Source: Gloeomargaritales cyanobacterium VI4D9
Lineage (GTDB): Bacteria > Cyanobacteriota > Cyanobacteriia > Gloeomargaritales > Gloeomargaritaceae
Assembly (NCBI GenBank): GCA_927797885.1
Contig: OV696605.1
Coordinates: 2,827,157 to 2,891,156 of the forward strand
Length of the DNA: 64,000 nucleotides
Direction: 5' to 3'
Shown here: positions 1-64,000 of the stretch, in pieces
How positions within the stretch are numbered: position 1 is the stretch's first letter
Layout of the letters: every line of letters begins with the position of its first letter
Made by a program: the position numbers and the translations under genes
The notes under the pieces: generated by a model
Told to the model about the DNA's origin: nothing
Seen by the model: the letters and a program-made list of their open reading frames with translations, nothing else
The model's database searches: none

Positions 1-13
1 TTTTCTGAATAAA

Positions 14-132
14 GGGCATCTCTATTTATTTGAGCCAACTATAAATCTCATCGTTGGCATCCCCATATTACCCAGAACCAAGGGCGGGGGGTGCCCCCTG
101 CGACCGCTAACTTTGAATTTATAGAGGTGCCC
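14..132. repeat. Family C inverted-repeat element, copy 1
   Basis: This element is bounded by GGGCATCTCTAT on the left and ATAGAGGTGCCC on the right, which are near-perfect terminal inverted repeats. Its interior carries the GC-rich hairpin core (GGGGG-TGC-CCCC type) next to a CCAGAACCAAGGGC segment. On the reverse strand it aligns along its whole length with the copy interrupted by the IS element at 43.1-44.3 kb and with the copy near 63.5 kb. No ORF lies inside. It occupies nearly all of the space before the first gene and looks like a non-autonomous mobile element (inference). Confidence 0.7.
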
Positions 133-138
133 AAATAA

Positions 139-2319
139 TTAAACCCCGGCGTGAGCATTGAGATAATTTTGCCACATTTGTTCTAACATTTGATCAAATT
201 CTCGGGCAAATTGCCGCCCATTCCAGAGGGGAGAAGTGCGCCGGGACAAATATAATTTTTGCCGGATATTCTGTCGCAATTTAGCATCAGTTCCCAACCG
301 AATCCCCCATTCCACATATTCTGCCCCATTCCAAGCAATCCCCTCCGTAATCCCGCAATTGACCAAAAAACTATAACTATTCCGTGCCGCATATTGCTGT
401 CCCACCCGGGTCACCAAGGGCACCCCCACCCACAAAGCCTCTAGCGTTGTCGTCGCCCCATTGTAAGGATAGGTATCCAGAACCACATCCGCAATGCCCA
501 TATTTGCCCGGTGGACATACTCATTCACATCCCGGGCTAAGAATTTCAAACGGTCTGGATTCACCCCCATTTCCTGCGCTAAATCACTGAAAAATTCTTG
601 AATCCCTTGCTGATCCCCAATCCCCTTGAGCAGTAGATAACTGTGGGGAACTTGTTTGAGAATTTCTAATTGTAAACGCACGGTTTCATCATGGCGTTTG
701 TAACTAGCTTGGGCACTATAAAAAATGGTGGCATCCCCTGGAATTCCCAAGTCTTCTCGGCGCAACGTTGGCACCCCAATTTCAAAGCCATCCACCCCGA
801 TGTAGCAATGGGGTAACCGCCACAAGGTTTCCTGATAATGGGCTTGGGCATCCGCCGGTAAAACATAGGGGTCAACCACAAAATAATCCATCGTGGGAAT
901 CCCCATCGTGTCCCAACCCAGCCAACTGACCAGCACTGGTGCCGGTTTTTGCGCCAACACCACCCCAACCACATTCAAAGTGACACTATCTAAATCAATT
1001 AAAATATCTATTTCATCGTTATAAATGTGCTCTGCCATAGCATGCGGGTCACGGTAATAGACACACCCTTGAGATTTGGGCAATAAATACTGGTGGGCAA
1101 ATTGATCCGGTTGATTCACCAGCGCATACATATAAAATTCTAATTTTTCGTGGTTCATATAATTGATGTACCAGCGCATCAACCACCCAACCGAATGCTT
1201 CCGTAGGGTATGGGAAAGGAACCCAATTCTCAATTTATCCCGCCGCCTAGGTTGATGACTAAAAACCCTACTCTTTCTTTGGATGCAGGTGGTGATCAGA
1301 CCAATGAATTTTTGTTTTAGGTATTGATTATTGGCTAAATCGTCCCGCAGGTACGGCAATAAAAATGGCACGTTAAAGGGTGCCCGAATTGTCCGTTTAA
1401 GCATATCATTGATGGTGTCAACATCCTGTTGTACAACCTGCTCTAGGGTTTGAATATAACGCTGACCAACCTCCTGATATTCCTGCTGTTTTTTTCCCCG
1501 AATATGAATCAACCCCTGGAGCATTTTATCAATCGCATCCAGTTGATGTAAAAAAGTGCCATGCTGTTGGGTTAATTCCGTCAATTGACGGGCTAACTCT
1601 AAACCAGTGCGATATTCATTCAGATGGTAAAATACACTCACCAAAAAGTAATGGTAATCGCAGTTATTCGGTTGTTGTTCAATACACCACTCTAGGAGAT
1701 GGCGGGTAAAGAGAGTGTTTTGTTTCTCATGGTGTTGAATTAGCGCACTCATAAAAATGATATTGGGAAAATTATCGATTCGTTCAACCCCTACATCTAA
1801 AAGTTCTTTTTGCCAAGGTTGGATGCTTTGGTCTTTAATTTCTTTGAAGATAATATGTAGGGTATTTTTAAGGGTTGTTAGATTAATTTGCTCCGATGGT
1901 ATTTGCTTAATGTATTGGGGGAGTTCTAGTTCTTGTAAGCGAGTAAAGTTATGATTAATTGCCAACAATTCAGCAAATAACAGTAAATTCTCAGTATTTT
2001 CCGGCGCTACTTCCCAAATCCATTGCCGCAACCAACAGGCAAAGGGGGCATGATCATGGTATTCCGTTGCAATTTGATCAAGCAAATGAATGATTTCTTG
2101 GCAGGCTGATTCGGTTAGATTGAGCATGGCTTGGAGCCAAAGCTCTTGAGCCGCTTCCACTTCTTCTTGTGCAAGAAAAGCAATAATTCCATAGGCGTAG
2201 GCGGTCGGATTCTCCGGCTCTTGGGTTAAAATCTTTTGCGCTAAATCACTGAGATCAGCATATTCTTTTCTCTGCAGATAGGTTTGCGCTTGGGTAACCC
2301 AGGACGTTGCCATGACCAT
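139..2319 (-). CDS. SPINDLY-family O-GlcNAc-transferase-like glycosyltransferase with TPR region
   Basis: The protein has 726 residues. The N-terminal half is helical and TPR-like, with repeated A/L/Y-rich helix pairs. The C-terminal half (about 365-720) matches the glycosyltransferase-41 (OGT/SPINDLY) fold, beginning KLRIGFLSHTLRKHSVG and containing DTYPYNGATTTLEALWVGVP near the C-terminus, the usual UDP-sugar-binding block. Family members transfer a sugar from a nucleotide donor to Ser/Thr of proteins; in cyanobacteria the acceptors are mostly unknown. The gene stands alone with its start facing pdhC, so the roughly 90-bp gap holds divergent promoters. MATSW, two codons downstream of the annotated start, is an alternative start. 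It is A+T-richer than its neighbours. Confidence 0.85.
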   Translation of the reverse strand: MVMATSWVTQAQTYLQRKEYADLSDLAQKILTQEPENPTAYAYGIIAFLAQEEVEAAQELWLQAMLNLTESACQEIIHLLDQIATEYHDHAPFACWLRQWIWEVAPENTENLLLFAELLAINHNFTRLQELELPQYIKQIPSEQINLTTLKNTLHIIFKEIKDQSIQPWQKELLDVGVERIDNFPNIIFMSALIQHHEKQNTLFTRHLLEWCIEQQPNNCDYHYFLVSVFYHLNEYRTGLELARQLTELTQQHGTFLHQLDAIDKMLQGLIHIRGKKQQEYQEVGQRYIQTLEQVVQQDVDTINDMLKRTIRAPFNVPFLLPYLRDDLANNQYLKQKFIGLITTCIQRKSRVFSHQPRRRDKLRIGFLSHTLRKHSVGWLMRWYINYMNHEKLEFYMYALVNQPDQFAHQYLLPKSQGCVYYRDPHAMAEHIYNDEIDILIDLDSVTLNVVGVVLAQKPAPVLVSWLGWDTMGIPTMDYFVVDPYVLPADAQAHYQETLWRLPHCYIGVDGFEIGVPTLRREDLGIPGDATIFYSAQASYKRHDETVRLQLEILKQVPHSYLLLKGIGDQQGIQEFFSDLAQEMGVNPDRLKFLARDVNEYVHRANMGIADVVLDTYPYNGATTTLEALWVGVPLVTRVGQQYAARNSYSFLVNCGITEGIAWNGAEYVEWGIRLGTDAKLRQNIRQKLYLSRRTSPLWNGRQFAREFDQMLEQMWQNYLNAHAGV

Positions 2320-2409
2320 TGCCCTAAAATGATTTGCCTGCTTTTATCATAGTCGCTCCCTGTGCCCCGAAACGGCTATGATAAGGATGGTTTGTCGTCG
2401 GATGCTGTT

Positions 2410-3672
2410 ATGATTCACCCATTTGAGATGCCTGTAATGAGTTCCACCATGACCGAGGGGAAGGTGGTGGCGTGGTTAAAGCAGGTGGGAGATTTTGTCA
2501 AGGCTAATGAAAATATTGCGGTGGTGGAATCGGATAAATCGGACATGGAGGCGGAGTGCTTCCATGATGGGTATCTGGCGGCGATTTTAGTGCCTGCGGG
2601 GGGGCAAGCACCGACGGGGCAACCGATTGCCCTGATTGCAGAGACAGTGGAAGAGATGCACCAGGTGCAACAAAATCCCCAGCAGTACCTGGCACAATTG
2701 CAAACCCAACCCCAGACGGCGAAACCTCCCGTTAACCCGGAACCGGAATTGGTAACGGCTACCCCGGCGACCAATGGGCGGGTGATCGCTTCCCCCCGGG
2801 CGAAAAAATTAGCCCAAACCTATCATTTAGATTTAACGCAAATCAAAGGTAGCGGTCCCTACGGGCGGATTGTGGCGGAAGATGTACTGCAAATTGCATC
2901 TCCCCCGTCCCGTCCAACCCCGTCTGCCCCTGCGGTCGTTATTCCTGCCTCCCCACCAGCGACTCCTGCCTCTCCTCCCCCGGTAACGGCGACCGGTTCA
3001 GGCACCATTACCCCCCTCAACACCCTGCAACAGGCGGTGGTACGGAATATGGTGGCGAGCTTGGCGGTGCCGGTTTTTCGGGTGACCTATGCCATCACCA
3101 CCAATGCCCTGGATGCTTTGTACCAACAAATTAAGGGCAAAGGAGTGACGATGACCGCATTACTTGCGAAAGCCATTGCCCTGACATTGACCAAACATCC
3201 CCTGCTCAACAGTCGCTATACCGACCAAGGCATCCAACAACCGGAGGGGATTCATGTGGCGGTGGCGGTGGCGATGGAAGATGGCGGACTGGTGACGCCT
3301 GTGTTGGCAAACCCTCACCAACAGGATATTTACACCCTCTCCCGCTCCTGGCAGGATTTGGTCAAACGTGCCAAGGCGAAGCAATTGCAACCCCAGGAGT
3401 ACAATAGCGGTACATTTACCCTATCTAACCTAGGGATGTTTGGGGTGGAGCAGTTTGATGCGATTTTACCCCCCAATCAGGGGGCGATTTTGGCGGTGGG
3501 GGCGGCGCAACCGGAGGTGATGGCACTTGCGGATGGCTGTATTGCCGTGCGGCGGCGGATGCGGGTCACCCTCACCTGTGACCATCGGGTGATTTATGGT
3601 GCCCAGGCGGCGGCTTTTTTGCAGGACTTAGCCAAACTCATGGAAACGGAAACTCAATCTTTAGTGTTGTGA
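2410..3672 (+). CDS. pdhC: Pyruvate dehydrogenase E2, dihydrolipoamide acetyltransferase
   Basis: E2 core of the pyruvate dehydrogenase complex; it moves acetyl groups from lipoate to CoA. From the ATG at 2410 the protein has 420 residues. It has an N-terminal lipoyl domain (lipoyl lysine K43 in ESDKSDME), a Pro/Ala/Thr-rich linker, a peripheral-subunit-binding domain (ASPRAKKLAQTY...GSGPYGRIVAEDV), a second Pro-rich linker and a catalytic domain ending in the diagnostic DHRVIYG motif. The reading frame is open further upstream (to 2362), but those residues are unlike the family and the lipoyl domain starts at the chosen methionine. No E1 or E3 gene is adjacent, which is common in cyanobacteria. 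The 3' end overlaps the convergent Rieske gene by 19 bp. Confidence 0.93.
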   Translation: MIHPFEMPVMSSTMTEGKVVAWLKQVGDFVKANENIAVVESDKSDMEAECFHDGYLAAILVPAGGQAPTGQPIALIAETVEEMHQVQQNPQQYLAQLQTQPQTAKPPVNPEPELVTATPATNGRVIASPRAKKLAQTYHLDLTQIKGSGPYGRIVAEDVLQIASPPSRPTPSAPAVVIPASPPATPASPPPVTATGSGTITPLNTLQQAVVRNMVASLAVPVFRVTYAITTNALDALYQQIKGKGVTMTALLAKAIALTLTKHPLLNSRYTDQGIQQPEGIHVAVAVAMEDGGLVTPVLANPHQQDIYTLSRSWQDLVKRAKAKQLQPQEYNSGTFTLSNLGMFGVEQFDAILPPNQGAILAVGAAQPEVMALADGCIAVRRRMRVTLTCDHRVIYGAQAAAFLQDLAKLMETETQSLVL

Positions 3673-4721
3673 ATCTGCGCTTCTTGATAAATAAGTTTCT
3701 GTACTGCGCCCACCACCGGATTCACCTCTACCCCTCGGGTTTGGGGATGGGTTAAATGCGCCTGTTGTTCCTGCTCCATCATCAACACATCTTCCCGAAT
3801 TAAACCTTGCAGAAAACCTTTCGCTGCATTAAAACAGCGATTTTTTACCCAACGGCGAAACCAGATGGGCAAGCGATGCAAATCCCGAAATGCCCCCAAG
3901 GAAACCGTATGGATCAAATAGGCACGGGTTTGGGTGGCACTCACCGGCGCAATCAAACAATAGAGGCGAAAATCATTCCCCAGCCAGGAATGCCAATGGG
4001 GATATTCATAACGCACAATTAAGGAAGTTAAAAAGCCCCGTCGCAACCAAGGAATAAAAAGTTGAATGACCGACCAAGGGCGGTTAATTTGGAAATAACA
4101 TTCCGCCTGATATTCCGCCTCCACCCAATCAGAACCAACCCGTTTTTTCTGTAAGATTGCCTTTCCCCAGGGTTGAAAATTCCGGTGCAAATGACCGTGA
4201 TACATATCCATTAAATTTTCTACCAAAAAGGAGAAATGCGCCCGAAAATTCATCGGTGCCACACTCACCACATAATTCAAATGTTCCCACTCCGGTATCG
4301 CCAGGGGTTCCTGGTTCTGCGCCTGAGTTGGCTCGCCGGGGAACAACCAAATAAACCCATGCCGTTCCTGAACCGGGTAGTTCCGAATACGACAGGGAGG
4401 TAATTTCTGCCCTTCATGCAAATAGGGAATATCGGTACAATGCCCCGTGCCGTCAAATTTCCAACCATGATAAATACAGACAATATCATTGCCTTGTACA
4501 TAACCGCTACTCAGTTTTACCAACCGATGGGGGCAACGATTTTCCAATGCTTGAACTTGACCCTGTTGATTACGAAATAGCACAATGTCCTGATCCCAAA
4601 TTTGGATCGCCAATGGTTTTTTCCGCACTTCACTACTCAGTGCCACCGCATACCAGTGATTGAGATTAATTGCCGCTGACCGCAGGGCATCTGGCCGTGG
4701 GACACCAGCTAACTGTTCCAT
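3654..4721 (-). CDS. Rieske [2Fe-2S] oxygenase of the pheophorbide a oxygenase-like group
   Basis: The protein has 355 residues from the ATG at 4721. The open frame continues to 4826, but the extra N-terminus looks non-homologous and a GAGGAG lies about 15 nt before the chosen start. The Rieske cluster ligands are plain: CPHR and, 17 residues later, CIYHGWKF. A mononuclear-iron oxygenase domain follows, with NLMDMYHGHLHR (Asp/His ligands). The architecture matches cyanobacterial and plant PaO/Tic55/CAO-type oxygenases, which act on chlorophyll breakdown products or other aromatics; the substrate here cannot be read from sequence. No ferredoxin or reductase gene is nearby. It converges on pdhC with overlapping 3' ends. 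Confidence 0.85.
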   Translation of the reverse strand: MEQLAGVPRPDALRSAAINLNHWYAVALSSEVRKKPLAIQIWDQDIVLFRNQQGQVQALENRCPHRLVKLSSGYVQGNDIVCIYHGWKFDGTGHCTDIPYLHEGQKLPPCRIRNYPVQERHGFIWLFPGEPTQAQNQEPLAIPEWEHLNYVVSVAPMNFRAHFSFLVENLMDMYHGHLHRNFQPWGKAILQKKRVGSDWVEAEYQAECYFQINRPWSVIQLFIPWLRRGFLTSLIVRYEYPHWHSWLGNDFRLYCLIAPVSATQTRAYLIHTVSLGAFRDLHRLPIWFRRWVKNRCFNAAKGFLQGLIREDVLMMEQEQQAHLTHPQTRGVEVNPVVGAVQKLIYQEAQIHNTKD

Positions 4722-5098
4722 CGTTTTGATACAGTCACTCCTCAACAGATGCAGGATAGCATTATTATCTATCCAGATTTGAATCAATTGTACCAATATG
4801 GCAATCACACTTGAATTGTGAGGCAAATTTTATACTTAGAAAATCAAGGGTCGCAGGGTACTGCCCCGTTCTTGTTTTTAGGTGCCCTGATTATTCACAT
4901 GAGTCTTCTGGGATTGCTATAGAGGTACCCCAAAATTAGGTTCCAGCGCCTCCCGTGTGATGACTGTTTCCATATCTGGCATTGTTGATTGGTGCTATGA
5001 AATTCACGGTAGTGATGGCCAGCATCTGTTACCGGACTTTTCTAAATTAAGATTTTTGGCAAGCAATCATGCACAGATTCAGCAACCCTGCAATCCCT
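4722..5098. other. Gene-free stretch with a degenerate family A repeat
   Basis: Between 4845 and 4925 lies a decayed copy of the family A core (GGTCGCAGGG...GCCCCGTTCTTG), ending GGGATTGCTATAG. The remaining 4940-5098 carries an open frame on the plus strand that runs into the antisense of the next gene. Its first 45 residues (MMTVSISGIVDWCYE...) resemble nothing I recognise and it has no good ribosome site. I do not call a gene here. Confidence 0.5.
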
Positions 5099-5791
5099 TC
5101 ACCAAGGTATCTTTTCTGCCCAAAGCCACATCTGCGGGTGTAACCAATAAACGGCCATCACAAACACCGCCACCCCCCCATAAGCCGGACGCAGAAATTC
5201 CCGAAGCATCAGTTTTTGTTTGCCCTGGATAATGGCTAGGAACGGAATAATGGAAGTACTCGCTTTTAACGCTGGAAATGCCTCAGGATAACGAGCCGCC
5301 CAACGCCTGTCCCCATGCCACACTCCAAACAAATGATGGGCGATCAACCCTAGAGATGTGACCACCATAAAGGAACTGCCAATCCAGAGGGTATGGGCGA
5401 TACACCAGAGAATTTGCCCCACCATTTGCGGGTGCCGACAGATACGAATGATCCCCTCGGAATACAGGTGGATTTGTGGTTTTTGAATGGCACTAATTTC
5501 CCCTAAATTAAATGTGGCGGGATAAAGAAATACAAACGAAATGACCGTTAATACCAGGACACATTCCCGTACCCCCGGCACATCCTGCACCTGCCACAAC
5601 TGCACCCCATCGTAACGGTGTTTCAAGAAATAACCCAGCAGGGGCACCACCACCAACAGACTGGCACTGGCAAACAGTACCCGATAACCCCGTGCCCCCA
5701 GAAGCTTTTCCCCCCGGGGACGCAGTGCCGCCAAGCCACTATGCACCAGGGCAAACCCCAGCAACCAGCCTAAAATGATCCCGTGGGACAT
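5099..5791 (-). CDS. NnrU / 15-cis-zeta-carotene isomerase (Z-ISO)-family membrane protein
   Basis: The protein has 230 residues and several hydrophobic helices: 1-25, 40-57, 78-96, a pair around 128-158, and one near the C-terminus. The segment ICRHPQMVGQILWCIAHTLW with a following IAHHLFGVWHGDRR is typical of the NnrU/Z-ISO superfamily. Z-ISO binds heme through histidines and isomerises 9,15,9'-tri-cis-zeta-carotene in plants; bacterial NnrU members are less defined. It sits 9 bp after the protease gene in an ispG-led operon, so an isoprenoid or carotenoid role is attractive but inferred. It is last in the operon. Confidence 0.75.
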   Translation of the reverse strand: MSHGIILGWLLGFALVHSGLAALRPRGEKLLGARGYRVLFASASLLVVVPLLGYFLKHRYDGVQLWQVQDVPGVRECVLVLTVISFVFLYPATFNLGEISAIQKPQIHLYSEGIIRICRHPQMVGQILWCIAHTLWIGSSFMVVTSLGLIAHHLFGVWHGDRRWAARYPEAFPALKASTSIIPFLAIIQGKQKLMLREFLRPAYGGVAVFVMAVYWLHPQMWLWAEKIPW

Positions 5792-5800
5792 GGGTGGACG

Positions 5801-7108
5801 TTACCGAGCCGAACCCTGGCGCAGGGTATTGGTATTGCGGCGCACCAAATCCGTCAGCACATCCACCGCTCGGGCATACTGCGGGTCGGCGGGAGTGCCA
5901 ATCGCCCGGTCTTTGATGATTTTCTCCCGTTGCTCATCCGTGAGACTGATTTCCACATCCGGGACAATCCCCTCTTTGTTAATATCCTTGCCGCTGGGGG
6001 TGAGATACTTGGCAATCGTGACCGCCACCCCGGAACCATCCTGCAACTCCCGCACGGACTGAACTAGCCCTTTGCCAAAGGTTTTGGTGCCCACCAGGGT
6101 TGCTCGCCCATTGTCCTGTAATGCCCCCGCCAAAATTTCACTGGCACTGGCGGAACCCCCATCCACCAGGATCACCAACGGGCGCTCGGTCAAAGGTCGC
6201 CGGGAGGCTTCGTACCGCTCCGCTTCCCCCACCCGGGTGACGGTAGAAACGATGGTGCCTTTGTTCATCCACATCCGGGCAATGTCAATACTGGCTTGCA
6301 ATAGCCCCCCCGGATTGGAACGCAGGTCGAGGATATACCCGCTCACCCCCTGACTTTCCAGCTTGCGGATGGCTTCCCGCACATCCTGGGAGGCGTTGCC
6401 GTTGAATTGGGTCATGCGAATATAACCCACTTTGCCGGTCGGCGTTTCCCGAAGCTCATGGCGCACCGCATGGATTTCGATCCGCTCCCGCTTCAGGGTA
6501 AATTCCAGGGTTTGTTTACCCCGCTCAATCACCAAACGCACCGTCGTGCCAGGACGACCCCGGATCAGGGACACCGCCTCGTTGATGTCCATGCCCTTGG
6601 TACTCCGCCCATCAATGGAAACAATGTAATCCTGCGCCAAAATCCCCGCCCGTGCCGCCGGGGTATTTTCAATCGGGGCAATCACCACCAGGCGGTCGGT
6701 TTTCTCCTCCTGCGCCAGTTGAATCCCCACCCCCGTCAACTCCCCAGAGGTGTCCACCCGCAAATTGGCAAACTGTTGGGGGTCCATAAACCGGGTGTAG
6801 GGGTCGCCCAACTTGTCCAGCATCTCCCGGATCGCCTTGTAGGCTTCCTCCTTACTGCTGTACTCCCGGCTGAGAACCTGTTGCCGCACCTGCCGCCAAT
6901 CATTCCTATTAAACGAGGCATCCACGTAGTCCCGGTAGATGATTTGCCAAACCTCATCCACCAACTGCTTCGGACTTTCCTTCAACCCCGCCCAACTCTG
7001 TTTCCCCGCTCCGGTCGCCAGCAGTCCCGCCGCCGCCGCCGTCACCGTTGCCCCAATCGCTACCCCCCGTGCCAGTTCCAGCGACCATTTTTTTGGCATC
7101 ATAATCAT
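5801..7108 (-). CDS. Carboxyl-terminal processing protease (peptidase S41, CtpA/B/C family)
   Basis: The 435-residue protein has a hydrophobic export segment (about 10-28), an N-terminal helical part, a PDZ domain (about 105-190, with [11 protein letters not shown] and [13 protein letters not shown]) and an S41 catalytic core. The nucleophile serine is in [14 protein letters not shown] and the general-base lysine in [11 protein letters not shown]. Cyanobacterial CtpA trims the C-terminus of photosystem II protein D1 in the lumen; the paralogues CtpB and CtpC have other roles, and I cannot assign which this is. The first ATG overlaps the ispG stop as ATGA, implying translational coupling. A second possible start, MPKKW, lies three codons on. 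Confidence 0.93.
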
Positions 7109-8337
7109 TCATCCCCTTGTGTGTGTGGTTCAACCCAACGTCCATCCGCCTTGATCAGGTTAATCAACTCCGCTACCCCATCCTGCTCCGGTACTTTTTT
7201 AATTTCCTCCCGCCCCCGATAGAGCGAAATCATCCCCGGCGTTTTGCCCACATAACCATAGTCCGCATCCGCCATTTCCCCTGGACCGTTGACGATACAG
7301 CCCATCACCGCAATATTCAGCCCCGTCAAATGGCTCGTCGCCGCCCGTACCTTGTGCAGGACTTCCTCCAGGTTAAACAACGTGCGCCCACAGGAAGGAC
7401 AAGCCACATACTCCACCATCGTCCGGCGCAGACCCAACGCCTGCAAAATGCTGTAACACACGGGAATTTCTTTTTCCGGGGCTTCCGTCAGGGACACCCG
7501 AATCGTATCCCCAATCCCTTCCGCCAACAGGGTGCCAATGCCGGTGGTGGACTTAATCCGCCCGTATTCCCCGTCCCCCGCCTCCGTCACCCCCAGGTGC
7601 AGGGGGTAATCCATCCCCAATTCATCCATGCGTTTGACCATCAACCGATTTGCCGCCAGCATTACCGGCACCCGTGAGGCTTTCAGGGAAATGACAATAT
7701 TCCGAAAATCTAAAGATTCACAAATGCGGATAAATTCCAGTGCCGATTCCACCATGCCTTCCGGGGTATCCCCATAGGTAAACAGCATCCGTTCCGACAA
7801 AGAACCGTGATTCACCCCAATTCGCATGGCTTTGCCCTGTTCCCGCAGGGAAATCACCAAAGGTGCCAAGGTTTCCCGGATTTTTTCCGCAATTTCATCA
7901 AATTCCGCCTGGGTGTATTCCGTGCGGTTTTCCTTCGGTTTTTCAAATACGTATAACCCCGGATTGATCCGCACCTTGTGGACGTGTTTGGCGACTTCCA
8001 GGGCAATTTTCATGCCGTTGTGATGCACATCCGCCACCAGGGGCACATCTTTATATTGTTTTTGTAATTGCTGACGAATTTCTGCAACCGCATGGGCGTG
8101 CGCCAAACTGGGTACCGTCACCCGCACGATTTCACAGCCCATCTGATGCAACCGTTGGATCGCCCGCACCGACCCCGCCACATCCAGAGTGTCCTCGTTG
8201 ATCATGGACTGCACCACCACCGGGTGATCCCCGCCAATGGTCACATCCCCCACCGCTACTGGACGGGTGCGCCGCCGGGGAAACGACATGGGTATGTCCG
8301 GGTGGGAAGCCTGAGCCGGAGCGTCAAGGGTCAGCAT
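7105..8337 (-). CDS. ispG: 4-hydroxy-3-methylbut-2-en-1-yl diphosphate synthase (IspG/GcpE)
   Basis: This enzyme carries out the reductive MEP-pathway step from MEcPP to HMBPP, using a [4Fe-4S] cluster. The protein is about 410 residues from the ATG at 8337; a TTG four codons upstream is possible. The TIM-barrel part starts [19 protein letters not shown]. The C-terminal cluster ligands are [14 protein letters not shown] and [10 protein letters not shown]. The gene heads a three-gene operon with the Ctp protease (4-bp stop/start overlap) and the NnrU/Z-ISO protein. The roughly 110 bp upstream, before the VOC gene end, should hold the promoter. Confidence 0.96.
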
Positions 8338-8451
8338 AATGTATGACAAAAAATCGTTAATCGAAAGTTGCTAACCATAGCTTGCCATATTTTACAGTAC
8401 CTTGGGGTGGGATGGGCACAATGACCTTCACTGCCAACATCTAACCGTTTT

Positions 8452-8841
8452 TTATTGATGGCAACCGCTGGGTTCCGGTTCCCACTGGCTGAGTTCAATC
8501 ACATGACCATCCGGGTCTTGGGTAAACAGAGCCGCCCGCCCGGAACTGCTCATTTGCACGGGATAACCAGCGGATGATAACGCCTCTGCCGCCTGGGCTA
8601 AATCCGTTACCGCCAGAGCCAAGTGGGGATTGCGCCCCCATCGGTTCGGGTCAATCAACGGCAGGGGTGGGTGGGGCTGGTGGATCAGATGAATTTGGAT
8701 GCCCTGAATTTCATACCAACAGCCAGGGAACTTCACATCACGGTCTGCTAATTTCAAACCCAAAATTTCCCCATAAAAATGCTGGGAACGTTCCAGGTCA
8801 TTGACCGTGAGTGCCGTGTGGAGATAGCGTACTAATTTCAT
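8452..8841 (-). CDS. VOC-superfamily (glyoxalase/bleomycin-resistance-like) protein
   Basis: The 129-residue protein consists of two beta-alpha-beta-beta-beta halves of the vicinal-oxygen-chelate fold. It begins with LVRYLHTALTVNDLERSQHFYGEILGL split by short loops, and the second half ends with FTQDPDGHVIELSQWE. Candidate metal ligands are His8, a His in the NPHLALAV strand, and the Glu of VIELS. The family includes glyoxalase I, dioxygenases and resistance proteins, so the substrate is open. It lies between ispG and the ATPase operon on the same strand, without tight coupling to either. Confidence 0.85.
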   Translation of the reverse strand: MKLVRYLHTALTVNDLERSQHFYGEILGLKLADRDVKFPGCWYEIQGIQIHLIHQPHPPLPLIDPNRWGRNPHLALAVTDLAQAAEALSSAGYPVQMSSSGRAALFTQDPDGHVIELSQWEPEPSGCHQ

Positions 8842-8886
8842 CGGGTTACAAGGGGTTCAAAAACGTCTCAAATGGGTTTAGCAAGA

Positions 8887-10119
8887 TTATGGCTCTACTT
8901 CTTCCTGAAAATAGGATTCCTGTTCCTCGGTGTTTAATTCTGTGAGGGTGGTTGTCCGGGGCACAAATTCCCTATCCCCTAAATACTGCATATCTAAGGT
9001 TTCGAGTAACCCCCGAATATGGGTGCGAACGGGGTCATTCCCGATGGCATTAATCACCCGGTCAATATCAACTTCCGGTTGCCACCCATAGCTAATACCA
9101 TGAATGGCGGTAATTTCTGATAGTAATTCTTTTAATTGTTGCCGGTTCATTTGTTCTATGAATGGACATATCCGTTCATCCTGGGCATAGGTAAAAAAAG
9201 TACGCATTTTTGCTTCTGAATAACCATTATTACGTTCTTTCGCCAACTCACACATCCGGCTTTGGTCAGGAAGTTGATTGCGCCCCTGGGGATTGTGCCA
9301 CAAATCCAGTAAAGATGTTGCCACCGCCCCCACCGTGTAAATGGGCAAGGTTTGTTCCCCGCCACAATTGAGCAACCAATACAAATGATGGTAGGCTTTC
9401 AGACGACCTACTGTACCTAGACGGGCAATTAATTCAAGTTCATCAATCAAAATCACCCAGCCCCGATACTCACACCAAATCAGAATATCAGCCATCAATT
9501 CAAAGTAGGCTTGGCTGTGTTTTGTCCGCACAAAATTCCCAGGTGAGGGGGGCAAGGAACTTCCCGTCGCTCTTTTGTAAATTTTGCGAATTTCAGAGAT
9601 GGGAATCTGTCCACCCAGTAAGGCATTGTACAACAATTCCTGTTCTTCTGATGAAGTGTGAAAATAGGCTTCTAAAATAATGGCAGGTAAGGGATGGGTA
9701 TATCGGTCAAGATTTTGGATCAGGGTGTGGGGCAAGTCTGCAGAATCTTTTTGGTCTAAAATATGCCGGATGCCCAACAAACGGGAGTGGGGTGTGCGAA
9801 TGGAAGCCGCTAGTTTGCTGTATAAATGATCGAGTCGTTGCCCCGAAAGTTGACGGTTCAAGGTAATGCGACTGACCGCAAATCCCTGGTCAAGTGCTAG
9901 ATGTTCCAAACAGGTCAATTCGTGGGTTTTACCTTGCCCATATTTCCCCCAAATCAGCCGTCCTTGGGGAATCCCCCTACCTTCTGATAACTGTAATAAA
10001 TCCTGGTTGAATTGTTCATGCAACCGATTTCGCATACTTTTCAAATTCAGGGTGGAGGCTCTGGTGGGAATCCCTGCCCGTAAGGATTCAATAATCTGCG
10101 TTGCCAAGGTGGGATTCAT
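8887..10119 (-). CDS. P-loop ATPase of the BrxD/DUF2791 type
   Basis: The 410-residue protein has a Walker A motif at 58-65 (GKYGQGKT) and a Walker B at about 222-228 (VILIDELE), followed by the RLGTVGRLKAYHHLYWLL segment characteristic of the DUF2791 (BrxC/BrxD-like) ATPases found in BREX phage-defence loci. It is third in a three-gene operon: it starts 3 bp after the stop of the preceding ATPase gene, with a GGGAGG ribosome site inside that gene's end. None of the usual BREX genes (pglX, pglZ, brxL, brxC or the helicase partner) is present in the window. The gene is A+T-richer than its neighbours. The family assignment is good; the function here is unknown. Confidence 0.8.
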   Translation of the reverse strand: MNPTLATQIIESLRAGIPTRASTLNLKSMRNRLHEQFNQDLLQLSEGRGIPQGRLIWGKYGQGKTHELTCLEHLALDQGFAVSRITLNRQLSGQRLDHLYSKLAASIRTPHSRLLGIRHILDQKDSADLPHTLIQNLDRYTHPLPAIILEAYFHTSSEEQELLYNALLGGQIPISEIRKIYKRATGSSLPPSPGNFVRTKHSQAYFELMADILIWCEYRGWVILIDELELIARLGTVGRLKAYHHLYWLLNCGGEQTLPIYTVGAVATSLLDLWHNPQGRNQLPDQSRMCELAKERNNGYSEAKMRTFFTYAQDERICPFIEQMNRQQLKELLSEITAIHGISYGWQPEVDIDRVINAIGNDPVRTHIRGLLETLDMQYLGDREFVPRTTTLTELNTEEQESYFQEEVEP

Positions 10120-10122
10120 GAG

Positions 10123-11298
10123 TTAGTTACCTCCCCGCTCACACACGGCATCAATCACCATCTGTTGCAGTTCACTGGTTGAAGAACGATAGTTTTCTGG
10201 GGGCTGAATGTCGCCCAATTCCACATCCCTTAGTAAACTTTTGATCTTGGCAAAAATCCGGCTCCCAAAGGTGTCTCCTTGGGCGGCTAAATGTTTGTCC
10301 ACATCCACTAAATCCGCAAAAGGATTAAATCGTTTGTAATCAGCCAGACCGGTTTGTAAACGAATCCATAGCGCATCGTAGGAACGAAAACTGCGGGGGT
10401 GGTCGGCAATGATTTCCTTTCTACCGCTCAATAAAAAGAAACAGCCACTCAGAATTTCCGTATCATCAATAATCTGCCGGACTAGCTCGCAAATGTCATC
10501 CACCTGCCTCTTGGTAAAATTGTAGCGATTGCCGTGTGCTTTTTCGGCGATGACCTCCAGGTCATCAATGGCAATAATTAAGCCTTTTTTACCAGCGAAT
10601 TGGGATAATAAAATCAGGGAATTTAACCAATCCCTGGCATTCGTTTTATTTAATTTTTCAAACAAATAGAAGGCTTCCCGATCCTGTCGCTCTAAAGGTT
10701 GTCCCATCAGCCATTGACACACCAACTCAATATTGGCGGGGGAATGATTGACCATGCGATGATAAACCACTTGGTAAGCAAAAGCCTTAAAAGAAGAACT
10801 CAAGTCAGTTTTTTTAATAATTTTGCCTGCGGTTTTGCGGATATGTTCATTTGCCAAAGTTGGACTTGGATATTCGTCGTAAATTTGGGGCGCAAATACC
10901 CCCGCTCCATCATAGTCCGTGGTTTCCGAAATCGCCCGGGCAACCCGACAGCATAGACCCCGCACCAAATCCTCATTCACCACTTGTTTGGCAATCTCTT
11001 GATAAAGACTAACCAAATTATTCAAGGGACACTGTCGGGCGGATAAATAAACCGTTTGATAACCTAATTGTTTCCCATCCGCAAGCACAACCCGTAACAG
11101 ATGGGTTTTGCCAGTCCCTTGCCCGCCTACCAATAATTTAACTTTGCTCCCCCCCTGGGCAATATAGTTTTTGAGATAACGGTCATGAATATAATCCAAC
11201 CAAGTATGACGGCTGAGGGTCATTTGTGCCAATAGCTCATCATTTTTGGGAGGCTGTCCCTTACTCAAAAGCCATAAATCATCGGGTTCTATGAGCAT
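10123..11298 (-). CDS. Second P-loop ATPase of the dual-ATPase operon
   Basis: The 391-residue protein has Walker A at 58-65 (GGQGTGKT) and Walker B at 241-246 (IIAIDD, followed by LEVI). A likely sensor segment FFLLSGRKEI lies further on. The spacing of the two motifs is nearly the same as in the downstream DUF2791-type ATPase, so the two may be distant paralogues working as a pair. Residues 155-215 carry a long insertion of charged helices. The gene lies 8 bp after the coiled-coil protein gene and 3 bp before the second ATPase gene. I do not recognise a named family beyond ORC/STAND-like ATPases. Confidence 0.7.
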   Translation of the reverse strand: MLIEPDDLWLLSKGQPPKNDELLAQMTLSRHTWLDYIHDRYLKNYIAQGGSKVKLLVGGQGTGKTHLLRVVLADGKQLGYQTVYLSARQCPLNNLVSLYQEIAKQVVNEDLVRGLCCRVARAISETTDYDGAGVFAPQIYDEYPSPTLANEHIRKTAGKIIKKTDLSSSFKAFAYQVVYHRMVNHSPANIELVCQWLMGQPLERQDREAFYLFEKLNKTNARDWLNSLILLSQFAGKKGLIIAIDDLEVIAEKAHGNRYNFTKRQVDDICELVRQIIDDTEILSGCFFLLSGRKEIIADHPRSFRSYDALWIRLQTGLADYKRFNPFADLVDVDKHLAAQGDTFGSRIFAKIKSLLRDVELGDIQPPENYRSSTSELQQMVIDAVCERGGN

Positions 11299-11306
11299 AA
11301 AAGTTC

Positions 11307-12140
11307 CTAACTAAGTTCCTGATGAAATTCCTGCTGAATCGGTGCCATCTCCTGGGTCACTTTGGGAATTTCCCGAATGCTCATCATGCCAATTGCCTTC
11401 TCCCGCCCCTGTTGATTGACGATAGTGTAATTCTTCTTGGTCTCTTTGTGGGAACTAAAATCAAAATAATATCCTTCGTAGGTAATTTCATACTGTTCGA
11501 GGAGCCGACCGAGATCAAAAATGAAATGGGATTCGGGATATTCCTGCCGGGTTTCTGTTTTCAAGGTCAAGAGTTTGTAAACCTCCTGGAGGGGCACCAG
11601 TGTCCCCCAATTCCCCTGATTCAAATAGGGGTAAACGCTGAGAAGTTCTTTACAAAAACGGGTTTGAGCAAAAGGACGGCTCAGTAAGGCTTTGTATTTC
11701 TCCACCACCCAATCCGCCAAAATTATTGGAGCCAAAGCATAGGTCTGGGAACTTTTTTTCCCCAAGCTCAGTTTCGCTAGGGATTGATTCAGTTTAATGG
11801 ATAGTTTGAACGGGGGAATATCGTAGTTGGGAAAATCACCAGTGCAGGGAATTTTAACCGATGTTAAGGCATTCGTCATCTGTTCTGCATAATCAGCACT
11901 GTGTAGAAATTCCTGCATTTGTTCAGCAAAAGTCTGGCTCACGCCGATAAATTCCTGCCAAGTACCTAAAAATTGCCCTATATCCTGTTCTAAATCTGCA
12001 ATCGTTCGCCGATAATCCCGCATATTCAGTTGGTCACTGGCGGTTTTTAGCCGTTGTACCCCGGTTCTAATTTTTTGACTTAATTTCAATAATTGCTCCA
12101 GTTCCGCCGGGCGAACGATGAAATCCGAGACACCTGACAT
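11307..12140 (-). CDS. Unknown coiled-coil protein, first gene of the dual-ATPase operon
   Basis: The 277-residue protein is not one I recognise. The N-terminal 110 residues are predicted helical and coiled-coil-like (LEQLLKLSQKIRTGVQRLK, ...LEQDIGQFLGTWQEF). The C-terminal part alternates Leu/Tyr-rich strands and helices (SHFIFDLGRLLEQYEITYEG) and might be a winged-helix or scaffold domain (weak inference). No signal peptide or membrane segment is present. It leads the operon with the two ATPases. The 139-bp gap upstream, shared with the divergent doxX-like gene, must hold the promoter and is A+T-rich. Confidence 0.6.
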   Translation of the reverse strand: MSGVSDFIVRPAELEQLLKLSQKIRTGVQRLKTASDQLNMRDYRRTIADLEQDIGQFLGTWQEFIGVSQTFAEQMQEFLHSADYAEQMTNALTSVKIPCTGDFPNYDIPPFKLSIKLNQSLAKLSLGKKSSQTYALAPIILADWVVEKYKALLSRPFAQTRFCKELLSVYPYLNQGNWGTLVPLQEVYKLLTLKTETRQEYPESHFIFDLGRLLEQYEITYEGYYFDFSSHKETKKNYTIVNQQGREKAIGMMSIREIPKVTQEMAPIQQEFHQELS

Positions 12141-12324
12141 ACAAATTCGCTCGCCAAATAGAGCCTTGTTGGTTTACCAATCTTTGACGGCATGATAGCA
12201 AAAAAATAATTTTTGTCAATTACCTGTCCCCACCCCGCACACCCCCAACTCCGTGAAATATGTGTTACATTAATTAACAATGCTTAGCATTGGTTTTAAT
12301 TTTTCTTATCTCGGGAGTTTGGTT

Positions 12325-12855
12325 ATGACTGGTTTGATGGCTCGGATGGCTTGGCTGTTGCGGTCGGACGGTACCCCTTGGGTGGGGCAACAGGTGGCTT
12401 GGTCGCTACTGCGAATTGTGGTGGGGGTGATGATGATCCACAACGGCTTTGACAAATTGGCGGATATTCCGGGGTTTACGGAAGCCTATGTGCAGGTGAT
12501 TGGGTTGCCGTTTCCCATCTTTTTTAGCTATGTGGCGGCTGGTACGGAGATTGTGGGTTCCGTGTTGTTGATTTTGGGGTTGGGCACCCGGTTGGCGGCT
12601 TTCAGCCTGGTGGCAACGATGCTGGTGGCAATTTACCATCACCTCAAGGTGGCGGGGTTCAGCATTCCCTATCTGGAATTGTCCAGTGTGTATGCCGCCT
12701 GTTTCCTGTTTTTGGCGGTGAATGGGGCGGGGTGGTTTTCCTGCGACCAACTGCTGGGGCAATGGTTGACCGCTCAGGCGCAATCCCGGCAGATTAAAAC
12801 CCTGGAACAGTCCCTCCAGGCGACTCGCACACCCCAGGATGTACTGAAGTCCTAA
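12325..12855 (+). CDS. DoxX-family integral membrane protein
   Basis: The 176-residue protein has four hydrophobic helices. The segment RIVVGVMMIHNGFDKLADI, the conserved DoxX opening (helix followed by H-N/G-x-x-K), is followed by GTEIVGSVLLILGLGTRLAA. DoxX relatives are poorly defined and are linked to thiosulfate:quinone oxidoreductase and redox stress. I chose the ATG at 12325 because GGGAG lies 9 bases before it; the frame is open back to 12280, but that ATG has no ribosome site. It is divergent from the ATPase operon. Confidence 0.85.
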   Translation: MTGLMARMAWLLRSDGTPWVGQQVAWSLLRIVVGVMMIHNGFDKLADIPGFTEAYVQVIGLPFPIFFSYVAAGTEIVGSVLLILGLGTRLAAFSLVATMLVAIYHHLKVAGFSIPYLELSSVYAACFLFLAVNGAGWFSCDQLLGQWLTAQAQSRQIKTLEQSLQATRTPQDVLKS

Positions 12856-12981
12856 GTACAAGATGAACGTGCGGGTTAAAGCGGTGACCGGAGTGGTGGG
12901 TAGCTTGCTCCGGTTGCCCATTCAAGATGTAGGATAGAAAAAAAGTTATCCACCCATTTGCTGAACCTGGCTTAAATCCCT

Positions 12982-13350
12982 ATGGCAACCGTATTACTTG
13001 TGGAAGATATGCAACCAGAAGCCGCCCTGCTGGCGGGTTATTTGCAGGGGGAGGGTTTTTTGGTCAACCGGGTGGTCAGTGCGGAGGAGGCACGGCAGTA
13101 TTTGGATAAGCAAAAGCCGGATTTAATTGTCCTGGATGTGGTTTTGCCAGGGGAAAGCGGGTTTGAATTTTGCCGCCAGGTGAAAAAACAACCGGAAACG
13201 GCGGATATTCCCATAATTATCTGCTCCAGCAAACAGGGGGATATTGACAAGTTTTGGGGAATGAAACAGGGGGCGGCGGCTTATCTCACCAAACCAGTGG
13301 ACAAGGGGGAATTAATCCGCACGGCTCGCAGTTTGGTGGGTCGGCTCTGA
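12982..13350 (+). CDS. Single-domain response regulator (CheY/PilH-like)
   Basis: The 122 residues are a receiver domain only. Acidic pocket E8/D9, phosphoacceptor D52 (VLDVVLP), Ser82/83 at the switch position and K104 (TKPV) are all present, so it should be phosphorylatable. The late segment YLTKPVDKGELIRTARSL and the small size resemble PilH/CheY-type regulators of cyanobacterial phototaxis systems. The usual partner genes (CheW, methyl-accepting protein, CheA hybrid) are not adjacent. Its last 39 bp overlap the end of the convergent cobH gene. Confidence 0.9.
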   Translation: MATVLLVEDMQPEAALLAGYLQGEGFLVNRVVSAEEARQYLDKQKPDLIVLDVVLPGESGFEFCRQVKKQPETADIPIIICSSKQGDIDKFWGMKQGAAAYLTKPVDKGELIRTARSLVGRL

Positions 13351-13950
13351 AGTTGCTAGGTCAATCAGGGCGTTGGTAATTGCGGCGGCGGCGGCGGAAC
13401 CCCCTTTGCGCCCTTGCACGACGATCTGGGGCACGGGGGTCTGGGCGAGTTGGGCTTTGGCTTCTAAAACATTCACAAATCCCACGGGGGCGGCAATCAC
13501 CAGGGCAGGGGGGGTGGCTAATCCGGGGTACAGTTCACAGAGTTTGGCGAGAGCGGTGGGGGCGTTGCCAATCACCACCAGGGCACCCGGATATTGGGCG
13601 AGGGCGTTCGCCATTCCCAAGGCGGCACGGGTTTCTCCCCCCGGTTCTAGGGGTGCCAAGTCCAGGGCATTGACCAGGGGATTGGGCAAACGGGCGGCGA
13701 GATGGTTTTTCACCCCCTGCGCCACCAAACCCACATCGGTGACCAGGGGAGCCTGCTGGCGTAGTGCCCGTATCCCCAAGGGAATCGCCTGGGGGCTAAA
13801 CCGCAGAAGATACTTAAATTCAAAATCCGCGGTCGCATGAATCACCCGTCGGATGATGGCGTATTCCGCCGCTGTCCAACCCCAGGGATGGCTACCAATT
13901 TCCCGGTCAATGATGGCAAAACTGGCTACTGTGATTGGGTCTAAATCCAT
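13312..13950 (-). CDS. cobH: Precorrin-8X methylmutase
   Basis: The 212-residue protein is CobH/CbiC, which moves a methyl group from C-11 to C-12 of the corrin ring to give hydrogenobyrinate or cobyrinate. The catalytic histidine is H38 in RRVIHATADFEF. The C-terminal blocks APVGFVNVLEAKAQL and QGRKGGSAAAAAITNALI are the family's. The frame is open up to 14151, but the chosen ATG at 13950 has GAGG just upstream and gives the normal family length. The gene is convergent with, and overlaps, the response-regulator gene. cobS lies elsewhere in the window, so the pathway genes are dispersed. Confidence 0.94.
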   Translation of the reverse strand: MDLDPITVASFAIIDREIGSHPWGWTAAEYAIIRRVIHATADFEFKYLLRFSPQAIPLGIRALRQQAPLVTDVGLVAQGVKNHLAARLPNPLVNALDLAPLEPGGETRAALGMANALAQYPGALVVIGNAPTALAKLCELYPGLATPPALVIAAPVGFVNVLEAKAQLAQTPVPQIVVQGRKGGSAAAAAITNALIDLATSEPTHQTASRAD

Positions 13951-14185
13951 AACCTCGCCCCCACTGCTTCTCAAGTGTAGGGGATGGGGTTTCCCGATGG
14001 GTGCGAATGGTAGCGATTTGTAACCGAAAATTCCCCGCCGGTGGGGTTGCGTTGGGTGCCTTAAGTAAATCTCTCGCACGAGTAATATGGTTACAGCCAG
14101 TAGTGTTGAACCCTGCAACAAAAGTTCATAAATTCGAGTCAGGCAAAACACTTAATGAGAAGGTTTTTCGTTCTAAATAAGAATT

Positions 14186-14286
14186 TATAGCAATCCTATT
14201 TGATTAACGAACACAAATTTCCCAGAACCAGGGGCGGGGGCGGTGCCCCTGCGACCCCTGTTCCATTCTTATTTAGGATTGCTATA
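14186..14286. repeat. Family A MITE-like element, copy 1
   Basis: A 101-bp element begins TATAGCAATCCTATTTG and ends AGGATTGCTATAG, giving inverted repeats of about 12-13 bp that start and finish with TA. The core contains GGGGGCGGTGCCCCTGCGAC, able to form a strong hairpin. No coding capacity. It is very similar to the copies at 14427, 21518, 37296 and 44533. Confidence 0.8.
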
Positions 14287-14355
14287 GCTCCTAAATGACA
14301 ATGTTTTGTATCATCAGGTTAGACGCACATTTTGGCACAAACCCTCAAAATCTTA

Positions 14356-14372
14356 AGATTCAACACTTCTGG
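14356..14372. repeat. Solitary IS4-type terminal repeat
   Basis: AGATTCAACACTTCTGG matches the right-hand terminus of the IS4 element (GATTCAACACTTGTG at 44311) except for one base. No transposase sequence lies alongside. It looks like a scar left by excision or deletion of another copy. Confidence 0.5.
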
Positions 14373-14426
14373 GCTACAGCCTATCAAGGGCACCTCTATT
14401 AATTCACGGTTATTGAGAATACCCCC

Positions 14427-14527
14427 TATAACAGCCCTACTTGATTGACAAACAGAAATTCCCCAGAATCAAGGATGGGGGCGGTGTCCCTGCGACCCCT
14501 GTTCCATTCTCATTTAGGATTGCTATA
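14427..14527. repeat. Family A MITE-like element, copy 2
   Basis: A 101-bp copy with a decayed left end (TATAACAGCCCTACTTG) and a good right end (TAGGATTGCTATAG). The core is the same GC-rich hairpin with two changes relative to copy 1. It directly follows a half family C element, so different repeats cluster here. Confidence 0.7.
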
Positions 14528-14539
14528 GTTCATTGATCC

Positions 14540-14719
14540 TTGCTAAGGAAGGAATGCGGCCTATTAAGGGGTTATGGGATTTGCCAACCCATTTGCTCTA
14601 ACCTCATTAAGCTTCATTAAGGTCAAGCCTTAGAAACACGATTTTTTGTATCCTTTAATTTGTGAACAGACTGTACTAAGCTGGTAATCATAGACAATTA
14701 CTTGGATGGCACTACCGCA
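14540..14719. repeat. Family D repeat, copy 1
   Basis: This stretch aligns with the reverse strand of 44670-44833. The shared blocks are ATTAAGGGGTTA, TTGCTCT(A/G)ACCT, CCT(T/A)AGAAACA, TTTTGTATCCTTTAAT, TGTGA(A/G)C and TACTTGGAT(G/A)GCACTACC. This copy carries a short extra segment (about 20 bp) before the right end and a degraded left end. No gene is inside. Confidence 0.6.
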
Positions 14720-14861
14720 AAAGTTTAGCCTATAGGTATGTGAACGCTTATGGATTTTATCCTATTCCCCCGGGGATACAAATTTACTCCCTTAAAGTTT
14801 TCATTGCTCTTAGTGTTAACCATTACAAGAACAGCATTACCTATCCGGCGCAGGGGATGCC

Positions 14862-15989
14862 CTAAATCGTCTCCGGTTGGCGGACGGCAGGGGGGGGAGG
14901 CCGCCAATGTTCCTGTTCTGGGGGGAAGGGCGTATCTAGGTTAATGACCCGCAGGGCAGTAGGGGGTAAATGCACCTGCACCCGTTCCCCGATTTGGAGC
15001 CCACCCCCGGCTTGGCGCACTTGCAGACGGATGCCCCCCGGCAGTTGCACCCAGTAGCGGCTATCCCCGCCCAGGTAATCCACGTCGGTAATCCAAGCGG
15101 CGGATTCCCCACTGGTGGCGGGTTGGAGTTGCACCTGTTCCGGGCGGATGACCAATGTGACTGCCGCACCCAAGCTCAGATTGCCGCCGGGGTGATGCAC
15201 CCGCACCTGCTGGTCATAGGGCAAACGCACCTGCATCCAAGGGCAACCCAGTTCCACCACCTGGCCGGTTAAAAAGTTGGATTCGCCAATGAAATCCGCC
15301 ACGAAATAACAGTTGGGCTGTTCGTACACTTCCTGGGGGGTGCCCACCTGCAGAACCCGTCCCCCCTGCATCACGGCGAGGCGGTTGGATAGAGCAAGGG
15401 CTTCCTCCTGGTCGTGGGTGACGTAGAGAAAGGTCAAGCCCAACTGCTGTTGCATCTGTTTTAATTCGCTCTGCATCTGTTTGCGAAGTTTTAGGTCTAG
15501 GGCACCCAGGGGTTCGTCCAGCAAAAGGACTTGGGGTTTTTGGATCAACGCCCGGGCCAGAGCCACCCGCTGTTGTTGACCGCCGGAGAGTTCCCGGGGA
15601 TAACGGTGCGCCAACCCGTCCAACCGCACCAAAGCCAGCATTTCCCCCACCCGGGAGCGGATTTCTCCCCGGCTCACCCCCCGCACCTCCAACCCAAAGC
15701 TGATATTCCGGGCAACGGTCAGGTGGGGAAACAGGGCGTAGTTTTGAAAGACCGTATGCACCGGGCGTTGAAAGGGCGGCACCCCCAGCAGGGAACGTTC
15801 CCCCAGGTGCAACTCCCCCCTATCCGGGGTTTCAAATCCGGCAATCAGGCGCAAGGTCGTGGTTTTGCCGCAACCGGAAGGCCCTACCAGGGAGAAAAAC
15901 TCCCCAGCCTGAATCTCCAGGTCAATCCCCGCCACCGCCGCCCGGGTTTCCCGACCGTAGGTTTTCCATACCTGGGTCAAGCGCAACAT
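14862..15989 (-). CDS. potA: Polyamine ABC transporter ATPase
   Basis: The 375-residue ATP-binding subunit has Walker A GPSGCGKTTT, Q-loop FQNYALFPH, signature LSGGQQQRVALARAL, Walker B VLLLDEPLGALD and H-loop YVTHDQEEAL. A C-terminal TOBE-type regulatory domain follows (about 240-350). It energises uptake of spermidine/putrescine with the adjacent permease and binding protein. The ATG overlaps the potD stop by one base (TAATG), so the two are coupled. Specificity for polyamines rests on the neighbouring PotD. Confidence 0.92.
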   Translation of the reverse strand: MLRLTQVWKTYGRETRAAVAGIDLEIQAGEFFSLVGPSGCGKTTTLRLIAGFETPDRGELHLGERSLLGVPPFQRPVHTVFQNYALFPHLTVARNISFGLEVRGVSRGEIRSRVGEMLALVRLDGLAHRYPRELSGGQQQRVALARALIQKPQVLLLDEPLGALDLKLRKQMQSELKQMQQQLGLTFLYVTHDQEEALALSNRLAVMQGGRVLQVGTPQEVYEQPNCYFVADFIGESNFLTGQVVELGCPWMQVRLPYDQQVRVHHPGGNLSLGAAVTLVIRPEQVQLQPATSGESAAWITDVDYLGGDSRYWVQLPGGIRLQVRQAGGGLQIGERVQVHLPPTALRVINLDTPFPPEQEHWRPPPPAVRQPETI

Positions 15990-17083
15990 TAGGCCTTACC
16001 CACCTTGAGTTTGACCGCATTCCAAGCCGCCTCGTAGAGCTTGAGGGTAGGGGCGGGCAGGTTCTTGAGAATGTAGAGTTTGCGCATCACCCCTGGCGGG
16101 GGGTATATGGCCGGGTTATTCAAATCCTCCGCCCGGATGAGTTTATCCTGGATAGCGGTTTGGTTGGGGGTGGCATAGCGGGTGTAGTTGGAAATTTGGG
16201 CGGCCACCTGGGGTTCCAGCAGATAGTTGATAAATTTGTGCGCCAATTCCACCTGGGGTGCCCCCTTGGGAATCGCCATTGTATCCACCCACAAAATGGC
16301 TCCCTGCTTCGGAATACTGTAGGCTATGTCGGGGTTTTCCGCCATCACCTGAAACACATCGCCGCTATTTTCAAACGCCAGCACCACCTCCCCCTGGTTG
16401 AGCAATTCCTCCCCCGTATCCGGGGCAAAGGCAATGATATTCCCCTTGTGCTGGATCAGCCAATCCCGGGCTCGGTTAATCTCGCTGGCCTCGGTGGTAT
16501 TGGGGTCCAAGCCCAGGGCAATCAACACCGCCCCCAAAGTCGCCCGGGACTCCTCCTGCCAGGAGACCCGGTACTGGGGGTCAAACATCACTTCCCAACT
16601 GTCAATGGCGCGGCCAATCTTTTTTTTGTTGTAGCCAATGCCTTGGGTGCCCCACTGGTAGGGCATACTGTAGCGGTTGCCCGGGTCATAGGCGGGGTTG
16701 CGAAATTGATCGCTTAGGTTTACTTGATTGGGAATTTGCGCCTGATCCAGGGGCAGCAGCATCCCCTCGTTGATCATGCGCGTCACCAGGTAATCCGAGG
16801 GAAAAATCACGTCATAGCCAGGGTTCCCCGGTTTCAGCTTGGCGTAGAGGGTGTCCGGGCTGTCAAAGGTGTCGTACTTAATCCGTACATTGAACCGCTT
16901 TTCAAACTCGCTCAACGCCTGGGGGTCAATATAGGTCGCCCAGTTGTAAATACTCAAAGTCGCCGTAGGTGCAGGCGGGGTTGGGGGAGAATTCAGACCC
17001 GTACATCCCAGAGGCAACCAAGCGGCCAGCCCCAAAGTGAGTAACCCCAACCACCACCACCGCCACCAGGATTTTATCGCCAC
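15989..17083 (-). CDS. potD: Spermidine/putrescine-binding lipoprotein
   Basis: The 364-residue extracytoplasmic binding protein has an N-terminal signal with lipobox (WLPLGC), so it should be membrane-anchored. The mature part opens ATLSIYNWATYIDPQALSEFE, and SIYNWATYI is the PotD/PotF hallmark; VIFPSDYLVTRM and MPYQWGTQGIGYN are further family blocks that line the ligand cleft. Order on this strand is potC, potD, potA, with 6 bp between potC and potD. Confidence 0.93.
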   Translation of the reverse strand: MAIKSWWRWWWLGLLTLGLAAWLPLGCTGLNSPPTPPAPTATLSIYNWATYIDPQALSEFEKRFNVRIKYDTFDSPDTLYAKLKPGNPGYDVIFPSDYLVTRMINEGMLLPLDQAQIPNQVNLSDQFRNPAYDPGNRYSMPYQWGTQGIGYNKKKIGRAIDSWEVMFDPQYRVSWQEESRATLGAVLIALGLDPNTTEASEINRARDWLIQHKGNIIAFAPDTGEELLNQGEVVLAFENSGDVFQVMAENPDIAYSIPKQGAILWVDTMAIPKGAPQVELAHKFINYLLEPQVAAQISNYTRYATPNQTAIQDKLIRAEDLNNPAIYPPPGVMRKLYILKNLPAPTLKLYEAAWNAVKLKVGKA

Positions 17084-17089
17084 TGCCCC

Positions 17090-17914
17090 TTACACCTCCT
17101 TCGGCGTACCGTTCCCCCGCTCCCCCTGCATCCACCAGGCCAACAGCACCAATAGGGTCGAAGCCAAGAGCATCAGGGTAGAAATGGCATTGATGGCGGG
17201 AGTTACTGAAAATTTAATCATGCCATAGACAAATACTGGTAGCGTCGTAGCGCCAACCCCCGCTGTAAAAAAAGTCACCACAAAGTCGTCCAAGGAGAGG
17301 GTAAACACCAACAACGCCCCGCTTCCGATGGCCGGAGTCAACCAGGGCAAAGTAATCCGCCAGAGGGTCTGCCAGGGATTCGCCCCCAAATCCATCGCCG
17401 CCGCCTCCCACCGGGGGTCCAATTCCGCCAACCGGGCCCGCACCACCAACGTGACAAAGGAAATGGCAAAGGTAATATGCCCAATCGTCACCGTAGGCAA
17501 CCCCAGGGTGAGTTTGCCGCCCCCCCAAGCCTCCCACAGCCGAAACCCCCAGGTAAAAAACACCAGCAGGGACACCCCCTGGGCAATCTCCGGGATCACC
17601 AGGGGCAACAGCACCAACGCCTCAATCCCCACTCGTCCCGGCCACCGCCCCCGCTCCAACCCCAAAGCCAAGGCCGTTCCCAGCACCGTCGCCACCCCCG
17701 TCGTCACCACCGCCACCACCAGGCTATTGCCCAGGGCGTGCATCACCCCATTGGCACCAAACCCCACGGTTTCGGGAAAGGCCCCCCCTTCCCCGGTGAG
17801 CAACACCCGATACCAATCCCAGGTAAACCCCTGCCAAACCCCGGTGAAACGGGAATGATTAAACGAATAGACCACCAAGACCAGGATGGGCAGGTAAATA
17901 AACCCAACGCCCAC
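17090..17914 (-). CDS. potC: Polyamine ABC transporter permease
   Basis: The 274-residue protein has six membrane helices and the inner-membrane-coupling EAA-type motif around DLGANPWQTLWRITLPWL. The opening YLPILVLVVYSFNHSRF is typical of PotC. The assigned start is GTG at 17914 without an obvious ribosome site. The frame stays open upstream to about 17987 through hydrophobic residues with a GAGGGGCAGGA followed by ATC codons, so the true start may lie upstream and overlap the BFN-protein gene. The usual second permease, PotB, is not next to it in the window. Confidence 0.88.
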   Translation of the reverse strand: MGVGFIYLPILVLVVYSFNHSRFTGVWQGFTWDWYRVLLTGEGGAFPETVGFGANGVMHALGNSLVVAVVTTGVATVLGTALALGLERGRWPGRVGIEALVLLPLVIPEIAQGVSLLVFFTWGFRLWEAWGGGKLTLGLPTVTIGHITFAISFVTLVVRARLAELDPRWEAAAMDLGANPWQTLWRITLPWLTPAIGSGALLVFTLSLDDFVVTFFTAGVGATTLPVFVYGMIKFSVTPAINAISTLMLLASTLLVLLAWWMQGERGNGTPKEV

Positions 17915-17949
17915 CGCCGCCCACAGCCCTAGCCCCCATTTGGGCCAGC

Positions 17950-18468
17950 CTAACCCCGATCCGATGATTCCTGCCCCTCGCTATGGCCATGCCGCCCCAC
18001 GAAATCCTCTGGTCGCAGTTGGGCAACAAACTCCCGGAATGCCTCCAACTCCGCTTCATCCGCCTCCCGGTCCACTGGAATCGAGGCATTCGCCACCACC
18101 TCCTCCATCACCCAAATCGGCAAGTCCGCCTTGAGGGCTAGGGCAATGGCATCGCTGGGGCGGGCATCCAACTGGCGCAACTCGTCCCCCCGGTACAGGT
18201 ACAGCACTGCGTGAAATACATTGTCATGCAACGAATGGATCACCACCCGCTTGAGGGTGACATCCCACAATTTCCAGCCATTGAGCATCAGGTCATGGGT
18301 CAGGGGGCGGGGCAAATCCTCCCCCTCCAGGGCACTGATAATGGCCTTAGCTTCTGCCTGCCCAATCCAAATGGGGATAGCCCGCCGTTCGGTGGTATCC
18401 TTGAGGAGTACAATCGGATTACGGCTCAGGGCATCGAGGGCGATCCCGGCAACCTTCATCTCAATCAT
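17950..18468 (-). CDS. BFN-domain (DUF151) bifunctional nuclease family protein
   Basis: The 172-residue protein has the conserved opening MIEMKVAGIALDALSRNPIV, then RRAIPIWIGQAEAKAI and LDARPSDAIALALKADLPIWV, which define the BFN/DUF151 family. A plant member has nuclease activity; the bacterial role is unsettled. The ORF is open much further upstream, but the extra residues are antisense to ribE and not protein-like. It shares an 84-bp divergent promoter region with ribE and precedes potC. Confidence 0.9.
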   Translation of the reverse strand: MIEMKVAGIALDALSRNPIVLLKDTTERRAIPIWIGQAEAKAIISALEGEDLPRPLTHDLMLNGWKLWDVTLKRVVIHSLHDNVFHAVLYLYRGDELRQLDARPSDAIALALKADLPIWVMEEVVANASIPVDREADEAELEAFREFVAQLRPEDFVGRHGHSEGQESSDRG

Positions 18469-18552
18469 GCTTGGGTCGTGCCGCCTTTGGATTAACGATA
18501 GATTTGCTCTATTTACTATACTAAGACGGAACGACCGCTGAGGTGATCCCCC

Positions 18553-19203
18553 ATGTTTACCGGGCTGATCCAGACCCTGGGGCAGGTGATTGCCCAGACC
18601 CCCGACCGGCTTACCGTGGCGACGGCGATGCACCATTTCCCCGATCTCCAGGTGGGGGACAGTATCGCCGTGGATGGGGTTTGTCTGACGGTCACAGCCT
18701 ACGATGGGCGGGGCTTTACGGCGGCCACTTCCCCAGAAACCCGCCAGCGCACCTGTCTGGGGCAACGCCCCTGGGTGAATTTGGAACCGGCCTTGCGGGT
18801 GGGGCAAAAGTTGGGGGGGCATTTTGTCAGCGGTCACGTGGATGGGGTGGGGACGTTAACCCGTCGTGAACCGGTGGGGGGGGATTTTTGGGAACTGGAC
18901 TTTAGGGTGCCCCCGCTGGTGCGCCGTTATCTGGTTCCCAAGGGCAGTATTGCCATCAATGGGGTGAGTTTAACCGTTGCCCAGGTGTGGGCGGATGGCC
19001 TGCGGGTGGCGGTGATTCCCCTGACCTATACAGCGACCAATTTGCCCTACCTGCGCCCCGGCGACCCGGTCAATTTGGAAGCCGACCTGTTGGGCAAGTA
19101 TGTGGAACAATTGCTCCAGCCCAGGGGGGTGGCGACCCCCATTTCTCAGAATTTTTTAATCCAACACGGGTTTATGGACAGCGGGGCAAACCTGGTACAG
19201 TAG
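18553..19203 (+). CDS. ribE: Riboflavin synthase alpha chain
   Basis: The 216-residue enzyme dismutates two 6,7-dimethyl-8-ribityllumazines to riboflavin. It starts with the signature MFTGLIQTLGQV and has two tandem lumazine-binding barrels: the first holds GDSIAVDGVCLTVTAY and GGHFVSGHVDGVGTL, the second GSIAINGVSLTVAQV and GKYVEQLL. The initial methionine and F2 are conserved active-site elements, so the start is secure. ppk1 follows 26 bp later on the same strand, probably in one transcript. Confidence 0.96.
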   Translation: MFTGLIQTLGQVIAQTPDRLTVATAMHHFPDLQVGDSIAVDGVCLTVTAYDGRGFTAATSPETRQRTCLGQRPWVNLEPALRVGQKLGGHFVSGHVDGVGTLTRREPVGGDFWELDFRVPPLVRRYLVPKGSIAINGVSLTVAQVWADGLRVAVIPLTYTATNLPYLRPGDPVNLEADLLGKYVEQLLQPRGVATPISQNFLIQHGFMDSGANLVQ

Positions 19204-19229
19204 GGGTGCCGTCTCCCCAGGTGCCCCCG

Positions 19230-21380
19230 ATGAATGACGTTGCGGCTCTCCCCCTGGCGCATCCCAGCCACTTTATCAACCGGGAAAAAAGTTGGCTCTA
19301 TTTCAACGACCGGGTGCTGCACGAAGCCCTCGACCCCCGTACCCCCCTGTTGGAACAGGCGAAATTCCTGGCGATTTTCAGCACCAACTTGGATGAGTAT
19401 TTCATGGTGCGGATTGATGCCCTGCGGGATCAGGTGGAAGCCAATGTGACCACCCCCAGCCCCGACGGTCTCACCCCCCAACAGCAACTGGATTTGATCA
19501 GCGCCCATCTGGCACCGGTGATTAGCCAACAGCATGATTATTTCGCCCAAAATCTGCGCCCCCGTTTGGCGGAAGCCGGGATTCTCATCGCCGATTACCC
19601 CACCCTCACCCCGGAACAACAGGCCTATTTGCACAATGATTTCCTGCGCCACGTGTTTCCCATCCTCACGCCCCTGGCGGTGGACCCCGGCCATCCCTTT
19701 CCCTATATGTCCAATTTGAGTTTGAACCTGGCCGTCTTACTCGAGGATACGAAAACCGGCCAGCACCATTTCGCCCGGGTGAAGGTGCCCACCAAGGCGG
19801 CGTCCAACCCTGGGGGTAAGGCGTTGAAACGGTTTGTCACCTTGCCAGAGTCGTTGCGCCCAGCGGGGGTGCGCTGGTTGGGGGTGCCCCTGGAGCAGGT
19901 GATTGGGCACAATTTGGGGGCACTATTTCCGGGGATGGAATTGGTGGGCTGGTATCCGTTTCGGGTCACCCGGGATGCGGATTTGGAAATCCGGGAAGAT
20001 GAGGCGGGGGATTTGCTGGCGGAAATTGAAAAAGAAGTCCGGAGCCGCCGCTATGGCCGGGATGCCACCCGTTTGGAAATTGCCAAGTCCGCCCCGGAGT
20101 TGGTGCGCGAGACCCTCACCCAGGGGTTGAAAATTCAGGCACCTTGGATTTATGAAATCAACACCCTGTTAAATCTGGGGGATTTGATGGAGTTGGCGTT
20201 TTTGCCCTACCCGGAACTGCGGGACCCGGATTGGACCCCGGTGATCCCCGCCCTGTTTGAGGAAAAAGCCTACAGCGAAGCCCAGGGGGGGGTGGATTGG
20301 TTTAGTTTGATCCACCAGGGGGACGTGTTGGTCCATCATCCCTACCATTCCTTTGCGGGGACGGTGGAGCGGTTTATTGCCCAGGCGGCTACCGACCCGG
20401 AGGTGCTTGCCATCAAAATGACCCTGTACCGCACCTCGGGGGATTCGCCCATCGTCCAGTCTTTGATTACGGCGGCGGAAAATGGCATCCAGGTGGCGGT
20501 GCTGGTGGAATTGAAAGCCCGCTTTGATGAGGAAAATAATATCCTCTGGGCGCGGCGGTTGGAGCAGGCCGGGGTACACGTGGTGTATGGGTTAATTGGC
20601 CTGAAAACCCACAGCAAATTGGCCTTGGTGGTGCGCCGGGAGGGGGAAGGGATTCGCCGCTATATGCACCTGGGCACGGGGAATTACAATTCCAAAACCG
20701 CCCGGATTTACACGGATTTGGGGATTTTGACCTGTCGGGATGACCTAGCCGCCGATGTGACAGAATTATTTAATTTCCTCACCGGTTATTCCCGCCAACG
20801 GCAGTATCGCCATCTACTGGTGGCGCCGGTGAATATGCGGGAGGAACTGGTTCGGTTGATTCGCCAGGAGGCGGCTCACGCCCGGGCAGGACAACCCGCC
20901 CGGATTTTTGCCAAAATGAACGCCCTGGCGGACACGGGCATTATTTTGGAACTCTACGAGGCGGCGCAGGCGGGGGTGGAGATTCGCCTGTTGGTGCGGG
21001 GGATGTGTACCCTCCGCCCAGGGGTGCCGGGGTTGAGTGAGCGGATTCAGGTGGTGAGCATTATTGGGCGGTTTTTGGAGCATTCCCGGGTGTTTTGGTT
21101 CCACAATCAAGGGCAAGAAAATCTGTACATTGGCAGTGCAGATTGGCGTACCCGCAATTTAGACCGACGGGTGGAAGCCCTGACCCCGGTGCTGGATGCG
21201 GGGATCAAACAACAGTTGCAGGAGATCATGGAACTGATGTGGACAGACAACCGCCAGGCCTGGGATTTGCAACCTGATGGCACCTATATCCAACGCCAGC
21301 CCGCCCCCGGGGAGCCGGAACGGGGTTCCCATGCCCTATTGATGCAAAAAGCCTTGGCGGAAGCCACCCCAGCGGTGTAG
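19230..21380 (+). CDS. ppk1: Polyphosphate kinase
   Basis: The 716-residue enzyme reversibly polymerises the gamma-phosphate of ATP into polyphosphate. N domain: FINREKSWLYFNDRVL and FLAIFSTNLDEYFMVR. Head domain: DPGHPFPYMSNLSLNLAV. Catalytic region: the phosphorylated histidine in MHLGTGNYN, the IKMTLYRT block, and a second histidine block IGRFLEHSRVFWFHN. The frame opens within ribE, but the family N-terminus begins at the ATG at 19230. It is likely co-transcribed with ribE. Confidence 0.95.
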   Translation: MNDVAALPLAHPSHFINREKSWLYFNDRVLHEALDPRTPLLEQAKFLAIFSTNLDEYFMVRIDALRDQVEANVTTPSPDGLTPQQQLDLISAHLAPVISQQHDYFAQNLRPRLAEAGILIADYPTLTPEQQAYLHNDFLRHVFPILTPLAVDPGHPFPYMSNLSLNLAVLLEDTKTGQHHFARVKVPTKAASNPGGKALKRFVTLPESLRPAGVRWLGVPLEQVIGHNLGALFPGMELVGWYPFRVTRDADLEIREDEAGDLLAEIEKEVRSRRYGRDATRLEIAKSAPELVRETLTQGLKIQAPWIYEINTLLNLGDLMELAFLPYPELRDPDWTPVIPALFEEKAYSEAQGGVDWFSLIHQGDVLVHHPYHSFAGTVERFIAQAATDPEVLAIKMTLYRTSGDSPIVQSLITAAENGIQVAVLVELKARFDEENNILWARRLEQAGVHVVYGLIGLKTHSKLALVVRREGEGIRRYMHLGTGNYNSKTARIYTDLGILTCRDDLAADVTELFNFLTGYSRQRQYRHLLVAPVNMREELVRLIRQEAAHARAGQPARIFAKMNALADTGIILELYEAAQAGVEIRLLVRGMCTLRPGVPGLSERIQVVSIIGRFLEHSRVFWFHNQGQENLYIGSADWRTRNLDRRVEALTPVLDAGIKQQLQEIMELMWTDNRQAWDLQPDGTYIQRQPAPGEPERGSHALLMQKALAEATPAV

Positions 21381-21381
21381 G

Positions 21382-21501
21382 GTGACACAGTGCCAAGCAG
21401 AAGTTGACAAAATCATTCGCTACGAGGGTTCCAAGAAGGAAACCAACATTTGTAGTGCCTTCGAGCGACTACTGAATGATGATTGTAAACCCCGCAATTA
21501 G
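21382..21501 (+). pseudogene. Remnant of a type ISP-like restriction/methyltransferase N-terminus
   Basis: A 39-codon open frame begins GTG and reads VTQCQAEVDKIIRYEGSKKE followed by TNICSAFERLLNDDCKPRN. This pattern (helix, then K-I-I-R-Y-x-G-S/T-x-x-E-T/S-x-I-x-x-A-F-x-x-L-L) is what I know from the first 50 residues of type ISP/type II fused restriction-modification enzymes. It stops just before a family A repeat and nothing further of such a gene is present. It starts one base after the ppk1 stop. I read it as a decayed fragment (inference). Confidence 0.45.
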
Positions 21502-21517
21502 CCACTAATCCCAGAAC

Positions 21518-21619
21518 TATAGCAATCCTACTTGATTTATAAACAAAAAGTTTCCAGAACCAAATACGGGGGCGGTGCCCCTGCGACCCTCTGTTCCATT
21601 CTCATTTAGGATTGCTATA
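21518..21619. repeat. Family A MITE-like element, copy 3
   Basis: A 102-bp copy from TATAGCAATCCTACTTG to TAGGATTGCTATA with the usual hairpin core GGGGGCGGTGCCCCTGCGAC. It abuts another element with the same ends at 21620. Confidence 0.8.
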
Positions 21620-21720
21620 TATAGTAATCCTATCGGACATTGAAACAGTAATCACATGGGAAGCCCACTGGAACCTGATTTTTGTGGGTATCTGTTATCC
21701 AATTACTTAGGATTGCTACA
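21620..21720. repeat. Family A-ended element with a different interior
   Basis: About 100 bp begins TATAGTAATCCTAT and ends ACTTAGGATTGCTACA, that is, with family A termini, but the interior lacks the GC-rich core. It lies head to tail after copy 3 and runs up to the stop codon of the radical SAM gene. It may be a diverged relative mobilised by the same transposase (inference). Confidence 0.5.
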
Positions 21721-23316
21721 TTACCCAGAAGTCACTGGTACGGGTAAAGTTTTATTTTTATTTTGCTCTAAAACTTCCTCTAATTGCGTTTCGATATGGT
21801 GCCGCACAATTTGCCGATATTCTAAGAAATGTTCCGCCTGGGCGCACACGGAAAGGTAGCTACTTACCACCTGGGGATACCGCCAGAGGATATGCCCTAG
21901 ATAGAGCCAAAATTGCCAACGGGTAGAACGCTTCACCCCTTGCCGCCAACAGAGAATCAGGAGCGCCCGCACATAGACCCAATTGATGGGCGTTTTTTTA
22001 TGGGATTTTGACCGTTTTTGATAGCGTTGGCGACGAGCTTCCCCAAGGATTAAATAATGTTGATAAGTGCGTTTGAGCATGGCTTGGGGTTCATACAAAT
22101 TCCAAAAAGCATCCACAAATTCCCGGGTGACTTCCACTAGGGGACGGGTGGGGGCAAAATTCATCAATGTGGCCTGGTGAATATCCCCTTTACCATTCAA
22201 CAAACGCCCTTCTTTTTGCAACCGATGCCACAGAGCCGTATCGGGTAAAGCCTGCAACATACTCAGCATCGCCGTCGGAATCGCCGTATCCCGAACAAAT
22301 TCCACAATCCGTTGCCCTGCCCCCGGTTTTTCCCCATCAAAACCGATGATAAAACCCGCCATGATGCGTAAACCTGACCGGGCGATGGTCAATACGGATT
22401 CCCGCAATGGGTCACGATTGTTTTGGAATTTGCGGGTGCGTTCTAAACTGTCTGCATCCGGGGTTTCAATCCCCAAAAAGACGGTGCCGAAATTGCAGGA
22501 CACCATCAAATCCATCAACTCCTGATCTTCCGCTAAATTCACCGAGGCTTCCGTGCCAAAGGAAAAGGGATAATTACGTTCTTCTAACCAGGGTTTGAGT
22601 GCCTGCAAAAAGAGTTTGACGTTGCGTTTATTACCAATGAAATTATCATCTACGACAAAAATACTTTTGCGCCATCCCAGGTCATATAAACACTGCAATT
22701 CTGTCAATAATTGCGCCGGGGTTTTGGTGCGGGGTTTGCGCCCATAAAGCACAATAATGTCGCAAAATTCACACTGAAACGGGCAACCCCGGGAAAATTG
22801 CACGGACATTTCCGCATAGGCGTCCATTTGCAATAAATCAAACCGGGGCACCGGCGTTTCCGTCACTGCTGGTTTTTCCCCGTTGGCTCGGAACGTACCA
22901 CTGGTTTCGCCCCGCTCCAAGGCTGCCACTAACATGGGTAGGGTTATTTCCCCCTCATCCAAGACCAAAAAATCGGCTCCAGCGGCCTCCGCTTCTTGGG
23001 GTAACGCCGTCGCATAGGGCCCCCCCACCGCCACCAGTTTTCCCCGTTGTTTGGCCTGCTGAATTTGGCGGGCAAAATCCTCTTTTTGCACAATCATGGC
23101 TGAAACAATCACCAATTCCGCCCAGTCCCATTCGGATTCGGTCACCTCCCGCACATTGCGATCCACCAGCTTAAATTCCCAGGTTTGGGGCAGAAGTGCC
23201 GCTACTGTAACCATGCCCAAGGGGGGAAGTTGGGCTTTGAGATTAATTAATTTCAGGGTATTTTCAAATGACCAAAAACTTGGCGGAAATTGGGGATAAA
23301 TCAATAAAACACGCAT
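21721..23316 (-). CDS. B12-binding-domain radical SAM protein (DUF4070 type, HpnP-like group)
   Basis: The 531-residue protein has an N-terminal cobalamin-binding Rossmann domain (about 1-140). The radical SAM core carries C178, C182 and C185 (RGCPFQCEFCDI), which bind the [4Fe-4S] cluster. A DUF4070-like C-terminus follows, containing LQALPDTALWHRLQKEGRL. This is the architecture of hopanoid methylase HpnP and of other cobalamin-dependent methylases; no hopanoid genes are nearby, so the substrate is open. The C-terminal tail is Arg/Lys-rich and amphipathic, perhaps membrane-associated. It stands alone. Confidence 0.85.
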   Translation of the reverse strand: MRVLLIYPQFPPSFWSFENTLKLINLKAQLPPLGMVTVAALLPQTWEFKLVDRNVREVTESEWDWAELVIVSAMIVQKEDFARQIQQAKQRGKLVAVGGPYATALPQEAEAAGADFLVLDEGEITLPMLVAALERGETSGTFRANGEKPAVTETPVPRFDLLQMDAYAEMSVQFSRGCPFQCEFCDIIVLYGRKPRTKTPAQLLTELQCLYDLGWRKSIFVVDDNFIGNKRNVKLFLQALKPWLEERNYPFSFGTEASVNLAEDQELMDLMVSCNFGTVFLGIETPDADSLERTRKFQNNRDPLRESVLTIARSGLRIMAGFIIGFDGEKPGAGQRIVEFVRDTAIPTAMLSMLQALPDTALWHRLQKEGRLLNGKGDIHQATLMNFAPTRPLVEVTREFVDAFWNLYEPQAMLKRTYQHYLILGEARRQRYQKRSKSHKKTPINWVYVRALLILCWRQGVKRSTRWQFWLYLGHILWRYPQVVSSYLSVCAQAEHFLEYRQIVRHHIETQLEEVLEQNKNKTLPVPVTSG

Positions 23317-23539
23317 ACTGCCTCACCTTAGAGTAATTTTTATCAAGGGAACACTGACCAAGAAGGGGGATATGGGAAAAATTTGAATTTGCTTATTCCG
23401 TCCTTCCTAAAATTTTGCAAAACGAACAGTAATTATGCCGTCCAAACCGAGGTTCATTTGCGGGACATGGGTGATTTCAGTAAAAGTACCTCCCCAGTGT
23501 ACCGACAATTTCCCCGTAACGCTAGGGTTGGCAGGATTT

Positions 23540-24376
23540 TTAGATTAATTGCAAAACCATGCCTTCCCGAGCCAGGACACTGTTGGGCAAAACCTGCCGC
23601 ACCTGCGCTTCAATTTGGTCTAAAAACGGGTCATCATGGCTGGCATCGTGATGAAAAAGTACTAACTGCTTGACCTGCGCCGCCTGCGCCACCTGTACCC
23701 CCGCCTGCCAGGTGGAATGTCCCCAACCCCGCCGGGGCGTGACCGGGTGATGGTATTCCTCGTCCGTGTAGTTGGCATCATAAATCAAGACATCCGCATT
23801 ACGGGCTAGATGTACCACACTGCGGTCAAGCCGGTCGGGATAATGTTCCGTATCGCTGGCATAAACGACGGTTTTCCCACCCCAGGAAACCCGATAGCCC
23901 AGGGCGTAATTGGGATGATTCAAACTGCCAGTTTCCACCGTGATTTCCCCAAGGGTGATTTTTTCCCCCGCTGTCAGGTCGTGGAAGTGCAAATCCGCCT
24001 GCATAATCTGCAAGGGCACCGGAAAATTGGGGTCAACCATTTGATTGCTGAGACTTTGCTTGATGGAATAGCCGTTGTAGGTGGCCGGGCCATAGATATG
24101 GAAACAATTTCCCGCCATATAGGCTGGGGTAAAAAAGGGAAAGCCCTGAATATGATCCCAGTGGGAATGGCTAAAAAACAGGTGGGCTTGGATGTTTTTT
24201 GCCCCCGTCAGGGTTTTGCCCAAGACCCGCAGTCCGGTGCCGCCATCAAAGATCAAACGTTGCCCACCCACCTGCATTTCCACACAGGGGGTATTCCCCC
24301 CATACCGCACCGTATCCGGTCCCGGCACCGCAATACTGCCCCGCACGCCCCAAAATCGCACTGCAAATTCTGCCAC
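23540..24376 (-). CDS. MBL-fold metallo-hydrolase
   Basis: The 278-residue protein has the metallo-beta-lactamase fold. The metal motif is HSHWDHIQGFP (H-x-H-x-D-H); an upstream strand FWGVRGSIAVPGPDTVRYGG precedes it, and later ligands are in VYASDTEH and LVLFHHDASHDD. The opening VRGS(I/T)..PG is shared with cyclic-phosphodiesterase/PhnP-like and c-di-AMP or RNase-Z-like hydrolases, so a phosphodiester substrate is likely (inference). It lies downstream of cimA on the same strand, separated by a hairpin. Confidence 0.85.
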   Translation of the reverse strand: MAEFAVRFWGVRGSIAVPGPDTVRYGGNTPCVEMQVGGQRLIFDGGTGLRVLGKTLTGAKNIQAHLFFSHSHWDHIQGFPFFTPAYMAGNCFHIYGPATYNGYSIKQSLSNQMVDPNFPVPLQIMQADLHFHDLTAGEKITLGEITVETGSLNHPNYALGYRVSWGGKTVVYASDTEHYPDRLDRSVVHLARNADVLIYDANYTDEEYHHPVTPRRGWGHSTWQAGVQVAQAAQVKQLVLFHHDASHDDPFLDQIEAQVRQVLPNSVLAREGMVLQLI

Positions 24377-24442
24377 AACCTTGCCCGCCTGAGGTTTGTC
24401 CTACGGTTCAGAATAACCAACCGCAGTTCCTTCTGTCAGTGA

Positions 24443-24468
24443 TTTTACCCATAATTGCCAGGGTAAAA
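24443..24468 (-). terminator. Hairpin after cimA
   Basis: TTTTACCC and GGGTAAAA form a perfect 8-bp stem around a 10-base loop, two bases beyond the cimA stop codon. There is no long U-tract, so it may be a weak terminator or an mRNA-end stabiliser. Confidence 0.4.
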
Positions 24469-24470
24469 AT

Positions 24471-26072
24471 TTAACTCACCGGCGGCGATACAACCAGCGC
24501 ATGGGTCTGCATCAACCCGTATTCCAACCCTTCTGCCACCGCTTGATAGGACGCTTCAATGATATTAGTGGACACCCCCACCGTCGTCCACCGGTGCGCC
24601 CCGTGGGTAAATTCCACCAATACCCGGGTAGTGGCGGCGGCTCCCGATTGCCCATCCAAGACCCGCACCTTGTAATCGCTGAGGTGAAAGTCCCGCACCT
24701 GGGGGTAAAAATTCTCTAAGGCTCGCCGTAGGGCGCGATCCAAAGCGGACACGGGGCCATTGCCCTCCGCCGCCGTGAGTAATTCCTGCCCGTCCACCGC
24801 CACCTTGATGGTTGCCACCGAGGAACTCCAATGCCCTTCCCCCTGCGCCTGGGTCTGGCAATGCACCTGGAACCCACGCAGGACAAAGGGGGGATGCCGT
24901 TGTCCCAATACCTGCCGCACCAACAGGGCAAAACTGGCTTCGGCGGCCTCAAACTGGTACCCTTGCCCTTCCAAATCCTTGAGCCGCTGGAGCACTTCCC
25001 GGGTGGCGGGATGGGTACGCTCCAGGGGCAAACCCAACTCCTGGGCTTTGGCGATGATGTTGCTCAGCCCGGAATGCTCGGAAATCACCACCCGCCGCTG
25101 ATTCCCCACCTGCTCCGGCTGGATGTGCTCGTAGGTCAGGGGATTTTTGCCCACCGCACTCACGTGTACCCCGCCCTTATGGGCAAAGGCGGATAACCCC
25201 ACATAGGGGGCATGGTCATCCGGGGCTAAATTCACCCGCTCACTCACCGCCCGACTCACCTCCACCAGGCGAGTTAATTGGGCAGGGGTAATGCAATTAT
25301 ACTTCAGTTTTAATTGCAAATTCGGGATTAATGTACATAGATTGGCATTCCCACACCGTTCTCCATAACCATTGATGGTTCCCTGCACCATGCGGGCACC
25401 GCTTTGCACGGCGGCCAGGGCATTGGCAACTGCGGTACCGCTGTCGTTGTGGGTGTGGATGCCGATCTGCGCCTGGGGAAAATGGGCTTTGACCTGCTGA
25501 ACCATTTCCGTAATTTGGTGGGGCAAGGTGCCGCCGTTGGTATCACAGAGCACTAACCATTCTGCCCCAGCGGTGTAGGCGGTTTCCAGGGTGGCGAGGG
25601 CATATTCCGGGTTGGCTTGGTAGCCATCGAACCAATGTTCCGCATCGTAGAGGACATGCCGATGTTGGCTCCGCAGGTAGGTGATCGTGTCGGCGATCAT
25701 GTCCAGGTTTTGGGTTAACGTGGTGCCCAGCCCCTCGGTGACGTGCAAATCCCAGGACTTGCCAAAAACCGTGACCCAGGGGGTGCCAGCGGCGAGAATC
25801 CCTTGCAGGAGCGTGTCTTCGGCGGCGGTGGTGCGGGGGCGGCGGGTGGAACAAAAGGCCACCAACTGCGCCTGGGTCAGGGGTTCCTGTTGTAGCTGCC
25901 AAAAAAATTGCACATCCTTGGGATTGGCGCCCGGCCAGCCCCCCTCGATGAAGGGTATCCCCAATTGGTCGAGTAGGTGGGCAATCTGGAGTTTATCTTC
26001 CAAACTCAAGGATAGGCCTTCCCGCTGGGCACCGTCTCGCAGGGTGGTATCGTAAATCCAGATGCGCTCCAT
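24471..26072 (-). CDS. cimA: (R)-citramalate synthase
   Basis: The 533-residue protein is of the DRE-TIM family. It starts IWIYDTTLRDGAQREG (metal- and substrate-binding D-T-T-L-R-D-G) and continues GIPFIEGGWPGANPKD, which separates citramalate synthase from the LeuA branch; GIHTHNDSGTAVANALAAV holds the metal-binding His pair. The C-terminal region (about 385-530) is the LeuA-type allosteric domain, probably sensing isoleucine. It condenses acetyl-CoA with pyruvate to open the threonine-independent isoleucine route. It faces the MFS gene divergently. Confidence 0.92.
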   Translation of the reverse strand: MERIWIYDTTLRDGAQREGLSLSLEDKLQIAHLLDQLGIPFIEGGWPGANPKDVQFFWQLQQEPLTQAQLVAFCSTRRPRTTAAEDTLLQGILAAGTPWVTVFGKSWDLHVTEGLGTTLTQNLDMIADTITYLRSQHRHVLYDAEHWFDGYQANPEYALATLETAYTAGAEWLVLCDTNGGTLPHQITEMVQQVKAHFPQAQIGIHTHNDSGTAVANALAAVQSGARMVQGTINGYGERCGNANLCTLIPNLQLKLKYNCITPAQLTRLVEVSRAVSERVNLAPDDHAPYVGLSAFAHKGGVHVSAVGKNPLTYEHIQPEQVGNQRRVVISEHSGLSNIIAKAQELGLPLERTHPATREVLQRLKDLEGQGYQFEAAEASFALLVRQVLGQRHPPFVLRGFQVHCQTQAQGEGHWSSSVATIKVAVDGQELLTAAEGNGPVSALDRALRRALENFYPQVRDFHLSDYKVRVLDGQSGAAATTRVLVEFTHGAHRWTTVGVSTNIIEASYQAVAEGLEYGLMQTHALVVSPPVS

Positions 26073-26127
26073 AATATGGGGATCAATTGGCAGAGCAGAG
26101 AATGATCTTAATTGTAAGGCGGGCTTG

Positions 26128-27552
26128 GTGAATCAGCGGCTGTCGTTTTGGGAAAAACTCAGTTACGGGGCGGGGGATTTGGGCCCGGCGATGGCCGCCA
26201 ATTTGATGGTGGTGTTCCAGTTGATTTTTTTTACCAATGTGGCGGGGTTGAATCCGGGTTTGGCGGGGACGGTGTTACTGGTTGGGAAAGTTTGGGATGC
26301 GGTCAATGACCCGCTGATCGGGGTTTTGAGCGACCGTACCCGTAATTCCTGGGGACGCAGGTTACCCTGGATGTTTTGGGGGGCGATTCCCTTTGGGGTG
26401 AGTTTTTTTTTCCTGTGGTGGGTGCCCCAATTTACCCCTGACCCGGAGCAAAATCAATGGTTTCTGTTTTGGTATTACGTTTTGGTGGCGATTGCGGTCA
26501 ATACGTTTTATACGATAGTGAATTTGCCCTACACGGCTTTGACGGCGGAATTGACCCAGGATTACGACGAACGTACCAGTCTCAATAGCTTTCGGTTTGG
26601 GTTTTCGATTGGGGGCAGTATTCTTTCGCTCATTCTGGCGTTGGTGATTTTTCAGCTTTTGCCCAATCAACCGTTGCAACAATATGGGGTGTTGGGGGGG
26701 GTGGGGGCGGTTTTGATTACCCTGCCCCTCTATTGGTGTGTGGGGGGCATTTACCCCCGGGCGGTGCGGGCGGAACGGACTCGCCGGGAAACGACTCAGG
26801 AAACCCCCATTCCCCTCTGGGAACAGGTGCAGATTGCTTTGCGGAATCGCCCATTTTTGTTTGTGATTGGGATTTATCTCTGTTCCTGGTTGGCGGTGCA
26901 AAATACGGTGGCGATCATCCCCTATTTTGTGAAAAATTGGATGGGTTTGACCGACCAAGCCTTTACCCAGGTGGTGCTGGCGGTGCAGGTGACGGCGTTG
27001 ATCATGCTGTTTGTGTGGGCAAAATTAAGCGAAAGCCTGGGGAAAAAGCAGGTGTATGGGCTGGGGATGGTGGCCTGGATTGGGGCGCAAACGGGTTTGT
27101 TTTTTCTGCAACCGGGGCAAACGGTGCTGATGTTTGTGCTGGCGGTGGTGGCGGGGGTAGGGGTGGCGACGGCTTATTTAATCCCCTGGTCCATGATTCC
27201 CGATGTGATTGAGGTGGATGAATTACAAACGGGACAGCGGCGGGAGGGGATTTTTTATGCCTTAATGGTGTTTTTGCAAAAAATTGGTTTGGCGGTTGGC
27301 TTATTTTTGGTGGGGCAAGCCTTGGAGGTGTCGGGGTTTATCAAAACTGTGGCGGGGCAACCGGAACCGCTCCAACCCCCGTCAGCTTTGTGGACAATTC
27401 GGCTGATGATTGGGCCTTTGCCCACCCTGGTGTTGGTTCTGGGGTTGGTGTTTGCCTATTTTTATCCCATCACCCGGGAAAAACACGCCGAAATTTTGCT
27501 CCGACTGGCGGAACGCAAAGCAATGGGGTCTGCTGAGTCGCCGGAACCCTAG
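26128..27552 (+). CDS. MFS carrier of the GPH (MelB-like) sugar:cation symporter group
   Basis: About 475 residues with 12 hydrophobic helices. The opening LSFWEKLSYGAGDLGPAM and the loop VLSDRTRNSWGRRLPWM (the D-R-T-x-x-x-x-G-R-R/K signature) mark the glycoside-pentoside-hexuronide family. The later ATAYLIPWSMIPDVIEVDEL is also conserved. The frame is open from 26062, but that ATG overlaps cimA. I prefer the GTG at 26128, preceded by AAGGCGGG. The substrate is not predictable; some cyanobacterial members are annotated as general sugar transporters. Confidence 0.85.
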   Translation: MNQRLSFWEKLSYGAGDLGPAMAANLMVVFQLIFFTNVAGLNPGLAGTVLLVGKVWDAVNDPLIGVLSDRTRNSWGRRLPWMFWGAIPFGVSFFFLWWVPQFTPDPEQNQWFLFWYYVLVAIAVNTFYTIVNLPYTALTAELTQDYDERTSLNSFRFGFSIGGSILSLILALVIFQLLPNQPLQQYGVLGGVGAVLITLPLYWCVGGIYPRAVRAERTRRETTQETPIPLWEQVQIALRNRPFLFVIGIYLCSWLAVQNTVAIIPYFVKNWMGLTDQAFTQVVLAVQVTALIMLFVWAKLSESLGKKQVYGLGMVAWIGAQTGLFFLQPGQTVLMFVLAVVAGVGVATAYLIPWSMIPDVIEVDELQTGQRREGIFYALMVFLQKIGLAVGLFLVGQALEVSGFIKTVAGQPEPLQPPSALWTIRLMIGPLPTLVLVLGLVFAYFYPITREKHAEILLRLAERKAMGSAESPEP

Positions 27553-27615
27553 GATTGGCGGGAATCCTTACCCGAAATCCAGTAGGATACAAGCAGTAGC
27601 ATTCATTGGCAGGCT

Positions 27616-28770
27616 GTGGATTTGGGAATTGCTCCCCACGGAGGGGTGTTGATTGACCGGGTGGTCGCCCCGGCGGCTGAGGCGCAATGGCTGGCACAAA
27701 CCCAGGGGGCACCGACTGTGACCTTGGGCGAACGTGCCCTCTCGGATGTGGAAATGATTGCCACCGGGGGGTTGAGTCCCCTGACCGGGTTTATGGGGGA
27801 GGCGGACTACCGGGCGGTGGTGGACACCCTGCACCTGGCAAATGGTCTGCCCTGGAGTATCCCGATTACCCTGGCGGTGACGGAGGCGGTGGCGGAGGGG
27901 TTAACCCCAGGGATTTGGGTGCGTTTAGCCGACCCCCAAGGGGAAGTGATTGGGGTGATGGAGTTGCAAGCACTCTACCGCCCAGACCGGGAACGGGAAG
28001 CGCAACGGGTTTACAAAACTACGGAAACCGCCCATCCGGGGGTGCAGGCGTTGCTGGAGCAGGGGTCGGTGTATCTGGGGGGACCGATTTGGGTGTGGCG
28101 GTTGCCCACGCCGCCCTTTCCTGCCTACCATTTGCCGCCCCGTAAAAGCCGCCAGGTGTTTCAAGAGCGGGGTTGGCGGACGGTGGTGGGGTTCCAGACC
28201 CGCAATCCCATTCATCGGGCGCATGAGTACATTCAAAAATGTGCGTTGGAAATCGTGGACGGGTTGTTTTTGCATCCCTTGGTGGGGGCGACCAAAAGCG
28301 ATGATATTCCGGCGGCGGTGCGGATGCGTTGTTATGAGGTGATCTTGGAACGCTATTTTCCCCCGGAGCGGGTGGTGTTGGGGGTGAATCCGGCGGCCAT
28401 GCGTTATGCGGGGCCCCGGGAGGCGATTTTTCACGCCCTGGTGCGGAAAAATTATGGCTGTACCCATTTCATCGTGGGGCGGGATCATGCGGGGGTGGGG
28501 AATTACTACGGCACCTACGAGGCGCAGGAGATTTTTCGGGAATTTGACCCCACAGCCCTGGGGATCACCCCCTTGTTTTTTGAACACGCCTTCTATTGCC
28601 CCCGTACCCAGGGGATGGCGACCAGCAAAACCAGCCCCAGTCCACCGGAGGAGCGCATCCATCTTTCGGGCACCAAGGTGCGGGAATTGTTGCGCCGGGG
28701 CGAAGCGCCCCCCCCGGAATTTAGCCGACCCGAAGTGGCGGCGATTTTGATTGCGGCGATGCGGAGTTAG
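27616..28770 (+). CDS. sat: ATP sulfurylase (sulfate adenylyltransferase)
   Basis: The 384-residue enzyme forms APS and pyrophosphate from ATP and sulfate, the first step of assimilation. The catalytic blocks are [12 protein letters not shown] (the Q-x-R-N-P-x-H motif), [11 protein letters not shown] and [16 protein letters not shown]. No APS kinase domain is fused at the C-terminus, as is normal for cyanobacteria. The start is a GTG at 27616. The MFS carrier lies 63 bp upstream and the caspase-like gene 11 bp downstream on the same strand. Confidence 0.95.
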
Positions 28771-28781
28771 CTAGGGGCAGT

Positions 28782-30596
28782 ATGGGCTACACCCGGCGTT
28801 CCGTACTCCAAACCATGCTGTTGACCTTGGGGGGCGCGCTTTGGGGTGCCAGACGGGTCTTAGCCGCCCCTACCGCCCGCAAACTGGCTCTGTTAATCGG
28901 CATCAATCATTACCCCCGCCTGACCAAGACCCCCGCACTTGCCGGGTGTGGGACGGATGTGTGGCTCCAGCGGGAATTGCTCTGTGGGCGGTTTGGGTTT
29001 GCCCCGGCGGATGTGCTGACCTTGACCGATGCCCAGGCGAGCCGGAGTCAGATTCGCCAGGCCTTTCAGGAGCATCTAGCCCAGCAGGTCCGGGTGGGGG
29101 ATGTGGTGGTCGTGCATTTTAGCGGCTATGGGACTCGGTCGGCTCAACCCCTGCTCCTGCCCAGCGATGCGGGGTTCGACGGCGTTGGGAACGGTATTGA
29201 CAACGGCATTGGGGAGGGGGAATTGCTGGACTGGTTGCGGCAATTAGCGACGGAACAGGTGATCACCGTCCTGGATACGGGGTATGACTATCCGGGGAGT
29301 TTTGCCTGTGGCAATATGCGGGTGCGGGCCTGCCCGGCCGTTCCCGAGGGGTTGCTCCCCCCCCCAACTACCGCTCGTCCGCCGGGGGTGCTATTCCGAG
29401 CCGCCCGCCCGGGGACTGTTGCCACCGAAGCCCTCTGGCCGGGATTTAGTGCAGGTACATTAACCTACGCCCTCACCCAAACCCTGTGGGGCACGACCCC
29501 CGCCCCGATTTTGGTGGAGGTGGCCGCCCAGATTGCCCAGACCGTGGGTTCCCAACAGGCACCGGAGATGGTGGGTGCCCCCCGGGGATTGCCGGTGGCA
29601 GTCGGAGCCGCTGGTCGAGTGGTGCAGGTGAATGCCGACGGGGTGGAATGTGTACTGGCGGGGCTGGCTCCCTGGATTTTGGCGGCTTTAGCCCCCGAAT
29701 CCCAACTGGAAACCCCCCAGGGGGTGAGGCTGGTACTGCGCTCCCGCAATGGACTGATCGGCAAAACCACCAACCCCGGCTCCGTCCAGGTGGGGGATTG
29801 GGTGCGGGAACGGGTGCGGGTCGTGCCGAGCAACGTAAATGTGACCATTGCCCTGGCCGCCGACCTGGAGCGCATTGAACGGGTGGATGCCACCAGTGCC
29901 CTGGGCAGTCTGAGTTATGTCAATACGGTCAAGGTGGGGGAACAACGGGTGGATTGTCTGCTGGGACGGGTCACCCCCACCACCTACGGGCTGTTTTCCC
30001 CCGGCCACGACCTCCTGCCCGGCACGGAAGGGGAAGCGGATGAGACGGTGAAGGCGGCGATCAAACGCCTGATTCCCCGCCTGCAAAACCTCCTGGCGGT
30101 CAAACTCCTGCAATTAACCGATAACCTGGCGGCCACCCCCCTGAACCTGACCGTCCGGCTCACCCAGGCGGAGCGGCTCCTTTTGACCCAGACCACGGCG
30201 CCCACCCCCACTGCCAACGGCATCAGCCAGGACCTTCCCACCTTGGCCGCCGCCAGCCCCCTCACCTGCCAGGTCAGCCACCGGGAAACCCAGCCCCTGT
30301 TTGCCCTACCCTTGACCATCCAGGCCAACCAGGAAATCACCCCCCACCCGCCCCAGGTTCTGCCCCCCCAGACCCCGGTTACCCTCACCTTCAATGCCCC
30401 CACCACCCCCGGGCTAACGGAATTGCGCCTTTTACTGGGCACCTCCGAATGGGCGACCCCCCTGCCCCCGGAACCCCTGCCCCTCGCCCAGGCGATTCTT
30501 GCCCACCTGCACCAGGTTACCTCCGCCCCCAAGGACACCTACCAACTGCACCTGGATACCTGGGCGGGTCTATCCCTCATGTATCGGGTGGGCTAG
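28782..30596 (+). CDS. Orthocaspase-fold (peptidase C14) protein with the catalytic dyad lost
   Basis: The 604-residue protein has an N-terminal twin-arginine signal (YTRRSVLQTM followed by a hydrophobic run to ALA at about 29). A caspase-like p20 domain follows, starting KLALLIGINHYP. The usual His motif SGHG reads SGYG (Y116), and the usual catalytic D-x-C-H-S-G reads DTGYDY (165-170), so both His and Cys are gone. Such pseudo-orthocaspases are known in cyanobacteria, often with Tyr/Ser substitutions. The rest (300-600) is a beta-rich region of unknown role. If exported, it would act in the periplasm. The last 20 bp overlap the convergent transglutaminase gene. Confidence 0.8.
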   Translation: MGYTRRSVLQTMLLTLGGALWGARRVLAAPTARKLALLIGINHYPRLTKTPALAGCGTDVWLQRELLCGRFGFAPADVLTLTDAQASRSQIRQAFQEHLAQQVRVGDVVVVHFSGYGTRSAQPLLLPSDAGFDGVGNGIDNGIGEGELLDWLRQLATEQVITVLDTGYDYPGSFACGNMRVRACPAVPEGLLPPPTTARPPGVLFRAARPGTVATEALWPGFSAGTLTYALTQTLWGTTPAPILVEVAAQIAQTVGSQQAPEMVGAPRGLPVAVGAAGRVVQVNADGVECVLAGLAPWILAALAPESQLETPQGVRLVLRSRNGLIGKTTNPGSVQVGDWVRERVRVVPSNVNVTIALAADLERIERVDATSALGSLSYVNTVKVGEQRVDCLLGRVTPTTYGLFSPGHDLLPGTEGEADETVKAAIKRLIPRLQNLLAVKLLQLTDNLAATPLNLTVRLTQAERLLLTQTTAPTPTANGISQDLPTLAAASPLTCQVSHRETQPLFALPLTIQANQEITPHPPQVLPPQTPVTLTFNAPTTPGLTELRLLLGTSEWATPLPPEPLPLAQAILAHLHQVTSAPKDTYQLHLDTWAGLSLMYRVG

Positions 30597-32256
30597 GCGG
30601 GGCAATCTCTTCGTGCAAAATACAGCGAATGTGATTAATGGCCAAATCCCCCAAACCCAACTCCGGGCGAGAGCCATCCGGGAGGCGCAGACGTTCAAAA
30701 CGAATTCCCCGCCCCAGTTCCAGGTGATACCAGGCTAAGCCCAAGAAAAATCGCTGGGGTTGCAACCAAGGCCGTTCCAGCAAATGATCCGTGTTGGACT
30801 CGATGGGCAACCAGCCCCGCCCCGGCCAGTACACCTCCAGCCACACATGGTTGAACTGGGGCAACAGCGGCACCCCCAACAATTCCGGGTTTTTCGGACA
30901 TTTGTACCGCCCTGCCGTCCGGCAGGCAATGCCATTCAAACGCAACAGCGCCAGCATAATCCCCACATATTCCCCACAGGAACCCGTCCCCCGCTTGAGG
31001 GCAATATGGGGCGGGTCAATCGTACTTTTCATGTGATACCGCAGGCGGTCATAGACATAATTGCGAATCGCCAGCAATTTTTCCGGGAAGGTCTCGGCAC
31101 CCGCCACCGCCTCCCGCGCCGCCGCCCGGATGATCGGTTCATCCATACTCAGTTCATCGTCATCTACCAAATACTGCTGTTGTAATTCCGGCTCCAGGGG
31201 GGGAACTTCGGGATGCTCCGGGATTTGGTATTTGATGCTAAAAACTTCTAATTCCGCCCGCCAGCCAAAAATCAACCCCTGCCGTTGGGTCAAACGGTCA
31301 AAGCGAAACACCGCCACCGGCTGTCCCGCCTCCTGCTCCAGGGTAAAGGGCAGTCCCACCGGTTCCACCCGCCGTAACCGTTGCCGCTGGGTCGTAGCAG
31401 GCAGGGCAATCCGCCACTCCACCTGCGCTAAATCCACCGCCTCCAGGGGGCACCACTCCTCCACATAGCTCAGTTCCAGGACATAACCATTACTGAGGGT
31501 GTACTGCCCCTCCGGGTAATACTGAAAGCTCAAAGGATGCACCAGCACCCGGTCCCGAAACCCCAATTGCAGGGACTGGCTGGCATTCGGCTCATCCCGG
31601 ATGTACGGCTCCTCCCCCGCATAGGCCACATAGTACCGCCCCCGCCAGTAAGCTAACCCCACCGGCGACTCGTAGGGGGTAAGAACCGCAAGTTCCACCC
31701 GCCCCGTCTGCCAATTTAATTGGTACAAAGTTTGTTCAATGTTATCACAAAGCCAGAGTTTTTTCTCCAGGACGGCTAACTGGGAAATCCCCACCCCTGG
31801 GGTTTGCCAAGTCTGCACCACCTTCCCATCCGTGACCCGGATGACCCAGATACAGCCCCGCCCCTGACTGCTGATGTACAGCCATTCCCCCCATTTGACA
31901 ATCCCTTCCGCCTGGTCGTCCAGAGTGAGGGTCAACACCGGTTCCGCCAACTGCCACCGCCCCGCTTCCCGATGTACATAGCTGACATACACCTGTTCCC
32001 GATCCGTGAACCAAAGGGCATCCCCTTCCAGGCTCCACCCCCCCACATCCTGGAGGTAATGGGTCGTCTCCGGGTTGAGAATCCGGGTGTCATCGCTGAG
32101 CGGGTCAAGGCTCGCCAGGTAGCCCGAACGGGGGTCCACCGTCAACAGCCGGTCATGCCAGGGCACCAGTCCCCGTAAACTGCGGAGCGCATGGGGGCGC
32201 AGGGTACGAAAACCGGTATCAGGCATGGACGGGAAACCTAACAGATAATTAATCAT
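30577..32256 (-). CDS. Transglutaminase-like protein with N-terminal propeller-like region
   Basis: 559 residues. The N-terminal 240 residues form short repeated strands with WLYI, LWLCDN and GVGISQLAVLEKKL-type turns, like an SMP-30/NHL beta-propeller. The C-terminal domain (about 380-535) is transglutaminase/protease-like: the nucleophile Cys is in GTGSCGEYVGIML and the His in FNHVWLEVYWPGRGW. The third triad position reads PIESN rather than the usual D-P-T, so activity may be altered. No signal peptide is evident. The substrate is unknown. Confidence 0.75.
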   Translation of the reverse strand: MINYLLGFPSMPDTGFRTLRPHALRSLRGLVPWHDRLLTVDPRSGYLASLDPLSDDTRILNPETTHYLQDVGGWSLEGDALWFTDREQVYVSYVHREAGRWQLAEPVLTLTLDDQAEGIVKWGEWLYISSQGRGCIWVIRVTDGKVVQTWQTPGVGISQLAVLEKKLWLCDNIEQTLYQLNWQTGRVELAVLTPYESPVGLAYWRGRYYVAYAGEEPYIRDEPNASQSLQLGFRDRVLVHPLSFQYYPEGQYTLSNGYVLELSYVEEWCPLEAVDLAQVEWRIALPATTQRQRLRRVEPVGLPFTLEQEAGQPVAVFRFDRLTQRQGLIFGWRAELEVFSIKYQIPEHPEVPPLEPELQQQYLVDDDELSMDEPIIRAAAREAVAGAETFPEKLLAIRNYVYDRLRYHMKSTIDPPHIALKRGTGSCGEYVGIMLALLRLNGIACRTAGRYKCPKNPELLGVPLLPQFNHVWLEVYWPGRGWLPIESNTDHLLERPWLQPQRFFLGLAWYHLELGRGIRFERLRLPDGSRPELGLGDLAINHIRCILHEEIAPPSPPDT

Positions 32257-32363
32257 TATGGATCAGTTATTAAAAATTCAATCCTGCCCATGCCCAGACA
32301 CCCCCCGGTTCCGTTATTATATAAGTTAATTAAGAAATGTGAATAAGTAGGGGGGAATGAAGG

Positions 32364-34094
32364 ATGATTGCCACCATTGCACCGACCCAACCCAAGCGGT
32401 TAACCCTTCAGGTTGAGTTTTTGGGAGACCAAACCACCGTTATTCGTTCATTAGATTGGGATCGGGATCGGTTTGATATTGAATTTGGGTTACAAAACGG
32501 CACCACCTACAATTCCTTTTTGATTCGGGGGGACAAAACCGCCCTGGTGGATACCTCCCATGCCAAATTTCGTGAATTATATCTCCCCCAAATCCAAGAG
32601 TTAATTGATCTGACCAAACTGGATTATTTAATTATTAGTCACACGGAACCGGATCACAGCGGTTTGGTGCGGGATATTTTAGCGTTGGCTCCTCAGGTGA
32701 CGGTGGTGGGTTCCAAGGTCGCCCTGCAATTTTTGGATAATTTTGTCCATCGTCCCTACGAGCGGCTACAGGTCAAACAGGGGGATAAAATTGACCTGGG
32801 GCAGGGGCATATTTTGGAATTTATCAGCGCCCCCAATTTGCATTGGCCCGACACGATTTTGACCTGGGATCATGGCAGTAAAATTCTGTTTACCTGTGAT
32901 GTGTTTGGGATGCATTACTGCCGGGAACGCCTCTACGATGAATCCCTGACGGAAATTGAAGAGGATTTTCGCTATTACTACGACTGTTTGATGGGGCCGA
33001 ATGCCCGGTCGGTGCTGGCCGCCTTGAAACGCCTGGCTCCCCTGGGGCAACCCCGCTTGATTGCCACGGGGCATGGGCCATTACTCCAGCATTACATCCC
33101 GGACTGGCTAGAACGCTACCAGCGATGGAGCCAGGAGCAGAGCCAAGCGGGCAATACGATTGCCGTATTTTATGTGGCTGATTATGGGTATAGCGACCGG
33201 ATTTCCCAGGCGATTGCCCACGGGGCGACCAAGGCGGGGGCGACGGTGGAAATGATGGATATGAAATCGGCGGATTTTCAAGAGGTACGGGAGTTGGTGG
33301 AGCGCAGTCAGGGGTTGGTGGTGGGGATGTCCCCGGTCAGTGGGGAATTTGCCCCGCACACCCGGGCGGTGGTGAGTACGATTTTGGGTTCCGTCCATGC
33401 CAAACAACGGGTGGGGTTGTTTGAATCGGGGGCGGGTGAGGATGAGTCCATCCATGTTTTGGCGGCAAAGTTCCGGGATTTGGGTTTGGAGCCAGGGTTC
33501 CCCCATCTGCGCTGGACCGGGCAACCGACCCCGGCGACCTATCAGCGGGCGGAAGAGGCGGGGACAGACCTGGGGCAATGGGTGAATCGGGACCGGACGA
33601 TCCAGCAGATGAAGTCCCTGGATAATGACCTGGATCGGGCGTTGGGACGCTTGAGTGGCGGTCTATACATCATTACGGCAAAACAGGGGGAGCGGAGCGG
33701 GGCGATGCTGGCCAGTTGGGTAGCGCAGGCGAGTTTCCAGCCCTTGGGTTTAACGATTGCGGTGGCGAAGGACCGGGCGATTGAAGCCCTGATGCAGGTC
33801 GGGGATCACTTTGTTTTGAACGTGCTGGAAGCGGGGAATTACCAACACCTGATGAAACACTTTTTGAAGCGGTTTGCCCCGGGGGATGACCGCTTTGCCG
33901 GGGTGAAAACCCAGACCGCCAGCAATGGCTCCCCGATCTTGACCGAGGCGCTGGCGTACTTAGAATGTACAGTAGCCACCCGGATGGAATGTTCTGACCA
34001 TTGGATTGTCTATGCCACGGTGGATACGGGGCGGGTTGCCAAACCGGATGGGTTGACGGCGGTACACCATCGCAAGGTGGGGAACCATTATTAA
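32364..34094 (+). CDS. Diflavin flavodiiron protein (Flv-type)
   Basis: The 576-residue protein has a metallo-beta-lactamase diiron domain, flavodoxin domain and C-terminal flavin-reductase domain, the three-part form specific to oxygenic phototrophs. Every diiron ligand is present: H93, E95, D97 and H98 (SHTEPDHSG), then a His in APNLHWPD, Asp in TCDVFG and His in ATGHGPL. A full canonical site favours the Flv3/Flv2 side of the family over Flv1/Flv4, where ligands are substituted. Role: NAD(P)H- or ferredoxin-driven O2 reduction to water, protecting photosystems. No second flv gene is adjacent, though these enzymes often work as heterodimers. Confidence 0.92.
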   Translation: MIATIAPTQPKRLTLQVEFLGDQTTVIRSLDWDRDRFDIEFGLQNGTTYNSFLIRGDKTALVDTSHAKFRELYLPQIQELIDLTKLDYLIISHTEPDHSGLVRDILALAPQVTVVGSKVALQFLDNFVHRPYERLQVKQGDKIDLGQGHILEFISAPNLHWPDTILTWDHGSKILFTCDVFGMHYCRERLYDESLTEIEEDFRYYYDCLMGPNARSVLAALKRLAPLGQPRLIATGHGPLLQHYIPDWLERYQRWSQEQSQAGNTIAVFYVADYGYSDRISQAIAHGATKAGATVEMMDMKSADFQEVRELVERSQGLVVGMSPVSGEFAPHTRAVVSTILGSVHAKQRVGLFESGAGEDESIHVLAAKFRDLGLEPGFPHLRWTGQPTPATYQRAEEAGTDLGQWVNRDRTIQQMKSLDNDLDRALGRLSGGLYIITAKQGERSGAMLASWVAQASFQPLGLTIAVAKDRAIEALMQVGDHFVLNVLEAGNYQHLMKHFLKRFAPGDDRFAGVKTQTASNGSPILTEALAYLECTVATRMECSDHWIVYATVDTGRVAKPDGLTAVHHRKVGNHY

Positions 34095-34106
34095 CCCTTG
34101 GGAACC

Positions 34107-35243
34107 TTAACTTTGGCGGGCACCCCGATACTGCATTTGCCGCCGCAGACGAAATTTTTGCGCCAGGGAAGGCATATCACTCCGATGCCCCACCACAATC
34201 AACGTATCCCCCGCCTGCACCACCAGGTTTCGCTCCGGGTTATCCACCAACAGCCCATCTGCCCGCCGCAGAGCCACCACGATGAACGTCCGCTCCCCCC
34301 GCACCTCCACATCCCCCACCGTGCGGCCAATCAGGGGCGAATGTTCCGGCACCAATAGTTCATCCATCCGCAGGCTGATTTGGTTGAGCATTTCGTTAAT
34401 CGTACTGCCACCATCATTCCGATCCAGCAGGTCAATCGTGGCAGGGTGGGTGATCAAATAGGCCAACCGCATGGCTCCAATCGTCGCCGGTAGCACCACA
34501 TGGTCGGCACCCGCCAGGCGCAGTTTCCGTTCCGTCGCCGGAAATTCCCCCCGAGCCAGGATGGTCAACCCCGCATTCAGCCCCCGGGCGGTCAGGGTGA
34601 TAAACACATTCAGGGCATCATCCGGGAGTACGGTTGCCAAGGCTCGGGCCCGCTCCACCCCCGCCCAGACCAGGGTTTCCTCATCCTCCGCATTGCCCAG
34701 ATGGGTTAAATAGCCATGTTCGGCCGCCTCCCGAATCCGCTCCTCGTTAATATCCAACACAATAAAGTCCAAACCCGCCTCGTACACCCGTTGCGCCAGG
34801 ATTTGCCCCATGCGCCCATAACCGCAGATAATCACGTGATCCTGTAGTTGGGTAATTTTTTGGTGCATCCGTTGCGACTCCAAAACCTGTTTAATTTCCC
34901 CTTCCGTCACAAATTGAACCAAAGCCCCAATCGTGCCCACCACCGCCGCACTTCCTAGGATAATAATTAACACCGTAAATAGCCGTAAGGCGGGGGTATT
35001 GATGGGTCGCACCTCCCCAAATCCCACCCCGAAAATGGTAATGATGACCATATACAGGGCATCCAAAAACGGCCAACCCGCCAAGACCCAATACCCGAAA
35101 ACCCCGAAGACCAGCACCCCCGAAAACACCGTGAGCGCCGTCAATAAATTTCGCAACCCTGGGGAAACCCGCCAACGTTCCTGCAATCGCCTGGCCTGTT
35201 TGATGAATTTGGGGAAGGAGCGACGGGACACGGGCGACCTCAC
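34107..35243 (-). CDS. RCK-type potassium channel protein
   Basis: The 378-residue protein has two membrane helices flanking a pore loop whose filter reads TIFGVGFGEV, related to but different from the common TVGYGD. An RCK/TrkA-N Rossmann domain follows (HVIICGYGRMGQILAQRVYEA is its start) with a TrkA-C domain at about 280-360 (GRTVGDVEVRGERTFIVVAL). This is the MthK/Kch plan: ligand gating of K+ flux by the RCK ring. The start is GTG. It stands alone, convergent with the flavodiiron gene. Confidence 0.85.
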   Translation of the reverse strand: MRSPVSRRSFPKFIKQARRLQERWRVSPGLRNLLTALTVFSGVLVFGVFGYWVLAGWPFLDALYMVIITIFGVGFGEVRPINTPALRLFTVLIIILGSAAVVGTIGALVQFVTEGEIKQVLESQRMHQKITQLQDHVIICGYGRMGQILAQRVYEAGLDFIVLDINEERIREAAEHGYLTHLGNAEDEETLVWAGVERARALATVLPDDALNVFITLTARGLNAGLTILARGEFPATERKLRLAGADHVVLPATIGAMRLAYLITHPATIDLLDRNDGGSTINEMLNQISLRMDELLVPEHSPLIGRTVGDVEVRGERTFIVVALRRADGLLVDNPERNLVVQAGDTLIVVGHRSDMPSLAQKFRLRRQMQYRGARQS

Positions 35244-35305
35244 GGGCTAGGAGTTGGGTTAGATAGGTTGAATGTCAAGGGAAACGAATGGGTTTAATTT
35301 CTTAG

Positions 35306-36427
35306 TTATTTCACACTGCGGCGGTCATAGATTTTCCAGGCATCCCCCACCCGGCGCAGGTCAAAGCGATAGGTGTCCCGGTCGGTTTTACTTTGGCGCA
35401 GACGCCCATTTTTGTAAATATTCAACTGCTCCTGAATGGTAAGGTCCAAAACCATGTGATTGGCAGTGGATTTAAGCACCCGTTTCAGGGTCACTTGATT
35501 GCGCCCATAGCGGTAATAGGTATTATTTTTACGCAACCAATCCACGGAACCATCCTGCTTGGCAACGTCAGTCCAGGCAGGTCCCGTCAGGAAATTGGCC
35601 GCCAAATCCAAATCATAGGGCGGGGCAAAGATAGTTTTTTTCGCCTCTAACCAGGCTTCCACCAGGGCGACCCCATCCTCAGCGGAAAAACTGCTGGTCG
35701 TCGGTGCGACGGCACTTTTCTGCCCCCCACTCCCCCCCACCTGCGGGGATGGTACAGAGGTTGCCTGGGGGACGGTGGTCACGACCGTTGGCGAATGCCG
35801 TTGGGAGATAACCCAAACCAATGCACCTGCCACTGTCAAAACCCCTCCCAATCCCAAGCCCAACAGCAACAGCACCATCACCGGCACCTTGGTCGCCTCC
35901 TGGGGGTTAATGGGATGCGGCATTGGTAGCGTCTGAGCCGCCATCGGCATCGGCTGGGTGGGGGGCGTGGGAGCGGCAACCACCGGCGTTTGGTAGGGTA
36001 CCGTGTCAAATTCTGTAGCTTCAAAATCCTCCGGCACCAATACCGCCAACACCTGCCCCGCCTGGTCAAACGCCCCAGCTAACATCTGGGTCAACACCTG
36101 CGCCAGGGTGGGGTCAATCTCACAATGTTCCTGCCAGAGCCAATCCGGGCTAGGGGGATAGCCGGTCAACAGGGTCACCGCCGCCCGTGCCAAGGCCACA
36201 ATATCCTGCTGGGGCGTGGTGGTGGTCGGCGTGCGGGTTGGGGGCACCAACTGACAGCCGTGGGGCACCTGCTGAATCGTGCTCAAACTCACCCCCCCAT
36301 GCGCCTGATGCCGGTCGTGGTATCCCCGCAGTTGGCTCAGCACCTGCTGCAACAACAGCCGCACCTGGGACTCATTCAGCGGTTGCCCGTCCCGTTCCAA
36401 TAAAAGTTGCCGGTAGGATACAGCCAT
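35306..36427 (-). CDS. IMS (ARC6-like, DUF4101) domain protein with kinase-like N-terminus
   Basis: 373 residues from the ATG at 36427 (GGGGGAAG upstream); an earlier in-frame start at 36607 is less likely. The N-terminal 130 residues resemble the C-lobe of a protein kinase lacking catalytic motifs. They are followed by a Pro/Thr-rich linker, a membrane helix (VMVLLLLGLGLGGVLTVAGA) and a C-terminal IMS/ARC6-like domain (about 265-373: WLEAKKTIFAPPYDLDLAANF ... RFDLRRVGDAWKIYD, quoted in parts). Such cyanobacterial proteins are membrane-anchored with the IMS domain at one face; their role is unknown. ARC6 itself positions the division ring. Confidence 0.7.
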   Translation of the reverse strand: MAVSYRQLLLERDGQPLNESQVRLLLQQVLSQLRGYHDRHQAHGGVSLSTIQQVPHGCQLVPPTRTPTTTTPQQDIVALARAAVTLLTGYPPSPDWLWQEHCEIDPTLAQVLTQMLAGAFDQAGQVLAVLVPEDFEATEFDTVPYQTPVVAAPTPPTQPMPMAAQTLPMPHPINPQEATKVPVMVLLLLGLGLGGVLTVAGALVWVISQRHSPTVVTTVPQATSVPSPQVGGSGGQKSAVAPTTSSFSAEDGVALVEAWLEAKKTIFAPPYDLDLAANFLTGPAWTDVAKQDGSVDWLRKNNTYYRYGRNQVTLKRVLKSTANHMVLDLTIQEQLNIYKNGRLRQSKTDRDTYRFDLRRVGDAWKIYDRRSVK

Positions 36428-36593
36428 CTGATCTGATCTGCTTCCCCCACAGGTAGCCAACTCTAGTTTAATCATTGGAGCTAGGTTGCCCATGAACCTG
36501 CGTACCGGAGGCATTAAACGAACAGAAATGCCGCAGAACCCAGGACGACAATTATCATCAATTGCCTGGGGGTTGCTGTAGGTAGAAAAGTTT

Positions 36594-36986
36594 TTACTTA
36601 AAAACACTGGTGACGATGACGGTGATGGTTGCAGTCGCTAGTAACCCAAAGGCTAGATTAACCACCTGAGTTGAGGCTTTTTGATAGGTTTCAACAATTA
36701 AATTCGTTTTGGCTTGTTCCGCCTCTAGTTTGGTAACTTTTTGATCCAGGGCTTCTACGCCATGCTCTAAAGTCTCTACCCGATGTTCTAAGGCTTCCAC
36801 CCTGTGATCCAAGGCTTCCACCCTGCGATCTAGGGCTTCTACCCTGCGATCTAGGGCTTCTACCCGTTGATCTAGGGCTTCTACCCGTTGATCCAGCATC
36901 GTCACTTTATGGTCTAGGGCTTGCACCTGTTGAGCAATACTCTCTAGGCTAGCGGCAATGGTTTCGAGGGTCACGGGAGAACTCAT
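36594..36986 (-). CDS. Coiled-coil protein with C-terminal membrane anchor
   Basis: 130 residues. Residues 28-88 are nearly perfect heptads of the form R-V-E-A-L-D-(Q/R/H), about eight repeats, giving a long coiled coil. Residues 108-128 form a single membrane helix at the C-terminus. At DNA level the repeat unit is 21 bp (36723-36905), so copy number could change by slippage. Short proteins of this kind are frequent in cyanobacterial genomes and often unassigned. It precedes the IMS-domain gene on the same strand. Confidence 0.65.
   Translation of the reverse strand: MSSPVTLETIAASLESIAQQVQALDHKVTMLDQRVEALDQRVEALDRRVEALDRRVEALDHRVEALEHRVETLEHGVEALDQKVTKLEAEQAKTNLIVETYQKASTQVVNLAFGLLATATITVIVTSVFK
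36723..36905 (-). repeat. 21-bp tandem repeat within a coiled-coil gene
   Basis: About eight head-to-tail copies of a 21-bp unit like TAGGGCTTCTACCCTGCGATC encode the heptads of the coiled-coil protein. Two adjacent units are almost identical, suggesting recent duplication. There are no unique spacers, so it is not a CRISPR array. Confidence 0.75.
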
Positions 36987-37066
36987 CGCTCAACTTTCCC
37001 CGGTATCTACAGCTTGATCATACATCAGTGGATTTGCCCCCCGAGGGACTAAAATGGTATCTTGAC

Positions 37067-37300
37067 ATGGCAATCCTAAATGAAAACAGAATCAAATTCC
37101 AGGGGCATCGCCCCCGTAAAAGAAGTACCTGCGGTGTATGGTTCTAGAAAACTTTTGTTTGTATAGTCATTCCGTTTTAGAATGCGACACTTTTTAGGTA
37201 TTTGCAATCGCTCTATTCCTTTCCAGGAGAGGGTTTGTAGGTGAAGGCGAATGTTGCAAACTTGTTTGAAATGACTATAAATCAAGTAAGATTGCTATAG
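37067..37300. mobile_element. Family A element split by a family B insertion
   Basis: The left part starts GGCAATCCTAAATG with a shortened core, and the right part is AATCAAGTAAGATTGCTATAG. Between them sits a complete family B element (37164-37277). The junctions read TTTGTTTG-TA on the left and TA-AATCAAG on the right; the uninterrupted sister element just downstream reads TTTGTTTGTAAATCAAG. This shows insertion at a TA dinucleotide with TA duplication. Confidence 0.85.
37164..37277. mobile_element. Family B MITE-like element, copy 1 (nested)
   Basis: A 114-bp element (118 bp counting the flanking TA pairs) has ends TATAGTCATTCC and GAAATGACTATA, a good inverted repeat. On the reverse strand it aligns with the copy at 61561-61677 through ATTTCAAACAAGTTTGC, ACAAACCCT and GTCGCATT-type blocks. 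It has no ORF. TA target use is typical of IS630/Tc1-related elements (established for that superfamily). Confidence 0.85.
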
Positions 37301-37395
37301 CAATCCTAAATAAGAATCGAACAGAAGTCGTAGGGGCATAGCCTCGGTATTTGATTCTGGGTAATTTTTGTTTGTAAATCAAGTAAGATTGCTAT
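37296..37395. repeat. Family A MITE-like element, tandem copy
   Basis: An uninterrupted element from TATAGCAATCCTAAATAAG to AAGTAAGATTGCTAT directly follows the split element and shares the CTATAG junction with it. The core is AGGGGCATAGCCTCGG, slightly decayed. It provides the empty-site reference for the nested insertion next door. Confidence 0.8.
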
Positions 37396-37417
37396 ATAAC
37401 CAAGCATTAAAATTGCC

Positions 37418-37906
37418 CTAACCAACTTTACCCTGGCGCAAATCAGCCAACAACCCGCTACAGGCATCCGTGAGCAAATCCAAGACCAATTCAAACCCCT
37501 CCGCCCCGCCGTAATAGGGGTCGGGCACTTCCTTGTAGGGGTAGGTGCGGCAAAATTCACACATCATTTTTACCTTAGAACCGTATTGGTTCTGTCCATC
37601 CAGCGCCAGAACATCCCAATAGTTTTGCCGATCCATCGTTAAAATCAGGTCAAAATTGGCAAAATCCGCCCGCTCAAACTGCCGTGCCCGCCCGGTGAGG
37701 AGAATGCCCCGTTTTTTCGCCGCCAACTGCATCCGCTCGTCCGGGGGACTGCCCCGGTGATAGCCAATCGTCCCCGCCGAATCGCACACGTATTGTTCCT
37801 GGAGGTTCGCTTGCCGGAGTAAATGGTTCATGATCCCCTCCGCCGCCGGGGAACGGCAGATATTGCCCATGCAAACAAACAGCAGGCGAGTCGGTGGGTT
37901 GCTCAT
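37418..37906 (-). CDS. Low-molecular-weight protein-tyrosine phosphatase
   Basis: 162 residues from the ATG at 37906. The P-loop is CMGNICRS (nucleophile C12, R18), and the general acid Asp is in VPDPYYGG. Family enzymes dephosphorylate phosphotyrosine proteins, in many bacteria those controlling exopolysaccharide export; some cyanobacterial members act on phycobilisome or photosystem proteins. In-frame starts up to 37933 are possible. The 3' end lies a few bases from the repeat cluster. Confidence 0.92.
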   Translation of the reverse strand: MSNPPTRLLFVCMGNICRSPAAEGIMNHLLRQANLQEQYVCDSAGTIGYHRGSPPDERMQLAAKKRGILLTGRARQFERADFANFDLILTMDRQNYWDVLALDGQNQYGSKVKMMCEFCRTYPYKEVPDPYYGGAEGFELVLDLLTDACSGLLADLRQGKVG

Positions 37907-37993
37907 GGATGTTTGGCACAAAAGCATCCTCAATGTAACAAACTTGCCCCCAAACCCGCTAAACTGGGCATTGGTTCCCTAGGATAAAGGCGT

Positions 37994-38209
37994 ATGGCGG
38001 CAGAAATGTATGTCGGTCAGCAGGTGCGGGTGTGCTGTTTGAAGGACCGGGTCGGCTCCGAAGTCAGCAAAAAACTGGGTCAAGTCGGCGTGGTGAGCGA
38101 TATGCGGGTGGTGGATGGCAAGGGAATTGGGCTGATCGTGCGTTTCAATGACCAAAGCCAAACCTGGTTTTTCCCCGAAGAGTTGGAACCCGCCTTTAAG
38201 CTGAACTGA
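37994..38209 (+). CDS. DUF2862 small cyanobacterial protein
   Basis: The 71-residue protein is beta-rich: MYVGQQVRVCCLKDRV, then LGQVGVVSDMRVVDGKGIG and TWFFPEELE. This matches the DUF2862 family of cyanobacteria and plastids, which looks like an SH3-type barrel. Its function is unknown. The TGA stop overlaps the next gene's ATG by one base, so the pair is translationally linked. Confidence 0.8.
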   Translation: MAAEMYVGQQVRVCCLKDRVGSEVSKKLGQVGVVSDMRVVDGKGIGLIVRFNDQSQTWFFPEELEPAFKLN

Positions 38210-39261
38210 TGGCGCGCATCATCACCTGGCTGGGACAAGCGGGACAGAGGGCAGGGATCGTCGCCGGGGTGGCTCGCTGGTTCGCCCAACGGCAAAAACG
38301 GGTGCTGGTCGTCACCCATTGCCCCAACCCCCACCTGGATCGGGAACTGGAAACCACCTTAACCCCGCAGCCCCAGGAAGTGAGTCCAGGGATCAAAGCG
38401 GTACAACTCCAAGCCATTGTCCTACTTGAGCAACTCTGGGAAGAACTCAAGGCTCTGGAAGCCCGCTATGTGAAATCCCCCTTTTTCCGGGATGTGTATG
38501 GGCAGGAATTGAGCGTCTTTCCGGGTTTGGATAGTTTATTGACCCTGAATGCCCTGCGGGGGTATCGCCAGGATCAGCAGTACGATGTGATTTTATACGA
38601 CGGTGCCAGCGACCGGGAAACCCTGCGGATGATGGGGGTTCCCACCCTGGCGGACTGGTATTACCGGCGGTTTACCCAGGTGTTTGTCGCTTCGGAATTT
38701 AGCCGCAATGTCTCCCCTTTTGTCACGCCTTTGGTGGGGGCGATGTTTACCAGCGGTTGGGAAAATCAAAGCCTGGAGCAACCCAAGGAATTCCTGGAAA
38801 ATTTGTTCCGCCAGGGGCAAGATTTGGTCAACGACCCCCAAGCCCTGTGCGCCTATTTGGTCACCAACGGTCACAGCCTGGACGTGCAGATGGCGCGTTG
38901 GTGGTGGGGGAGTGCCCAGCAGGTGGATGTGCGGGTGCAGGGGGTGCTGTTGACCGAGGGGGAACCGGCGCCCCTGGGGGATACCTTTGCGCCCTTGCCG
39001 GTGGGGACAGTGGCGCATTTGTTGGATTTTGACCACCTTGCCCCGGTGCCCGCCCCCATGACGTTGGACTTGGAAGCCAAACAAATTCAGTTGTTTTTAC
39101 CCGGATTTCAAAAATCCCAGGTTAAACTTACCCAGTATGGACCCGGCTTGACGGTTGAGGCGGGGGATCAGCGGCGGAATATCACCCTACCCAGCCAATG
39201 GCAGGGGCAAAGCATTACCAGTGCCCGCTTCCACGAACCCTACTTAACCATCACCTTTTAG
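38209..39261 (+). CDS. ArsA-like protein with degenerate P-loop and C-terminal Hsp20-like domain
   Basis: 350 residues. The N-terminus MARIITWLGQAGQRAGIVAG sits where ArsA/Get3 ATPases have the deviant Walker A K-G-G-x-G-K-T; the lysine and threonine are missing, so ATP hydrolysis is doubtful. The segment QYDVILYDGASDRETLRMM matches the ArsA D-T-A-P-T-G-x-T-L-R block in position. The C-terminal 90 residues (LDLEAKQIQLFLPGFQKSQV) are an alpha-crystallin-like domain, as in the cyanobacterial ArsA-HSP20 fusions. It is coupled to the DUF2862 gene. Confidence 0.75.
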   Translation: MARIITWLGQAGQRAGIVAGVARWFAQRQKRVLVVTHCPNPHLDRELETTLTPQPQEVSPGIKAVQLQAIVLLEQLWEELKALEARYVKSPFFRDVYGQELSVFPGLDSLLTLNALRGYRQDQQYDVILYDGASDRETLRMMGVPTLADWYYRRFTQVFVASEFSRNVSPFVTPLVGAMFTSGWENQSLEQPKEFLENLFRQGQDLVNDPQALCAYLVTNGHSLDVQMARWWWGSAQQVDVRVQGVLLTEGEPAPLGDTFAPLPVGTVAHLLDFDHLAPVPAPMTLDLEAKQIQLFLPGFQKSQVKLTQYGPGLTVEAGDQRRNITLPSQWQGQSITSARFHEPYLTITF

Positions 39262-39300
39262 GATTACATTTTAGGTAGTTATGTTGCCCTGGGGGAACGT

Positions 39301-41580
39301 ATGGGGGACGCAGACCAACGGTCAACCAACCTACCGCCAGCCAATGGGGGGGAAACGCCTGCCCCAGAGCCATCCTCAGCGTTAGAATCGGTTAACTCAC
39401 AAGATTCATTAACCGAGTTAGAAACTTCTCCTTTGACGGCATCTACCCATCTTTCTGAATCAGAAGTTAATCCCTTAAACGTATCTGATAATTTGCCAGA
39501 ATTAGAAGATAATTTATCAATACAAAAAAATGATTTAACAGAAGGATGCGTTAAGCCCACAGAACTAACTAATGATTCACCTGTACCAGAAATTAACCCG
39601 CCAGAAGCATTAGCTACCCCCGCAGAATTAGACGATCATTCACCCGCTGTAGAAACGCATCCGGTAGAGATAGGTTCTAACCCATCAGAATTAGATGACC
39701 CGTCTGTAGCGCCATCCGCATCGTCGCTTGGGTCAAACTCTGAATTGCCCACAGGAGCATCATCTCCAGGAACTACCCCCCAATTGCCCGATCCCCAGGT
39801 GCCTGTCCAGCGTGCTTGGCGCAATGCTCCCCGGCCGCAAAAATGGACGCAACTCAAACGTCCTGCCACCTGGCCCCTGTGGTTGTTGGGTTTGGGCACG
39901 TTGGTTTTGGCCTATCTTTTGGTCTTGACCAGTTTTTATTGGGTGGGGCAGGCGGGAAGTCAAATTCTTTTTTTAACCCTGCGTTACTTTAGCTGGGTGC
40001 AACCGCCGGTGGGGATCACGGTGGGTTTGCTCTGGTTTTGTTTCACAACGGCTCCCTGGGTACTGGGCTGGAGCGTGAAACGGTTGGGAACGGGGCGGGC
40101 GTTGACCCTGGCGGAATTGGGGGAACGGTTCCCGGAAACCGCCCGATTGCTGGAAAAATTTAGCACCGACCGCCGCTGGCCGCCGATCAAACTGTGGTAT
40201 TTGGAGCATCCGGCACCCCTGGTGTGGAGTTTTGGTTGGTTGCCCCGTGCCCACTGGTTGGTGATCACGGCGGGGGCGGAGTCTGCCCTGGATGACCGGG
40301 AGTTGGTGGCCTTGGTGGCGCAGGAGTTGAGTCGGCGGTTGTTGGTGCGTTTGCCCCTGGGACGGACGGCGGTGTTTTTGGGGCTGGGCTTGCTGTCGGG
40401 GTTGACGTTGCTACACCACATTCCTTACTTAATCTATCTGCATCTGGCACGGCTGGGGGAACGCTGGCGGCGGGTGAGTTGGCTGACGGGTACCCTGTCC
40501 TGGCTCTTTTACGGGTGGTGGGGATTGTGGCGGTGGGGGGGGTTGGGATTTGCCCGGGTATTTACCTTCTATGCAGACCGACGGGCGATGCTGATGACCC
40601 CTGACCCCAATGCCCTTGCCCGTGCCATTTTGAAATTGAATGTGGGGACGGCGGCGGTATTGCAGGAAAAGGGCGGTCTGCCGCATCTCTACAACCTGTG
40701 GGAATTGCTTTTGCCCGTGCATCCCCGGTGGGGGGTCTTTTTGGGGACGGTGCCGCCGGAGGTGCCCTGGGAGCAGGTGTTGCGTCCCCGCTGGCCCTGG
40801 TTGAATTTATCCCTGGCGCAGGCGGATGTGACCACTCGGTTGGGTTATCTGATGGGGGTGGCGCAGACCTGGAAGATACCACCGGAGGTGACGATCCCCC
40901 CGCGGGAACCCTTGCCCTGGCAACACCATGCCCTGTATCTGGCACCCTGGTTGGGGTTGGGGGCGGGCTGGTTGGTGGGGTGGTTTGTCGGGCTGTTGAT
41001 GGGGTGGTTTTTATCCCAGCCGGATCGGTGGGTGGCGGTGGCGTTGGCTTGGTTTGGCTGGGGGTGTGGGACGTTGGTGCGGGTGAATTTCTTTTATCCC
41101 GATTTGCCCCGCACTCGCCCGGAAGCGGAACCCGATGTGGTGCAGGCGGTGACGGTGGGGGCGCATTCCCCAGCCTATGGGCAGACCCAGTATTGGCAGG
41201 GGCAGTTGTTGGGGCGGTTGAGTTGGGATAATGCCCTGGGGCAGGATTTGTGGTTGGCGACCCGCAAGGGCACGATTCCTCTGCATTACCAACCGTCCCC
41301 CAGTTATTTGGGGCATCTGTGGTTGGGCAGTCGTCATCCCCTGCGGTTCATTGGCAAGCCGGTGGCGGTGCAGGGTTGGTTGCGGTGGGGGGCGACTCCC
41401 TGGCTGGATGTGGAGCAGATGGAAACCCGGCAGGGCAAGAAAACCAAGGCGGGTCATCCGATTTGGGCAACCTTAGCTGCCTTTGCCGCCATTGCCATCG
41501 GGGTCTATATCCTGGGGTTTGTGGGGGTGAGTTGGCAGATTTTTGCCCCGACCGAATCCATCCCGGATTTGGGTTCGTAA
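39301..41580 (+). CDS. Membrane protein with a degenerate M48 peptidase-like domain
   Basis: 759 residues. The first 180 are acidic, Ser/Pro/Glu-rich and repetitive (variants of NPSELDD), probably disordered. The DNA there is clearly A+T-richer than the rest of the gene. Membrane helices follow (193-212, 221-250), then a segment like M48 metalloproteases: DDRELVALVAQELSRR is where H-E-x-x-H should be (Q341-E342-L-S-R345), and FTFYADRRAM replaces the downstream Glu/Asp block. The zinc site is therefore lost. Further helices and a C-terminal beta domain with a last helix complete it. The role is unknown. Confidence 0.65.
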   Translation: MGDADQRSTNLPPANGGETPAPEPSSALESVNSQDSLTELETSPLTASTHLSESEVNPLNVSDNLPELEDNLSIQKNDLTEGCVKPTELTNDSPVPEINPPEALATPAELDDHSPAVETHPVEIGSNPSELDDPSVAPSASSLGSNSELPTGASSPGTTPQLPDPQVPVQRAWRNAPRPQKWTQLKRPATWPLWLLGLGTLVLAYLLVLTSFYWVGQAGSQILFLTLRYFSWVQPPVGITVGLLWFCFTTAPWVLGWSVKRLGTGRALTLAELGERFPETARLLEKFSTDRRWPPIKLWYLEHPAPLVWSFGWLPRAHWLVITAGAESALDDRELVALVAQELSRRLLVRLPLGRTAVFLGLGLLSGLTLLHHIPYLIYLHLARLGERWRRVSWLTGTLSWLFYGWWGLWRWGGLGFARVFTFYADRRAMLMTPDPNALARAILKLNVGTAAVLQEKGGLPHLYNLWELLLPVHPRWGVFLGTVPPEVPWEQVLRPRWPWLNLSLAQADVTTRLGYLMGVAQTWKIPPEVTIPPREPLPWQHHALYLAPWLGLGAGWLVGWFVGLLMGWFLSQPDRWVAVALAWFGWGCGTLVRVNFFYPDLPRTRPEAEPDVVQAVTVGAHSPAYGQTQYWQGQLLGRLSWDNALGQDLWLATRKGTIPLHYQPSPSYLGHLWLGSRHPLRFIGKPVAVQGWLRWGATPWLDVEQMETRQGKKTKAGHPIWATLAAFAAIAIGVYILGFVGVSWQIFAPTESIPDLGS

Positions 41581-41661
41581 TTATTTGATAGATTCAACCA
41601 TTTGTGTGGGTTTATGCCTACGTTCAATTGGTGAATTTTATCCCCTTTATCTTAGGAGTCA

Positions 41662-41742
41662 ATGGTCATGAATTTTGGCAATTTAGGACGTTGGTTGGTG
41701 GGTGGAGCCATGTTTGTCTCCCTAGCGGGTGCGCCGCAGTAA
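41662..41742 (+). CDS. Possible 26-residue signal-like peptide
   Basis: ATG follows an AGGAG ribosome site. The product is MVMNFGNLGRWLVGGAMFVS followed by LAGAPQ, which resembles a signal peptide cut short by a stop. It may be a real small membrane peptide, or the start of a broken exported protein. It lies between the M48-like gene and the ECF sigma gene. Confidence 0.3.
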   Translation: MVMNFGNLGRWLVGGAMFVSLAGAPQ

Positions 41743-41804
41743 TGTAATGCTACCTTTGGGTTCGCCATGCTGTAGGGGCAAGTCCGGGGGGTACACTGGA
41801 GGGT

Positions 41805-42365
41805 ATGAATTTTTTTTCCCCCAGTAGCACCGACCAGGAATTGTTCCAGGGCATTCAGCAGGGCAAATCCCGGGCAATGGCTCTGCTCTACGAACGCTAC
41901 GGTACGTTGGTGTATTCATTGGCGTTGCGGGTACTGCAACAACCCCAGGAGGCGGAGGATTTGACCCAAGAAGTGTTTACGACCCTGTGGCACAAGGGGG
42001 GCTACAACCCCCAACGGGGTTCTGTGGCGACCTATCTCACTACCCTGACCCGTTCCCGGGGCATTGACCGGCTGCGGATGCGCCAAGCCCGTCTGCGGTT
42101 GGCTCAGCGGTGGGGGGCTGGGGAATGGATGCCGGTGGCAGGGGGGTTGTGGGAACAGGTGAGTGTGCAGGAACGGCAGGAGCGGGTACAGGCGGCGTTG
42201 TCCCAATTGGAGGCGGAGCAACGTCATCTGCTGGAACTGGCTTACTACCAGGGGTTGACCCAAGCCCAGATTGCTGAACAATTGAATCTACCCCTCGGCA
42301 CGGTGAAAACCCGTACCCGTGCCGTCCTGTTAAAACTCCGCAAATTGTTGCAGGATCAGATATAG
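41805..42365 (+). CDS. ECF-type RNA polymerase sigma factor
   Basis: The 186-residue protein has region 2 (ALLYERYGTLVYSLALRVL, EAEDLTQEVFTTLW) and region 4 (LSQLEAEQRHLLELAYYQGL, TQAQIAEQLNLPLGTVKTR), with no region 1 or 3, so it is a group 4 sigma factor. The anti-sigma gene follows 9 bp later, the usual pairing. It probably answers an envelope or oxidative signal (inference from the RskA-type partner). Confidence 0.94.
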   Translation: MNFFSPSSTDQELFQGIQQGKSRAMALLYERYGTLVYSLALRVLQQPQEAEDLTQEVFTTLWHKGGYNPQRGSVATYLTTLTRSRGIDRLRMRQARLRLAQRWGAGEWMPVAGGLWEQVSVQERQERVQAALSQLEAEQRHLLELAYYQGLTQAQIAEQLNLPLGTVKTRTRAVLLKLRKLLQDQI

Positions 42366-42374
42366 ACCTATCCC

Positions 42375-43079
42375 ATGCCTATGAACGACTCCACGGAAGA
42401 ATTATTGGCGGGTCTGGTTCTCCAAGACCTATCGGCGCAGGAATGGGAGGAATGGGAAACCCAAATGGCCAATGACCCGGCTTTGGCGCAGGAATTAACC
42501 GCATTACACACCGTTTGGCACAGTCTAGCCTACGGTTGCGAAGCCGTGGCACCTCCGCCCAGCCTCAAACAGAAAATTCTCGCCACCGCCCCGGCCCGTC
42601 CCCGCCCTTGGTTGTGGGGGATAGCGGCTCTGGGTATCCTCAGCAGTGGGGGATTGGGGGCCTGGGGTTGGTTCAACGCCCAGCAGTTGCGCCTCGCCCA
42701 GCGGGAATTGCAGGTGCAACGGGAGGTAGTGGCGGCCTTGCAAAACCGGGACACCCAGATGGTCACCCTGACGGGCAGGGATACGGCCAAAGGAGCGACT
42801 GCCCGGGTGCTGACGGGGCAAGGGGAAGTGCTGGTGGTGTTTAACCAAAAACTCCCCAAACCCCCCAAGGATCAGGTGTATGTCCTGTGGGCGATTACTA
42901 AGGATGGGAAAAAAATCGCCTGCGGTAAATTCATTCCCAACGAGACTGGGGTGATTCGCTGGGCGAATCCTCGCTTTATGCCCAATGCCCCGAACGTGCA
43001 AACCCTGGCCATCACCCAAGAGCCAGACCTGAGGGATGCCCCCACGGGTCCAATGGTCATGGGTGGGTCAGCGATCTAA
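42375..43079 (+). CDS. RskA-like anti-sigma factor
   Basis: 234 residues. The N-terminal sigma-binding helical segment (EELLAGLVLQDLSAQEWEEW) lacks a zinc H-x-x-x-C-x-x-C motif. One membrane helix (about 66-88) follows, then a short coiled coil and an extracytoplasmic RskA C-terminal domain (LPKPPKDQVYVLWAITKDGK; IRWANPRFMPNAP). It should hold the upstream ECF sigma factor at the membrane until released. MNDST, two codons in, is an alternative start. Confidence 0.9.
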   Translation: MPMNDSTEELLAGLVLQDLSAQEWEEWETQMANDPALAQELTALHTVWHSLAYGCEAVAPPPSLKQKILATAPARPRPWLWGIAALGILSSGGLGAWGWFNAQQLRLAQRELQVQREVVAALQNRDTQMVTLTGRDTAKGATARVLTGQGEVLVVFNQKLPKPPKDQVYVLWAITKDGKKIACGKFIPNETGVIRWANPRFMPNAPNVQTLAITQEPDLRDAPTGPMVMGGSAI

Positions 43080-43217
43080 TCGGGCAATATATGGCAATCT
43101 TAAATAATTTTAGGGCACCTCTATAAATTCAAAGTTAGCGGTCGCAGGGGGGTACCCCCGCCCTTGGTTCTGGGTAAGATGGGCATTCCCAGGATGGGAT
43201 TGATGATTGGTTCAAAT

Positions 43218-44325
43218 CAGAAGTGTTGAAAGGTAGGTAAAGGCAGAAAAAGAGGGGTCAAAATATGGTATTCTAATTCATATAAACCAAAACATGAAAC
43301 AACTATGAAATTCAATTCTTTTCCCGGGATTGTCAAATTTTTACTCAAAGACCTGCCAACTAATGATTATCCAGTTCTAAATTCTCGCTTATTTTGTTCA
43401 ATCTGGTTTGCTTGCATTTTAGACAAAGGAATCAACAGTTTACGGGACTTATTTTACCAATTAAATCATGCGGGCATTAAGGTTGACTTATCCACGTTTT
43501 CTAAGGCGAACAAGACAAGAGACCCACAAATTTTTATGCATCTTTATCATAAATTATTGCATTATATTGAGGAAGCTCATCCTGAAAAGAGGTTGGTTTT
43601 ATGTCCTTTTGATGCTACCGTAATACCGCTGATGAGTAAGTTATTTTGGCTCCAAGGCTATCGCCAAGTAAAGTTAATAACCACTTTGAATCAAGATACG
43701 AAATCTACTGGTCATTTAATTGTTAGTCCTGGACAGGCACATGAGATTAATTTTGGTGAAGATATTGTGAAAATGCTACCGGAAAATGGAGTCGCAGTCG
43801 GGGATAGAGGGTTTTGCAGTCACAAAGTATTTGAACAATTTATCGAAAATGATGCCCTTTTTATTATCCGTATTAAGTCGAATTGGAAATGGGATGAAAA
43901 CTATCATATCACCACAGAACGAGGTAAGGCGAGAGTAGTTTGTTTTGGCAATGTTCAACAGAAAGTAGACTATTATTTAGCTACCAATATTCCTGAGGAT
44001 GTAATGAGTAATGAAGAGATAGGGGAAGCCTATAGACAACGCTGGGCGATAGAGGTACTATGGAAATTTCTAAAGATGAACTTAAAGCTCGATAAAATGA
44101 TGAGTAAAAATTTGAATGGAATTACCATTCAAATTTATGTAATTTTAATAGTTTACTTGATATTGCAACTGTTAAAAGTTCCACGGATGTACGGAAGTAA
44201 ATTGGCAGATAAGTTCCGATATATACAAATCTTAATACGGCAGGAGTGGAATTTTGTCCATTGGCTCAATCGGGTCGTCCCACGCCTAAATATGTAAAGT
44301 TTTATTGCAGGATTCAACACTTGTG
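43218..44325 (+). mobile_element. Complete IS4-family insertion sequence
   Basis: A 1108-bp element has termini CAGAAGTGTTGAA and TTCAACACTTGTG (13-bp inverted repeat, one mismatch), flanked by 9-bp direct repeats GGTTCAAAT (43209-43217 and 44326-44334). It encodes one intact transposase. The boundaries are independently confirmed because it splits a family C repeat. Low G+C compared with the chromosome suggests acquisition by transfer. Confidence 0.9.
43305..44297 (+). CDS. IS4-family transposase
   Basis: 330 residues with an RNase-H-like DDE core: first Asp in LCPFDATVI, second Asp in VAVGDRGF, Glu in YRQRWAIEVLWKFLK. This last block fits the IS4 signature Y-(2)-R-(3)-E-(6)-K exactly. The frame is uninterrupted, and start and stop lie inside the terminal repeats, so the element looks potentially active. 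Only one full copy is in the window; a lone terminus at 14.36 kb suggests a former second one. Confidence 0.93.
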   Translation: MKFNSFPGIVKFLLKDLPTNDYPVLNSRLFCSIWFACILDKGINSLRDLFYQLNHAGIKVDLSTFSKANKTRDPQIFMHLYHKLLHYIEEAHPEKRLVLCPFDATVIPLMSKLFWLQGYRQVKLITTLNQDTKSTGHLIVSPGQAHEINFGEDIVKMLPENGVAVGDRGFCSHKVFEQFIENDALFIIRIKSNWKWDENYHITTERGKARVVCFGNVQQKVDYYLATNIPEDVMSNEEIGEAYRQRWAIEVLWKFLKMNLKLDKMMSKNLNGITIQIYVILIVYLILQLLKVPRMYGSKLADKFRYIQILIRQEWNFVHWLNRVVPRLNM

Positions 44326-44339
44326 GGTTCAAATAAATA

Positions 44340-44532
44340 GAAGTTCCCTTTAGAATAATTTTAGAACAGGGGTCGCAGGGGCACCGCCCCGTACTGGTTT
44401 TTAGTAATTTTAGTATTCACACACACAGCAATCTCAACTCAGTTTAGAACAGGGGTCGCAGGGGCACTGGCTCTGTCCTCGGTTCTGGGAAATTTCTGTA
44501 TGCTTACGGCAGGCAGGCTAACTTCAATTAAA
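44340..44532. repeat. Two eroded family A cores
   Basis: Two copies of AGAACAGGGGTCGCAGGGGCA lie about 80 bp apart, each followed by a decayed hairpin half and a TTCTGG/TTTTTAG tail. The outer TATAGCAATCC ends are missing or unrecognisable. These are old family A copies packed between the IS and an intact copy. Confidence 0.55.
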
Positions 44533-44633
44533 TATAGCAATCCTAAATGAAAATGGAATAGGGGTCGCAGGGGCACCGCCCCCGTCCTTGGTTCTGGGGA
44601 ATCTCTGTTCACTAATCAAGTAGGATTGCTATA
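44533..44633. repeat. Family A MITE-like element, intact copy
   Basis: 101 bp from TATAGCAATCCTAAATG to AGTAGGATTGCTATA. The core GGGGTCGCAGGGGCACCGCC contains the GGGGC-ACC-GCCCC hairpin. This is the best-preserved copy and a suitable consensus. Confidence 0.85.
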
Positions 44634-44669
44634 GGATTGCCATAGCAGTTCTAAATTTGAATCCATAGG

Positions 44670-44833
44670 GTAGTGCTATCCAAGTACAGCTCGCTCACAG
44701 ATTAAAGGATACAAAACATCATGTTTCTAGGACTTAACCTCACTGAAGGTCAGAGCAACCGGGTTTACAACCGTATCCCCTAACCCCTTAATGGGCTGTA
44801 CCATTTCTTGAAGGTTACAAAGATAGCACTATC
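44670..44833. repeat. Family D inverted-repeat element, copy 2
   Basis: 164 bp bounded by GTAGTGCTATCC and GATAGCACTATC, that is, inverted repeats around TAGTGCTATC. On the reverse strand it matches 14540-14719. It lies 20 bp before the rplT stop. No coding capacity. Confidence 0.65.
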
Positions 44834-44854
44834 GGTCAACCCGTTGCGCCCCGA

Positions 44855-45208
44855 TTAACTGGCGTTGGTTTTCGCCACCTGGGCAATTTGGGCAAAGGTG
44901 TCCGGGTCAAAAATGCTCATCTGCGCCAACATCTTGCGGTTAAGGGTGATATTCGCCTTAGCCAGTTGGCCGATCAGTTGGCTATAGGATAACCCTTCCG
45001 TGCGGGCGGCGGCATTGATCCGGGCGATCCACAACTGGCGAAAATCCCGTTTTTTCTCCCGTCGGTGCCGGTAGGCATTCCGCAGAGCTTTCATCACCCG
45101 TTGGTTGGCGGTGCGAAATAGTAACGATGCCGCTCCCCGGAAGCCCTTGGCCAGTTTTAAGATTTTCTTGCGCCGTTGCCGGGCCACATTCCCCCGTTTG
45201 ACTCGCAT
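44855..45208 (-). CDS. rplT: 50S ribosomal protein L20
   Basis: 117 residues, the normal length. The opening [20 protein letters not shown] and [15 protein letters not shown] are diagnostic for L20, an early 23S rRNA assembly protein. It follows rpmI with a 28-bp gap, the conserved bacterial order. infC, which often precedes the pair, is not here. In some bacteria L20 represses this operon; no such pseudoknot is evident to me. Confidence 0.97.
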
Positions 45209-45236
45209 GGTGTTCCCTCGCTAGAAACCTAAAAAA

Positions 45237-45437
45237 CTAACTCGCCAGCATCAACCGGACATTTTCCAAATCCCGCTCGTTCACTTCCACCTTATGCGCC
45301 AGCCGTTGCTTGCGGATGCTGGATTTTTTTTGCAAAAGGTGGTTACGCATGGCTTTGCGCCGCAGGATTTTGCCGCTTCCCGTCACCTGGAACCGTTTAG
45401 CCGCCGCTTTACGGGTTTTGAGTTTGGTTTTTGCCAT
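45237..45437 (-). CDS. rpmI: 50S ribosomal protein L35
   Basis: 66 residues: [20 protein letters not shown], then [13 protein letters not shown] and DLENVRLML. This is a complete, highly basic L35 of normal length, immediately upstream of rplT. The short gap upstream to the malic-enzyme stop (59 bp) should hold the promoter. Confidence 0.97.
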
Positions 45438-45496
45438 GATATTAGAAAGTCACGGTCTTTTATTATATGCTACTTGTCCTGAAAATTACAAGTCCC

Positions 45497-46888
45497 CTAA
45501 CGCTGGTTCAACCCGGCTTCCCGGGCGGCTTGGGCAACCGCTTGGGCGACCGTCTGTACCACCCGCGAATCAAATACGGAAGGAATAATGTACTCCCGTT
45601 GTAATTCTTGGGGGGCGACCAGACTGGCGATGGCACGGGCGGCGGCCAGATACAATTCGGGGGTGAAATGGCGCACCCGGCTGTCTAATGCCCCCCGGAA
45701 AATGCCGGGAAAGGCCAGGACGTTATTAATTTGGTTGGGGTAGTCACTGCGTCCGGTCGCCATGACGGCCACCTTGTCCTCCACCAATTCCGGCTGGATT
45801 TCCGGCACTGGGTTGGCCATGGCAAACACCACCGGGTCGGGGGCCATCCGCATCACCATTTCCGGGGTGACCGCACCGGGGACACTCAAGCCCAAAAACA
45901 CATCCGCATCCACGAGGGCATCGGCCAAGGTACCGGTTTGGGCAACGGCAAAGGCGGCTTTGGTGGGGTGGAGGTCGGAACGGCTGGTACTGACAATGCC
46001 TTGCGAATCGCACAGAATTAACCCTTGGGCACCCGCCCGTTGCAAGAGGCTGGCGACCGCTAAACCGGCGGCTCCGGCACCATTGATCACCACCCGCACC
46101 CGTTCTAGGGATTTGCCAACCCAGCGCAGGGCATTGAGTAAAGCGGCCAGGGTGACCACCGCCGTGCCGTGCTGGTCATCGTGAAACACGGGAATGTCCA
46201 ATTCCTGTTGCAGTCTGTGTTCGATTTCAAAACAGCGGGGCGCACTAATATCTTCTAAATTAACCCCGCCAAATACGGGTGCCAGGTATTTCACCGTATT
46301 GACAATCGCATCCGTATCCTGGGTGGCCAGGCAAATGGGAAACGCATCAATGCCCGCAAATTCCTTAAACAGCATGGCTTTCCCCTCCATCACCGGCAGG
46401 GCGGCTTCGGCACCAAGATTGCCCAGCCCCAACACCGCACTCCCATCGGTGACAATCGCCACGCAGTTTTGTTTAATCGTCAAGCGATACACCTGGTCGG
46501 GATTTTGGGCAATTTCACTGCATACCCGTCCCACGCCGGGGGTATAGGCCATCGCCAAATCCGCCCGATTTTTCAAAGGGATTTTGCTTTGCAGGTGGAT
46601 TTTGCCCCCCTGGTGGAGCTTAAAGGTACGGTCGTCCACGCTCAGCAACCGCACCTGGGGCAACGCCTTCAGGGTTTGAATAATCCGTTCTTCGTGTTCC
46701 GGGCTGGTGGCCTCAATGGTAATCTCCCGCACCGCCATCTGCCGGGTCTGATCCACCAGGTTAATCGGGCCGAGGTTGCCGCCGACCTCCCCAATCGCCT
46801 GCAAAATGCTGGCCAACTGCCCCGCCCGGTTGGGAATTTCCAGGCGCACGGTCAGACTAAAGCTGGGACTGGGGGTAAGGCTGGTCAT
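45497..46888 (-). CDS. NAD(P)-dependent malic enzyme with N-terminal ACT domain
   Basis: 463 residues. The N-terminal ACT domain (about 10-85: LTVRLEIPNRAGQLASILQA) may bind a small regulator. The malic domain holds MAYTPGVGRVCSEIA, VTDGSAVLGLGNLGAEAALP and FHDDQHGTAVVTLAALLNAL with the metal and catalytic residues. An NAD-binding Rossmann domain follows (VVINGAGAAGLAVASLL). It converts malate to pyruvate and CO2. The ACT-fused form is widespread in cyanobacteria. It ends just before rpmI on the same strand. Confidence 0.93.
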   Translation of the reverse strand: MTSLTPSPSFSLTVRLEIPNRAGQLASILQAIGEVGGNLGPINLVDQTRQMAVREITIEATSPEHEERIIQTLKALPQVRLLSVDDRTFKLHQGGKIHLQSKIPLKNRADLAMAYTPGVGRVCSEIAQNPDQVYRLTIKQNCVAIVTDGSAVLGLGNLGAEAALPVMEGKAMLFKEFAGIDAFPICLATQDTDAIVNTVKYLAPVFGGVNLEDISAPRCFEIEHRLQQELDIPVFHDDQHGTAVVTLAALLNALRWVGKSLERVRVVINGAGAAGLAVASLLQRAGAQGLILCDSQGIVSTSRSDLHPTKAAFAVAQTGTLADALVDADVFLGLSVPGAVTPEMVMRMAPDPVVFAMANPVPEIQPELVEDKVAVMATGRSDYPNQINNVLAFPGIFRGALDSRVRHFTPELYLAAARAIASLVAPQELQREYIIPSVFDSRVVQTVAQAVAQAAREAGLNQR

Positions 46889-47006
46889 AGTCCAATCAGG
46901 GCAATGTTTTAGTAAATGATTTCAGTAATAGCCAACCCTACCATAGTTTGCCCCAGGAATTTTGGGTGTTCAGGGGGGACAAATTGGCTGGATTCACCCG
47001 CATCAT

Positions 47007-47933
47007 CTAGAACCAGACCCGATGGTTATTGGGATAGGGCACCAACGCCCCCGCCCACTGCAACTTTTCCCGGAGGGTGCGGTAGTAGGAGTAATTTTCC
47101 CGCAGGATGATAAATTGGGCATCCTTCTGCGCCCGGCGCACATCCACCCGTTGTCCCGGCCAAATGCTGGTGGCCAGCACCCCATCCATCCAGAGTTTAG
47201 TGCTCAACTCCCGATCCTGCAAGGGCCAAATGCTGACCACAAACGCCGGGGGTAAAATCAACGGACGGCTGGATAAACTCAAAGGACAAATGGGCACGAC
47301 GGAAATGGCCTCCATCCCTGGGTGCAGGATCGCCCCGCCCGCCGACAGGGTGTAGGAAGTCGAGCCGGTGGGGGTGGCGACGATCAACCCATCCCCCTGG
47401 TACTGGTCAATGAGTTCCCCGTCAATTTCAATTTCCAAAACGCAGGTGGGGAGCCGTTCCACACTGGCAGGTTTCACCGCCATTTCGTTCAATGCCGAAA
47501 ACACCTCACTGCTGGGTTCCCCCGGTCGTTGATTGCCCTGAAATAGTTGCGCCTGCACCATCATCCGTTTTTGCACCGCATAGCGATCCTGGGCGAGCCG
47601 CTCCCAGACGGTCTGGGTGTCGTACAGCACCTCCGCCGGTTCCGTGAGAAACCCCAACCGGCCACCGATATTCACCGCCAACAGGGGAATCCCCTCCCCC
47701 GCCAGATGCCGTGCCGCCCCCAAGGCCGTGCCATCCCCCCCCAGCACAATCGCTAAATCAATCCCCTGATTCGCCGAAGCCAAAAACACCGGGTAGGGAT
47801 TGTCCTTTGGCCCACTTGGCCCCACCAACACCCGCACCCCCCGGGCGGTCAATTCCTGCTCACAGCGCGTCGCCCAGCGTTTACTCTCCGGGTCGTTGGC
47901 CTTGTAGGTGATGATAACTTGCTGTAATTGCAC
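47007..47933 (-). CDS. nadK: NAD kinase
   Basis: The 308-residue enzyme phosphorylates NAD to NADP. The GGDGT motif is in VLGGDGTALGAARHLAG, followed by PLLAVNIGGRLGFLTE; GLIVATPTGSTSYTLSAGG is the second conserved block. Cyanobacteria usually have two NAD kinases, and I cannot tell which this is. It stands alone between malic enzyme and a small unknown gene, all on the minus strand. Confidence 0.94.
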   Translation of the reverse strand: MQLQQVIITYKANDPESKRWATRCEQELTARGVRVLVGPSGPKDNPYPVFLASANQGIDLAIVLGGDGTALGAARHLAGEGIPLLAVNIGGRLGFLTEPAEVLYDTQTVWERLAQDRYAVQKRMMVQAQLFQGNQRPGEPSSEVFSALNEMAVKPASVERLPTCVLEIEIDGELIDQYQGDGLIVATPTGSTSYTLSAGGAILHPGMEAISVVPICPLSLSSRPLILPPAFVVSIWPLQDRELSTKLWMDGVLATSIWPGQRVDVRRAQKDAQFIILRENYSYYRTLREKLQWAGALVPYPNNHRVWF

Positions 47934-47979
47934 AGGTTCCCAAGGTGCCGCCCTTCCTATGATGCCAGAAGGGAGGGGA

Positions 47980-48330
47980 CTAACTCGCGATTAAATCCAG
48001 CAGTTCCCAATTTTGGTTATTACTGATGGCGGCACTAATTTTTTCAAACACTTGCTGACAATGGTTATCCCGGTGAAGCGACAGTTCTTCGTTTTTGGTC
48101 ACCACCTGCAGGCGCACCTGTTGGTTGGGATACCGTTCCACCAGGATTTCCGCCGTCACCAAACGGTTAAACCGGGACAGGGGCACCGATCCAGGGATTT
48201 CCGTGGCCATCAGGTAATCCTCAGAACGATAGACCACATTCAAATCACATCCCCGCAGGGTCTCCGTTAGGGTAGGCAGGAGATTCCGGCTTTGGGCATC
48301 TAAAACAAACCAACCAGTGTAACGGGACAT
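47980..48330 (-). CDS. Unknown small cyanobacterial-type protein
   Basis: 116 residues from the ATG at 48330; a TTG lies two codons upstream. I do not recognise a family. The sequence starts MSRYTGWFVLDAQSRNLLPT and is mixed alpha/beta without membrane segments, with a pattern (LLVERYP, LQVVTKNEEL) suggesting a compact antiparallel fold. It lies 46 bp upstream of nadK on the same strand and could share its transcript. Confidence 0.65.
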   Translation of the reverse strand: MSRYTGWFVLDAQSRNLLPTLTETLRGCDLNVVYRSEDYLMATEIPGSVPLSRFNRLVTAEILVERYPNQQVRLQVVTKNEELSLHRDNHCQQVFEKISAAISNNQNWELLDLIAS

Positions 48331-48456
48331 AGGCAACTCGCTGAAAGATAAGGATATGCGGATACCAACCCCACATGATTCATCTGTTCAAACTTACTAC
48401 AACGTACGGATTGACCCTATGTTTACTATACACATAATGACTTGGTTTTGCATATA

Positions 48457-48573
48457 GACATCCCCATTTATTTGCACCATTTGTGCCCCGAGCAAGTGAT
48501 CTCGTTGACCATCTTATCCAGAACCATAGACGGCAACCATGCCCGTGCGACCTAACTATTTTTAGCAGTGCCA
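48457..48573. repeat. Family C element, degraded copy
   Basis: On the reverse strand it reads GGCACTGCTAAAAATAG...GGTCGCACGGGCATGG...TATGGTTCTGGATAAGATGG...CAAATAAATGGGGATGTC, aligning block by block with the family C copies at 14, 43113 and 63518. The ends and hairpin are damaged. The rest of the gap between 48331 and 48704 shows only the hspA terminator. Confidence 0.55.
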
Positions 48574-48637
48574 TTAACACCCCTGGTTTAGAACCTATTT
48601 TTATTTAGAAATTATTTAGAAATCCGGCACTAGGATA

Positions 48638-48668
48638 TAAAAAAATCCCCCAGCCGTCGCCAGGAGAT
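48638..48668 (-). terminator. Rho-independent terminator of hspA
   Basis: Read on the minus strand, ATCTCCTGGC-GACG-GCTGGGGGAT forms a 10-bp stem (three G-U pairs) followed directly by a run of seven T. It lies about 37 bp beyond the hspA stop. Confidence 0.75.
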
Positions 48669-48704
48669 GGAGTACAACCAGTTACCAACTGCCATTAGCT
48701 AGAA

Positions 48705-49166
48705 TTAGCTGGTCGCTTCTACCAAAGCGGGCTTGAACACTTGGGTTTTCACCTCTTCAGCTTTCGGCAACGTCAAGGTCAAAATCCCATTGCGGTATTC
48801 GGCTTTGCTTTGATCATGAGCCACCGGTACGGGCAGGGGAATCACCCGTTGGAACCGACCATAACGCAATTCGGTACGCACCGTGCCTTTGTCTTCTTCC
48901 CGTTTTTCAAAGCGATGTTCCCCGGCAATTTGCACCGCTTCCCGGGTCACACTCACGTCCAGGTTATCTTTTTCCACGCCAGGAATTTCGGCTTTCAGGA
49001 TCAGGGCATCGGGGGTATCTTGCAGTTCCACCGCCGGAATCCAGTCCACACCCCGGTTGACCTTGCCGTCATCATCCCGGCGAATCATTTCATCGAACAG
49101 GCGATCCATCTGCCGCCGCATCAGTTCCAATTCCCGGAAGGGGTCATTCCAACGTACTAACACCAT
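48705..49166 (-). CDS. hspA: Small heat-shock protein, Hsp20 family
   Basis: 153 residues with a central alpha-crystallin domain (about 45-140). The opening MVLVRWNDPFRELELMRRQM is the typical cyanobacterial HspA/Hsp17 N-terminus; GRFQRVIPLPVPVAHDQSKA and NGILTLTLPKAEE are conserved, and the C-terminus lacks a clear I-x-I. It is an ATP-independent holdase that also stabilises thylakoid membranes in relatives. I moved the start to 49166 because a perfect AAGGAGG lies seven bases before it. hrcA, the classical repressor, is elsewhere in the window, but I see no CIRCE operator here. Confidence 0.94.
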   Translation of the reverse strand: MVLVRWNDPFRELELMRRQMDRLFDEMIRRDDDGKVNRGVDWIPAVELQDTPDALILKAEIPGVEKDNLDVSVTREAVQIAGEHRFEKREEDKGTVRTELRYGRFQRVIPLPVPVAHDQSKAEYRNGILTLTLPKAEEVKTQVFKPALVEATS

Positions 49167-49173
49167 ACCACTA

Positions 49174-49180
49174 CCTCCTT
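49174..49180 (-). promoter_or_regulatory. Strong ribosome binding site of hspA
   Basis: AAGGAGG on the minus strand, a full anti-SD match, seven bases before the hspA ATG. It fixes the start. Upstream, GCAGGT and ACCTGC arms (49210-49235) can form a hairpin in the 5' leader, and the ACCT could alternatively pair with AGGT of this site. Confidence 0.75.
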
Positions 49181-49329
49181 TGACAATGGTTTTCAGCATC
49201 GGGCGCATCTGCAGGTCAGCCTTGGCTTTAACCTGCTAATCTTATTGTGGAATAGCCGACCGCTTGGTCACAGCGTTGGAAACCGTAATGGGAACGGGGA
49301 ATAACCGAAATTCACCCCCCTAGGTTGCT

Positions 49330-50238
49330 ATGGAATCTTTGGTACACGTTTACACCCCGTTGATTATCTGGACTGGGCTGGGGTTGCTGACCCAACGCTG
49401 GTTGCCGGAATTATTCCCGCAGATATTGGGGCGCACCTTGTACTGGGTGGGGGTGCCGGTGCAGATTTTTGCCCTGGTACGGCATACGAACTTTCAGGGG
49501 TTGGTGTGGGTGGTGCCCCTGCTGACCTTGGCGGTGTTGGGGATCAACCTGGGGGTGACCTGGGGGGGCTTGCGTTGGTGTGCGCAACCCTTGACGGCGG
49601 CGCAACAGGGCAGTGTGGTGTTGGCAGGCACCCTGGTCAATACGGGGTTTATCGGCTTGGGGGTGGTGCCGGGGCTGGTTGACCCGGAAGCGTGGGGCTG
49701 GGTGGTCAGCTACAGTTTGACCAATAATGTGCTGGGCACCTATGGGATTGGGGTGCTGGTGGCGGGGTATTTTGGGGCGCAACAAACTCCAGAGGGCTAT
49801 AACTGGCAAAAAGTCCTGCTGGTGCCGAGCCTGTGGGCATTTGCGCTCAGTTATGGTTGCCGTTCCCTGCCGTTTCCCCCCTGGCTGGAATGGGGTTTGG
49901 ATCAGGCGGTGCCGGTGGTGATCAGTGCGGCTTTTGTCCTCACGGGCTGGCGGTTGTATCAACTGGGGTTTAACCGGGGCTGGCATTTGGCAGGACTGCC
50001 GACTTTGGTGCGGATTGTGGTCATGCCCCTGCTGGTGGGTGTGGGGTTGACCCTGTTGGGTCTGCGGGGGGAGCAACGGCTGGCGCTGGTGCTGATGGCG
50101 GGGATGCCGACGGCGATGGCGACCCTGATTTTGGCGGAGGAACATCAATTGAATCGGGACATTATGGCCGCCACCATTGCCCTGTCCACCCTGGGCATTT
50201 TGTTCCTAATTCCCCTGTGGTTGTGGTGTTTTCCCTAG
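49330..50238 (+). CDS. AEC-family (auxin efflux carrier-like) permease
   Basis: The 302-residue protein has ten hydrophobic helices in two halves, with the family's LAGTLVNTGFIGLGVVPGLV in helix 4-5 and LALVLMAGMPTAMATLILAE near the end. AEC members export or import organic acids or other small metabolites; some relate structurally to bile-acid carriers. The substrate is unknown. It converges with the glycosyltransferase gene, overlapping by 33 bp. Confidence 0.85.
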   Translation: MESLVHVYTPLIIWTGLGLLTQRWLPELFPQILGRTLYWVGVPVQIFALVRHTNFQGLVWVVPLLTLAVLGINLGVTWGGLRWCAQPLTAAQQGSVVLAGTLVNTGFIGLGVVPGLVDPEAWGWVVSYSLTNNVLGTYGIGVLVAGYFGAQQTPEGYNWQKVLLVPSLWAFALSYGCRSLPFPPWLEWGLDQAVPVVISAAFVLTGWRLYQLGFNRGWHLAGLPTLVRIVVMPLLVGVGLTLLGLRGEQRLALVLMAGMPTAMATLILAEEHQLNRDIMAATIALSTLGILFLIPLWLWCFP

Positions 50239-52515
50239 GGGAGTTGCCCCATGCCCCACCTTGCTCAGCCCGTGGATGGTTTTTTCCCAATAAAATGGCT
50301 TGGTAAAGAGTTGCCAAAGTGCCATATAAGAGGCGGCTGAATGGAGCAACCAATAAATGGGATTTAAGAGCGCATAGAGGGTGAGATTATAATATTTGCG
50401 GCGAAATACGGCGATCATATTCAGGTAAATGCCAATGCTATTGCCTAGGATTAAATTAAACAAAGAAATATACAACATCCAGCCGGGAAAAAGTTGTTCC
50501 AACCAAGGGGCACGGGAAATAGCGGCATAGATAAAAAATAACCACAAAATGGGATTGCTTAAAAAACAAACAATCGTGCCGCCGATAAAAAATTGATAGG
50601 CTAACCAGTTTCCCAAGCCTAGGGTTTTCAGGGATTTCCAGGGGTCACGGTTATGCACCAGCCACGTTTGCATATACCCTTTGATCCAACGGGAACGCTG
50701 GCGAATCCAATTTTTTAACCGACAATTGGCCTCCTCATAGGTCGTGGAGTCAATCACCCCCACCCGATAGCCTCGCTGGCTGGCACGAATGCCCAAATCC
50801 GCATCCTCCGTGACATTAAACGGGTCCCAGCCCCCCAATTCCAACAAACGATCCGTGCGGAAATGATTGCTGGTTCCCCCCAAGGGAATGGGCAGACGCA
50901 AACTATCTAAACCGGGTAACAAATAATCAAACCAGTAGGAATATTCCAGGGTAAACATCCGGGTTAAAAAATTCTCGTCCCGGTTGAAATAATTCAACGC
51001 CGCCTGCACACAAACCAGATCGGGAGGGCCATGTCGAAAGGCCAAAATGGCTTTTTTCAATTGGTCAGGATCGGGAATGTCCTCCGCATCGTAAATCGTC
51101 AGATATTCCCCTTGGGCAAACGCCAAACCGTAATTACAGGCTTTGGGTTTGGTCTTGGGTTTACTATCGGGAATGTAAATAAAACGGATGTAATGGGGGG
51201 GATGGGCAGCCTTGGCGGCTTCAATCGTTACCCGGTCTTTTTCTTCTAAAAGTAAGAGTACATCTAGCTTTTCGTGGGGATAGTCCAACTGTCCTAAACC
51301 CTTGATCAGCATAGACACAATTTCCGGTTCATTATACACAGGTACTAAGATGGTGTAGATGGGCAATTCATCATCTCTGAGACTGGCAATTTCCGCCGGT
51401 TCCGCATAATGTTTCCGATCCACCGCCCCCACCAAACTCAAGAGCATTTTGAAGCCAATGGCGGTCACATAAAATAAATTGACAATAGACATCACCAGGG
51501 AAAGGGTAAACGCAGTGTGATTCAACAGTCCCCACAAAAACAGCACCAACAGGACATAGATGCACAAAATCTGTATGGGGGTAAAGACCTGGGTTGCGGA
51601 TTCCCTGGGGGAACGAGCCGCCAACCGATACACCGCCTGCCAACTAAATAACTGGCGAAAGACCCCATCAATAAGGTAGGTAATATCGCTCTCTGTGCCG
51701 AGAACTTTGGTGATTTCAACTCCCGGAAATTGTTTGTGAATTTGACTATCTACCCGCATATCCAAGGGGTCTTGCACCATCACTAAAAGCGTGTATTCAT
51801 CCAGATGATGTAGGGGAATAAATAACCGATTGGTCATGAGCTTGGGATCAAACTGGCGGACGAGATGCTCATCCATTGACCAGAGGGGGGTGCCGATCAA
51901 ATTGGAATAGGAAGGACACCCGGTTAAATCCACTAAAATATGAAGCAGTTTTTGGGGTTTGATATGGTTCAAACGGGTGAGAATTTGACCAATGGGCGAA
52001 CCAGTCCGGCGGTAAATTTCTAAAATATCTTGCCACTGTTGTGTAGTAATTGCTCCCGATTGAACTAACTGTTTCCCCAGGTTTAACTGCACCACTAATC
52101 GGGTGATTTCGACACTGGTAGCCAACAGGGGAACAAAATTAATCCGAGGCCAGATGTGTTGCACAATTGACCTGGCGTGTTCATAACTGCGTTCCGTGAC
52201 GGCCAGCACCAGGGTATGGGCATCCTGCCAAGCACAGGGGAAGACTTCGGCGTGACTCCAATAGGCAGGGGGGCGAATCCGGGCAATCCCCAAATCCAAC
52301 CGATGCTTTTGCTGAACCAACCAATGTTTCAGTAATTCCACCTGGTTGACTTGGGACAATACGGTAATATACTGATTTTCGTTCATAATGCTCAATTCTT
52401 TCAGAGCCACCCCCAAACTGCAACCCTTTTGTTGCTGGTACGAACGAACTTGTGGGAGTTGATCAGGAGTGAGATAACCCCTTTGCATCAGCCAGGTCGG
52501 GTCGAAGGAAAACAC
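50206..52515 (-). CDS. Processive GT2 glycosyltransferase with two N-terminal GspE/MshEN-type domains
   Basis: 769 residues. Residues 1-143 and 145-290 each look like a GspE N-terminal (T2SSE_N/MshEN) domain; the second is clearest (LGKQLVQSGAITTQQWQDIL, then TGSPIGQILTRLNHI and PLHHLDEYTLLVMVQDPLD). MshEN domains are established c-di-GMP sensors. Two membrane helices (about 312-360) precede a GT2 core: TILVPVYNEPEIV, YDAED (475-479), NVTEDADLG and QRSRW, the D/DxD/TED/QxxRW set of processive synthases. Four or five further helices follow. It starts 4 bp after the BcsB-like gene, so the pair should form one membrane polysaccharide synthase. Confidence 0.85.
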   Translation of the reverse strand: MFSFDPTWLMQRGYLTPDQLPQVRSYQQQKGCSLGVALKELSIMNENQYITVLSQVNQVELLKHWLVQQKHRLDLGIARIRPPAYWSHAEVFPCAWQDAHTLVLAVTERSYEHARSIVQHIWPRINFVPLLATSVEITRLVVQLNLGKQLVQSGAITTQQWQDILEIYRRTGSPIGQILTRLNHIKPQKLLHILVDLTGCPSYSNLIGTPLWSMDEHLVRQFDPKLMTNRLFIPLHHLDEYTLLVMVQDPLDMRVDSQIHKQFPGVEITKVLGTESDITYLIDGVFRQLFSWQAVYRLAARSPRESATQVFTPIQILCIYVLLVLFLWGLLNHTAFTLSLVMSIVNLFYVTAIGFKMLLSLVGAVDRKHYAEPAEIASLRDDELPIYTILVPVYNEPEIVSMLIKGLGQLDYPHEKLDVLLLLEEKDRVTIEAAKAAHPPHYIRFIYIPDSKPKTKPKACNYGLAFAQGEYLTIYDAEDIPDPDQLKKAILAFRHGPPDLVCVQAALNYFNRDENFLTRMFTLEYSYWFDYLLPGLDSLRLPIPLGGTSNHFRTDRLLELGGWDPFNVTEDADLGIRASQRGYRVGVIDSTTYEEANCRLKNWIRQRSRWIKGYMQTWLVHNRDPWKSLKTLGLGNWLAYQFFIGGTIVCFLSNPILWLFFIYAAISRAPWLEQLFPGWMLYISLFNLILGNSIGIYLNMIAVFRRKYYNLTLYALLNPIYWLLHSAASYMALWQLFTKPFYWEKTIHGLSKVGHGATPLGKTPQPQGN

Positions 52516-52519
52516 GGTT

Positions 52520-54469
52520 TCAAGGAGCGGGGGGGGTAGGGGCTTGGGCTTGGCGACCTAACCGCTGGTACAATCGCCAGGCAACGATGCCGCCAATGAC
52601 TAAAAATAATCCCAACAGCACCCAGCGATAGCGGCGCAGGAGTAACCACCAATTTAGCTCATCGGGATAGCGCACCTGCAAGGTCTGGCCGCTCAAATCC
52701 CACACATCAAAACTATATAGGGGGGTAACGGTAGCTACATTGCCCTGCAATTGATTCACCAAACCCGCCACCGGGTCGGCCAAAACTTCCCCCATGTAGG
52801 TCGCCACCTGAGATTGATCCCCCCACCAGGACAGCCAGAGGGTGGGAACGCCCTGATGGAAAAACGCCTGCAACACCCCGATACTGGCCGTCGGTTGCGC
52901 TTGGAGTTCAATTTTTTGGTTCATGGGGTTAATAATTTCAAAGGTTTGTCCCAACCGGATGGGGCTATTGAGGGGCACCCCCGCTGTTGTCCCTAACAAC
53001 CGCCACTGGGGACGCTGGGGCAAATTTCCCCAATTCTTTACCTCGGTAGTGGGCACCAATTCCGGCAGTAAAGGTCGCCCCCCACTACGGCTGAGCATTC
53101 CCAACACCTGCGCTGTCCCCGCCACCAGAGCCGGATTCTCCACATCCACCACCACCTGCCCCTTACCCAAAAAGTCCTGGGGTACATCATCGAAATTGCC
53201 CTGGGGACGTTGATACCCGTTCCAATCCAAGTAGGAACTGCCCAACACCTGCACTGACACCGGACGGGGGGAGCGGCAATCCCGTTGCGCCACCGTGAAC
53301 ACCACATCCAGATTATTAGTGCGCTGGAGACGGACATCCGGCAACGCCAAGGTGGTATTCAGTTGGGTCTGGGTGCCGACATTGAAACTATTGATAAACG
53401 TGCCGTTGAAAAAAATCTGGGCACTCAACGCCCCGCTATCATCCTTGCTCATTTGGGTAAAGCGAGACCGTAACGCTAGGGATAAATCCTGGGGGCGACC
53501 CCCCAACTGCGCCAAATCAAACGTCAGCCGGAAACTCTGGTTCCCCAAACCAGTCTTCGCCGTCTCGTTCCAGCCCAATTCGCTAAACAACCGCCGATCC
53601 CGCAACCGCTGGGGTTCCGCCGGGTCAGAGCTAAGAACTTCTACCCCCGGTGCCATAAACGCTGGTTCCGCCTGCGCCAAGGACTGCACCACCTGGGGTT
53701 GCGCCCGCACCCGTAGAATGTTCCCCTGCCGTTGGATATTGGGCGCTTTTTCGTCCTGGTGCAACACCACAGCGGCTTCCGTATCAGGATTTAACCCGAG
53801 GGATGCTAAATTGCCCCGATACCAAGTAATCGGCACCCGGGAATCCCGAAACCGATAACTCAACAGACTAAACAGCCACAACGCCGCTTGTGTAGCAGTT
53901 GCATCCATTTGTTCCGGCACCGCCAGCACCACCTGGTCATAGGTCGGGCGAAACCAATAATTCACCGGCGTATCCGCTTCCGTTTGCACCAACCGGAAAA
54001 AACTCTCTTCCCCCACCGTCAAAAACAAATTTCCCGAAGCCGCATCATCACAAAAATCCTCAGAAATTTGCAAAAAACTTTCCAACCCTACGAAGAGAAA
54101 CCGTTCCCCCGGCGGCGGTAATTGGAGCGGAATTTTCACACTTTTTTGGGGCAATAAATCCTTCACCTGGATCACCCGCACCGGGCGACCATTCAAGGAA
54201 ATCCGCACCGTAGAACTGGGTTTGAGTACCGGGGAAGGCGCCAGTTCCAACTGCACAAAACTCTGCTTCGTATCCAGATTCCTGCCAAACAGGGGAATAC
54301 TCACCCCAAATTCAGGACTTGCTCCCCGCAACACCACCGGGCGGGTATAGCCCAGATTGCGAAAGGGAATGGTTTGCACCGTGCGCTTGGGTTGGCTCCA
54401 CCCTGGCAGGATTCCCAGCACCAGCCACCCGCATCCAATTCCGAGACCCCAGCACCAACGGCTCATCAC
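52520..54469 (-). CDS. BcsB-like periplasmic subunit of an exopolysaccharide synthase
   Basis: 649 residues. N-terminal signal (to about GWSQ, residue 26), then a long beta-rich periplasmic part with the BcsB pattern: FRNLGYTRPVVLRGASPEFGV split into short strands, STVRISLNGRPVRVIQV, and a later DLSLALRSRFTQM carbohydrate-binding-like repeat. A single C-terminal membrane helix (about 612-632) ends in a basic tail. BcsB guides the nascent glycan from the BcsA synthase through the periplasm. No bcsC, bcsZ or bcsA with a PilZ domain is present. It is translationally close to the GT2 fusion gene. Confidence 0.8.
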   Translation of the reverse strand: MMSRWCWGLGIGCGWLVLGILPGWSQPKRTVQTIPFRNLGYTRPVVLRGASPEFGVSIPLFGRNLDTKQSFVQLELAPSPVLKPSSTVRISLNGRPVRVIQVKDLLPQKSVKIPLQLPPPGERFLFVGLESFLQISEDFCDDAASGNLFLTVGEESFFRLVQTEADTPVNYWFRPTYDQVVLAVPEQMDATATQAALWLFSLLSYRFRDSRVPITWYRGNLASLGLNPDTEAAVVLHQDEKAPNIQRQGNILRVRAQPQVVQSLAQAEPAFMAPGVEVLSSDPAEPQRLRDRRLFSELGWNETAKTGLGNQSFRLTFDLAQLGGRPQDLSLALRSRFTQMSKDDSGALSAQIFFNGTFINSFNVGTQTQLNTTLALPDVRLQRTNNLDVVFTVAQRDCRSPRPVSVQVLGSSYLDWNGYQRPQGNFDDVPQDFLGKGQVVVDVENPALVAGTAQVLGMLSRSGGRPLLPELVPTTEVKNWGNLPQRPQWRLLGTTAGVPLNSPIRLGQTFEIINPMNQKIELQAQPTASIGVLQAFFHQGVPTLWLSWWGDQSQVATYMGEVLADPVAGLVNQLQGNVATVTPLYSFDVWDLSGQTLQVRYPDELNWWLLLRRYRWVLLGLFLVIGGIVAWRLYQRLGRQAQAPTPPAP

Positions 54470-54539
54470 CCCACCTCCACAAGGACGCTACCTTGTTTTA
54501 CCAGATTATTCCTGACAACAAGGTAAGACCTGGATTGTT

Positions 54540-55895
54540 TTAATCACCCTGCTGTTCCAACATCCGTGCCAATAATACTTCATAAATCGGTTCCCCACCC
54601 AGATATTGTGCAGTCAATGTCGCTGTTAAACAAGTAACCAATAGGGGCACAATCAACTGAAAATTGCCGGTAATTTCCAACGTCAAAACAATCGCCGTCA
54701 GGGGTGCCCGTACCGTCGCCGCCACTAAGCCCCCCATCCCCGCAATGGTCAATACCCCCGGTTCCGGCAACCAGTCAGGCAGGACGGCATACACCCCCTG
54801 AGCCAACCCCTGACTCAAAAGCGTGGCAATCGCCAACAGGGGCGCAAAAATCCCCCCCGGTGCCCCCGACCCGTAGCACAGCACCGTCATGACCAGGCGC
54901 AGGAGAAACAAGCCCCACAGTGCCGGCGCTGCGGACAAATGATTCAGCGACCAGAGGATCACCTGCTCCCCACCGCTGACCAACGGGTGGTACAGATGGG
55001 CATTCCCCGCCAAACTCGGCTGGTAAATATACCCCAACAGCCCCACCCCAGCACCGAATAGCACCGCCTGGAGCGAAAAGAACCGGCGCCCCACCCACCC
55101 CAGCCCATCCAGCGCCAGCACCAAGCCCCGGTTAAACCCATAGCCAACCATCCCCAGCCCCAACCCCGCCCCCGCAAACACCCACAGGGACACCAACGGG
55201 GGAGCCGAGTAAATTTTAATCGGCAGAACCGTCTCATCCCAACCCAGTGCCTGGATCACCACCATCGTCATCACGCAGGCGCAGGTCACACTCTGATACG
55301 CCCGCACCTCATCCTGGAATTGGGGACGCATTTCCTCTAACACAAACAAAATCCCCGCCAAAGGGGCATTAAACGCCGCCGTCAACCCCGCCGCCGCCCC
55401 CGCCGCCACCAACACCCGGGCTTCTTCCTGCGAAAACTTCGCCCAACGGCTGAACAGATGTCCCAGACTGCCACCCATCTGAATCGTCGGTCCCTCCCGC
55501 CCCAACACCATGCCACTGACCAACATCAACCAGCCACTCACAAATTTCACCGGCAACACCCGCCCACTCCGCAAAGGTAATTTGCCCGCCAAAAACCCTT
55601 CTATTTGGGGAATGCCACTCCCCCCCGTTTCCGGTGCCCACCGCCGCATCAGCCAAAACCCCGCCAGCACCATCAGAGCCGAAACCCCCAGCGCCAGCGC
55701 CAACTGCCCCCCAGGACTGTCCCCCAGCACCGCCAGCAGGTCAAAACGCCTTTGGGTGCCCCAACGCACCGCCTGCCGGAAGCCACCCCCCACCAGCCCC
55801 ACCGCCATACCCGTCAGTCCCGCCGCCAGCAACACCCACCAGGGTCGGTAGGTTAAGGGAGATAATTGCTTAACCACATTCTTTTTTCGCCTCAT
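54540..55895 (-). CDS. CLC-family chloride/proton antiporter
   Basis: 451 residues from the ATG at 55895 (AAGGCGGCGA before it); an upstream ATG at 55937 is possible. The chloride-binding motifs are all present: GSGIPQ, GREGPTIQMG (gating glutamate, so a proton-coupled exchanger is expected), GSGAPGGIFAP and a late tyrosine region. No CBS domains. It would move 2 Cl- per H+ across plasma or thylakoid membranes. It lies upstream of the BcsB-like gene, with no evident functional link. Confidence 0.92.
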   Translation of the reverse strand: MRRKKNVVKQLSPLTYRPWWVLLAAGLTGMAVGLVGGGFRQAVRWGTQRRFDLLAVLGDSPGGQLALALGVSALMVLAGFWLMRRWAPETGGSGIPQIEGFLAGKLPLRSGRVLPVKFVSGWLMLVSGMVLGREGPTIQMGGSLGHLFSRWAKFSQEEARVLVAAGAAAGLTAAFNAPLAGILFVLEEMRPQFQDEVRAYQSVTCACVMTMVVIQALGWDETVLPIKIYSAPPLVSLWVFAGAGLGLGMVGYGFNRGLVLALDGLGWVGRRFFSLQAVLFGAGVGLLGYIYQPSLAGNAHLYHPLVSGGEQVILWSLNHLSAAPALWGLFLLRLVMTVLCYGSGAPGGIFAPLLAIATLLSQGLAQGVYAVLPDWLPEPGVLTIAGMGGLVAATVRAPLTAIVLTLEITGNFQLIVPLLVTCLTATLTAQYLGGEPIYEVLLARMLEQQGD

Positions 55896-56023
55896 TCGCC
55901 GCCTTGAGCAACCACCCCGGCGGTCCCAGTTCCACATTCTGCATCAAGTGGGTTTAAACTGTATCCCGTTTAATAGGCTGTACCTGTATCTAGGCGTAAT
56001 TGAATGGTGTTGGGTTAGGGAAA

Positions 56024-56122
56024 TTAATTGCGTTTGTACTGCATATAAGCCGCCATGAACAAACCCGCTAGCGTCACCGACACCAATCCCAAAACAATAC
56101 TGAGCACCAAGGGTTCAACCAT
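56024..56122 (-). CDS. petG: Cytochrome b6f complex subunit PetG
   Basis: A 32-residue gene: [20 protein letters not shown] followed by [12 protein letters not shown]. The MVEPLL.GIVLGL...TL.GLF.AAY.QYKR pattern is that of PetG, a one-helix subunit needed for b6f assembly. It ends after QYKRN, five residues shorter than the common 37-residue form (a Pro-Asn-Glu-Leu-type tail is missing). It is divergent from cobS across 46 bp and downstream of nothing on its own strand, so it probably has its own promoter. Confidence 0.95.
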
Positions 56123-56168
56123 GTTTTTAACCTGTTAGGGTGAAAGCGTTCAAGTCAATTTTAGCGCA

Positions 56169-56927
56169 ATGGGCGGGCTATGGCGGCGGTTTTGGGGAGC
56201 GGTGGCGTTCTACACGGTTCTGCCAGTGCCGCCGGGGGCAGAGGTGCGGCAGGTGGCGGTGTGGGCACCCTTGATTGGCGTGTTGTTGGGGACAATACTG
56301 TTTCTGGCGGATGGGTTGCTGGCGCCCATGCCCCTCTTGCCCCGCAGTGGCTTGCTGGTGGCGTTGGGGGTAGCGTTGACCGGGGGACTGCACCTGGACG
56401 GGGTGATGGATACGGCGGATGGCTTGGGTGTAACTGACCCCAAACGGCGGTTGACCGTCATGCAGGACAGTCGCACCGGAGCCTATGGGGTGATGGCGGG
56501 GTGTCTGGTCATTGTCCTCAAAATGATTGCCCTGGCGAGTTTGCCGACCGACCGGTTTTGGCTGTTGACCGGGGCGATGGGGTGGGGGCGGTGGGGACAG
56601 GTGACAGCCATTAGTTTTTATCCCTACCTGCGCCCGGAAGGGAAGGGGAAAATCCACCATCGGGAGCCGCTCCGGTGGCAATGGGTGCCGGGCTTGGTGC
56701 TTTTACTGGGCTGGGCAGGGCTGTGGGGGGGCATGACCGGTCAATTCACCTTGCCCCTGGCGCTCACGGGCTGGGGATGCGGCTTGGCGGTGACCGTCGG
56801 CTTTGCCCTGCACCGGCGGTTGGGGGGGCACACGGGGGATACCTACGGAGCGGTGGTGGAATGGGTAGAAACCCTGTGCTGGTGCGCCATGACCCGCTTT
56901 TTTCCCGGTGGTTCCCCTTTATCATAA
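56169..56927 (+). CDS. cobS: Cobalamin synthase (adenosylcobinamide-GDP ribazoletransferase)
   Basis: The 252-residue membrane enzyme joins alpha-ribazole to adenosylcobinamide-GDP, closing the cobalamin nucleotide loop. The metal-binding block GGLHLDGVMDTADGLG and the phosphate loop DSRTGAYGVMA are characteristic; several helices follow, and the C-terminal GGHTGDTYGAVVEWVETL is conserved. It starts 46 bp from the divergent petG. No B12 riboswitch is visible upstream. Confidence 0.95.
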   Translation: MGGLWRRFWGAVAFYTVLPVPPGAEVRQVAVWAPLIGVLLGTILFLADGLLAPMPLLPRSGLLVALGVALTGGLHLDGVMDTADGLGVTDPKRRLTVMQDSRTGAYGVMAGCLVIVLKMIALASLPTDRFWLLTGAMGWGRWGQVTAISFYPYLRPEGKGKIHHREPLRWQWVPGLVLLLGWAGLWGGMTGQFTLPLALTGWGCGLAVTVGFALHRRLGGHTGDTYGAVVEWVETLCWCAMTRFFPGGSPLS

Positions 56928-56967
56928 ATGCTTAGGTCTGAATGCAAACATTTCCTGAACCAAAAAT

Positions 56968-58518
56968 ATGGACTACGCCATTGATTTTGGGAGTAGCAAT
57001 ACGGTGATTGCCCGCCGTTCTCCTGCGACGGGTCAGCCGGAAACGGTGGCGTTAGCGGGGTTATCGCAAGCGGATGGGTTGATCCCCACCCTAGCCTGTT
57101 GGGCGCATGCGGAGCAAAGGGAATTATATTGTGGTCAAGAGGTGCGGGAATATGTGCAAAAAAAATCCCCACAAACCCCTATTTTTCATCACTTCAAACG
57201 GCAATTATTACAACTCCAAACCCCAGAAGATTCCCAGATCAAACAGGTGGGGGAATGGTTTTTACAACGGTTGCTGCGGGGGATTGCACAGCAAAATTAT
57301 TCCCTGGATACGTTGGTCTTAACCGCCCCCGTAGATGCGTTTGAATCCTATCGGCAATGGTTAGCATCCGTAGCGCAGGCATGGCCGTTTCACGAAATTC
57401 GCCTATTAGATGAACCGACGGCGGCGGCGATTGGCTATGGGGTGGCGGCGAGTGAAATTGTCCTGGTCATGGACTTCGGGGGCGGTACCCTGGATTTGGC
57501 TCTCGTTCAACTGCAACGACCGGGCACCAAAACCCATCTGGGCTGGATACTGCGCTCTGGCACCCGGCAATTTACCGGGGCGCAACCGACCCGCCAAGCC
57601 CAAATCCTGGCAAAAGTCGGGCTAAATCTGGGGGGAGCCGATATTGACCAGTGGATTTTTACCTATTTACTAAAAAAACAGGGTTGCACATCTGAAGAGC
57701 GGGTTCCCCTCACCCTACAGATCGCTGAAGCCCTCAAAATTCAACTTTCCACCCAACCGCAAGCCAATCAATTGTATTTTAACCCGCACGATCACTGCAC
57801 CCAAAATTGGTTTTTAGAACGCACGGAATTGGATCAAATTCTGCGGGATTATGGTTTTTTTACCCAGTTGGATGGGGCAATGCAAAATTTACTAAATCAG
57901 GCGCAGGTGCAGGGCTATCGTCCGCAGGATGTGGATGCGGTGTTACTCATTGGCGGCACCAGCCAAATGCCCGCTATTCATCAGTGGTTGCAGGGTTATT
58001 TCCCCAGGGAAAAAATTCAGCAAAACCGTTCCCTTACCGCCGTCGCCTATGGTGCTTTGGGGGTGAATTTGGCGGTCAAAATTGAGGATTTCTTGTATCA
58101 CAGTTACGGCCTGCGCTACTGGGATAAACGGCGGCAGGCACACCATTGGCACGAACTCATCCCCGCCGGTCACCCCTACCCCAGCCCGGAACCGGTGGAA
58201 TTGGTTCTGGGGGCTTCCCAACCGGAGCAGACGGCACTGGAATTGGTCTTGGGGGAATTGAGCTACCCCACCGGACAAGGGGCGGTTTACTTCCACAATG
58301 GGCGGCTCGTCCTGCGCCCCCAACCCCTGACCACCCCCCAGGTGCAGATGCTCAAGGAACGACTGCTCCTCCCCCTCGACCCCCCCGGTCAACCGGGACA
58401 GGACCGCCTCCATCTGGCTTTCACCGTCAACCGCCAGCGCCAACTCTGCCTCACCGCCCGAGACCTGCTCACCGGCCAGGTCATCCGCCCCGACCAACCC
58501 CTGCTCACCCTCGCTTGA
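56968..58518 (+). CDS. Hsp70-superfamily actin-like ATPase (short DnaK relative)
   Basis: 516 residues, against about 640 in DnaK. The nucleotide-binding domain has phosphate-1 DFGSSNTVIA, phosphate-2 VMDFGGGTLDLAL, DEPTAAAIGYGV and adenosine LIGGTSQMPAIHQWL, all intact. The C-terminal 130 residues are beta-rich but lack a recognisable full substrate-binding lid, as in the Hsp70-like proteins common in cyanobacteria. No DnaJ or GrpE is adjacent. Client and role are unknown. Confidence 0.88.
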   Translation: MDYAIDFGSSNTVIARRSPATGQPETVALAGLSQADGLIPTLACWAHAEQRELYCGQEVREYVQKKSPQTPIFHHFKRQLLQLQTPEDSQIKQVGEWFLQRLLRGIAQQNYSLDTLVLTAPVDAFESYRQWLASVAQAWPFHEIRLLDEPTAAAIGYGVAASEIVLVMDFGGGTLDLALVQLQRPGTKTHLGWILRSGTRQFTGAQPTRQAQILAKVGLNLGGADIDQWIFTYLLKKQGCTSEERVPLTLQIAEALKIQLSTQPQANQLYFNPHDHCTQNWFLERTELDQILRDYGFFTQLDGAMQNLLNQAQVQGYRPQDVDAVLLIGGTSQMPAIHQWLQGYFPREKIQQNRSLTAVAYGALGVNLAVKIEDFLYHSYGLRYWDKRRQAHHWHELIPAGHPYPSPEPVELVLGASQPEQTALELVLGELSYPTGQGAVYFHNGRLVLRPQPLTTPQVQMLKERLLLPLDPPGQPGQDRLHLAFTVNRQRQLCLTARDLLTGQVIRPDQPLLTLA

Positions 58519-58522
58519 AAAA

Positions 58523-58553
58523 CTTGACAATCTTGTAAATAGTTTGTTACATT
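58523..58553 (+). promoter_or_regulatory. Promoter before the 89-aa membrane protein
   Basis: TTGACA (58523-58528) and, 18 bases on, TACATT resemble a sigma-70 -35/-10 pair. The -10-like box overlaps the HLR1-like repeat at 58546. Confidence 0.5.
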
Positions 58554-58563
58554 TATTTACATA
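58546..58563 (+). promoter_or_regulatory. HLR1-like RpaB binding site
   Basis: GTTACATT-TA-TTTACATA fits the high-light regulatory 1 consensus, two (G/T)TTACA(T/A)(T/A) direct repeats spaced by 2 bp, exactly. HLR1 is bound by the response regulator RpaB at high-light-inducible and photosystem genes. Overlap with the -10 region would fit repression under low light. Confidence 0.65.
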
Positions 58564-58591
58564 AGGTTAAATTACCAATGGAGACCCAGTT

Positions 58592-58861
58592 ATGCGGACA
58601 GATTTTGAATTTCGTAACCCAGCGTTGTTAGGCCCGGTCGTCTTTCGGCCTAGCTTCAATCAGTTTGAGACGATCACGGCCACCCAAGCCTGGTCCTTGT
58701 TTTTCACCGCCAGCCAGGAAGACAATGCCCTGGGCTACAACCCGGAAATTGGTCGTTTTTTGAATGGGGCTTTGTTCGCCGTGGTCTTTTTCGGTGGGGC
58801 TTGGACGCTGTTGTTCAAAAACTCCTATTTAGTTTGGCAATTGCTCCAGCAGTTGGGCTAA
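58592..58861 (+). CDS. Small membrane protein under a probable HLR1 promoter
   Basis: 89 residues; GGAGA lies upstream. I do not recognise the family with certainty. The N-terminal half is soluble (FRNPALLGPVVFRPSFNQFE), residues 28-40 are amphipathic, and about 58-80 form a membrane helix after YNPEIGRFLNGALFAVVFFG. The E-x-G-R-x-x-N-G spacing recalls, but does not match, the chlorophyll-binding motif of HLIPs. The HLR1-like site suggests a photosynthesis- or light-stress-related product (inference). Its stop overlaps the convergent Nif11-like gene by 4 bp. Confidence 0.7.
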   Translation: MRTDFEFRNPALLGPVVFRPSFNQFETITATQAWSLFFTASQEDNALGYNPEIGRFLNGALFAVVFFGGAWTLLFKNSYLVWQLLQQLG

Positions 58862-59214
58862 TTCGGCACCAAGAAGCGAAATAGCCGCACCAGGAGCGGG
58901 TGGGGATTGGCGGCGGCAAACACCAAGCCAGTCACCTGCCCCCCTGCTTCTTCCGTCCACAGGCTCATGGTCTGTTCACTGCGGCATTCCTGTAGTAATT
59001 GCTCAATCGTCATCTGGGAGCGGTCAGGGGGGGGTTCTGCCATCCCCAAAGCCACTTGGACTTCGGCGGGGGTGACGCTCAAACCCGCTTCCGTCGCTAG
59101 GGTGACGACCATGTGCACCAGGGTATCCGGGTCGGTAGCCTCCCGAAACCGTTCCTGTTGCGCCGGGTCTTGCATCACCTGTTCCAGAAAAGCCTGGATT
59201 TCTGCGGGAGTCAT
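58858..59214 (-). CDS. Nif11-domain-like protein downstream of hrcA
   Basis: 118 residues. The N-terminus MTPAEIQAFLEQVMQDPAQQ and then ATDPDTLVHMVVTLATEAGL, with SVTPAEVQ, matches the Nif11/nitrile-hydratase-leader-like domain. The C-terminal half (60-118) is unique and ends in a hydrophobic LLVRLFRFLVPN. The Gly-Gly cleavage site of Nif11-type RiPP precursors is absent and no maturation enzymes are nearby. It lies 17 bp after the small membrane-protein gene, probably in the hrcA transcript. I chose the ATG at 59214. Confidence 0.65.
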   Translation of the reverse strand: MTPAEIQAFLEQVMQDPAQQERFREATDPDTLVHMVVTLATEAGLSVTPAEVQVALGMAEPPPDRSQMTIEQLLQECRSEQTMSLWTEEAGGQVTGLVFAAANPHPLLVRLFRFLVPN

Positions 59215-59231
59215 GGGGTCAAGCTCAGGGG

Positions 59232-59402
59232 TTATAGGATTAAAAATCCCACGAAATGGGTCATTCGCCAACCCATTTCCAGGGCAGGGGCGGGTTGCAT
59301 CGGTCCCCGGCTGTCCAAAACCAGGGTGATCAGTAAATAGATCACCCCCAACAGAATTGCCACCGCTCCCGTCAGAATCGCCGTAATTTTGCCCCGTTCC
59401 AT
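59232..59402 (-). CDS. 56-residue membrane protein between hrcA and the Nif11-like gene
   Basis: MERGKITAILTGAVAILLGV continues to IYLLITLVLDSRG and a short Pro/Met-rich tail. A single helix (about 6-29) precedes a conserved-looking LDSRG turn, a form I associate with small unnamed cyanobacterial membrane proteins. It starts 2 bp after the hrcA stop, with AGGG before the ATG, so it is almost certainly translated from the hrcA mRNA. Function unknown. Confidence 0.7.
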   Translation of the reverse strand: MERGKITAILTGAVAILLGVIYLLITLVLDSRGPMQPAPALEMGWRMTHFVGFLIL

Positions 59403-59404
59403 CC

Positions 59405-60454
59405 CTAGGTTCCCCCCAGGGATTGGGACACATAGGCGGCTCCCGCCCGCACCAGGGCGATCATCCGGGCATAGGGCATCCGTTTGGGACCCAGGATTGC
59501 CACCGCCCCCACCGGCACCCCATCTTGGGAGTACATGGTGGAGACCAAACTACAGGTGTGCATGGGTTCCAGGGGATTTTCCTGACCGATAATCACCCGC
59601 ACCGGTGCCGTTTCATGCCAGAGCAGTGCCCCCAGGCGCTCTTGCTCTGTCTCCAGCACCTGCATCACCGGCTGGACTTGCCCAGATTGTTGAAATTCCG
59701 GTTGTCGCAGAGCCGCCGCCAGCCCACTAATCACCAGGGGCGTTGGGGTGGTGGGCTGTCCCCAATCCCGCAACTGTTGGGTCAAGGGGGGCATGAGCGT
59801 CCGCAACCAGTCCCCGTAGGAAGCAAATTCCCGTTCCAATGCCGCCCAATCCAGGTTGATAATTTCCCGCAAGGCCCGCCCCTGCAAGTGGTAGTTCAAA
59901 AATTGTCCCACCATTTCCAATGCTGATTCCACCTCCACCTGCGCCGGGGGCGACCAATCCAACAGGGTGGACTCCACCCGTTCCCCTTCCAAAACCACCA
60001 TCAAGGCCACCCGTTCCCCCACCGCCACCAGGCGCAAATGCCGCAATCGGGCACTGCGGGTTTGGGGACGGGTCACCAAAATAATCGAACCACTCAGTTG
60101 GGAAAGCAGTTGGGCCGCCTGCCGCAACACCCCCTCCAAATGCTCAACCCCGGTGGGCAAGGGGGGGTCAACCAGGGGTGGGCTGACCGGTTCGCCCCGA
60201 TGCAGTAACCAATCCACATACCGCCGGTATCCCAAATCCGAGGGAATCCGCCCCGCTGAGGGATGGGGTTGGTAAAGCAAACCCGCCTGTTCCAACCGTC
60301 CCATGGTTTGCCGAATCGTGGCCGGGCTGGCGGGAATCTGATACTGGGTCATCAGGGTACGGGAACCCACCGGCTCTCCCGTCGCCACGTAGTGTTCTAC
60401 CGTGGCCTGTAGTACCCGTTGCTGACGTTCTGTCAATTCCCCAGTTTGCCCCAT
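59405..60454 (-). CDS. hrcA: Heat-inducible transcription repressor
   Basis: 349 residues. N-terminal winged helix (LTERQQRVLQATVEHYVATG; EPVGSRTL; SPATIRQTMGRLEQAGLL; HPSAGRIPSDLGYRRYVD) is the HrcA hallmark. A GAF-like middle and inserted dimerisation region follow, with the end block GPKRMPYARMIALVR. HrcA binds CIRCE operators of groE and related genes and is tuned by GroEL. No CIRCE sequence is seen in this window, so its targets lie elsewhere. It leads a small operon with two short genes. Confidence 0.95.
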   Translation of the reverse strand: MGQTGELTERQQRVLQATVEHYVATGEPVGSRTLMTQYQIPASPATIRQTMGRLEQAGLLYQPHPSAGRIPSDLGYRRYVDWLLHRGEPVSPPLVDPPLPTGVEHLEGVLRQAAQLLSQLSGSIILVTRPQTRSARLRHLRLVAVGERVALMVVLEGERVESTLLDWSPPAQVEVESALEMVGQFLNYHLQGRALREIINLDWAALEREFASYGDWLRTLMPPLTQQLRDWGQPTTPTPLVISGLAAALRQPEFQQSGQVQPVMQVLETEQERLGALLWHETAPVRVIIGQENPLEPMHTCSLVSTMYSQDGVPVGAVAILGPKRMPYARMIALVRAGAAYVSQSLGGT

Positions 60455-60532
60455 GCCCCTGCAAATCCCAGCCTTAAAAAGGTTTTATGAATAAATTATT
60501 TTATATGATATAGATATATGATGCCCAATCCC

Positions 60533-60554
60533 TCCCAACTTGGCAAGTTAGGGG
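60533..60554. promoter_or_regulatory. Palindrome, possible operator
   Basis: AACTTG-G-CAAGTT is a perfect 6+6 palindrome extended by CC/GG pairs (TCCCAACTTGGCAAGTTAGGGG). It lies about 105 bp before the 298-aa gene and just beyond the hrcA promoter side. No U-tract follows, so an operator is more likely than a terminator. Confidence 0.35.
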
Positions 60555-60658
60555 ATAATGGCTAAGTTGAGCAGGTTGCCATCGGGTTGACCCCATGGTA
60601 TTATGGATTTAGCTAAAGGCTCAACCCCACGGCGAAAATTCAAAAAAGGAACGAAATT

Positions 60659-61555
60659 ATGCGTCAGAACACCAAAGCCAAAGTTATCACCATTGGGGGC
60701 ATCCCTATGCCCGTTTACATGGATGCAGATGGCGAGTATCGCTGGTCAATGCGTCAGGCGAGTAAAGCTGTTGGGTTTAATGAAGGCTGGTTGAGTGATA
60801 CTTTGCGCACGGAGGGTAATGCCCTTATTAAGCTGAAAGGCTACGGCTTCAAAGGAGATATTGTTGAGTTTCAGGGACAGGGCTTCATTGAAGGAAACTT
60901 GATCTCGACTGAAGATTTTATGGCGATGATCATGTATGCTGCCGTCGTTGGTGTGCGTAAACAAGCTATCTCTCTCCTTGCTGCCGCCTTTCATGAAACC
61001 TTAGAAAGACGGGCTGATCATGCCTTCGGCATCATTAGAGATGAGGATGAGTATATTCAGAAATTCGAGTTTCGCCATGCCTCAATTCTTTTAAACAAAG
61101 ATCTACGTTCTGCAATTGGTGAGTGGATTGAGAACAACCAATCATCTCTTCAGGAGTATACAAGACAGTATTCCATTAAAGGTGGTCAACGAGGAATATA
61201 TGCCTCTGCTTTAGGCATGATTTACCAATTGACCTTTGGACGAAATAAAAGAGAGATTAACCAAATGTTGGATATTAAACACTACGAGACACCTAAGGAT
61301 AATGTTCTGGTGACGCAACTCCAGCGCATTGCTCAAATTGAAGATCTTGCTGCCAAATACATTCGACGCAAAGGTTTCAACCCGATTGAAGCGATTAGCG
61401 CTGCTGCTGAAGCTCTGATGATTGACCCGGAGGAGCCTCGCCTTGGGGATCGGATTACTCGACAGGATGTCCACCGTGTTTTACAAGCCAAGCAAAAGTT
61501 GAGTTCTGCGAAAAACAGCAAATCAACTTCTAAACTACCCCCATCAACGGTGTAG
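60659..61555 (+). CDS. Unknown protein, possibly a phage antirepressor-like regulator
   Basis: 298 residues; AAGGA lies eight bases before the ATG. I do not recognise the family firmly. The N-terminus (YRWSMRQASKAVGFNEGWLS) looks like the start of Bro-N/KilA-N or P63C-type phage regulators. The middle is helical (AISLLAAAFHETLERRADHA), and a late IYQLTFGRNKREINQML recalls the C-terminal part of such proteins. The C-terminus is Lys/Ser-rich. It is clearly A+T-richer than its neighbours and is followed at once by a family B element, so it was probably acquired. Confidence 0.55.
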   Translation: MRQNTKAKVITIGGIPMPVYMDADGEYRWSMRQASKAVGFNEGWLSDTLRTEGNALIKLKGYGFKGDIVEFQGQGFIEGNLISTEDFMAMIMYAAVVGVRKQAISLLAAAFHETLERRADHAFGIIRDEDEYIQKFEFRHASILLNKDLRSAIGEWIENNQSSLQEYTRQYSIKGGQRGIYASALGMIYQLTFGRNKREINQMLDIKHYETPKDNVLVTQLQRIAQIEDLAAKYIRRKGFNPIEAISAAAEALMIDPEEPRLGDRITRQDVHRVLQAKQKLSSAKNSKSTSKLPPSTV

Positions 61556-61560
61556 CAGTC

Positions 61561-61677
61561 TATAGTAATTTCAAACAAGTTTGCGACATTCACTTTTACC
61601 TGCAAACCCTGTCCTAGAAGGGGATACAGTGATTACCAGTGCCTCAAAGTGTTGCATTTTCTTGTGAAACGACTATA
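61561..61677. repeat. Family B MITE-like element, copy 2
   Basis: 117 bp from TATAGTAATTTCAAACAAG to GAAACGACTATA. It aligns over its length with the reverse strand of the nested copy at 37164-37277. The flanking bases include TA at both ends, fitting TA insertion. No ORF. Confidence 0.75.
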
Positions 61678-61681
61678 ACTC

Positions 61682-62215
61682 CTACTTCAGCCGTTCCATC
61701 AGTTGACTCACGGGATTGAATCCGGGTGGAAACTGGGTCGAGTCGCTGTAGTTTGCCCCCACCAAATCCGCTTGAGCCAGTTGGGTATCGGTTAAATTGG
61801 CTCCAAACAGTACCGCCTGTCGGAGGTCGGTCTTCGCCAAATTCGCCCCGGTTAACTGTGCCCGGAAGAGATTGGCCTGCCGCAGATTGGCTGTTGCCAG
61901 ATTCGCCCCGCTCAAATCTGCCTCCCCCAGATTGGCACCTTCTAAATTGGCACCTTCCAAATTGGCATTGCGGAGATTCACCCTGCGTAAATCCGCCCCC
62001 GCCAGCGTCACCCCGCTCAAATTGGCTCCCCTGAAATCCGTGCCCGTGAGGATTGCCTTCGCAAACGTTTGCCCCGATAAATTCGCTCCTTGCAGTTGAC
62101 AGTTGCTACACCGGCTGGTGGTTTGCAGTTTTTGTAAATCTTTTGTATGGCTACAACCTATCACAAGCAGGGCGAAGCCTAACATGATTAACCCAACATC
62201 CCGACGCAGACGCAT
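61682..62215 (-). CDS. Pentapeptide-repeat lipoprotein
   Basis: 177 residues from the ATG at 62215 (GGTGG upstream). The signal ends in the lipobox VIGC (Cys at about 21). Residues 40-150 are about 22 pentapeptide repeats A(D/N)LXX, which fold as a right-handed quadrilateral beta-helix. A Cys pair (SRCSNC) precedes the repeats. Such proteins are abundant in cyanobacteria; an outer or plasma membrane lipoprotein location is expected, but the function is unknown. Confidence 0.88.
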
Positions 62216-62309
62216 ACATCCACCGATGACGTTATCAACAACCTGAACTATTGGCATGGGAACGATGAATTGATGGTGAAACTCACCTCTATCCCATGTA
62301 CCCAGGGGG

Positions 62310-63266
62310 TCAGACCCGCCCCAACGCTAATCCTACCACCAACATCCCCAGGACAAAAAAAGGCTGAGCGCTCGCCTGGTATTTCACATCATTCGCCAGG
62401 GGGTCGCGCAAAAAATACATATCTTGAAATGTGATTTGGGGAATCACCAACAGCAATAAAATGGTGGCATAAAGTTGTTGACCAATGGTGATCAAATAAA
62501 CCGCCACCCCGATTTGGAATAAATCAATCATGCCCGCACTAATCCAAGCCGCCCTTTGCACCCCAAATTGCACCGGTAGGGAGGCCAAACCCAACTCCCG
62601 ATCCCCTTCAATACTCTTAAAATCATTCACCACCGCAATCCCCAGCCCCGCCAAACTATAAAACAAAGTCAGAATCACAATGGTTGGATTCAAGGTACCA
62701 AACAGGGCATGACCCGCACACCAGGGTAGGGCAATATAACTCGCCCCCAAAGCGTAATTTCCCAGCCAGCCATTTTGTTTCAATTTCAACGGGGGAGCCG
62801 AATAAATAAACGCCAAAAATGTACCAATAACCGCAATGGTGGTAATCACCGGCCAGGACTGCCCCGACCAAATATCTAAAAATAAAGCCAACCCCAGACC
62901 CGCCAGCAACAACAACCAAATTTGGGCGATCACTTGCCCCAGGGGAATCGCTCCAGAGGGAATCGGTCGGTAGGGTTCATTGATGGCATCAATTTCCCGG
63001 TCATAAAAATCATTCAAGGTCTGGGTATAACCGGTCATCAACGGCCCCGACAGCAACATACAGGTCAAGACTTTCAAAATATCTTCCCACCGCCATTGAA
63101 ATCCCCCGGAGGACGCACTGCCACACAAAACCCCCCAAATCAGGGGAATCCAGGTAATGGGTTTCATCAATTGCAACCGCAGGCGCCACTTAGGCAGGTT
63201 TTGCACCTGCGCTCCCTTCATCCCCAGCATTTGCCGCACCTGGGCTTGGCTTTCTGCTTCACTCAT
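62310..63266 (-). CDS. chlG: Chlorophyll synthase
   Basis: The 318-residue UbiA-superfamily prenyltransferase attaches phytyl or geranylgeranyl chains to chlorophyllide a. Prenyl-diphosphate motifs are [20 protein letters not shown] and [19 protein letters not shown]; eight or nine membrane helices. The N-terminus (QMLGMKGA) and the whole length match cyanobacterial ChlG. The gene is monocistronic on the minus strand with a 52-bp gap from the pentapeptide gene start. Confidence 0.95.
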
Positions 63267-63687
63267 GGCCGAGTTGAGGTAGGATAACCCATCAATTATA
63301 GGACACTTTTATCGAATGTCCTGAATATCCTAGGGAATCGCTGAAGGACACTGGTACGGCTTGGTACTCTGGCAATCTCAAATTACGTGCAAGACAACCA
63401 AAGGGCTAAAAACTCTGAAAAAATGCTTCCAGTGATAATAAAAATTCCACTTAATTAACCAACAAAAATTCTCCAGAATCAAGGACGGGGACAACACCTC
63501 GGCATCCCCGATTCTAAAGGCACTTCTAAAAATAAGTCGCAGGGGCGTAGCCCCCGTCTGTGGTTCTCAATAATATTGGCATTCCAGCGAGATAACCTTT
63601 TGGTAATACAAATAAATAGAGGTGCCCTAAAGTTAGTTAGGATTGCTATCATGAACCGATGAAGGTAACCCTCGTGGGAGTTCAGCC
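63267..63687. other. Gene-free stretch with repeats upstream of chlG
   Basis: It should contain the chlG promoter (63267-63370). The middle (63440-63510) has a half family A core (CCAGAATCAAGGACGGGGAC), then the family C copy, then TAGTTAGGATTGCTATC, a solitary family A end. No further gene is seen. Confidence 0.5.
63518..63626. repeat. Family C element, copy near the window end
   Basis: From AGGCACTTCTAAAAATAAG through GTCGCAGGGGCGTAGCCCCC and GTCTGTGGTTCT to AAATAAATAGAGGTGCCC: a 109-bp family C copy with a good right end and a hairpin core GGGGC-GTA-GCCCC. Flanked on both sides by family A fragments. Confidence 0.7.
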
Positions 63688-64000
63688 ATGACGATTGCAA
63701 CGGCTCACCCCAACCTCACCCTCCCCGACCACACGCAGTTACCGGAGAGCGATGGCACCTTTGTGAAAAATTTTCAGGAACACCCCCAGAGTCTGTTGCT
63801 GACAGATTCCATTTATCCGGTTTTGGACAGGTTGCACCCGGATGGACAGTATGCCATTGGGCAAGATTGCGGCATCTATTGGCGGCTGGTAGAACCGCCG
63901 GAGCGGGGCGCAGAAGCCCCAGACTGGTTTTATGTCCCCCATGTGCCCCCTCTGTTGGACGGCAAGCGGCGGCGTTCCTATGTGCTGTGGCAGGAAGTGG
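63688..64000 (+). CDS. Uma2-family (DUF820) endonuclease-fold protein, cut by window end
   Basis: The first 104 residues are seen; GGGAG precedes the ATG. The sequence HPDGQYAIGQDCGIYWRLVE, then PPERGAEAPDWFYVP and VPPLLDGKRRRSYVLWQEV, matches a common cyanobacterial subgroup of Uma2 proteins, restriction-endonuclease-like folds present in many copies per genome. Activity and role are unproven. The C-terminal catalytic part lies outside the window. Confidence 0.85.
   Translation, partial: MTIATAHPNLTLPDHTQLPESDGTFVKNFQEHPQSLLLTDSIYPVLDRLHPDGQYAIGQDCGIYWRLVEPPERGAEAPDWFYVPHVPPLLDGKRRRSYVLWQEV

What the first reader, a model, noticed from the sequence alone, without database searches (positions are those of the whole stretch)
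8887..12140. Three-gene operon: coiled-coil protein plus two P-loop ATPases, one BrxD/DUF2791-like, without BREX partners
The gaps are 8 bp and 3 bp, so these genes form one unit. Both ATPases have near-identical Walker A/B spacing (58-65 and about 222-246) and the second matches the DUF2791 type found in phage-defence loci. The expected BREX methylase, PglZ phosphatase, BrxL and helicase are absent, and the third partner is an unrecognised coiled-coil protein. Low G+C and a host region of housekeeping genes suggest an acquired module. A stand-alone ATPase-pair defence or DNA-translocation system is a fair hypothesis.
Basis: partly seen in the sequence, partly recalled or inferred. Interest (0 to 1): 0.75.

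Follow-up and report, generated by a model that had tools for sequence, protein, structure and literature searches.

The report
Undescribed three-gene ATPase defence module
These three genes are one copy of an undescribed gene trio, two paired ATPases plus a new helper protein, found patchily in several bacterial phyla and often beside CRISPR, BREX-type or DNA-helicase genes, so it is probably a reusable anti-phage loading module, though this copy has no such partner next to it and nothing has been tested.

Summary
In detail: a three-gene minus-strand operon, A (277 aa), B (391 aa), C (410 aa), with gaps of 8 and 3 bp, low G+C, and both ATPases matching PF10923 (BrxC_BrxD) at 1e-17 to 1e-18. 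Both lie far below the BrxD equivalog cut-off. A matches no Pfam, NCBIfam or PADLOC family.

The trio recurs as A-B-C in Cyanobacteriota, Bacillota, Coprothermobacterota, Atribacterota and Thermodesulfobacteriota, but patchily (3 of 7 sampled genomes of the window's genus). It is under purifying selection.

Partners vary by clade. A SNF2 helicase is next to it in five Bacillota loci and downstream in a sixth. An XPB-like helicase flanks three. BrxL abuts one. Four lie with cas genes (types I-A, I-B, I-D). A four-gene cousin ends in a BrxHI-like helicase. C is predicted to be an ORC/Cdc6/TnsC-type AAA+ protein and keeps its P-loop wherever checked; B lost it in at least two lineages.

Best reading: a loader module for defence helicases or nucleases, a new variant related to BrxD and Shango ATPases. 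The window's copy has no adjacent partner; its genome carries a separate type 1 BREX operon 1.2 Mb away. Defence is inferred from gene context only.

The parts
11307..12140 (-). Gene A: 277-aa adaptor-like protein with an N-terminal helical hairpin/coiled coil and a folded C-terminal part; member of an undescribed family found 5' of B and C
   Evidence: no family; alignments; no Pfam family in 20 members; AlphaFold2 model, mean pLDDT 87.7
10123..11298 (-). Gene B: 391-aa BrxC/D-like AAA+ ATPase; nucleotide site intact here but lost in two other lineages
   Evidence: PF10923 1.1e-18; BrxD 7.7e-16, SngB 5.7e-8; 58 bits against a cut-off of 350
8887..10119 (-). Gene C: 410-aa BrxC/D-like AAA+ ATPase of predicted ORC/Cdc6/TnsC-type fold; the subunit whose P-loop is kept wherever it was checked
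   Evidence: PF10923 1.2e-17; pLDDT 87.5; archaeal ORC2 Z 16.7, TnsC Z 13-14
9925..9948 (-). Walker A of C (GKYGQGKT, residues 58-65)
   Evidence: sequence
9439..9453 (-). Walker B of C (ILIDE, residues 223-227)
   Evidence: sequence
11104..11127 (-). Walker A of B (GGQGTGKT, residues 58-65)
   Evidence: sequence
10555..10581 (-). Walker B of B (LIIAIDDLE, residues 240-248)
   Evidence: sequence
12192..12219 (-). Promoter-like site TTGACA-16-TATCAT with extended -10, 52 bp before the start of A
   Evidence: (11 of 12 consensus positions; the number of sites in the region as a whole is at chance level)

Best explanation
The three genes form a conserved protein module. C, an ORC/Cdc6/TnsC-type AAA+ ATPase, and its paralogue B assemble with each other and with the adaptor A into an ATP-driven complex on DNA. 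C is the catalytic subunit; B is a partner that can lose its own ATP site. By analogy with ORC/Cdc6, with TnsC, and with the role proposed for BrxD towards BrxHI, the complex recognises or encircles target DNA (probably invading DNA) and recruits, loads or licenses an effector, usually a helicase or nuclease complex. Across genomes the module is paired with different effectors: SNF2/SWIM helicases, XPB-like helicases, BrxHI-like helicases, BrxL, or type I CRISPR-Cas. In the window's cyanobacterium no partner is adjacent, so it must act with a partner encoded elsewhere, or block invader DNA itself. Shown: operon structure, homology of B and C to BrxC/D and to each other, predicted fold of C, recurrence, partner genes, purifying selection. 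Inferred: the complex, DNA binding, loading, anti-phage role.
For: B and C match PF10923 and the PADLOC BrxD and SngB models. The C model is closest to archaeal ORC2 (Z 16.7), Orc1/Cdc6 and TnsC. B and C are homologous (E 1.5e-6). The A-B-C order is kept across phyla. Context: SNF2 helicase divergent from A in 5 Bacillota loci and 0.6 kb downstream of C in a sixth; these SNF2 proteins match ZorD and DpdE among PADLOC models. XPB-like SF2 helicase divergent from A in 3 loci (confirmed by Pfam in L134 and L137; by its first ~250 residues only in L139). BrxL ORF abutting C in G608. Module next to cas genes in 4 Bacillota loci: with I-A (Cas5a, Cas7a, Cas8a, Cas3-like), I-B (Cas5b, Cas7b, Cas3) and I-D (Cas5d, Cas7d, Cas11d, helicase, Cas1) genes, and Cas6. 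Four-gene cousin A'-B'-C'-BrxHI-like helicase in G276 and G015. Patchy distribution: A in 15 of 390 cyanobacterial genomes, 10 of 160 genera; C in 18 of 398 Bacillota genomes. Tree with mixed phyla; cyanobacterial G011/G081 join a Bacillota row with 100/100 support. Omega 0.08-0.16 within the genus. P-loop kept in C in all 18 trio loci inspected motif by motif, lost in B of G011/G081/G591 and of the CRISPR-linked clade. PMC12839542 classes BrxD as ORC-Cdc6 AAA+ and proposes that it loads BrxHI.
Against: No experiment on any member of this family was found. The window's genome has no SNF2 match, no DUF3670 match and only weak matches to a BrxHI-like helicase, and no effector is adjacent. Its neighbours are housekeeping genes shared with relatives. 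Most cyanobacterial copies also lack an adjacent helicase or defence gene. No copy of C was found in the plasmid or phage collections. The four CRISPR-linked copies form one clade and some SNF2-linked copies are close relatives, so the number of independent associations is smaller than the number of loci. The A model has no clear structural relative, and the complex itself was not modelled.
Confidence: 0.55

Rival explanations
1. A non-defence DNA-metabolism module: an ORC/Cdc6-like pair plus adaptor that loads a helicase for repair, recombination or replication restart of the cell's own chromosome.
For: ORC/Cdc6-like fold of C; chromosomal location and shared position in three species of the genus; purifying selection; neighbours in cyanobacteria are mostly housekeeping genes; none found in phage or plasmid collections.
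Against: Very patchy even within a genus; placement within or next to type I CRISPR-Cas genes and against BrxL; closest named relatives BrxD and SngB belong to anti-phage systems; unameliorated base composition.
Confidence: 0.22
2. An accessory of the host's own type 1 BREX system: the trio supplies extra BrxC/D-like ATPases acting in trans on the BREX locus 1.2 Mb away.
For: All three trio-bearing genomes of the genus carry PglZ, PglX and BrxL in a BREX operon; B and C are BrxC/D-like; BrxL abuts C in G608.
Against: Nine of the ten other cyanobacterial trio genomes tested (all but G096) have no PglZ match, so the trio does not need BREX; type 1 BREX already has its own BrxC and does not use BrxD (PMC12839542).
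Confidence: 0.1
3. A target-selection module of TnsC/MuB type, left from or serving a mobile element, with C polymerising on DNA and recruiting an integrase or transposase.
For: TnsC and MuB are among the structural neighbours of C (Z about 12-14); the trio lies at a synteny junction.
Against: No transposase or integrase is conserved next to the trio in any clade; the insertion sequences seen interrupt the cousin operons rather than belong to them. Archaeal ORC fits better than TnsC.
Confidence: 0.06
4. Ordinary inherited remnant: once a full helicase-bearing defence operon, now an effector-less, functionally dying core in this genus.
For: The sister clades in the tree carry helicases and the cyanobacterial clade does not; one cyanobacterial copy (G225) has B and C split by stops or frameshifts.
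Against: Intact reading frames and omega 0.08-0.16 in three species at synonymous divergence above 1; all three genes kept in order in many cyanobacteria.
Confidence: 0.05

Closest known systems
BrxD (type 2 BREX, with BrxHI helicase)
   Same: ORC/Cdc6-type AAA+ ATPase of PF10923; in the cousin operon and in SNF2- or XPB-flanked copies it is genetically paired with a superfamily-2 helicase
   Different: Two ATPases instead of one, a new protein A, no PglX/PglZ/PglW at the locus, scores 53-58 bits against a BrxD cut-off of 350, helicase optional and of changing family
Shango (SngA TerB, SngB ATPase, SngC helicase)
   Same: Small operon built on a PF10923 ATPase; the cousin operon's helicase matches SngC at 5e-82
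   Different: No TerB protein, no SngA match for A, two ATPases, and no helicase gene in the window's copy
ORC/Cdc6 initiators and TnsC-type AAA+ regulators
   Same: Predicted fold of C (Z 16.7 to archaeal ORC2); hetero-oligomer logic in which one paralogue may lose ATPase function
   Different: Bacterial operon, no origin or transposon context, 10-14% identity
Type 1 BREX of the same host genome
   Same: Same broad ATPase family (Pfam BrxC_BrxD); same genome
   Different: 1.2 Mb away; its BrxC is a 1221-aa protein; host BrxA and BrxB show no similarity to A
Type I CRISPR-Cas
   Same: In four Bacillota genomes the module lies with type I cas genes
   Different: The window's copy has no cas gene next to it; the window's A, B and C matched no Cas model in PADLOC

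Membership tests
BrxD equivalog (BREX type 2) | Score above the NCBIfam BrxD cut-off (350 bits) | tested here: not met
   58.4 and 52.8 bits
BrxD equivalog (BREX type 2) | PF10923 domain with Walker A and B | tested here: met
BREX system | PglZ and PglX genes at the locus | tested here: not met
   the only PglZ match in the genome is about 1.2 Mb away (circular distance)
BREX system | BrxHI helicase linked to the ATPase | tested here: not met
   no such gene at the locus; only weak matches in G000, best 1.1e-4
Shango | TerB-domain protein SngA | tested here: not met
   A and A' match no TerB or SngA model
Shango | SngC-type helicase in the operon | tested here: not met
   window: none; cousin operons: met
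ORC/Cdc6-type AAA+ fold | AAA+ core with structural match to ORC/Cdc6 | tested here: met
   (C only; B was not modelled)
ORC/Cdc6-type AAA+ fold | Oligomerisation on DNA and helicase loading | not testable with these tools
   needs biochemistry or a complex model
Anti-phage defence system | Protection against phage | not testable with these tools
Anti-phage defence system | Recurrent linkage to known defence genes | tested here: met
   for relatives in Bacillota and for cousin operons; not for the window copy itself

The most novel reading that the evidence does not exclude
A categorically new, widespread defence core: an ORC-like AAA+ pair plus adaptor that acts as a universal loader, plugged into CRISPR-Cas (three type I subtypes), BrxL, SNF2/SWIM, XPB-like and Ski2-like helicases in different bacteria, and working alone or in trans in cyanobacteria.
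Probability: 0.35. Interest if true: 0.85.

Novelty: new variant of a known kind. Interest (0 to 1): 0.66.

Why it matters
If the reading is right, one small AAA+ module, built like the machinery that loads replicative helicases, serves several unrelated immune systems, including type I CRISPR-Cas. That would give a testable role to BrxC/BrxD/SngB-type ATPases, whose job is unknown (PMC12839542 calls BrxD's role uncharacterised). It would also supply a marker gene family (protein A) for finding further defence loci.

Tried and rejected
Protein A against Pfam, NCBIfam and PADLOC: nothing significant; its relatives against Pfam: nothing. Profile of A against PDB sequences: only coiled-coil chance matches. 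Fold search with the A model: nothing below E 0.5 in Foldseek; VIA-align gives only helical hairpins, a Z of about 8 to actin capping protein for residues 82-156 and weak winged-helix matches (ESCRT-II, ORC-Cdc6-Mcm chain, Z 6.5) for residues 157-258, all within the range of common arrangements. A is not similar to the host's BrxA or BrxB. Plasmids and phages: no C. DUF3670 SNF2 as a general partner: rejected for cyanobacteria, because 318 of 390 genomes have it while the window's genome does not. Lone PF10923 genes of about 442 aa in G022, G013, G053, G031 and G058 are a different, unlinked family. A VOC-family gene next to the trio in several lineages was considered and set aside: in the window's genus it belongs to a conserved block that also occurs without the trio. 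Literature searches for an earlier description of the trio found none in the held library; subscription journals and preprints are not covered.
Full report
WHAT IS THERE. On the minus strand the window holds A (12140..11307, 277 aa), B (11298..10123, 391 aa) and C (10119..8887, 410 aa), with gaps of 8 and 3 bp. A promoter-like site (TTGACA-16-TATCAT, extended -10; 11 of 12) lies 52 bp before A. B and C match Pfam PF10923 (BrxC_BrxD) at 1.1e-18 and 1.2e-17 and PADLOC BrxD and SngB. They score 58 and 53 bits against a BrxD cut-off of 350. A matches nothing significant in Pfam, PADLOC or NCBIfam. In the window copy both ATPases have intact Walker A and B motifs. G+C is 44-46% and GC3 45-48%, against 52-60% and 57-71% for six flanking genes; the same low values hold in both sister species.

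HOST. The window lies in a complete 3.16-Mb cyanobacterial chromosome.

SPREAD IN THE GENUS. Of seven sampled genomes of the genus, G000, G003 and G004 have the trio and G001, G002, G005 (83% complete) and G006 do not. In all three carriers it sits between a block with the NnrU-like, CtpA, IspG and VOC genes and a block with the response regulator and CbiC-like genes; the DoxX-like gene next to A is seen in G000 and G003 but was not matched in G004. In trio-less relatives these two blocks lie on different contigs with other neighbours, so the trio marks a rearrangement junction. This fits acquisition, or loss with rearrangement. dN/dS is 0.08-0.10 for B and C and 0.16 for A against G003, and 0.09-0.15 against G004, so all three genes are maintained; A changes fastest.

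SPREAD BEYOND. Profiles of A find it in 15 of 390 cyanobacterial genomes, 10 of 160 genera (two of these are the cousin operons described below). A scan of GTDB contigs with C gave 24 loci in Cyanobacteriota, Bacillota (including Sporomusa acidovorans), Coprothermobacterota, Atribacterota and Desulfobulbus, at about 39-56% identity outside Cyanobacteriota. C occurs in 18 of 398 Bacillota genomes. A six-frame census of the fetched loci finds A, B and C in that order on one strand wherever the contig covers them. A tree of 40 C proteins places the window in a cyanobacterial clade nested among Bacillota and other phyla; the G011 and G081 copies instead join a Bacillota copy (100/100), so cyanobacteria probably received the module at least twice (some long branches). 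C was not found in plasmid or phage collections.

PARTNERS. (i) A divergent SNF2 helicase next to A in five Bacillota loci (L071, L077, L079, L080, L085), with a SWIM zinc finger in the same protein (L077) or in the adjacent gene (L071); among PADLOC models these SNF2 proteins match DpdE and ZorD best. A sixth locus, L142, has SNF2 downstream of C. (ii) An XPB-like SF2 helicase divergent from A in L134, L137 and, seen only in part, L139. (iii) A BrxL gene abutting C in G608 (L141; the ORFs meet at position 3200). (iv) Cas genes in four Bacillota genomes: G722 with Cas5a, Cas7a, Cas8a and a Cas3-type helicase on the same strand; G573 (contig 27) directly after Cas3, Cas5b and Cas7b; G429 between Cas11d/Cas7d/Cas5d/helicase and Cas1; G764 followed by Cas6. 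Three different type I subtypes carry it. (v) A distant cousin in cyanobacteria, A'-B'-C'-helicase: complete in G276, with an insertion sequence between A' and B' in G015, and broken in G251; the helicase matches BrxHI (9e-99) and SngC (5e-82). In the window's own clade no helicase is adjacent, and the genome has no SNF2 match and only weak BrxHI-like matches.

BREX IN THE SAME GENOME. G000 has BrxA, a BrxB-like gene in the expected place, BrxC (1221 aa), PglX, PglZ and BrxL at about 892.8-908.4 kb; G003 and G004 carry the PglX-PglZ-BrxL part too. The distance to the trio is about 1.2 Mb around the circle. Nine of ten other cyanobacterial trio genomes tested have no PglZ, so the trio does not depend on BREX.

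STRUCTURE AND LOGIC. The C model (pLDDT 87.5) is an AAA+ protein closest to archaeal ORC2 (Z 16.7, rmsd 5.7 over 276 residues), other Orc1/Cdc6 proteins (Z 15-16) and TnsC (Z 13-14). B and C are homologous. In the 18 trio loci inspected motif by motif, C keeps its P-loop in all, while B has lost it in G011, G081 and G591 and in the CRISPR-linked clade. That pattern, one catalytic and one expendable ATP site, resembles hetero-oligomeric initiators such as ORC (inference). The A model (pLDDT 87.7) has a helical hairpin (12-79) and an alpha/beta remainder with only weak, unconvincing structural matches, some to winged-helix domains.

MECHANISM. I propose that B, C and A form an ATP-dependent complex that marks or encircles target DNA and loads or licenses an effector, which varies between genomes. 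This extends the suggestion in PMC12839542 that BrxD loads BrxHI. Shown: genes, homology, predicted fold of C, recurrence, context, selection. Inferred: complex, DNA action, loading, defence. For the window's species the effector is unknown.

KNOWN OR NEW. By the tests made, it is not BREX (no PglX or PglZ at the locus; below the BrxD cut-off) and not Shango (no TerB protein; no helicase). It works like, and is related to, the ATPase part of both. No description of the trio was found in the searched literature, with the limit that many journals are not covered. I therefore call it a new variant of a known kind; the stronger reading, a general loader shared by several immune systems, is not excluded.

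LIMITS. Context counts include related loci, so independent events are fewer than loci. No complex was modelled and no function tested.

Noticed in passing
L144 6797-18894 and L146 1260-6397 (host chromosome C1, about 892.8-908.4 kb): Type 1 BREX operon (BrxA, BrxB-like gene, BrxC, PglX, PglZ, BrxL) in the host genome, interleaved with small genes that look like PIN/antitoxin pairs; the PglX-PglZ-BrxL part is also in G003 and G004.
   Followed up: partly
L133 8742-18860, L136 4709-12111, L138 7341-16742, L135 8225-11662: The trio lies with type I-A, I-B and I-D cas genes (and Cas6 in L135); in L133 and L138 small, probably membrane proteins (86-122 aa) flank it.
   Followed up: partly
L141 1155-5759: A trio whose C gene abuts a BrxL gene with no other BREX gene seen on the 7-kb contig and no PglZ in the genome.
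   Followed up: partly
L019 10271-13246: A CHAT-protease/TPR protein (991 aa) directly downstream of the trio in G012.
   Followed up: no
L057 6656-9851 (same as L083): Trio copy in G225 with B and C each split by a stop or frameshift: a decaying copy or assembly error.
   Followed up: no
L061 4326-10451 and L021 9969-11135: Cousin operons interrupted by what look like insertion sequences (inside C' in G251, between A' and B' in G015).
   Followed up: no
window 8452-8841; L055 10717-11178; L079 9568-9933: A VOC/glyoxalase-family gene adjoins the trio in three unrelated contexts (after C, before A, after C); possibly coincidence.
   Followed up: partly
L022 9200-10528; L023 9411-10742; L024 8557-9903; L025 9105-10433; L026 7656-8984: A lone PF10923 ATPase of about 442-448 aa, unlinked to A or B, in several cyanobacterial genomes with no defence-gene neighbours noticed.
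   Followed up: no

Follow-up and report, generated by a model that had tools for sequence, protein, structure and literature searches.

A BcsB-linked glycosyltransferase of a Gloeomargaritales cyanobacterium carries two N-terminal MshEN domains with degenerate c-di-GMP contact motifs

Does the possession of MshEN domains by a glycan synthase imply that the enzyme is controlled by c-di-GMP? This question is raised by two adjacent genes in the window analysed here, a stretch of 64,000 nucleotides in the 3.16-Mb chromosome of the cyanobacterium Gloeomargaritales VI4D9. The first-pass annotation described a gene for a BcsB-like periplasmic subunit located 4 bp ahead of a gene for a GT2 enzyme with two tandem MshEN domains at its N-terminus, and proposed that the pair may constitute a distinct c-di-GMP-controlled glycan system. 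Both genes were identified as minus-strand ORFs in this arrangement (Table 1), and the closest named relative found in a GTDB genome scan was Gloeomargarita sp. SKYG116, the GT of which is 75% identical. We consider it reasonably probable (about 60%) that the pair encodes an exopolysaccharide synthase of BcsAB-like type, in which the two MshEN domains now operate without binding c-di-GMP in the canonical way.

Table 1. Positions of the gene pair and its predicted domains in the window.
Feature	Position	Strand	Size or residues	Basis or remarks
BcsB-like periplasmic subunit	52520..54469	minus	649 aa	ORF, PF03170, AF2 model
Spacer between the bcsB-like and GT2 genes	52516..52519	minus	4 bp	ORF list
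MshEN-MshEN-GT2 glycan synthase (predicted)	50206..52515	minus	769 aa, GTG start	ORFs, profiles, model
MshEN copy 1	52102..52506	minus	residues 4-138	6/14 contact positions kept
MshEN copy 2	51646..52101	minus	residues 139-290	7/14 contact positions kept
Membrane helices and GT-A core, BcsA-like	50266..51588	minus	residues 310-750	profiles, model
GT2 catalytic domain	50677..51363	minus	residues 385-613	DAED 476-479, TED 569-571, Q606-R607-W610

The GT2 enzyme matches PF13632, PF13641 and PF00535 and contains the motifs DAED, TED and QRSRW; DAED, TED and Q-R-x-x-W are invariant across 46 relatives. In its structural model (mean pLDDT 86.5), two repeats at the N-terminus precede a pair of membrane helices, after which come a GT-A domain and several further membrane helices. 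The core of the model is closest to BcsA (E. coli, Z 30.0, 402 aligned; Rhodobacter, Z 25.9; VIA), and the presence of the acidic, TED and QxxRW motifs together with the BcsA fold places it with BcsA. No PilZ domain was detected in the enzyme by the Pfam scan, and the model ends after the membrane helices, in agreement with the earlier description of a GT2 enzyme lacking PilZ. The enzyme reached neither the CelA equivalog TIGR03030 (79.3 bits against a cut-off of 699.1) nor the NfrB equivalog NF008411 (27.5 of 1170 bits, from the MshEN part only). The 3' end of its gene overlaps a convergent membrane transport gene (49330-50238, plus strand) by 33 bp (window 50206-50238).

The BcsB-like protein matches PF03170 (67 bits in the Pfam scan) and consists of a hydrophobic N-terminal helix, a BcsB fold and a C-terminal membrane helix (residues 615-638). 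Its AF2 model (pLDDT 83.9) corresponds over nearly the full length to E. coli BcsB (Foldseek 7.8e-31; Z 23.2, 518 aligned, VIA). It is assigned to BcsB by the profile match and the full-length fold, and falls short of the BcsB equivalog cut-off. A BcsB-like gene lies upstream in the same order in 69 of the 82 loci compared, and 8 of the other 13 are located at contig ends. In one cyanobacterial MAG (L007), this gene is split into two ORFs (3779-4843 and 4909-5868) by a frameshift or an assembly error.

The pair and BcsA-BcsB are thus alike in the fold of the GT2 core, in the catalytic motifs and in having a BcsB partner encoded next door, whereas identity is about 18%, the CelA and BcsB equivalog cut-offs are not reached, an extra third component (described below) is present, and the PilZ domain at the C-terminus of BcsA is replaced by MshEN at the N-terminus. 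A divergent cyanobacterial cellulose synthase making ordinary cellulose would account for BcsA and BcsB being the best structural matches of the core and its partner and for the 79 bits obtained with TIGR03030. However, this score is far under the CelA cut-off of 699 bits, the GT2 enzyme has no PilZ, a PilZ-bearing GT2 gene is present in the same genome separately from the pair, and GDP-mannose genes adjoin the loci of relatives, so that we regard a cellulose product as improbable.

Two N-terminal MshEN domains are indeed present. The second copy was detected by PF05157 (38.7-47.5 bits, above the cut-off). NF053729 gave 60 bits for the whole protein and 37.8 bits, against a cut-off of 38, for copy 2 alone. 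Copy 1 alone scores below the cut-off in both (28.6 bits with NF053729 and 12.5 bits with PF05157), but a profile-profile comparison with the MshEN of the family yielded a probability of 98.7% over 130 columns, by which a chance match was rejected. Because the model also displays an identical order of helices and strands in two repeats (about residues 7-131 and 134-272), the earlier claim of two tandem domains holds. In comparisons with the two closest relatives, to which the calculation was restricted because distant pairs are saturated, dN/dS was 0.14-0.31 for copy 1, 0.06-0.19 for copy 2 and near 0.04 for the core. These values, well below 1, are incompatible with free decay of the MshEN copies and show that both copies are maintained.

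The motifs of these domains were scored at 14 c-di-GMP-contact positions, taken from PMC5013675, in which MshEN fusions to glycosyltransferases are also stated in general terms. By this measure, MshE scores 14, and the three GSPII domains of PilF score 12 (GSPII-B), 10 (GSPII-C) and 8 (GSPII-A); GSPII-B and GSPII-C bind c-di-GMP and GSPII-A does not (PMC12002112). Neither window copy contains the paired 24-residue motifs (RLG ... G ... L...L..Q), and both score below the non-binder GSPII-A (Table 1). In a gap-free alignment of copy 2 with the solved MshE domain 5htl, N-L-G occupies the position of the first RLG and P-I-G that of the second, and L25, Q32, G47 and Q61 (MshE numbering) are replaced by W, Y, N and L, respectively. 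Both motif glutamines and both arginines are therefore gone, while L10, G11, G18, L29, G40, L54 and L58 are retained; PilF GSPII-C lacks G40 and is still a binder. All eight cyanobacterial rows of the alignment are degenerate at both copies. Because both copies score below GSPII-A, canonical c-di-GMP binding by either of them is unlikely, although copy 2, given the residues that it keeps, may have weak or altered nucleotide binding.

The earlier proposal that the pair is controlled by c-di-GMP through its MshEN domains is accordingly not supported by the alignment, in which most of the c-di-GMP-contacting residues are absent from both copies, and the reading of the locus is corrected in that the presence of MshEN alone does not amount to c-di-GMP control. 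It is conceivable that one or both copies still bind c-di-GMP through contacts outside the consensus and in this way gate the GT2 core: relatives have near-intact motifs, GSPII-C binds with only 10 of the 14 positions (PMC12002112), diguanylate cyclase domains are encoded in the genome, and the leucine and glycine of the first RLG are preserved in copy 2. We consider this explanation unlikely, though the least so of the alternatives weighed here, in view of scores lower than that of a known non-binder, the loss of both glutamines and both arginines from copy 2, and the degeneration of both copies in eight of eight cyanobacterial rows. Degeneration of the c-di-GMP contact positions is also seen in the MshEN domain of PilB (L001) from the same genome.

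Among known systems, NfrB, the synthase of the N4 glycan receptor of E. coli, likewise combines GT2 and MshEN within one membrane protein (PMC8669469, PMC8669472), and in Achromobacter the gene cluster of nfrA, nfrB and wecB also includes a BcsB homologue (PMC8669472). As the first-pass annotation had suspected, the domain order differs, being GT-MshEN in NfrB (PMC8669469) and MshEN-GT in the window protein, and within the latter it is only the MshEN part that is matched by the NfrB model. NfrB has retained the motif, binds c-di-GMP with a Kd of 1 uM and requires this binding for its function (PMC8669469, PMC8669472). Thermus thermophilus PilF also has tandem MshEN/GSPII domains, one of which has lost c-di-GMP binding (PMC12002112, PMC11731258), but these form part of a fusion with a pilus ATPase, and c-di-GMP is still bound by two of the three, whereas neither copy of the window pair looks able to bind it. 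XcsA/Tll0007 is, like the window enzyme, a cyanobacterial GT2 exopolysaccharide synthase, but it is controlled by PilZ and has an HlyD-type partner and no BcsB (PMC5871770, PMC12430437).

The GTDB genome scan identified 335 relatives, the best 80 of which were examined. Outside the cyanobacteria, homology spans residues ~145-752, corresponding to one MshEN and the core, with 45-54% identity. Relatives were found in Aquificota, Chloroflexota, Thermomicrobiota, Deinococcota, Bacillota, Synergistota, Atribacterota, Thermodesulfobacteriota, Myxococcota, Ignavibacteriota, Bacteroidota and others. More than ten phyla thus have an MshEN-GT2 gene behind a BcsB gene, in most cases with a single MshEN, and the fusion order is not confined to the window. 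The eight cyanobacterial two-MshEN rows form one clade in the tree (support 100/100), and a full-length GT match is rare among cyanobacteria (3 of 194 sampled genomes). In a further sample of Chloroflexota (L108-L112), the GT2 proteins are 1,281-1,364 aa long and have three to six MshEN matches before the core, with at least one copy in each array keeping 10-12 of the 14 positions; one or two genes for the third component and a BcsB gene lie downstream. Because of these arrays, tandem MshEN ahead of GT2 is a recurrent arrangement and not peculiar to the window. No description of a module consisting of BcsB and an N-terminal MshEN-GT2 was found in the open-access literature searched. The term 'distinct system' is apt in a broader sense than was proposed, for a widespread module with a third conserved component and a link to GDP-mannose; c-di-GMP control is not supported for the window protein.

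The motif score of single-MshEN relatives outside the Bacteroidota-side branch is usually 10-13, suggesting that many relatives are probably c-di-GMP-responsive. GGDEF domains are encoded in 42 of 48 GT-bearing genomes. Ten genomes of Bacteroidota, Ignavibacteriota and Kryptonia have none or one weak GGDEF match, and their MshEN domains are the most degenerate (scores 2-6). This pattern of GGDEF and motif fits a c-di-GMP role in other lineages. A tie between motif loss and missing diguanylate cyclases is not claimed as independent evidence, since the ten genomes represent one branch of the tree and about one event. In cyanobacteria, the motif has been lost and GGDEF proteins have been kept (the window genome has six strong GGDEF matches, none inside the window), and two Chloroflexota genomes (L019 and L020) exhibit the opposite pattern, an intact motif with a weak GGDEF match or none.

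A third gene, encoding a polytopic protein of ~500 aa rich in hydrophobic segments, is located directly behind the GT gene in 67 of the 82 loci. In some Chloroflexota, this protein is fused to the GT core in single ORFs without an MshEN match (L118 5794-9183 and L119 4189-7644). The window genome encodes it elsewhere (G000:C1:2450548-2452107; HMM match 3.7e-73), it was found in eight of eight GT-bearing cyanobacteria tested, and among 194 sampled cyanobacterial genomes, the three that have the GT are exactly the three that have the third component. Taken together, neighbourhood, fusion and co-occurrence in the genomes indicate that the third protein is a component of the synthase machine. It has no match in Pfam, NCBIfam or PDB. 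A polytopic partner of no known family would also suit a GT2 enzyme that, instead of polymerising, transfers a single sugar or a small number of them either to a lipid or to a substrate that this membrane protein handles, and among the fold matches of the GT2 model, the archaeal mannosyltransferase PcManGT ranks second (Z 27.8). The TED and QRSRW motifs are, however, typical of processive enzymes, and a dedicated BcsB partner is present; we judge a non-polymerase to be the least probable of the explanations considered.

Genes for GDP-mannose synthesis (ManC or a stand-alone cupin part) adjoin 11 of the 82 loci, in about seven lineages. They are often located just upstream of bcsB, as in L004 and L005 (cyanobacteria; directly upstream), L008 and L040 (Bacillota) and L027 (Synergistota), and such a gene is also present in two of three additional Bacillota loci that were sampled later. 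At a density of one to three such genes per 3 Mb, the seven independent cases found in 0.74 Mb of flanking sequence far exceed chance. Because polysaccharide clusters attract GDP-mannose genes in general, this neighbourhood is taken as a hint that GDP-mannose is the donor sugar and a mannose polymer the product. In the window genome, no GDP-mannose gene lies beside the pair; one was found far away and unlinked.

Under the preferred reading of a BcsAB-like synthase with a c-di-GMP-independent MshEN pair, and by analogy with BcsAB, the GT2 protein would polymerise a nucleotide sugar, perhaps GDP-mannose, on the cytosolic side of the inner membrane, the growing chain would be threaded through its own membrane helices, and the BcsB-like protein would receive the chain on the periplasmic side. 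The third polytopic protein, encoded elsewhere in the genome, would be part of this machine. The N-terminal MshEN of many relatives probably binds c-di-GMP and would gate the enzyme in the manner of PilZ in BcsA. For the cyanobacterial branch, given that both copies are without canonical contacts, they would most likely be structural or protein-binding modules with control exerted from elsewhere, and judging from the sequences the window enzyme is most likely free of c-di-GMP control. As points against this reading, copy 2 keeps half of the contact positions, the organism has six strong GGDEF matches, no GDP-mannose gene adjoins the pair, and BcsB partners may serve other polymers as well.

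More tentatively, and with less than even confidence, we propose that a BcsB-like protein, an MshEN-array GT2 and a polytopic third subunit form a widespread three-component class making a mannose-based extracellular polymer. In this class, a number of MshEN domains ranging from none to about six would provide a c-di-GMP input, and on two separate occasions, in Gloeomargarita-type cyanobacteria and in the Bacteroidota/Ignavibacteriota branch, this input would have become c-di-GMP-independent with the domain kept. Such a class would add to one- and two-membrane bacteria a broad group of synthases in which a BcsAB-like enzyme is gated by MshEN rather than by PilZ. Its members differ in the number of sensor copies, from about six to none, and in the state of the motifs, from intact to lost, a natural series in which the gating of a glycan synthase by a c-di-GMP domain, and the role of such a domain that has ceased to bind, can be tested directly.

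Several accessory genes accompany these loci. In two-membrane phyla, a gene for a protein of 260-280 aa is often situated between bcsB and the GT gene (23 loci); its signal-like start and beta-rich look suggest that the product could be an outer-membrane pore. Eight loci, mainly of Aquificota (L010 9271-10323 and relatives), have a gene for a protein of 334-386 aa with a signal-like start after the third component, which could be a glycan-active enzyme. Neither the 260-aa nor the 350-aa type has a Pfam match. In nearly all Mucilaginibacter and Pedobacter loci (L056, L059-L082, L075), the gene directly upstream of bcsB encodes a histidine kinase; the MshEN motif is lost there, and a two-component system may have taken over control. 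Finally, the window contains, at 43218-44325, a 1,108-bp insertion sequence that encodes a DDE transposase. A 99.9% identical copy (L097 404-1511; near 102 kb in G000) ends the PilZ-bearing, cellulose synthase-like GT2 gene of the same genome near the end of its PilZ domain, with the last ~57 codons of that gene being derived from the insertion.
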